Part shown: piece after piece, positions 1 through 21,965 of the stretch | Numbering within the stretch: position 1 is the stretch's first letter | Layout: each line of letters starts with the position of its first letter | IMG/VR virus record: IMGVR_UViG_3300048919_000061 | Span: 1 to 21,965 of that record | DNA from: a virus | Strand: one strand, 5' to 3' | DNA length: 21,965 bases | Position numbers and translations under genes: made by a program | The notes under the pieces: model-generated | Databases searched by the model: none | The model's input: only the letters and a program-made list of their open reading frames with translations | Told to the model about the DNA's origin: nothing

Positions 1-23
1 GTTTGTGCCGCTGTAAGTCCAGG

Positions 24-123
24 CTGTATCTGAATGCTCTCCCCCAGTCAGTGAAAGTCCCAGCCCGATCAAGCATCGCCGGGCCTATGCAGGGAGCGCC
101 ACAGGGAGAGCATCCAGATGCAG
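24..123. repeat. 20-bp imperfect inverted repeat (long stem, 60-nt loop)
   Basis: Bases 24-43 pair with 104-123. The duplex has one A-C mismatch (33/114) and one G-U wobble (27/120), so 18 of 20 positions are Watson-Crick. The 60-base loop holds a further 5-bp stem (63-67 with 80-84). A stem this long is unlikely by chance in 400 bases, and the G-U pair suggests it acts as RNA. Confidence 0.7.
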
Positions 124-223
124 ATGAACGCCCAGGCTGATGGGACTATTCAGTTTGACGGGAATACGGGTTGATGTGGCAGCCCTTGATAACGACCGTG
201 CTGGGTAGGTGAGAATCGACGAA

Positions 224-257
224 GCCACAAGGCCGCAAGGCACTGAGCCACAAAGCC
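224..257 (+). repeat. Short direct repeat pair in the leader region
   Basis: Two 11-base copies at 224-234 and 247-257 differ at one base (core GCCACAAGGCC versus GCCACAAAGCC) and start 23 bases apart. They lie in the same non-coding region as the long stem. They could be paired protein-binding sites or parts of an RNA fold; nothing else supports either. Confidence 0.45.
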
Positions 258-370
258 GGGGATCAGCGCCGGCCATCTGCAACAAGCTCAGAGGAAGTGA
301 AACATCATCACGATGCGGATCAGGCCTCAACACACCGCCAGCGATGGCGCCGGATCAGGTTACCGGCATA

Positions 371-397
371 GCCCCGCCTCAACCGCGGGGCTTTTTT
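371..397 (+). terminator. Rho-independent terminator before the packaging operon
   Basis: A perfect 7-bp GC stem (371-377 with 385-391) with a 7-base loop is followed at once by six T residues (392-397). It ends whatever transcript comes from the left, so the terminase operon needs its own promoter, which follows within ten bases. Confidence 0.9.
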
Positions 398-404
398 ATG
401 CCTG

Positions 405-439
405 TTGCGTAGTGCCCGCAACGGTTCGATAATCAAACC
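405..439 (+). promoter_or_regulatory. Sigma70-like promoter P1 for the packaging operon
   Basis: The -35-like box TTGCGT (405-410) and the -10 box GATAAT (428-433, 5 of 6 to consensus) are exactly 17 bp apart. The -10 is followed by CAAACC. The 16 bases 424-439 recur identically before the capsid gene (8318-8333), again at the right distance from a TTG-type -35 box. The segment 423-439 is also a near-palindrome with one mismatched pair. It lies directly after a terminator and about 30 bases before the small terminase start, the expected place for an operon promoter. Confidence 0.75.
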
Positions 440-470
440 TACTGTTTCCACTTCACACCCGAGGCTATCC

Positions 471-1058
471 ATGACCGTACCGGCCAAGAAGGCGCCCGTC
501 AAGCGCGCCCCGCGCAAACCCAAGATCGAGCCCCCCAAGGCCAAGGCCGTGCGCAAGCCTCGCGCGCCCAAGGTCAAGAAGCCCATCGGGCGCCCATCCT
601 CGTACACCCAAGACATCGCCGACCTGCTGTGTGAAGGCCTCGCGTCCGGCCTGTCAATGCGAACCGTTTGCAAAGCTGAAGACATGCCCGCAATGGCGAC
701 GGTGTTCCGCTGGCTGCGCATCAATCAAGAGTTCAGAGAGCAGTACACGCGCGCCAAGCAAGAATCGGCCGACGCCCTGGTCGAAGAAATGATCGACATT
801 TGCGACGACGGAACCAACGACTGGATGGTGACGCACGACAAGGACGGCGAAGAGAACGGCTACAAGATCAACGGTGAGCACGTCACGCGTTCGCGCCTGC
901 GTGTGGAAACCCGCAAGTGGATCGCGGCCAAGCTGAAGCCGAAGGTCTACGGCGAGAAAGTCGACGTCAGCCATGGCGTTCAACCAGACAACCCGCTGCT
1001 GGCCTTGATGGGCCAAATGGCCGGCAAAGTCCTCAAACCGGTGGCCGATGATGAATAA
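471..1058 (+). CDS. terS: Terminase small subunit
   Basis: A 195-residue protein that should recognise phage DNA and direct the large terminase to start headful packaging. Residues 1-39 are a Lys/Pro/Ala-rich flexible arm. GRPSSYTQ (40-47) starts the folded part, followed by a helix-turn-helix-like stretch (about 50-85, including SMRTVCKAEDMP and TVFRWLR). The acidic helical middle (about 95-115) and the C-terminal RKWIAAKLKPKVYGEKVDV pattern are typical of Sf6 gp1-like small terminases. I chose ATG 471 because GAGG at 461-464 sits 6 bases upstream; the open frame extends back to 405, but that part overlaps the promoter and has no ribosome binding site. It is first in an operon from P1 and overlaps the next start. 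Confidence 0.88.
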   Translation: MTVPAKKAPVKRAPRKPKIEPPKAKAVRKPRAPKVKKPIGRPSSYTQDIADLLCEGLASGLSMRTVCKAEDMPAMATVFRWLRINQEFREQYTRAKQESADALVEEMIDICDDGTNDWMVTHDKDGEENGYKINGEHVTRSRLRVETRKWIAAKLKPKVYGEKVDVSHGVQPDNPLLALMGQMAGKVLKPVADDE

Positions 1059-1281
1059 AGCGCGCTCCTACGTGAAATCTGTGAAGTCGCGCGGGGCATT
1101 GGCCTGCGCTTTTCTCCCACGCGCATGGGGCAAGTTGCTGTGCGGCCTGAATTGGCATGACGACGTATCGACTGTCGACCCGCGCCGGGCGCGCAGCGTC
1201 ATATCCGGTGGCGACATCAATATCCACTTTGTCACCACTCGCTGCCGCCGCTGTGGCAACACTCATAGGACGGTGCGCTGA
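1048..1281 (+). CDS. Small Cys-containing phage protein of unknown function
   Basis: A 77-residue basic protein. The N-terminal half is rich in Lys, Arg and Ala. The C-terminal end carries CRRCGNTH (66-73), a CxxC knuckle that with other Cys/His residues (C20, C32, H37, H60) could bind zinc. It overlaps the end of terS by 11 bases and its stop shares a base with the next ATG, which supports real, coupled translation. ATG 1048 and ATG 1051 are both possible starts. I do not recognise a named family. The position between terS and an exonuclease suggests an accessory nucleic-acid-binding role, which is inference only. Confidence 0.65.
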   Translation: MMNKARSYVKSVKSRGALACAFLPRAWGKLLCGLNWHDDVSTVDPRRARSVISGGDINIHFVTTRCRRCGNTHRTVR

Positions 1282-1697
1282 TGAACATCTACATCGATTG
1301 CGAGTTCAACGAGTTCCGCGGTGCGCTGATTAGCATGGCGTTGGTGGCGCAGGATGGCCGCGAGTTCTACGGCGTGCTGCATTGCGCCGACCCTGGGCCA
1401 TGGGTGAAAGAGCATGTGCTGCCGGTGCTGGTCGAGCTGCCCATGTCGTATGACTGCTTTCAAAGTGAGCTGACTGAATACCTGGCTCAGTTCGAGCGCG
1501 TGAACATCGTCGCCGACTGGCCCGAGGACATCGCCCACTTCTGCGCTTCCTTGATCACCGGCCCCGGCTATCGGATGGCCACGCCACCGCTGACCATGGA
1601 AGTGCGCCGCGACCTCGATGCTGTGTCGAAGCTGCCGCATAACGCGCTGGAAGATGCCCGCGCCATTCGCCTGCTGGCCATCGAGAAGGGTCTGTAA
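1281..1697 (+). CDS. DEDDh-type 3'-5' exonuclease (Rv2179c-like)
   Basis: A 138-residue RNase H-fold nuclease. YIDCEFNE near the N-terminus gives the Exo I acidic pair D6 and E8. An acidic residue in VADWPEDIAHF (D79 or D83) fits Exo II. HNALEDARAIRLL gives H120 and D125, the HxxxxD of Exo III. This pattern matches the small Rv2179c-like 3'-5' exoribonuclease family, which hydrolyses single-stranded 3' ends with two metal ions. All expected catalytic residues are present and the length is near-minimal for the fold. It overlaps its neighbours by one base on each side, between the two terminase genes. RNA or DNA as the real substrate cannot be told from sequence; trimming at packaging or attack on host nucleic acid are both possible. 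Confidence 0.8.
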   Translation: MNIYIDCEFNEFRGALISMALVAQDGREFYGVLHCADPGPWVKEHVLPVLVELPMSYDCFQSELTEYLAQFERVNIVADWPEDIAHFCASLITGPGYRMATPPLTMEVRRDLDAVSKLPHNALEDARAIRLLAIEKGL

Positions 1698-3268
1698 TGA
1701 CGGCCATCGCCTACAAGTCGATCGAGGACATGACGTCCGACGAGTTCAAAGAGGCGCTGGCCGACCCGGTTTGGAGAATGCAGGCGCTCTACTGGATTAA
1801 AACTAAGGACAGCAGCGAGGACGATGACGACGACTCTCAGGGGGTGGTGGTCAAGTTCAAGCCAAATCGCGCGCAGCAGGCGCTGATGAAACGCCTATGG
1901 TTTAGAAACCTAATTTTGAAGGCAAGACAATTAGGCTTCACTACTTTCATCCAAATCTACTTCCTCGACGTCGCGCTGTTCACCCCCAACCTCAACCTGG
2001 GTGTATTGGCGCACACCGAGGACGCCGCGAAGAAGATCTTCAAGAAGATCAAGTTTGCCTATGACCGCCTGCCGCCGGCGCTGAAGGAGGCCATGCCGCT
2101 GAAGTCCTGCAGCGTGATGGAAATGACCCTGATGAACGGCTCGACCATCCAGGTGGGCACGTCGATGCGGGGCGACACCATCCATTACCTGCATGTGTCC
2201 GAGTACGGCAAGATTTGCGCGAAATACCCCGATCGCGCTGAAGAGATTGTGACCGGTACGTTCCCGGCCGTGCCTGACACCGGGATCATCTTCATCGAGT
2301 CGACCGCTGAAGGCCGTGGCGGTGACTTCTACGACAAGTCCAACCGGGCCGAGGCGCTGCATGAGTCGGGCGCCAAGCTGCGCCCCAAGCAATTCCGCTT
2401 CCACTTCTTCCCGTGGCACGACGAGGACGGCTATCAGTGCGACCCGGCCGGCGTGATCATCAGCCTCAAAGAGCACAGCTACTTCGACGAGCTGGAAGGC
2501 AAGTTGGGCAAGACGCTGTCGCTGGAGCAGCGCGCCTGGTGGATCACCACCCGCGACGAGCTGTTCGGTGGCCAAGATGAGCGCATGTGGCAAGAGTACC
2601 CATCGACCTCGAAGGAAGCCTTCCAGCAGTCAACCGAGGGTACCTACTACAAGATGCAGCTGATTGCCGCGCGCAAACAGAAGCGCATCACCACCGTCGC
2701 CTACCACCCGGGCATCCCGGTCAACACCTTCTGGGACATCGGCCACAGCGACGGCACGGCCATCTGGCTGCACCAGCGCGTGGGCCAGCGCGATAACTTC
2801 ATTGGCTTCATCGAAGGCTGGGTAGAGCCCTACTCCTACTTCGTCACCGAGCTGCAAAAGACCGGTTACGTGTGGGGTCATCACTACCTACCGCACGACG
2901 GTAACCACATCCGCCAGGGTGAGGACGTCAGCAAGTCACCCAAGGAAATGCTGGAGAACCTGGGCCTGCGCCACGTCGAAATCGTCCAGCGCGTCAGCGA
3001 GTTGCAGCATGGTATTCAAGCCACGCGTAACGCTTTTAGCACCTACTGGTTCGATGAGGTAAACTGTAAGGAAGGCCTGGCTCACATCGAGTTGTACAAG
3101 AAGTCCTGGAACACCAAGACCCAAACATGGGGTGACCGCCCACTGAAGGACGGCCACACCGAAGCCGCCGACGCCCTACGCCAACACGCGCAGGGCTTTA
3201 TCGACCATGGCCCGCAGAAGAGCGTCGCAAGCGTTCGCGGGAGCCGCAAGAGCTGGAGGACCGCTTAG
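1697..3268 (+). CDS. terL: Terminase large subunit (ATPase and nuclease)
   Basis: A 523-residue packaging motor. The N-terminal ATPase has an adenine-binding FKPNRAQQ (54-61), a Walker A variant KARQLGFTT (75-83), Walker B LHVSEYGK with E169 as likely catalytic glutamate, and the coupling motif ESTAEG (201-206). The C-terminal RNase H-like nuclease shows acidic metal ligands: D347 in FWDIGHSDG, D401 in PHDG, and D485/D492 in DGHTEAADALR. Length and motif order fit the headful terminases found with P22/Sf6-type portals. An acidic run (EDDDDD, 41-46) precedes the ATPase. The start overlaps the exonuclease stop by one base and the stop overlaps the next GTG. Confidence 0.95.
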   Translation: MTAIAYKSIEDMTSDEFKEALADPVWRMQALYWIKTKDSSEDDDDDSQGVVVKFKPNRAQQALMKRLWFRNLILKARQLGFTTFIQIYFLDVALFTPNLNLGVLAHTEDAAKKIFKKIKFAYDRLPPALKEAMPLKSCSVMEMTLMNGSTIQVGTSMRGDTIHYLHVSEYGKICAKYPDRAEEIVTGTFPAVPDTGIIFIESTAEGRGGDFYDKSNRAEALHESGAKLRPKQFRFHFFPWHDEDGYQCDPAGVIISLKEHSYFDELEGKLGKTLSLEQRAWWITTRDELFGGQDERMWQEYPSTSKEAFQQSTEGTYYKMQLIAARKQKRITTVAYHPGIPVNTFWDIGHSDGTAIWLHQRVGQRDNFIGFIEGWVEPYSYFVTELQKTGYVWGHHYLPHDGNHIRQGEDVSKSPKEMLENLGLRHVEIVQRVSELQHGIQATRNAFSTYWFDEVNCKEGLAHIELYKKSWNTKTQTWGDRPLKDGHTEAADALRQHAQGFIDHGPQKSVASVRGSRKSWRTA

Positions 3269-3510
3269 TGACCGCTGAACAGTTTGCCTATTGGCTGCAA
3301 GGCTTCGCCGAGTTGAACGCTGAGCCGCCGACGCCCGAGCAGTGGAAAAGCATCAACGAGCACCTGCAAACCGTGTTTGTGAAGGTCACGCCGGCATATG
3401 TGCCGCCGATCAAGGAGCAGAACGGCTTCCCGCGCACGCTGGAGGTGCGCCCAAGCGACGTCTACGGTCCATTCGATCGCTTCCCGTTCGCGCCCGTCAT
3501 CACCTGTTAA
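3268..3510 (+). CDS. Small phage protein, FAYWLQGF family
   Basis: An 80-residue protein starting at GTG 3268, which overlaps the terL stop; GGAGG at 3255-3259 is well spaced for it. The N-terminal pattern TAEQFAYWLQGFAELN followed by PTPEQWKSINEHLQTVF is a recurrent small-protein type in tailed-phage genomes near structural genes; I know of no assigned function. The second half is proline-rich (VTPAYVPPIKEQ). There is no signal peptide or membrane segment. Confidence 0.75.
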   Translation: MTAEQFAYWLQGFAELNAEPPTPEQWKSINEHLQTVFVKVTPAYVPPIKEQNGFPRTLEVRPSDVYGPFDRFPFAPVITC

Positions 3511-3522
3511 GAGGTTTTCGCA

Positions 3523-3963
3523 ATGACTCAAAGTTACGTTGGCACAAAGCTGGTCAAGGGCCAGCCCATGAATCGCCTGGACTACAACCTGTACCGTGGC
3601 TGGGTTCTGCCCGAGGATGAGAACGGCGCCGATGCCGGTTATCTGGTCGAGTACCTGGATGGCGGCAAGCCCAACCACAGCGCGCACGCAGGTTACATCA
3701 GCTGGTCACCAGCCGAGCAGTTCCAGAACGCCAACGTCGCGTTGGGCGAAATTGATCACTTGGCTCCGCACCAGCAGCGCGTCGTCGCCGAGCTTGAGCA
3801 GTTAGCCGACCGTGTGACCAAGTTGGAATCGTTCCTCGCCACGCCGTTCTACGCCAGCCTGGACGAGGACGAGCGCACGCTGCTGAAGATGCAGGCCGAC
3901 GCCATGGTGCTGTACATGGGCATCCTCAACACCCGCGCCAACAAGTTCGGGGGTGGCAAATGA
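3523..3963 (+). CDS. Two-part phage protein: YISWSP module plus helical hairpin
   Basis: A 146-residue protein preceded by a good AGAGG site. Residues 1-75 form a small domain with GTKLVKGQPM, YRGWVLPEDENG, GYLVEYLDGGKPNH and HAGYISWSP, a pattern I associate with small phage proteins that occur beside or joined to DUF2829 domains. Residues 80-143 start APHQQRVVAELEQL and look like a helical hairpin ending in YMGILNTRANKF, a pattern I also know as a stand-alone small phage protein. This looks like two common phage modules in one chain. Its stop overlaps the ATG of the Tad2-like gene by four bases, so the two are probably translated together. Function is unknown; a role linked to anti-defence is inferred from the neighbour only. 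Confidence 0.75.
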   Translation: MTQSYVGTKLVKGQPMNRLDYNLYRGWVLPEDENGADAGYLVEYLDGGKPNHSAHAGYISWSPAEQFQNANVALGEIDHLAPHQQRVVAELEQLADRVTKLESFLATPFYASLDEDERTLLKMQADAMVLYMGILNTRANKFGGGK

Positions 3964-4313
3964 GTAATCCAGCCACCGACAACCTGAACTTCTGCGACGC
4001 CCTGCGCGCGATCAAGGCCGGCAAGCGTGCCCAGCGTGCCGGCTGGAACGGCAAAGGCCTGTTCGCCTTCCTTCAGCCAGGCAGCGTCCACGGCCCTTAC
4101 CTTGGCCCCAAGTTTCAATTGGCCATGGAGTCGGCGCCCGATGAAGGCGAAACCATCGACGGCCTGAGCGTGAGCTTGTTCCATACCAACGCCGCCGAGC
4201 ACACCGCGATTCGTTACCCGCAGCTGTGCCTGTCCTTCCCGACGGGCACCTTTGGCGCGTGGGCACCGAGCCAGACCGACATGCTCGCCAGTGACTGGAA
4301 GATCGTCGAATGA
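3960..4313 (+). CDS. Tad2-like (DUF2829) protein, predicted Thoeris antagonist
   Basis: A 117-residue protein. The N-terminal FCDALRAIKAGKRAQRAGWNGKG (11-33, continuous) and the C-terminal WAPSQTDMLASDW (101-113) are the two hallmark blocks of DUF2829. Members studied as Tad2 bind and sequester the cyclic ADP-ribose-type signal made by Thoeris defence, so the effector is not activated. Here the two blocks are separated by about 65 residues, making the protein longer than the roughly 90-residue Tad2 examples I recall. It overlaps the preceding and following genes by four bases each, inside the packaging operon. Family assignment is strong; the activity of this member is inference, because DUF2829 is large and few members have been tested. 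Confidence 0.85.
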   Translation: MSNPATDNLNFCDALRAIKAGKRAQRAGWNGKGLFAFLQPGSVHGPYLGPKFQLAMESAPDEGETIDGLSVSLFHTNAAEHTAIRYPQLCLSFPTGTFGAWAPSQTDMLASDWKIVE

Positions 4314-4747
4314 ACAAGCCTGTCCTCGACCTGACCAACCGCGCGTTTACCCGCGTGCTCGGCGACCTGTCGATCATTGGCACCTGGTACGGCGCCGACA
4401 TCGACGAGTGCGAGCCGGTGCTGTGCCTGGTGCCAACGTTCCGCATCAACATGTTCGATGGCGTGTCGATCCGCTCCAAGCCGTGCTGTGTGGCGCTTTC
4501 TGCTGCACACCTGTACGACGAACCCCGTTACTTGCTCACACGCGCGCGTGAATTCAGCCAGTTACTCGGCTTCAGCGACGACATGCAGCGCACGCACAAG
4601 ATCGCCGAGGCGATTCATGGCTCGCTGCTCGACCTGATCAAGATGCCCCCGCGCCCGGTGATTGGTTCGTTCGTGGGCGCTGACGCCACCCTGACCGACA
4701 TGAACAGCGGCCGGCAAACGACCACCGAGCTACACACCCACTACTAA
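4310..4747 (+). CDS. Phage protein of unknown function before the portal gene
   Basis: A 145-residue soluble protein. The first 60 residues look like beta strands (SIIGTWYGADIDECEPVLCLVPTF, INMFDGVSIRSKPCC), then there is a helical middle (HLYDEPRYLLTRAREFSQLLGF, KIAEAIHGSLLDLI) and a polar tail ending in HTHY. Five cysteines are scattered without a clear metal-site pattern. It starts inside the stop of the Tad2-like gene (ATGA) and ends just before the portal ribosome binding site, so it is a coupled member of the operon. I do not recognise a family. Confidence 0.7.
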   Translation: MNKPVLDLTNRAFTRVLGDLSIIGTWYGADIDECEPVLCLVPTFRINMFDGVSIRSKPCCVALSAAHLYDEPRYLLTRAREFSQLLGFSDDMQRTHKIAEAIHGSLLDLIKMPPRPVIGSFVGADATLTDMNSGRQTTTELHTHY

Positions 4748-4759
4748 GGAGTAACGCCA

Positions 4760-7057
4760 GTGTTCGATATGGCCAGCGACGACCACACCCGCATCAAGAA
4801 AGGCTTGGCTTCGCGCGTTGGCCAGGAATACGAGGGCGAGTACGAGGAAGTAGAAGAGACAGCCAAAAACCCGCTGGATGATGAAGAGCACCACCTGTTG
4901 CACTGCAAGCTGCTCGGTTACTACCAGCGTGAGCTGGATCGCCAGAACCACAACCGCATCCAGATGGCCATCGATGAGGACTACTACGACAACGACCAGT
5001 GGAGCGAGGCCGACGCCGAAGAGCTGAAGGATCGCGGCCAGGCGGCCATCTGTTACAACGTCATCACCCAGTCCATCAACTGGGTCATCGGTAGCGAGAA
5101 GCGCGGTCGCTCTGATTTCAAGGTGTTGCCGCGCGGCAAGGAAGACGCCAAGCCGGCACAGAAGAAGACGCAGCTCATGAAGTACCTGAGCGACGTCAAC
5201 CGCACGCCGTTCAACCGCTCCCGTTCGTTCGAGGACGCGGTCAAGGTCGGCCTTGGTTGGATTGAAACCGGCGTGACTGAGCGCGACAACGGCGAGCCGA
5301 TCTATAACCGCTACGAGTCGTGGCGCAACATGCTGTGGGACAGCGCGTCCACCGAGTTCGACCTGTCCGATGCCCGTTACGTCATCCGCATCAAGTGGGT
5401 TGACCTGGACGTGGCCATTGCCATGTTCCCCGAGCGTGAGGAAATGCTTGAACGCTCGGCCAGTTCCAGCGAACGCTACGGCATGGACCTGGCCAACGGC
5501 GACGAAGTCATGGACTACGCCGAAGATGAGATGGATTCGCTCGGCCGCGGCATGGCAGACCACAGCGTCGAGCGCCGTCGCGTGCGCATGATTGAAATCT
5601 GGTATCGCAAGCCCGACCGCGTGCAGAAGATCGTCGCCGGCCAGCGTCAAGGCGAGGTATTCGACCCGCAGGACCAGAACCACCAGGCATTGGTGCAAGG
5701 CGGCGAGTCGGTCGTCGCTGATCGCATGATGATGAGCATGAACATCTGCATCATGACCACCAGCGGCATGTGCTACAACGGCCGCAGCCCGTACAAACAC
5801 AACAAGTTCCCATTCATTCCAGTGTGGGGCTATCGTCGCGGCCGGGACAACATGCCCTACGGCATGATCCGCTCGATGCGTGACATCCAAGACGACGTGA
5901 ACAAGCGCGCCTCGAAAGCCCTGTTCATCCTGTCGACCAACAAAACCATCATGGATGAAGGTGCGGTGCCCGACGTGGCGGCCTTCATGGACGAGGTCAG
6001 CCGCCCGGACGGCGTGATCATCAAGCGCAAAGGCCATGAACTGGTCATTAACGCTGACCGCGAGCTGGCCCCGGCGCACCTGCAAATTATGAGTCAGTCG
6101 ATCAACATGATTCAGTCCGTCTCTGGCGTGACTGATGAGCAGATGGGCAAGACCACCAATGCCAAGTCGGGCGTGGCCATCCAGGCGCGCCAAGACCAGG
6201 GCAGCAAGTCGACCTCGAAGCTGTTCGACAACCTGCGCTTCGCCTTCCAGTGCGACGGCGAAATCACCCTGAGCCTGTGTGAGCAGTATTTCACCGCGAA
6301 GAAACAGTTCCGCATCACCAACCAGCGCGGTACGCCGGACTTCATCGACATCAACGATGGTCTGCCCGAGAACGACATCACCCGCACGCAGGCCGATTTC
6401 ATCATCAGCGACAGCGAATGGCGCGCGTCCCTGCGTCAGGCCCAGGCCCAGCAGCTGGCGGAAATGATGCCAACCCTGCCGCCACAAGTGCAGCTGGTGC
6501 TGCTCGACCTGCTCATTGAAGAGCTGGACCTGCCCAACGGCGAGGAAATGGTCAAGCGTATCCGCCAGATCACCGGCATGCGCGATCCGGACGCCACCGA
6601 GCCAACCCCGGAAGAGATTCAAGCCGAGCAGGCGCAGGCCGAGCAGCAGAAACAACAGCAGATCATGGCCGAGGCCCAGCTGCGCAACCTCAACGCCAAG
6701 TCGATCAAGGACGAGACGGCCGCACAGAAAACCATGGTCGACACCGTGCTTGTCAGCATGAACTCGCAGCTGACCGCTGTAGAGGCCGCGCAAATCTCCA
6801 TGCTCAACCCGACCATCCTGCCGGTGGCCGACGCCTTGCTGCATGAAGCTGGCTTTGTCTCGAAGTCCGAAGAGGAAGCGCAACAGGTCCAGGCGCAGGC
6901 CCAGCAGGATCAGGCCGCGCAACAGCAGCAGATGCAGCAGCAACAGATGCAAGAGCAGCAAATGCAGCAGCAGCAACAAGAGCAGGCCCAGCAACAGCAG
7001 CAAGGCCCAGCCCAAGACATGCAACAGGGCATCCCGCTGCCAGGCGGTCCGCAATGA
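4760..7057 (+). CDS. Portal protein (P22-type)
   Basis: A 765-residue protein expected to form the dodecameric portal vertex through which TerL pumps DNA and to which the tail attaches. The N-terminal half carries P22-portal-like segments: NRIQMAIDEDYYDNDQW, QAAICYNVITQSINWVIGSE, FEDAVKVGLGWIETGV and YESWRNMLWDSAS. The central part includes IPVWGYRRGRDNMPYGMIRSMRDIQDDVNKRASKAL (split: IPVWGYRRGRDN then MPYGMIRSMRDIQDDVNKRA), typical of the clip/stem region. The C-terminal 55 or so residues are a Gln/Met tract. P22 gp1 is about 725 residues, so the size fits. The start is GTG 4760, with AAGGAGT 8 bases upstream. Confidence 0.93.
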   Translation: MFDMASDDHTRIKKGLASRVGQEYEGEYEEVEETAKNPLDDEEHHLLHCKLLGYYQRELDRQNHNRIQMAIDEDYYDNDQWSEADAEELKDRGQAAICYNVITQSINWVIGSEKRGRSDFKVLPRGKEDAKPAQKKTQLMKYLSDVNRTPFNRSRSFEDAVKVGLGWIETGVTERDNGEPIYNRYESWRNMLWDSASTEFDLSDARYVIRIKWVDLDVAIAMFPEREEMLERSASSSERYGMDLANGDEVMDYAEDEMDSLGRGMADHSVERRRVRMIEIWYRKPDRVQKIVAGQRQGEVFDPQDQNHQALVQGGESVVADRMMMSMNICIMTTSGMCYNGRSPYKHNKFPFIPVWGYRRGRDNMPYGMIRSMRDIQDDVNKRASKALFILSTNKTIMDEGAVPDVAAFMDEVSRPDGVIIKRKGHELVINADRELAPAHLQIMSQSINMIQSVSGVTDEQMGKTTNAKSGVAIQARQDQGSKSTSKLFDNLRFAFQCDGEITLSLCEQYFTAKKQFRITNQRGTPDFIDINDGLPENDITRTQADFIISDSEWRASLRQAQAQQLAEMMPTLPPQVQLVLLDLLIEELDLPNGEEMVKRIRQITGMRDPDATEPTPEEIQAEQAQAEQQKQQQIMAEAQLRNLNAKSIKDETAAQKTMVDTVLVSMNSQLTAVEAAQISMLNPTILPVADALLHEAGFVSKSEEEAQQVQAQAQQDQAAQQQQMQQQQMQEQQMQQQQQEQAQQQQQGPAQDMQQGIPLPGGPQ
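6889..7032 (+). repeat. Glutamine-rich (CAG/CAA) tract at the portal C-terminus
   Basis: About 45 codons are mostly CAG and CAA, with interspersed ATG, GAG and GCN, giving a Gln/Met/Ala tail beginning near residue 710. This low-complexity DNA can expand or contract by slippage. In P22-type portals the C-terminus forms the barrel inside the capsid, so a long helical tail is plausible. Confidence 0.75.
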
Positions 7058-7096
7058 TCATCGTGACACCCCCACTCCCAACCCGAGGTTTTACAC

Positions 7097-8083
7097 ATGG
7101 CAACTGAAGCAACCGCAAACGCCGGCCTGACTGACGAAGAAGTGTTGGCACTGGCCGAAATGAACGAGCAGATCAATGGCGCCAGCGAAGACGACCCGGT
7201 GTTCAACATCGACGAAGTGGTTCGCAAGGGCCAAACCCCGGAAGATGCGGGCCTGATGCAGGCGGCTGCCAAGCTTGAGGCCGATACCGCCGCTGATGCC
7301 AAGGCTACCGAAGACGCTGCCGCCGCTGCCGCCCTGGCTGCCGCCGAAGCTGCCAAGCCAAAGGGCGAGCCAACCCCGGAAGAAAAGGCCGCCGCCGATG
7401 CCGCTGCCGCCGCCGCTGCTCAGGAAGAGCCAGCCCCAGTGGTTGACGCTGGCCAGCCGGTGCTGGTTGCTCAGGTGCCAGAAGGCACCGTTGAGCGCCT
7501 GGCTGCCATTGGTGATGAGAAGAAGGCCATCACCGCCAAGTTCGACGACGGCGACCTGACCGCCAGCGAAATGAACGCCGAGTTGGAAGCGCTGAACAAG
7601 GAAGAGCGCAAGCTGGAACGCGTCATTGACCGCGCCGAGATTGCCACCGACCTGGAGAACCAGCGCATCACCAACGACCGGACCAAGGAAATCAACACGT
7701 TCCTCAGTGACGTAAAGATTCCCAACGATCCGAAAAACCTGCGCTTCCAGACGCTGAACCAGGCGGTTATCCAAGTGGCCAGCGATCCGGCCAACGCCAC
7801 CTTGGGCGCCACGGCGATCATGCAAAAGGCCCATGAGCTGTGCGTCAAGGAAGGCGTGTTACCACCGAAGGCCGGCAAGACTGACCCGACACCAGCGCCG
7901 AAGAAAGAACTCAAGCCGCTCAATGCGCCGCCAACCCTGGCCGGCGTGCCAGCCTCCGACATCGCGGCGACCGAAGAAAACCGCTTTGCCCACCTCAACC
8001 GCATGAACCCTGACCAGCGCGAGGCGGCATTCGGCAAGATGAGCGAAGCTGACCAGAACGCCTACCTGGCCGCAGGAGCTTAA
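7097..8083 (+). CDS. Scaffold-like protein
   Basis: A 328-residue, very acidic and alanine-rich protein placed between portal and capsid genes, where tailed phages keep the scaffold that shapes the procapsid. The N-terminal third is Glu/Ala low complexity (with PTPEEKAAADAAAAAAAQEE). The centre is strongly helical with likely coiled coil (LTASEMNAELEALNKEERKLERVIDRAE, about residues 154-181). The C-terminal region has a Pro/Lys linker (PAPKKELKPLNAPP) and ends in a short helical segment (NRMNPDQREAAFGKMSEADQNAYL) that could contact coat protein. There is no protease motif. GAGG lies 10 bases before ATG 7097. The call rests on position and composition, not on a family match. Confidence 0.75.
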   Translation: MATEATANAGLTDEEVLALAEMNEQINGASEDDPVFNIDEVVRKGQTPEDAGLMQAAAKLEADTAADAKATEDAAAAAALAAAEAAKPKGEPTPEEKAAADAAAAAAAQEEPAPVVDAGQPVLVAQVPEGTVERLAAIGDEKKAITAKFDDGDLTASEMNAELEALNKEERKLERVIDRAEIATDLENQRITNDRTKEINTFLSDVKIPNDPKNLRFQTLNQAVIQVASDPANATLGATAIMQKAHELCVKEGVLPPKAGKTDPTPAPKKELKPLNAPPTLAGVPASDIAATEENRFAHLNRMNPDQREAAFGKMSEADQNAYLAAGA

Positions 8084-8087
8084 CCCT

Positions 8088-8285
8088 ATGCTGCGATTAG
8101 ACCTCAAGCCCGGAGAGAGCGTGAAGATCGGCGAAGGCCCGAACGCCGTCGTCATCACCCTCGAAGACAAATCAGGCCGGAATGCGCGCGTCGCGTTTGA
8201 GGCTGATCGCAGCGTGAAGATTGCCCGCGTCAAAGAGGACAGCACCCCGGCGCAATTCCTGCGCCAGGGCTTGATGGCCAGCTAA
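8088..8285 (+). CDS. CsrA-like small RNA-binding protein
   Basis: A 65-residue protein aligning end to end with CsrA/RsmA. MLRLDLKPGESVKIGEG parallels the CsrA start MLILTRRVGETLMIGD, keeping the LxL pattern, GE at 9-10 and IG at 14-15. RVAFEADRSVKIARVKE parallels the last strands of CsrA, with R47 where CsrA has the RNA-contacting R44. CsrA R6 is replaced by L6 and R7 by K7, so binding strength or specificity may differ. CsrA dimers bind GGA motifs in mRNA leaders to block or stabilise translation. The gene follows the scaffold gene by four bases (GGAG at 8075-8078) and lies directly upstream of the capsid leader. The fold call is good; the target is inference. Confidence 0.7.
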   Translation: MLRLDLKPGESVKIGEGPNAVVITLEDKSGRNARVAFEADRSVKIARVKEDSTPAQFLRQGLMAS

Positions 8286-8292
8286 CACAGGC

Positions 8293-8317
8293 GGCCGGTT
8301 GCAAAATGTAGCCGGCC
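8293..8317 (+). promoter_or_regulatory. GC-rich hairpin enclosing the P2 -35 box
   Basis: GGCCGG (8293-8298) pairs with CCGGCC (8312-8317) across a 13-base loop that contains the predicted -35 box. No T run follows, so it is not a standard terminator. It could be an operator-like inverted repeat or simply a stem in read-through transcripts. Confidence 0.5.
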
Positions 8318-8333
8318 GTTCGATAATCAAACC
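8299..8333 (+). promoter_or_regulatory. Sigma70-like promoter P2 for the capsid gene
   Basis: TTGCAA (8299-8304) and GATAAT (8322-8327) are 17 bp apart, and the -10 is followed by CAAACC. Bases 8318-8333 are identical to 424-439 of P1, and the -35 box is at the same distance. It lies in a 108-base non-coding gap before the major capsid gene, the gene that needs the most transcript. Repeated sequence, spacing and position together make a promoter the best reading. Confidence 0.78.
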
Positions 8334-8342
8334 AACGTAGAG

Positions 8343-8393
8343 CGCAGGAGCTGCCTATGTGACTGATTCACTCAATCACACGAGGGTAGCCAA
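8343..8393 (+). promoter_or_regulatory. Capsid leader with a start-stop element and small hairpins
   Basis: A strong Shine-Dalgarno (CAGGAG, 8345-8350) stands 6 bases before ATG 8357, but the next codon is TGA, giving a minimal ATG-TGA. GCAG/CTGC (8344-8347 with 8351-8354) can form a tiny hairpin presenting GAG with AGGA at its edge. A second short hairpin (8364-8368 with 8374-8378) follows. The real capsid site GAGGG (8382-8386) and ATG 8394 come after this. The 10-mer CGCAGGAGCT (8343-8352) also occurs at the ribosome binding site of the CsrA-like gene (8071-8080). Regulation by ribosome parking or CsrA binding is inference. Confidence 0.45.
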
Positions 8394-9491
8394 ATGGGCT
8401 CTACTGTCATCGCTTGGGGCGATCCCAAAGCACAAAAAGCATGGTCGACCGGCCTTGCCGTCGATCAAATCAAAAAAGCCTACTTCGAGAAGAAGTTCGT
8501 CGGCACTGACGAAAACTCGATCATCCAGCGCAAAACCGAACTCGAAAGCGATCCGGGCGACCGTGTGTCCTTCGACCTGTCGGTTCAGCTGCGCGGTGAA
8601 GCGACCGAGGGCGACGCTCGCCTCGAAGGCAAGGAAGAAAGCCAGAAGTATTACACCGACGAAGTAGCCATTGACCAGGTGCGTCACGCTGTGTCGGCTG
8701 GCGGTGCGATGACTCGCAAGCGTACCAACCTCAACCTGCGCGGTAACGCCAAGCGTCTGCTGTCGGATTACTGGTCGCGCTTCTACGATGAGCTGATGTT
8801 CATCTACCTGTCGGGCGACCGCGGTATCAACAAGGATTTCCTGTTCCCGCTCGGCTATACCGGTCGTGCCGGTAACGCCATTCAAGCCCCGGACGTCGGT
8901 CACCTGCTGTACGGCGGTGCCGCGACGTCCAAGGCCTCGATGGTTGCCGGCGACAAGATGAGCACCTTGCTGATCGAGAAGGCGCAGGTCAAATCCACCA
9001 TGCTCCAGGCGCAAGACCCGGAAGCGGCCAACATGGTGCCGGTCAGCATCGACGGTGAAGAGCACTACGTCTGTGTGATGAACCCGTTCCAGGCGCACGA
9101 CATGCGTACCGCTGCCGGTTCCGTCTGGTTGGACATCCAGAAAGCCGCAGCTGCTGCCGAAGGTCGCAACAACCCGATCTTCAAGGGTGGCTTGGGCATG
9201 GTGAAGAACGTGGTTCTGCACGAACACCGCAACGGTATCCGCTTCAGCGACTACGGCGCAGGCGCCAACGTGGCAGCCGGTCGTGCACTGTTCATGGGCC
9301 GTCAAGCCGGTGTTGTGGCTTACGGCACCCAGGGCGGTCTGCGCTGGAGCTGGAAAGAAGAAATGAAGGACTACGACAACGAACCAACGGTAGCGGCTGG
9401 CGCGATCTTCGGCATCAAGAAGGCCCGCTTCAACTCCCGCGACTTCGGCGTGCTGTCCCTCGACACCGCTTGCGTTGACCCTAACGCCTAA
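8394..9491 (+). CDS. Major capsid protein (N4-gp56 family)
   Basis: A 365-residue coat protein that should assemble the icosahedral head around the scaffold. The early part has GDPKAQKAWSTGLAVDQIKKAYFEKKF and the ELESDPGDRVSFDLSVQLRG strand pattern, typical of the N4-gp56 coat family with an HK97-type fold. Later landmarks are MTRKRTNLNLRGNAKRLLSDYW, a GRAGNAI-type loop region and the C-terminal WSWKEEMKDYDNEPTVAAGAIFG segment. The length is near the usual value for the family. It has its own promoter and leader, GAGGG 7 bases before ATG 8394, and very uniform preferred codons, as expected of a highly expressed gene. Confidence 0.92.
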   Translation: MGSTVIAWGDPKAQKAWSTGLAVDQIKKAYFEKKFVGTDENSIIQRKTELESDPGDRVSFDLSVQLRGEATEGDARLEGKEESQKYYTDEVAIDQVRHAVSAGGAMTRKRTNLNLRGNAKRLLSDYWSRFYDELMFIYLSGDRGINKDFLFPLGYTGRAGNAIQAPDVGHLLYGGAATSKASMVAGDKMSTLLIEKAQVKSTMLQAQDPEAANMVPVSIDGEEHYVCVMNPFQAHDMRTAAGSVWLDIQKAAAAAEGRNNPIFKGGLGMVKNVVLHEHRNGIRFSDYGAGANVAAGRALFMGRQAGVVAYGTQGGLRWSWKEEMKDYDNEPTVAAGAIFGIKKARFNSRDFGVLSLDTACVDPNA

Positions 9492-9506
9492 TCTGAGGAC
9501 GACATC

Positions 9507-9927
9507 ATGGCTATTGTTCAATCCCGCTGGGCCGGTTTCTTGCGAAGCTGGCACCGTCAAGGCTGAGCGCTACACCTACACCGTGCCGGCCGGCGTAACC
9601 CTGTCCGCAGGCGACATCATCGAGCTGGCGATCCTGCCGGCGTATCACACCGTGCTCGATGCCACCCTGGTAATCGATGAGGCTGGCACCGCCACCTATG
9701 ATGTCGGCATCATGTCGAGTATCCCGGGTGACACCACGCAATCGCGCACTTGCGGCGCCGAGCTGTTCTCCGGTGCAGCCGACGCCCTGGCGACGCGCAT
9801 GTCGCTGATTGGCGGTTTCCGCATCGTGCCGATTCCCGGTGATCGCTCGATTGGTGTGAAGGTTGTCGGTGCTTCGGTCGTGGGCGCAGGTCAGATCATT
9901 GACCTGATCCTGTACACCAAGCAGTAA
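9507..9927 (+). CDS. Small virion protein after capsid, with an apparent frameshift near its start
   Basis: The ATG at 9507 has a well-placed GAGGA (9495-9499) but its frame (MAIVQSRWAGFLRSW...) stops at TGA within about 20 codons. The +1 frame is open from there to TAA 9927 and encodes a clear protein (AERYTYTVPAGVTLSAGDIIELAILP, ending IIDLILYTKQ), rich in beta strands and Gly/Ala/Val. Removing one G from GGG at 9529-9531 joins both parts as MAIVQSRWPVSCEAGTVKAE. The only in-frame starts without a shift are TTG codons (9475, 9514) with no suitable ribosome site. Position right after the coat gene suggests a head decoration or minor capsid protein. Sequencing error, true mutation and programmed +1 shift are all possible. 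Confidence 0.65.
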
Positions 9928-9948
9928 CAGGGACGTTACGCACCCGAA

Positions 9949-9975
9949 AGGGCCGGTCTAGGCTGGCCCTTTTTT
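9949..9975 (+). terminator. Rho-independent terminator after the capsid unit
   Basis: An 8-bp stem (9949-9956 with 9963-9970, one G-U pair) with a 6-base loop is followed by a T run (9970-9975). It lies 22 bases after the stop of the small virion gene and would end most transcripts from P2, limiting read-through into the tailspike region. Confidence 0.9.
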
Positions 9976-10000
9976 GTACCCACTACTAAAGGTTCTCCTT

Positions 10001-10747
10001 ATGTTTATCGAGTGCATCCTTCGTCGCGATCCGCCTGCTGTCGTCACCCTGGGCACTACTGCCTACCAATTCAAGCCTGATAGCCAAGGCCGCCATGTCT
10101 GCGAGGTTGAAGACAACGCGCACCTGGCCCGCCTGCTGAGCATCAGTGAAGCCTATCGCCTGCCGGGCGATGAGCCGATTCCGCAAGCCCTGATCCCGGC
10201 CATCGTCGAGCATACGCTGCCGACGGCTGCCGCCACCCTGGCGCCGGTCGATGAAAACGAAGTCAAGGGTAGCACCGTACACCCGGCCACCTTTAACCTT
10301 GGCGGCCCTGAGCTGTTCGAACTGGCCGATGTGGTCGATCACGCACTGAGCCTGAGCGGCCTGACCACCCCCGAGTGGAATAGCTTGCCGGACGAAGACC
10401 GTCATAACTTCATCGACCTGGCCCTGGACGACCTCGACACCCGCGAGCCAGTCGACGTGACCGAAGAGCCTGCGCGTGCGCCGGTCACTGAAGCCGCAAA
10501 GCCGATTACCGAGACAGCGCCGGTTTCGGTCGCTGGGAACTCGAACGGCGACGCGCCGAAAGAAGGCCAGGACGCTACGGGCGGTAACGTCAGCGGCCCG
10601 GACAGTGACAAAGCACGGTACGAGGCTGAGCGCGAAGCCCTGGCCGTGGCTTACAAGGACAAGTTCGGCGCGCGCCCACACTACAAGTGGTCAATGGAAA
10701 AGATCACCGAAGAACTGGCCAAGCCTGTAGAACTGCCAAAGGAATAA
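10001..10747 (+). CDS. Phage head/tail accessory protein with SAP-like C-terminus
   Basis: A 248-residue protein. Residues 1-60 (MFIECILRR, VTLGTTAYQFKPDSQGRHVCEV, HLARLLSISEAYRL) form a small beta/alpha domain of a type common in phage structural operons. The middle is acidic, and about 150-205 is a Pro/Ala/Thr-rich linker. The C-terminal 40 residues (ALAVAYKDKFGARPHYKWSMEKITEELAK) resemble the short helix-extended-helix SAP/HeH motif seen at ends of phage proteins, usually linked to nucleic-acid binding. I chose ATG 10001, with AAGG about 8 bases upstream, over an upstream start at 9974 that overlaps the terminator T run. It sits between the capsid unit and the tailspike. The exact role is unknown. 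Confidence 0.72.
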   Translation: MFIECILRRDPPAVVTLGTTAYQFKPDSQGRHVCEVEDNAHLARLLSISEAYRLPGDEPIPQALIPAIVEHTLPTAAATLAPVDENEVKGSTVHPATFNLGGPELFELADVVDHALSLSGLTTPEWNSLPDEDRHNFIDLALDDLDTREPVDVTEEPARAPVTEAAKPITETAPVSVAGNSNGDAPKEGQDATGGNVSGPDSDKARYEAEREALAVAYKDKFGARPHYKWSMEKITEELAKPVELPKE

Positions 10748-10751
10748 GCGC

Positions 10752-12887
10752 ATGCAGAAGTACGCCGATGTTGTCCTTGATCGCAAAGGGAATGTGGTTC
10801 CCGGTGCAACGGTGCGGGTGAATACCAGCGCGGGCGCGGAGGCGGTGCTGTACGCCGCCAATGGTTCCAGCCCGATCAGCAACCCCGTCATCACGGATAA
10901 CCTCGGATGCTTCGCCTTCTACGCCGTCAACGGCCGCTATAACTTGCAGGTCTACATCGGCAGCGCCTTGTTCACCGTCAGTAATGACTTCCTGCTGGAA
11001 GACCCGCAGGACGAAACCCCGGAAGTGATCAAGAACGGGATCATCAAGGATTCGGCGCTGACCAATGTCACGATTGACGGTAAGGAGCCTGGCTACAAAG
11101 AGGATACCGATGCCCTTGGCGCATCCTTGTTGATCATCAAGGGCAAGACGGTGGTTATCGGGGATAGTGGTTACAGTCCGGTGGGTAGCAATATCGATGC
11201 GGCAATTCTGTCCGCGATCACCAGCGGCGCCAAGAACATTGAAATTCCAGATGATCGCTTTGAAGTCACCAACACCTGGCGACTTCCGTCTGGCGTCAAC
11301 GTCAAGGGGCGCGGCGGGCGGTTTTCGAAAATTGTACCTAAGGCCGGCGGCGACATTTCTTCCAATGGTGGTCGAATCATCATTGGCAACGGCAAAACCT
11401 CGCCAAGCATCGACAATACGACTTGGCAAACCACCTACCCGAACATGATGAGCGGGGAGATATCCCTGCTTCAGTTCATTAACGAAGATTCACTGACTGA
11501 AATGAATGGCCTGTTGCTGATGGGAAGCTATATCAGCGACGAGCTGTGGTTTGACAGCTTTAATCAGGCGGTGTCGAGACCAACAGGTCTTTACGCGGAC
11601 AGCTTTGAAATTCATCGCCTGTTCGTGCAGCGCGCTCTGGGCAATACAAAATATCAGGTTGAAGTTCAGGGCCTGGGCGATGGTTTTGTGATGGAAGGCT
11701 GCCACTTCCCCTATGACACTATCAATGGCTGGAGCACCAAGGGCGCACGCATCGTCGGTGTGGCAGGCGGTCGTATCGATAACGGCATTGGTGGTGACTA
11801 TCTGATTGAGCGCTGCGCCCAACTTGATTTCAGGGCCGGGCACTGGGAGCGAGGTCAGCACATCTATGACTCGTCGAACGTCAATCATCAGGGTGTTTTT
11901 CTTCCAGATACCCGCATCCCGGTCATCACTCGCGGCACCTTGGCCTCCAGTAATAACGAGTCGCGGTTTATTTGCAGCTTCACCAACACAGCTTTCCGCA
12001 ACATCGAAGGGCTGATGGAGTGGTCGGGCTTCCATATCCAGCAAGGCGCCTCGGTACAGATTGCCGTCGACAACTGCTATCAGGAGTGGAGCGCCCAGGG
12101 TGATTTCTCGCGCAACCAACAGGCGGGGATTCGACTTTGCCAAGAGGACGGTACGACGCCACTACCGAGCTTCAACAGCTATTCCTATCTGACTTCGAAG
12201 AAGGCGTTCGTCAACATCCCGTACCGTGTCGATCTGGATCACTTTATTCGCTGCCTGGATGATGTATTCACCGGCCTTGTTTCCGCATCAACTCGCGTTG
12301 AGGCGGTTGGCTCGCGCAATGCTGGAGTCAACCAATGGAAGATTGCGACCGGGACGTTCTATTACAACGCCCAAATTATGTACGACACCACTCGTGCCAT
12401 TGGGCGTAGCCCGACAAACTCGGAGGTATCTGCCACCGTTTCCAGCCTGGGCACGATGGTTGTGCTCAACGCCAGTTTTGGCAACAAGCCGAGGAGTGGG
12501 ATCATTCGCCTGTATCGGGGTACGACGCCCGGCGTGTATGACCAGTTTGTCGACATTCATACCATCGGCTCGACCTGGCTGCACGACGACGGGGTGTTGG
12601 TGAATGGCATTGCCTGGGTTGCGCGAACCCCTGGCGCAATGAACGTCATCAATAGCATGGGTGAGTCGCTGAGATTTTCAGGCGGACTGGTGGAAATGGT
12701 GTCGACCGCACTGCCAAATACTGCCGGCACTTGGACAAAAGGGGATCGCATCACCCGGATAGACTCCGTTGTTGATGCAAACAACATGCTGCTGATCGGA
12801 CACCACCGCCTAACCAGCAGCTCCGGCACCTCGACGACTACGGACTGGGCGAACTTGCGTACCAGTACCGTATCGCCTGCAACGTGA
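10752..12887 (+). CDS. Tailspike / tail fibre with beta-helix (receptor-binding, possible depolymerase)
   Basis: A 711-residue protein. Residues 1-95 (MQKYADVVLDRKGNVVPGATV, NPVITDNLGCFAFYAVNGRYNLQVY) are an N-terminal module of the kind that attaches spikes to podovirus particles. From about 125, PVGSNIDAAILSAI and KNIEIPDDRFEVTNTWRLPSGVNVKGRGG open a pectate-lyase-like right-handed beta helix running to about 560, where surface polysaccharide is usually bound or cut. The C-terminal part (YRGTTPGVYDQFVDIHTIGSTWLHDDGV onward) looks like a trimerisation/receptor tip. The middle is visibly poorer in GC than its neighbours, which suggests exchange of the specificity region. Catalytic residues cannot be assigned by eye. 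AAGGAA lies about 9 bases before ATG 10752. Confidence 0.85.
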   Translation: MQKYADVVLDRKGNVVPGATVRVNTSAGAEAVLYAANGSSPISNPVITDNLGCFAFYAVNGRYNLQVYIGSALFTVSNDFLLEDPQDETPEVIKNGIIKDSALTNVTIDGKEPGYKEDTDALGASLLIIKGKTVVIGDSGYSPVGSNIDAAILSAITSGAKNIEIPDDRFEVTNTWRLPSGVNVKGRGGRFSKIVPKAGGDISSNGGRIIIGNGKTSPSIDNTTWQTTYPNMMSGEISLLQFINEDSLTEMNGLLLMGSYISDELWFDSFNQAVSRPTGLYADSFEIHRLFVQRALGNTKYQVEVQGLGDGFVMEGCHFPYDTINGWSTKGARIVGVAGGRIDNGIGGDYLIERCAQLDFRAGHWERGQHIYDSSNVNHQGVFLPDTRIPVITRGTLASSNNESRFICSFTNTAFRNIEGLMEWSGFHIQQGASVQIAVDNCYQEWSAQGDFSRNQQAGIRLCQEDGTTPLPSFNSYSYLTSKKAFVNIPYRVDLDHFIRCLDDVFTGLVSASTRVEAVGSRNAGVNQWKIATGTFYYNAQIMYDTTRAIGRSPTNSEVSATVSSLGTMVVLNASFGNKPRSGIIRLYRGTTPGVYDQFVDIHTIGSTWLHDDGVLVNGIAWVARTPGAMNVINSMGESLRFSGGLVEMVSTALPNTAGTWTKGDRITRIDSVVDANNMLLIGHHRLTSSSGTSTTTDWANLRTSTVSPAT

Positions 12888-12913
12888 CGCCGAACAGAAA
12901 GGAATGCTGATAA

Positions 12914-13597
12914 ATGCCCATCATCATTGACTACGCCGTTGAAGTCCGCCCGATCGCGGTATCGAGCCTGATCTACCGGGCCGGCCTGCTGCTGCAGGAC
13001 GAAGAGCATGTGCGCTGGACAACGCTGGAGTTGATCGAGTGGATCAATGAGGCCGCCGGCGCGTTGGTCACGCTGCGTCCGAGCGCTGGCGCCCGATTAG
13101 CAGTACTGACGCTGCTGGCCGGAACGCAGCAGGAGTTGTCTGATGAGGTCGTGCAGCTGCTCGATGTCGTGCGCAACCTGGGCGTCGACAGCTTGACGCC
13201 GGGGCGGGCCATTCGCTTGGCTGAGCGCCACTTGTTCGACAGCGCCGATCCCGACTGGCATGCCCGGGCGGGTAAGTCCGTAATCAAACACTACATCTAT
13301 GACGATCGCACGCCGAAAGTGTTCTACGTCTACCCGCCCGCTCTGGCCGGGACCAAGCTGCAGGCCAGCCTGAGTGTCATGCCGGCGCTGGTCACAACTG
13401 AGGACGACAACCTGGGGCTGGGCGCTCAGTTTGAAAGCGCGATCATCAACTACGTGGTGTTTCGCGCCATGGCCAAGGACAGCGAATATGCCAACGGTGC
13501 TATCGCCACCGGCTACTACCAAGCCTTTCAGGCGGCACTCGGCGGCAAGGACGCGGGCGAGCAGTCGGTATCCCCTAACACCAAGGTGCCCGCATGA
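12914..13597 (+). CDS. DUF6682-like head-tail connector protein
   Basis: A 227-residue protein. IAVSSLIYRAGLLLQDEEHVRWTTLELIEWINEAAGALVTLRPSA at the start, then LLDVVRNLG, PGRAIRLAERHLFDSADPDWHA, VIKHYIYDDRTPKVFYVYPP and a C-terminal INYVVFRAMAKDSEYANG...YYQAF, match the pattern of DUF6682 phage proteins encoded between head and tail genes. Such proteins are thought to bridge portal and tail as adaptors; that role is family-level inference. AAAGGA is about 10 bases before ATG 12914. Its stop overlaps the next start. Confidence 0.8.
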   Translation: MPIIIDYAVEVRPIAVSSLIYRAGLLLQDEEHVRWTTLELIEWINEAAGALVTLRPSAGARLAVLTLLAGTQQELSDEVVQLLDVVRNLGVDSLTPGRAIRLAERHLFDSADPDWHARAGKSVIKHYIYDDRTPKVFYVYPPALAGTKLQASLSVMPALVTTEDDNLGLGAQFESAIINYVVFRAMAKDSEYANGAIATGYYQAFQAALGGKDAGEQSVSPNTKVPA

Positions 13598-14208
13598 TCG
13601 ACCTCGACGTATTTATGCCCAGCATCCTGCCCTATGCGCCAGGCTGCCCGGAACCGACCGCGTTCACCGCCATCATTCAGGCGGCGCAAGCCTTCTGTGA
13701 GCGCACCCGCTTGTGGCGTGATCGTGATCAGTTCAACGTCACGCCGACCAGCTGCAACGCGGTGTGTGCACCGAATGGTGCCGAGCTGTTCGAGATTGAG
13801 AGCGCGCGTTTTAATGGTTGCGATTTAGAACCAATCTCCCTGGCCGATTTGGACACCAAGCACCCCACCTGGCGGCAAATGTCGGCGGGCGAGGCTCGCT
13901 GGATCACGCAGACCGAGCCGGGCAGCGTGCTGCTGGTGCCAACCTGCACCGGCACCCTGGACCTGTCGACCATCCTGCGCCCGGCGGATAACGCCGAGCA
14001 GTTGCCGGACCTGTTCAGTCAGTACACGCAAGTGATCGCGGACGGCGCGCTGGGTGATATCCTGATGCTGCCGGCGCAGAGCTTCAGCGATCCATCGCGG
14101 GCACAATTTTATTCGATGCGGTTTGATAATCGAATCGATGAACTATTTAATCGAACCATCCAAGGCCAGCAGCGGGCACCCGTCCGCACGCGCGCCCGTT
14201 TCTTCTAA
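13594..14208 (+). CDS. Tail adaptor-type structural protein
   Basis: A 204-residue protein. The opening MIDLDVFMPSILPYAPGCPEPTAFTAIIQAAQAFCERTRLW is the usual start of a phage connector/tail-tube-type protein that follows DUF6682 genes. Beta-rich middle, then TQVIADGALGDILMLP and a C-terminal helix (SDPSRAQFYSMRFDNRIDELFN), ending in an Arg-rich tail. It overlaps the previous stop by four bases (ATGA). The last 35 codons contain a run of codons rare elsewhere in this window (TTT, TAT, AAT, CGA, CTA), and a predicted promoter lies in that run, so the protein end and a DNA signal seem to share sequence. Confidence 0.75.
   Translation: MIDLDVFMPSILPYAPGCPEPTAFTAIIQAAQAFCERTRLWRDRDQFNVTPTSCNAVCAPNGAELFEIESARFNGCDLEPISLADLDTKHPTWRQMSAGEARWITQTEPGSVLLVPTCTGTLDLSTILRPADNAEQLPDLFSQYTQVIADGALGDILMLPAQSFSDPSRAQFYSMRFDNRIDELFNRTIQGQQRAPVRTRARFF
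14123..14157 (+). promoter_or_regulatory. Sigma70-like promoter P3 inside the end of the connector gene
   Basis: TTGATA (14123-14128, 5 of 6 to -35 consensus) and TTTAAT (14146-14151, 5 of 6 to -10) are 17 bp apart, followed by CGAACC. The block TAATCGAACC differs by one base from TAATCAAACC in P1 and P2, at the same distance after the -35 box. A further P1-like sequence overlaps at 14120-14136 (14 of 17 matches to 423-439). The host codons here are AT-rich and unlike the rest of the gene. The tail-fibre module starts at 14220, about 60 bases downstream. Confidence 0.62.
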
Positions 14209-14219
14209 GGAGTACGCCC

Positions 14220-14639
14220 ATGTCCGCAGCATCGGATTACCTGGAAAACGCCCTTGCTAACGCCGTGTTGCGTGGTGTGGCGTTTACCTCCCCGACCAAA
14301 ACCTACATTTCCTTGCACACCGCCGCTCCCGGCGATACCGGGGCTAACGAGGTGTCGCTGGCCGCCTTCCCGGCCTACCTGCGCAAAGACGCCGCCTTGG
14401 GTGGTACGCAGTCCTCGGCCTGGACCGCTGCCGCTGGTGGCGTGTCGAAGAACGCCTTGCAGCTGATCTATGCCGTGTATGACGGCGCCGCCCCGCTGAC
14501 CATTACCCACTTTGGTGTGTGGGACGCGCTGACCACCGGCAACAACCTGTTGAACGGCGCGTTGGCCGCCAGCCGCACCCTGAACCCCGGTGACGTATTT
14601 GTGATCGACGTGCAGAAGCTGACGGTCACGGTGCTCTAA
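14220..14639 (+). CDS. Tail fibre-associated protein (Gp80-like small fibre protein)
   Basis: A 139-residue protein. SDYLENALANAVLRGVAFTSPTKTYISLHTAAPGDTGANEVS, then YAVYDGAAPLTITHFGVWDALTTGNNLLNGAL and a final GDVFVIDVQKLTVTVL, follow the layout of a widespread small phage tail-fibre family (an N-terminal helix and a jelly-roll-like beta domain with THFGIxDA). Members are virion proteins near fibre genes. AAGGAG is 7 bases before ATG 14220, and it may be the first gene served by P3. It ends TAA directly against the next GTG. Confidence 0.8.
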   Translation: MSAASDYLENALANAVLRGVAFTSPTKTYISLHTAAPGDTGANEVSLAAFPAYLRKDAALGGTQSSAWTAAAGGVSKNALQLIYAVYDGAAPLTITHFGVWDALTTGNNLLNGALAASRTLNPGDVFVIDVQKLTVTVL

Positions 14640-15479
14640 GTGAACGTCTTCGCCATCAACGCGGCCGCCCTGGACGACTCCAACCAGATTTGGAGTTGGT
14701 ACGGCGGCGCGGACGTGGCCTTTCAGGCGGATGGCGTGGTAGCGCTCGGCCTGACCGCGACCGGCACCGCCGACGTGGTGGTGCAGGCGGACCTGGTGCC
14801 ACAGCTGTACTTGTTCACAGCGGGCGCTGCCGATGTGGTGCTGTTGCTGGATGGTGAGGCGCTGTATGGCCGCTCGGCCACTGGCGATGCGCAGGTGGTG
14901 GTGACGGCTGATGGCGAGGGCGTGCGCTGGACCTTTGGCGCCAGTGACTTGACCGCCGTGTTCCAAGTCGACGGTGACGCTCAAGTGGTATCGCCTACGT
15001 CGGCCAGCCTCAATATCCAGTTCGACGCGCAATTGGACGGGCGCTCGGCCGCCGTGGCGCAAGGCATTGCCGACTTGTCGGTGGTGTTCGACGCGCAGCT
15101 GGAGTACCGCGTGGCGCGCCCGGCCTTTCTCGAAGGTGAGGCGCCGCTGGTGTTTGGCTGTGAAGCCATGCCCTACATGGTCTTGTACTCGGCCAGCGGA
15201 ACGGCGGACGTGGCCTTGCAAGCCGGTGGCGAGTCGCGCCTGGGTGGTCGCCTGTACGGCGAAGGCGCCGCCGAACTGCAATGGATCGCCACCGGTGAGG
15301 CGCTGCAATGGCATTACCAGTACGCCAGTGCCGACGTCACGATTCAACTTACCGCCGTGGCCGAGCGCCATGGCACGCCCGCCATCCCGAGCGAATTTAT
15401 TGCCGCGCCGCATGTGCGTGCGCTGGCCCTGAACTATGAACCCCGGGCCTTTACCGTCCCAGCTGAAAGGAGAGCGTGA
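14640..15479 (+). CDS. Virion protein built of about eleven 20-residue repeats
   Basis: A 279-residue protein. From residue 22 to 245 it is made of tandem units of 20-22 residues, each beginning near G-x-A-D-V and continuing with alternating hydrophobics, an acidic residue and a turn (for example GTADVVVQADLVPQLYLFTA, GAADVVLLLDGEALYGRSAT). The pattern predicts one beta hairpin per unit and a long solenoid or fibre-like shaft. The last 25 residues (HVRALALNYEPRAFTVPAERRA) resemble a tail found in other phage head-tail proteins. Start is GTG 14640, directly after the preceding TAA with no clear Shine-Dalgarno, so translation is probably coupled. Position between fibre genes suggests a tail shaft or adaptor. 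I do not recognise the repeat. Confidence 0.75.
   Translation: MNVFAINAAALDDSNQIWSWYGGADVAFQADGVVALGLTATGTADVVVQADLVPQLYLFTAGAADVVLLLDGEALYGRSATGDAQVVVTADGEGVRWTFGASDLTAVFQVDGDAQVVSPTSASLNIQFDAQLDGRSAAVAQGIADLSVVFDAQLEYRVARPAFLEGEAPLVFGCEAMPYMVLYSASGTADVALQAGGESRLGGRLYGEGAAELQWIATGEALQWHYQYASADVTIQLTAVAERHGTPAIPSEFIAAPHVRALALNYEPRAFTVPAERRA
14703..15374 (+). repeat. Coding region of 20-residue tandem repeats
   Basis: Seven units are exactly 60 bases (residues 22-161), followed by four of about 63-66 bases and a final shorter one. The protein pattern is conserved more than the DNA, so the repeats are old and held by selection on structure. This is not a CRISPR array: there are no identical direct repeats with spacers. 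Confidence 0.7.
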
Positions 15480-15755
15480 ATGCTTGGAACCATGCGTAAG
15501 CGCCCCGACGACGCGCTGGATTACGACGTCAGCTTTGAAAAATGGTTGTCGCCAGGTGACACCTTGATCGACGCCACGGCGACGGCGGATTCGCCCGACC
15601 TGACCGTGCTCAGCGTGGCCTTGTCGGGAGCGGTGACCAAGGTCTGGCTGGCTGCTGGCCTGGCCGGCAACTCGTACCAAATCACCGTGACTGCCACCAC
15701 TGCGCAAGGCCGCGTGAAGGAAGTCGCTTTTAATCTTCGTGTCGTGGAGTGCTGA
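15480..15755 (+). CDS. Phage fibre-tail adaptor-like protein (Ig-like)
   Basis: A 91-residue protein. RPDDALDYDVSFEKWLSPGDTLIDATATAD, then KVWLAAGLAGNSYQITVTATTAQGRVKEVAFNLRV, is a single Ig-like beta sandwich seen in small phage proteins that are annotated as fibre-tail adaptors in related genomes. AAAGGAG lies about 7 bases before ATG 15480, within the previous gene's end. Its stop is one base before the next ATG. It likely joins the fibre encoded next to the tail. Confidence 0.75.
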   Translation: MLGTMRKRPDDALDYDVSFEKWLSPGDTLIDATATADSPDLTVLSVALSGAVTKVWLAAGLAGNSYQITVTATTAQGRVKEVAFNLRVVEC

Positions 15756-15756
15756 T

Positions 15757-16794
15757 ATGACCGTCACGGTTACCCTGAACAACAACGCGGTCAGCCGACT
15801 GGCTTCGTCCCTCTCTTCGGGCGCCACCAGCCTGTCGGTCTCCACGGGCGAGGGCGCTAAATACCCGGCGCCGACTGGTGGGCAGTGGTTCCCCCTGACC
15901 CTGCTGGACAGTGCCGGCGCGCTGGAGATTGTGCGCTGTACCGGTCGCAGTGGCGACGTTCTGACCATTAGTCGCGCGCAGGAAGGTACGGCCGCGCAAG
16001 CGTTCGTGGCGGGCGACCGGGTGGAACTGCGCCTGACCGCCGCCGCGCTCAACGAATCGTTTGCCTCGTTGCAGGCCGACTCGGCCACCGCCGCCGCCTT
16101 CTTTATCTTCCGTAACAAACTGATCAACCCCAAGGGCACGATCAACCAGCGCGTCTATGTCTCGGGCACCGCAACCATCGCGGCCAACCAGTACACTCTG
16201 GACCGCTGGCGGGTGGTCACCAGCGGCCAGTCCTTGTCGTGGACGACCTCGGGGAACCGCTTCCTGATGACCGCCCCTGCGGGCGGGGTTGAACAAGTGA
16301 TCGAAGGCACCAACATCGAAGGCGGCACCTACCGCCTGAGCTGGACCGGCACCGCGACGGCCAAGGTCAATGGCACCGCGATTACCAACGGCGCGCTGAC
16401 CGCTTCGCTGACCGCTGGCAGTGACGTAACTGTGACCTTTGCCAACGGCACCTTCGAGAAACCGCAGTTCGAACTGAACAACGTCACTCCGTTCGAAGAG
16501 CGTTTTGTTGGGCTGGAGCTGATCCTGTGCCAGCGGTATTACGAACAAGTGGATTTCCTCTTTAACGGCTACGCCCCGACCGCAAGCTACATTGGCGGCA
16601 CCGTGCAATACCGCGTGCAGAAGCGCGCGTCGCCGACATTGACTCTTTTGCAGGATGGTGTTCGTGTCGCTAACAGTAACGTGGGTGTTCTTGGGTTTGA
16701 TACCAACACCGAATCGCTTCATGTGTTTCGACAAGTTGCCGGTACTGGGGGTGCGGTGTTTCACGTGCGCTACGCCGTTTCGGCCGAACTGTAA
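15757..16794 (+). CDS. Tail fibre protein
   Basis: A 345-residue protein. Residues 1-105 (LNNNAVSRLASSLSSGATSLSV, GGQWFPLTLLDSAGALEIVR, GDVLTISRAQEGT, GDRVELRLTAAALNE) form a recurrent N-terminal fibre attachment module. From about 117, FIFRNKLINPKGTINQR and TLDRWRV introduce a carbohydrate-binding-like beta sandwich that ends with FEKPQFELNNVTPFEERFVGLELILCQRYYE, a common C-terminal half of phage fibres. The last 75 residues may be the receptor-contact tip. I chose ATG 15757 (GGAG 7 bases upstream) over an upstream in-frame start that lies inside the previous gene. It is a second receptor-binding candidate beside the beta-helical spike. Confidence 0.82.
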   Translation: MTVTVTLNNNAVSRLASSLSSGATSLSVSTGEGAKYPAPTGGQWFPLTLLDSAGALEIVRCTGRSGDVLTISRAQEGTAAQAFVAGDRVELRLTAAALNESFASLQADSATAAAFFIFRNKLINPKGTINQRVYVSGTATIAANQYTLDRWRVVTSGQSLSWTTSGNRFLMTAPAGGVEQVIEGTNIEGGTYRLSWTGTATAKVNGTAITNGALTASLTAGSDVTVTFANGTFEKPQFELNNVTPFEERFVGLELILCQRYYEQVDFLFNGYAPTASYIGGTVQYRVQKRASPTLTLLQDGVRVANSNVGVLGFDTNTESLHVFRQVAGTGGAVFHVRYAVSAEL

Positions 16795-16808
16795 TTAAAG
16801 GGGTGACC

Positions 16809-17231
16809 ATGAGCCTGTACCAATTAACCAGTGGCAGCACCATCCTGCGCTTGAGCGATGGCGCCAGTATCCCCATGGATGAAGGCAACGGCGATTACCG
16901 CGACTATCTGGCGTGGCTGGCGGCCGGCAACACACCATTGCCCGCCCCGACAGCGGACCCCGCCGAGGTGCTGGCGCAGAAGAAGGCCCAGCGTGAGCGG
17001 GCGGTGGCGGCGATTGTCGTGACCACTCAGGCTGGGCACACCTTCGACGGCGATGAAGTCAGCCAGGGGCGTATGGCGCGGGCGATTCTCGGCCTGCAAA
17101 GCCAGCTGGCCAGCACGACGACCGCGTGGGTGCTGGCGGACAACAGCGTGATTCAGGTTGGCTCCATTGAGCTGACCGAGGCGCTGACCTTGGCCGGCAC
17201 TCGCCAGACTGAACTGTGGGTGATCACTTGA
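16809..17231 (+). CDS. DUF4376 protein, fibre-assembly-like
   Basis: A 140-residue protein. The N-terminal 40 residues (MSLYQLTSGSTILRLSDGASIPMDEGNGDYRDYLAWLAAGN) match the short beta segment seen in tail fibre assembly-type proteins. Residues about 55-140 (AEVLAQKKAQRERAVAAIVVTT, GHTFDGDEVSQGRMARAI, WVLADNSVI, ELTEALTLAG) are DUF4376. The gene sits right after the fibre gene, which fits a chaperone or a small virion component of the fibre. ATG 16809 has AAAGGGG about 5 bases upstream; a GTG at 16803 is inside that site and less likely. Confidence 0.82.
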   Translation: MSLYQLTSGSTILRLSDGASIPMDEGNGDYRDYLAWLAAGNTPLPAPTADPAEVLAQKKAQRERAVAAIVVTTQAGHTFDGDEVSQGRMARAILGLQSQLASTTTAWVLADNSVIQVGSIELTEALTLAGTRQTELWVIT

Positions 17232-17261
17232 TCGGTCACGGCCGGACATAAGGCGGGCATC

Positions 17262-19013
17262 ATGGCAAAACTGAAGCTGATCGGCTTCGTCGGCGAGAGC
17301 CCGAAGATCATCCCGCGCCTGCTGGGCGATATGGCCTCGCAGATGGCGTACAACGTGCGACTGGACGACGGCGGGCTGACGCCGATCCGCAAGCAGCGTT
17401 TCGAGCACCAGTTTGGCAGCGTGCCGGCCGGTGGCTACCAGACGATGTACAAGCATGACGGCAACTGGCTGGCCTGGGCGACGGACGTGTACGCCGCGCC
17501 GGGGCCGGTGGCCGATGATCGCCTGTACATCATGGGCGATGGGGTGCCGAAAATGCAGGTGGCGGGCGTGACGTACCCGCTGGCCATGCCGTTGCCGGGC
17601 TCGGCGCTGGCCGTGACCTTGAGCGGTACGCCGACACCGGGCGCCTTGGGGACGACACGGATCTACGTCTACACCTGGGTGACCGCCTTCGGTGAAGAGT
17701 CGGAGCCCTGCCCGGCCAGTGCCGACGTGTTCTGGACGCCGGGGCAGACCGCTACCCTGTCCGGGTTTGCGGCGACGCCGGCCGGGCGCAACATCACCTT
17801 GCAGCGCATCTATCGGGCGCAGACCGGCAAGACCGGCACCTTGCTGTACCTGATTGCCGAACGGGGCGCGAGCACGGCCAACTTCGTCGACACCGTGAGC
17901 CCGGAATCGCTGCAAGAGGCGTTGCCATCGGCTAACTGGAACGCACCACCGGACGACCTGACCGGTTTGATTGCGCTGCCCAATGGCCTGATGGCGGCCT
18001 TCAGCGGTAAGCAGCTGTGCTTTTGCGAGCCCTATCGCCCACATGCGTGGCCGGAAGCCTACCGCCTGACCATGGATTACCCGATTGTCGGGCTGGGCGC
18101 CTTCAGCTCGTCGATCATCGTCACCACCACCGGCAAGCCGTACATCGTCACCGGCACCGCGCCCGAGAGCATGGTCAGCGAGAAGATCGAGCAGGATTTG
18201 CCCTGCATCAATGCGCGCGGGATCGTCGACCTGGGCTATTCGGTGGTCTATCCGTCCTACGATGGTTTGGTGCAAGTCACCAGCGGCGGCGCCTCGGTCA
18301 TCAGTACCCGACTGTTCTCGCGCGATGACTGGCTGCAACTGAACCCGGCCATCATGGTGGCGGACCGGTACAACGGGCGCTACATCACCAGCTTTGACTA
18401 CTCCGATGCTAGCGGCGCCGAGTACCGCGGCATGCTGATCATCGACCTGACCGGCGAACAAGCGTTCCTGATTCGCTCCAATGCGTTGCCGTCGGCGCTG
18501 TATTTCGACCGACCGACCGGCAACCTGTACCTGCTGATCAATGACAGCATCTACCAGTGGGACGACCCGAGCCAGCCGAGTGAGCTGCTGTCGTGGAAGT
18601 CCAAGCCGTTCGTTCTGCCCAAGCCGACCAACTTCGGCGCGATCCTGATCGAAGCTGACGACGGCCTGAGCCCGGATCAGCTGGCGGCGATTCAGGCCGA
18701 GATTGATCGCGTCAAAGCAGCCAATGCGCTGCTGTTTGCCCAGCCGTCGATAGGTGGCGAGTTGGGCGGGTCGGCACTCAACGTCTACCCGGTCGACGGC
18801 GACCAGCTGCAAATGGTGCCGATACTGAGTCGCACGGTGGCGATCAACATCTACGCCGACAAAAAGCTGGTGGCTTCGGTGGGGACGATCAACAAAATGG
18901 CGCGTTTGCCGTCGGGCTTTCTGGCGCAGATGTGGGAGGTGGAAGTGGCCAGCGACCGCGCGATTACGCAAATCACCCTGGCCGGCACCGGCGCCGAACT
19001 GGCAGAGGCCTGA
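17262..19013 (+). CDS. Tail hub / nozzle-like structural protein
   Basis: A 583-residue protein, mostly beta. GFVGESPKIIPRLLGDMASQMAYNVRLDDGGLTPIRK at the start (an N-terminal segment about becoming part of the viral set of measured quantities), then a fibronectin-like section (RIYVYTWVTAFGEESEPCPAS, ITLQRIYRAQTG) and beta-propeller-like stretches (LTGLIALPNGLMAAFSGKQLCFCEPYRPHAWPEAY; RGIVDLGYSVVYPSYDGLVQVTSGG), fit podovirus tail nozzle/tail tubular B-like proteins. A helical insert lies near DQLAAIQAEIDRVKAANALL. These proteins form the end of the short tail and are held shut until receptor contact. AAGGCGGG precedes ATG 17262. The placement after the fibre genes and before internal proteins supports the call. 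Confidence 0.75.
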   Translation: MAKLKLIGFVGESPKIIPRLLGDMASQMAYNVRLDDGGLTPIRKQRFEHQFGSVPAGGYQTMYKHDGNWLAWATDVYAAPGPVADDRLYIMGDGVPKMQVAGVTYPLAMPLPGSALAVTLSGTPTPGALGTTRIYVYTWVTAFGEESEPCPASADVFWTPGQTATLSGFAATPAGRNITLQRIYRAQTGKTGTLLYLIAERGASTANFVDTVSPESLQEALPSANWNAPPDDLTGLIALPNGLMAAFSGKQLCFCEPYRPHAWPEAYRLTMDYPIVGLGAFSSSIIVTTTGKPYIVTGTAPESMVSEKIEQDLPCINARGIVDLGYSVVYPSYDGLVQVTSGGASVISTRLFSRDDWLQLNPAIMVADRYNGRYITSFDYSDASGAEYRGMLIIDLTGEQAFLIRSNALPSALYFDRPTGNLYLLINDSIYQWDDPSQPSELLSWKSKPFVLPKPTNFGAILIEADDGLSPDQLAAIQAEIDRVKAANALLFAQPSIGGELGGSALNVYPVDGDQLQMVPILSRTVAINIYADKKLVASVGTINKMARLPSGFLAQMWEVEVASDRAITQITLAGTGAELAEA

Positions 19014-19014
19014 T

Positions 19015-19212
19015 ATGGAAATGACCGCCGCCGACAAACAAAAACTGGAAGTGTTGAACGGCGACCGGGGGAATCCCGGCGACGCCGCGCTGCGCCTCAA
19101 GCACGCGCAAGCCTTATTGGCCTCGCTGCCGGTGCAGCCGAGCGGAAACAACACCGCCGATATTCAAACCCTGTTCGCTGCGCTGAATGCCCTGCGCGTG
19201 GCGCTTTTGTAG
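19015..19212 (+). CDS. Small helical phage protein
   Basis: A 65-residue protein. TAADKQKLEVLNGDRGNPGDAALRLKHAQALLASLP, then a helix with ADIQTLFAALNALRVALL, is a recurring small-protein pattern beside tail genes (LxVLNGxRG...AALR). It starts one base after the previous stop, with AGAGG 6 bases before ATG 19015. Two or three helices are predicted and no membrane segment. It is probably a minor virion or assembly protein; function unknown. Confidence 0.72.
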   Translation: MEMTAADKQKLEVLNGDRGNPGDAALRLKHAQALLASLPVQPSGNNTADIQTLFAALNALRVALL

Positions 19213-19217
19213 TGCAG

Positions 19218-19250
19218 TGGTTCTATACTGGCGCCATTGGTTCTAAAACC
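19218..19250 (+). repeat. Short direct repeat before the acetyltransferase gene
   Basis: TGGTTCTA occurs twice (19218-19225 and 19238-19245) in the 49-base gap between two genes; the second copy forms a small inverted repeat, GGTT...AACC (19239-19250). TATACT (19224-19229) resembles a -10 box but has no -35 partner at a normal distance. It may be a binding site, but support is weak. Confidence 0.35.
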
Positions 19251-19261
19251 GGAACAACGAC

Positions 19262-19690
19262 ATGCCACAGCTGACGTACGACGATCAACCCGAACTGCTG
19301 CGCTGGGCCGCTGAACGTATCGGCGTGCGCTGCTTTAAGCCGGACGCCAAGGCCTTCGGTGTGCTGCGTGGCGGCCAGTTGTGCGCAGTGGTGGTGTGGG
19401 ACACCTTTTCCGAGGTGGATTGCGCCCTGCACGTTGCCAGCTTGGGGGATGGTCACTGGCTCAGCCGACGTGTGCTGATTCAGGCCTTCGGTTATCCGTT
19501 CATTGACTTGAAGATGCGCCGCCTTACCGCGCTGATCCCGGCCAAGAACGCCAGCGCGATCCGCTTTAACGAACACCTGGGCTTCAAGCTCGAAGGCGTC
19601 TGCCCGGAAGCGATGCCAGACGATGACATTCAGATTCGCGGCATGCTCCGACGAGAGTGCCGTTTTATTCCCCCGGAGTATCGCCAATGA
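19262..19690 (+). CDS. GNAT-family N-acetyltransferase
   Basis: A 142-residue protein with the GNAT acetyl-CoA fold. Beta strands (AFGVLRGGQLCAVVVWDTFSEVDCALHVAS) lead to the motif A loop (LGDGHWLSRRVLIQAFGYPF, about 60-80). MRRLTALIPAKNASAIRFNEHLGFKLEG (about 88-115) is motif B with the usual NxxxxRxNEHLGF. The end IQIRGMLRRECRF is typical of GNAT enzymes encoded in phage tail regions. The substrate is unknown: host protein, a small molecule or a virion protein. The gap before it carries short repeats, so it may be controlled apart from its neighbours. Its ribosome site (CCGGA) is weak. It overlaps the next ATG. Confidence 0.85.
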   Translation: MPQLTYDDQPELLRWAAERIGVRCFKPDAKAFGVLRGGQLCAVVVWDTFSEVDCALHVASLGDGHWLSRRVLIQAFGYPFIDLKMRRLTALIPAKNASAIRFNEHLGFKLEGVCPEAMPDDDIQIRGMLRRECRFIPPEYRQ

Positions 19691-20625
19691 TGACGCGAGA
19701 TTTTTGGACCCCGGCCGCGCTGGAGCCGGGCAACCTGCACCAGCGGCCATCGAAATTGGATCGGCACTTGGCGGTGCTCGCGATTGGTCGCAGCGTGTGT
19801 TTTGGCAAAGGTGGCGGCGGTGGTTCTGACGCTGACCCGCAGGTCGGTGAGGCCGCGAAGATGCAGGCCAAGACCGGCGCCGACTGGCTGGACTTCTCGA
19901 AGACCGCCTACGCGGACAGCCAGGTTCGCCAAGCCGTAACGGACAACCTGAATAACGAGGTCACCAGCCAGCAACTGGCTGACATGCGTCAGGCTAGTAC
20001 GCGCAGTGATGACCAGTGGGACCGCTACAACACGCTGTTCAAGCCCATCGAAGACCGCATGGTGTCCGACGCCAACAGCTACGACACGCCGGAAGCGCAA
20101 GCGGCGGCTGCCGCGACGGCCAAAGCCGACGTCATGGCAAACGCCGGTCAGGTGCAGCAGCAGAACGCGCGGCAGATGGCGAGCATGGGCATTAGCCCTA
20201 CGAGCGGGCGCTTCGCCGGGGTGGATCGGGGTAATGACCTGTCGACAGCCTTAGCCGCAGCAGGCGCGCAGAACGGCGCGCGTGAGCAGGTGAAAGCCAC
20301 CGGCATGGCCCTGCGTGAAGGCGTGGCCAACTTCGGGCGGGGCAATACCGCGACCGCCGCGCAACAGGTCAGCCTGGGTACGCAGTCGGGTAACTCGGCC
20401 GTGAACAACTCGCTAGCGGCAGATGCCAGTTCGCGGGCTAACACCAACATCATGGCGCAAGGCTTTCAGGGGGCGCAGCAAGGCTATGGCGGCCAGGCTA
20501 GTACCTTGAGCAACCAACGGCAACAGAACATTGCTGTGCAAAGCGGAAACCAGCAAGCCGACTCGGCCAACAAAGCCGCTATTGGTGGCCTGGCGGCTGC
20601 CGGTATGATGGCCGTCGCATTCTAA
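19687..20625 (+). CDS. Internal virion / ejection-type protein
   Basis: A 312-residue protein. After a short N-terminal arm and a Gly run (GKGGGGGSD), it is a long Ala/Gln/Asn-rich helical protein: DPQVGEAAKMQAKTGADWLDF, YNTLFKPIEDRMVSDANSYDTPEAQAAAA, ARQMASMGISPTSGRFAG, NDLSTALAAAGAQNGAREQV and GFQGAQQGYGGQASTLSNQRQQ. The order matches a protein family common in podovirus-like prophages after tail genes, likely packaged in the particle and released with the DNA. The Ala/Gly-rich C-terminus (AAIGGLAAAGMMAVAF) is hydrophobic and could touch a membrane. ATG 19687 overlaps the previous stop and has GGAG 8 bases upstream. Confidence 0.75.
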   Translation: MMTRDFWTPAALEPGNLHQRPSKLDRHLAVLAIGRSVCFGKGGGGGSDADPQVGEAAKMQAKTGADWLDFSKTAYADSQVRQAVTDNLNNEVTSQQLADMRQASTRSDDQWDRYNTLFKPIEDRMVSDANSYDTPEAQAAAAATAKADVMANAGQVQQQNARQMASMGISPTSGRFAGVDRGNDLSTALAAAGAQNGAREQVKATGMALREGVANFGRGNTATAAQQVSLGTQSGNSAVNNSLAADASSRANTNIMAQGFQGAQQGYGGQASTLSNQRQQNIAVQSGNQQADSANKAAIGGLAAAGMMAVAF

Positions 20626-20642
20626 TCACTGAGGGTTTCCAC

Positions 20643-21965
20643 TTGATCGAGGCAATCAACCGCGCCACCGACTTATCCATGGCCCAAGGTGTGCGCGTGA
20701 TGCAGACCGCGTTTATTGGTGGCAGTCAGGCGGCGCACGTCATGTACTTGTTGAAGCTGATGGCGCCAGCCCATGGCGCGCACATCGTTGACGCCGGCTG
20801 TGGCATTGGCGAAGTGGCAAGGCTGATGGCCGACAAGCGCCCCGATCTGAGCTTTACCTTGGCCAACATCAGCCAGCATCAGCTGGATATGGCGCCGGTG
20901 GGTGATCAGTTCCACCAGCTGCTGGCCGACTTCACCAACAGCCAGCTGCCGGCCGGCTGCGCCGACGTGGTGATGTTCAACAGCGCGCTGTGTCAGATGC
21001 CGATCAACCAAGCCTTGAGCGAGGCCCGGCGCCTGCTCAAGCCCGGCGGCCAGCTGTTCATCTGTGACCTGGCGATTGCCGAGTACCGCGAACTGCCGGA
21101 GCTGTACGCGACGTTTATGCCGGCCGATGTGTGGGGCGAGGTGATTGAACGTCACGGCTTTGCGGCGACGCAAACGATTCTGACCCACGGCGACATGACG
21201 CACTTTGCCGGCGAGTTCGACGACTTCGAGCAGGCCTTGCCCGGCGCCATGGTCTACATCGCCCAATTCCGTAGCCAAACGCTGCATGAGCAGGTGGCGG
21301 CGACGCTCGACCGGCACCAACGCATTGCCTTTCAATTCAGCGGCGGCAAGGATTCATTGGCCGCGCTGTTTGTCCTCGAACGCTATTGGCCGCAGATGAC
21401 TGTGTACTGGACGAATACCGGCGACCCGGTGCCGGAAGTGCTGGCGGTGGTCGAGCGCGTGCGCGCCCTGGTGCCGAACTTTGTCGAGATTGCCGGCCGG
21501 GTGAACGAACAGATTGCCGCGCATGGCTTGCCGTCCGACCTATTACCCACTACCGCAACCGCTTTCGGTCGCGCAGCCTATGGCGGTGGCGTAGCCTTGC
21601 AGGACCGGTTCAACTGCTGCTACCACGCGCTGATGGCGCCGATGCACCAACGCATGTTGGACGACGGCATTACCTTAATCGTGCGCGGACAGAAGAGCGC
21701 CGACGCGATGAAGTCGCCGCTGCGTTCCGGCGCCATGGATGACGGCGTGGAGCTGCTGTTCCCCCTGGAACATTGGAGTGACACGCAGGTTTTTCAATAC
21801 CTCAAGGGTAGCGCCTTCGTTCCGGGCTACTACGAACACTTGGCCGCCTCGCCGGATTGCCTGACCTGCTCGGCCTACTGGTCAGAAGGTCGTGCCACCT
21901 GGCTGAAGCGCAAACACCCCGAGGCCTACCAGGTCTATCAGGGTAAGCTCGACGTGATCCGTGAG
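20643..21965 (+). CDS. SAM methyltransferase fused to a PAPS-reductase-type PP-loop domain (partial, runs off the window)
   Basis: At least 441 residues with no stop before the window end. Residues 1-215 are a class I SAM methyltransferase: VDAGCGIGEVARL (49-61, SAM loop), ADVVMFNSALCQM (107-119) and ARRLLKPGGQLFICDL (128-143). No NPPY/DPPY signature is present, so it is not a standard N-methylating DNA enzyme. Residues 225-441 are a PAPS-reductase/PP-loop ATPase-like domain: FQFSGGKDSLAALFVL (230-245), NCCYHALMAP (324-333), IVRGQKSADAMKSPL and DCLTC (405-409). The CC (325-326) plus CxxC (406-409) arrangement is that of 4Fe-4S APS reductases and resembles DndC-type proteins. I chose TTG 20643 because GAGGG (20631-20635) is 7 bases upstream; ATG 20679 is an alternative. 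The substrate is unknown. Confidence 0.8.
   Translation, partial: MIEAINRATDLSMAQGVRVMQTAFIGGSQAAHVMYLLKLMAPAHGAHIVDAGCGIGEVARLMADKRPDLSFTLANISQHQLDMAPVGDQFHQLLADFTNSQLPAGCADVVMFNSALCQMPINQALSEARRLLKPGGQLFICDLAIAEYRELPELYATFMPADVWGEVIERHGFAATQTILTHGDMTHFAGEFDDFEQALPGAMVYIAQFRSQTLHEQVAATLDRHQRIAFQFSGGKDSLAALFVLERYWPQMTVYWTNTGDPVPEVLAVVERVRALVPNFVEIAGRVNEQIAAHGLPSDLLPTTATAFGRAAYGGGVALQDRFNCCYHALMAPMHQRMLDDGITLIVRGQKSADAMKSPLRSGAMDDGVELLFPLEHWSDTQVFQYLKGSAFVPGYYEHLAASPDCLTCSAYWSEGRATWLKRKHPEAYQVYQGKLDVIRE

Follow-up and report, generated by a model that had tools for sequence, protein, structure and literature searches.

A phage gene that joins a methyltransferase to a PAPS-reductase-like PP-loop domain with a motif set distinct from that of sulfate reductases

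Among viruses, "cysH" is often reported as an auxiliary metabolic gene. The gene considered here lies at the end of a 21,965-base viral metagenome record (termed the window, i.e., the whole stretch of DNA which was analysed), and its product joins a SAM methyltransferase (MT) half to a PAPS-reductase-like PP-loop (PP) half. The question is which reaction such a protein could carry out. An earlier note, made from the sequence of the window alone, had placed the PP half near PAPS reductase and DndC and had suggested that a thiolated and methylated base, nucleotide or small molecule might be formed. The gene was completed, modelled and compared with its relatives; loci and contigs are cited by L numbers.

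The fused gene and its two domains

The reading frame (Table 1) is open from a TTG codon to the final base of the window, which ends inside the gene. The sequence was extended with a 59.7 kb contig (L006), which is identical where it overlaps the window and encodes the same 441 residues. In it, the stop codon lies 48 nt past the window end (15 extra codons and the stop), and the complete gene, L006:10001-11371, encodes 456 amino acids. The single continuous frame and all four motifs named in the earlier note (VDAGCGIG, SGGKDS, CC and CxxC) were found as it had placed them. The position of the TTG start is supported by an ATG at the aligned position in four homologues (L005, L009, L010, L011). 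Profile PHROG 424, which bears the label "phosphoadenosine phosphosulfate reductase", matched residues 10-436 (E 6.9e-34) and thus spans both halves.

Table 1. Features of the fused gene and of its upstream neighbours in the window (residue numbers refer to the complete fused protein)
Feature	Position in window	Strand	Basis or remark
MT-PP fused gene	20643..21965	+	441 of 456 codons inside window
GAGGG, probable ribosome binding site	20631..20635	+	7 nt before TTG start
Class I SAM methyltransferase domain, residues 1-213, predicted	20643..21281	+	Pfam and model, pLDDT 94
SAM-binding loop VDAGCGIG, residues 49-56	20787..20810	+	Motif conservation
S-x-x-Q, residues 77-80, probable SAM-ribose contact	20871..20882	+	Conservation in MT rows
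PP-loop ATP-pyrophosphatase domain (PAPS_reduct), residues 216-456, predicted	21288..21965	+	Pfam PF01507, fold; C-terminus beyond window
PP motif SGGKDS, residues 233-238	21339..21356	+	SGG[K/R]DS in 74/74 PP homologues
CC pair, residues 325-326, predicted [4Fe-4S] ligands	21615..21620	+	Kept in 74/74
RGQK, residues 348-351	21684..21695	+	Replaces CysH substrate-binding segment
CxxC, residues 406-409, predicted [4Fe-4S] ligands	21858..21869	+	Kept in 74/74
Virion structural (ejection-type) protein gene, directly upstream	19657..20625	+	PHROG 8003, E 9.5e-81
GNAT-fold protein gene	19262..19690	+	PHROG 4470, E 2e-45

The whole fusion is encoded by 12 close contigs with identities of 71-100%. 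Within the window's own phage group dN was about 0.06-0.17 versus a dS of 0.46-0.92 in both halves, which are both under purifying selection. A frameshift or assembly artefact was ruled out by these 12 contigs, by the synonymous-biased change and by the recurrence of the fusion in distant loci (see below); one locus, L108, resembles a frameshifted fusion. AlphaFold2 was supplied with an alignment of 81 rows, which consisted of fetched relatives only and had the complete L006 copy as row 1. The folds of both halves were predicted with high confidence (mean pLDDT 94.4 and pTM 0.91 for the whole protein).

MT half: Pfam Methyltransf_11 matched residues 49-140 (E 6e-13), and a Rossmann fold with the GxGxG motif I was present according to Pfam, alignment and model. 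Residues G52, C53, G54 and G56 were kept in all 20 aligned MT rows, while 18 of the rows keep S77 and 19 keep Q80; the S-x-x-Q motif would probably contact the SAM ribose, as in RebM/CmaA-type enzymes. The best fold matches were SpnF (Z 25.3), AtmM (25.0) and geranyl diphosphate methyltransferase (about 23), followed by RebM (22.2) and cyclopropane synthases (about 21.5). By its predicted fold, the MT half is a class I SAM methyltransferase of the small-molecule type. SpnF, AtmM, RebM, TleD and GPP C-methyltransferase, which share this fold (Z 21-25), are however natural-product enzymes, and in the libraries searched no small-molecule SAM methyltransferase fused to a PP-loop ATPase is known. 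A Comamonas phage-plasmid (L014/L016) carries the fusion with a degenerate MT half, in which the SAM loop is gone (VVLIGNAGPE); this half may thus be non-catalytic there.

A stand-alone MT homologue (L018:19926-20675) was seen in Roseomonas plasmid or phage-like DNA, near the gene for a terminase small subunit. A very similar copy (L019:4509-5300) is found in a record that goes under the name of a Bacillus safensis plasmid and is possibly mislabelled or contaminated.

PP half: Pfam PAPS_reduct (PF01507) matched residues 228-389 (E 2e-7). A first fold search was filled by matches to the MT half, and therefore the PP half was folded (pLDDT 96.7) and searched separately. PAPS/APS reductases, the ATP sulfurylase subunit CysD and FAD synthase came out tied, with Z values of 14.7-15.4 (2o8v 15.4, 1sur 15.3 and 7lhs 14.8, all of the PAPS_reduct fold; 1zun, CysD, 15.3; 8ron, FAD synthase, 15.2), while GMP synthase was lower (13.8). 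The best match in a library of viral structures covered the PP half only. According to the model, the PP half has the PP-loop ATPase fold of the PAPS-reductase/CysD/FAD-synthase group.

The ATP motif of the PP half is intact. In a profile alignment, the invariant CC pair fell on the CC of the APS reductase of Mycobacterium tuberculosis (7lhr) and the invariant CxxC on its GCAPC; the two pairs, about 80 residues apart, are in register with the ligands of that enzyme, where CC and CxxC hold a [4Fe-4S] cluster. From this alignment, an APS-reductase-type [4Fe-4S] cluster would very probably be held by C325, C326, C406 and C409, much as the earlier note had supposed. R348 and G349 of the RGQK segment were present in 74 of 75 rows.

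Comparison with sulfate reductases and other PP-loop enzymes

True enzymes of the CysH type have altered P-loops (SSSFGIQ in E. coli CysH, SSLGAED in the APS reductase of Hydrogenophaga), and both of these keep the catalytic ECGLH. The phage PP family is the opposite on both counts: the modified P-loop was not found, SGG[K/R]DS being present in all 74 homologues, and the catalytic cysteine of sulfonucleotide reductases (ECG[LI]H) was absent, no cysteine being conserved behind the CxxC among the 74. What is shared with assimilatory APS reductases (2goy, 7lhr, 7lhs) are the fold, with Z about 14.7, and the register of the cluster cysteines. Since the catalytic cysteine is missing and the ATP-binding motif is complete, the fused gene and its PP relatives are, to judge from their motifs, not sulfate-assimilation genes, and the plain assimilatory enzyme which the earlier note had listed as a refuting possibility can be set aside.

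Nevertheless, papers on Lessieviruses, public records and PHROGs annotate the PP relatives as sulfate assimilation. The "PAPS reductases" of the Lessieviruses (BcepIL02 gp67, JC1 gp65, and those of DC1, BcepMigl and CSP3) belong to the same PP family, with about 52% identity, and occupy the same slot, after the genes for a GNAT and a virion protein; they are 239-240 amino acids long, without an MT domain, and their role in sulfate reduction is an annotation only. This PP-loop family thus resembles PAPS reductases but has its own set of motifs; it has been joined to a methyltransferase repeatedly, and its label of sulfate assimilation is a wrong one. It forms a large branch (265 matches, confirmed by tblastn, in a single viral collection), whose members, lacking the catalytic cysteine and having a complete ATP motif, ought to be left out of counts of sulfur-assimilation genes.

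DndC of other Betaproteobacteria (L227, L228) has SGGKDS and CxxC in common with the phage PP family, but a single C at the CC site and an additional C..SCG pair before the CxxC, a pair that the phage family lacks. With these differences, and with PAPS/APS reductases, CysD and FAD synthase as best folds, DndC is not the closest match, contrary to the first impression. Weak profile matches were obtained to SspD (best E 1e-12, 8 members), BrxP and DndC. These three resemble the phage proteins in the PP motif, the Fe-S type cysteines and the PAPS_reduct family; the phage PP half differs by the lack of the C..SCG pair and by its fusion to a methyltransferase. A bacterial SspD locus (L207) was too divergent and was dropped as a yardstick for motifs.

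TtuA/NcsA, which are Fe-S tRNA thiolases, and the sulfur transferase LarE also combine PP-loop adenylation with thiolation, by means of a cluster or a cysteine, although their fold matches to the PP half were lower (Z 11-12); they form a separate PP-loop branch with three-cysteine clusters. By its set of features, the nearest described analogue is CasCysH of type IV-B CRISPR systems, which has the PAPS_reduct fold, an intact SGGxDS and no catalytic cysteine, and for which ATP alpha-hydrolase and AMPylation activities were proposed (PMC8175902). CasCysH is encoded with csf genes and no MT partner is reported, whereas the phage gene stands among genes for virion and ejection proteins.

Linkage of the two domains and genomic setting

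Scanning with the PP alignment yielded 265 viral-contig matches confirmed by tblastn, the best 80 of which were used, and 17 bacterial matches, nearly all titled Proteobacteria (one metagenome-assembled genome is titled Planctomycetaceae); with the MT alignment, 79 loci were obtained. Among 96 non-redundant PP loci, at least 18 had an MT-PP fusion and one (L145) the reversed PP-MT fusion; a separate MT gene was located just upstream in 14, just downstream in 8 and further upstream in 3, while 44 were without MT, 7 were undecided due to short flanks and one (L149) belonged to another family, proportions which overstate the share of MT, since they mix PP-anchored and MT-anchored scans. Starting from MT, 42 non-redundant loci had more than 3 kb of flank on each side; the PP family was present within about 6 kb in 34 of them, and was not nearby in 7 to 8. 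An initial count of 35 was corrected when the "PP" of L149 proved to be a different PAPS-reductase family (FCSEELK...GCMPC). Linkage at a spacing of 2-5 kb was seen in L160, L168, L181, L197 and L201.

Well-supported branches of the PP tree force at least 5 changes for the MT-PP fusion label, and 9 or more changes are needed for whether MT is present at all; MT was lost from some fusion clades (L110, L111, L113). Distances of MT and PP were correlated (Mantel r 0.68; none of 2000 permutations as high), as were those of PP and the neighbouring virion structural gene (r 0.79); an ordinary virion gene is therefore co-inherited with PP at least as strongly as MT is. The absence of MT from 44 of the 96 PP loci, its loss within clades and its degenerate state in L014/L016 indicate that methylation is not always needed.

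The suspicion that two normally separate genes had been merged by an error is not borne out: the fusion is real and recurrent, with the 12 close contigs, distant MT-PP cases and the reversed arrangement in L145, and fused and separate forms both occur in phages, in both orders. A search of the openly accessible literature yielded no description of an MT-PAPS-reductase fusion.

Upstream of the fusion are genes for terminase, portal, major head protein, tail fibres and an internal virion protein, then those for the GNAT-fold protein and a virion structural protein, the true start of which is probably inside its listed reading frame. Downstream, in L006, follow the genes for a virion protein and for a giant protein that combines transglycosylase, helicase and methyltransferase domains. 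The neighbours match PHROG virion profiles, which confirms the virion gene block of the earlier note; its view that this is an unusual place does not hold, as the slot between ejection-protein genes is a conserved one for the PP family. The gene order resembles that of T7 genes 12 to 16, with the GNAT at the position of gene 13 and the MT-PP gene inserted after the second and before the third gene for an internal protein. A profile comparison of the GNAT with T7 gp13 gave no significant match, so homology is not claimed. A three-enzyme pathway of GNAT, MT and PP was considered, because most PP genes have the GNAT upstream of them, and rejected, since the GNAT is widespread in podovirus records that gave no hit in the PP search, has no clear Q/RxxGxG acetyl-CoA loop in the alignment and occupies the T7 gene 13 position.

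In virions of phage JC1, gp64, gp67, gp68 and gp69 were found by mass spectrometry, gp64 being the homologue of the virion protein encoded directly upstream of the fusion, while gp63 (the GNAT) and gp65 (the unfused PP protein) were both unlisted (PMC9144972). By analogy, the fused enzyme would be made late and would probably not be a virion component, absence from the JC1 proteome being weak evidence for non-packaging.

Several other genes of this region may be mentioned. The giant virion protein (L006:12732-21323 and beyond) is DarB-like: an SLT transglycosylase domain lies at its N-terminus, and it also has a methyltransferase (MTS) domain and an SF2 helicase whose C-terminal domain is of the Strawberry-notch type. 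Between terminase and portal, the window encodes a Tad2-like protein (3960-4313, +; PF11195, E 3.9e-19; Thoeris anti-defence 2-like), directly preceded by a gene with a crAss001_48-related domain (3523-3963, +; PF21825, E 9.8e-18). A CsrA-like gene (8088-8285, +; E 3.4e-8) is located just before the gene for the major head protein, likewise in Lessieviruses; CsrA of JC1 (gp47) was found in virions (PMC9144972).

Proposed reaction and its alternatives

The several fused and paired arrangements in related phages point to a modification reaction shared by MT and PP. The reading which we tentatively favour is adenylation, probably with thiolation, coupled to methylation by one bifunctional, non-structural phage enzyme. 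The PP half would bind ATP at SGGKDS and, following general PP-loop chemistry, would activate an acceptor by transfer of AMP with release of pyrophosphate. As the likeliest next step, though with less weight than adenylation, sulfur would replace the adenylated oxygen. The MT half would then methylate the same substrate or the product, to give a methylated and probably sulfur-containing compound; the order of the steps is our suggestion. The sulfur would be supplied by a cysteine desulfurase of the host, since no such enzyme (PF00266) was found in 11 related viral records and several are present in the host Cupriavidus. In APS reductase, the four-cysteine cluster does not pass on sulfur itself, and sulfur transfer is thus a guess from related PP-loop enzymes. 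For the acceptor, the weak profile links to SspD and BrxP could be taken to lean towards a nucleic acid and the predicted MT fold towards a small molecule or nucleotide, but neither clue is conclusive. A self-protective or anti-host role, as suggested in the earlier note, is speculative.

A bolder version, which we regard as doubtful, is that the family installs a new sulfur-plus-methyl modification on a nucleic acid or nucleotide late in infection, using one polypeptide, for example a methylthio- or a methylated phosphorothioate-type group. If it exists, it would be an addition to the known modifications of phage DNA, RNA or protein and to the counter-defence repertoire. The repeated linkage with MT, in both orders of fusion and as a separate gene, makes the two-step scheme a concrete and testable hypothesis.

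Adenylation without sulfur, as proposed for CasCysH or as in FAD synthase, is possible but rather unlikely; the cluster would then be structural and MT would decorate the product. This is consistent with the identical feature set of CasCysH (intact PP motif, no catalytic cysteine; PMC8175902) and with the tie of CysD and FAD synthase with PAPS reductases in fold, but the four cluster-type cysteines are invariant and are needed by neither CysD nor FAD synthase, which suggests more than plain adenylyl transfer.

It is improbable that MT and PP are two unrelated accessory genes in an insertion hot spot, fused incidentally and without a joint reaction. MT is often absent, the 7 to 8 MT loci without the PP family nearby fit such an explanation, and a slot between virion genes is typical for accessory genes. 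It does not account well for fusion in both orders, for adjacency both upstream and downstream, or for linkage even where the genes are 2-5 kb apart.

DNA phosphorothioation by an equivalent of DndC or SspD, as a mark on the phage DNA, would agree with the profile matches to SspD, BrxP and DndC and with the PP motif and Fe-S-type cysteines seen in DndC. Its probability appears low, considering the missing C..SCG pair and the CC in place of one C; furthermore, no DndD/DndE or SspB/SspC is annotated in BcepIL02 positions 1-59172 (annotation only, one phage), and we know of no methyltransferase partner in Dnd systems.

Similarly little likelihood is given to a post-translational modification of the neighbouring ejection protein. 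Its model is Cap9, a QueC-family protein of type IV CBASS, which conjugates a nucleobase to protein; this deazaguanylation is a precedent (PMC11996544), Cap9 was among the weak PDB matches, and the phage gene nearly always adjoins a virion structural gene. However, the neighbouring virion protein shows no conservation at its N-terminus, so that modification there was rejected, and no further residue emerged as a candidate.

That the gene simply serves sulfate assimilation as an auxiliary metabolic gene (CysH), as suggested by the annotation of Lessieviruses and of PHROG 424 and by the fold match to PAPS/APS reductases, is very improbable, given the missing ECGLH cysteine, the complete ATP-type PP motif which true CysH does not have, the fusion or pairing with a methyltransferase, and a Hydrogenophaga genome whose prophage carries a PP copy and which encodes an APS reductase of its own on that contig.

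Apart from the PP family of the fused gene, a second and distinct PAPS-reductase-like family of phages and prophages was seen in L125 (Hydrogenophaga) and L149, with the motifs SGGKDS, FC[TS]xELK and GCMPC.
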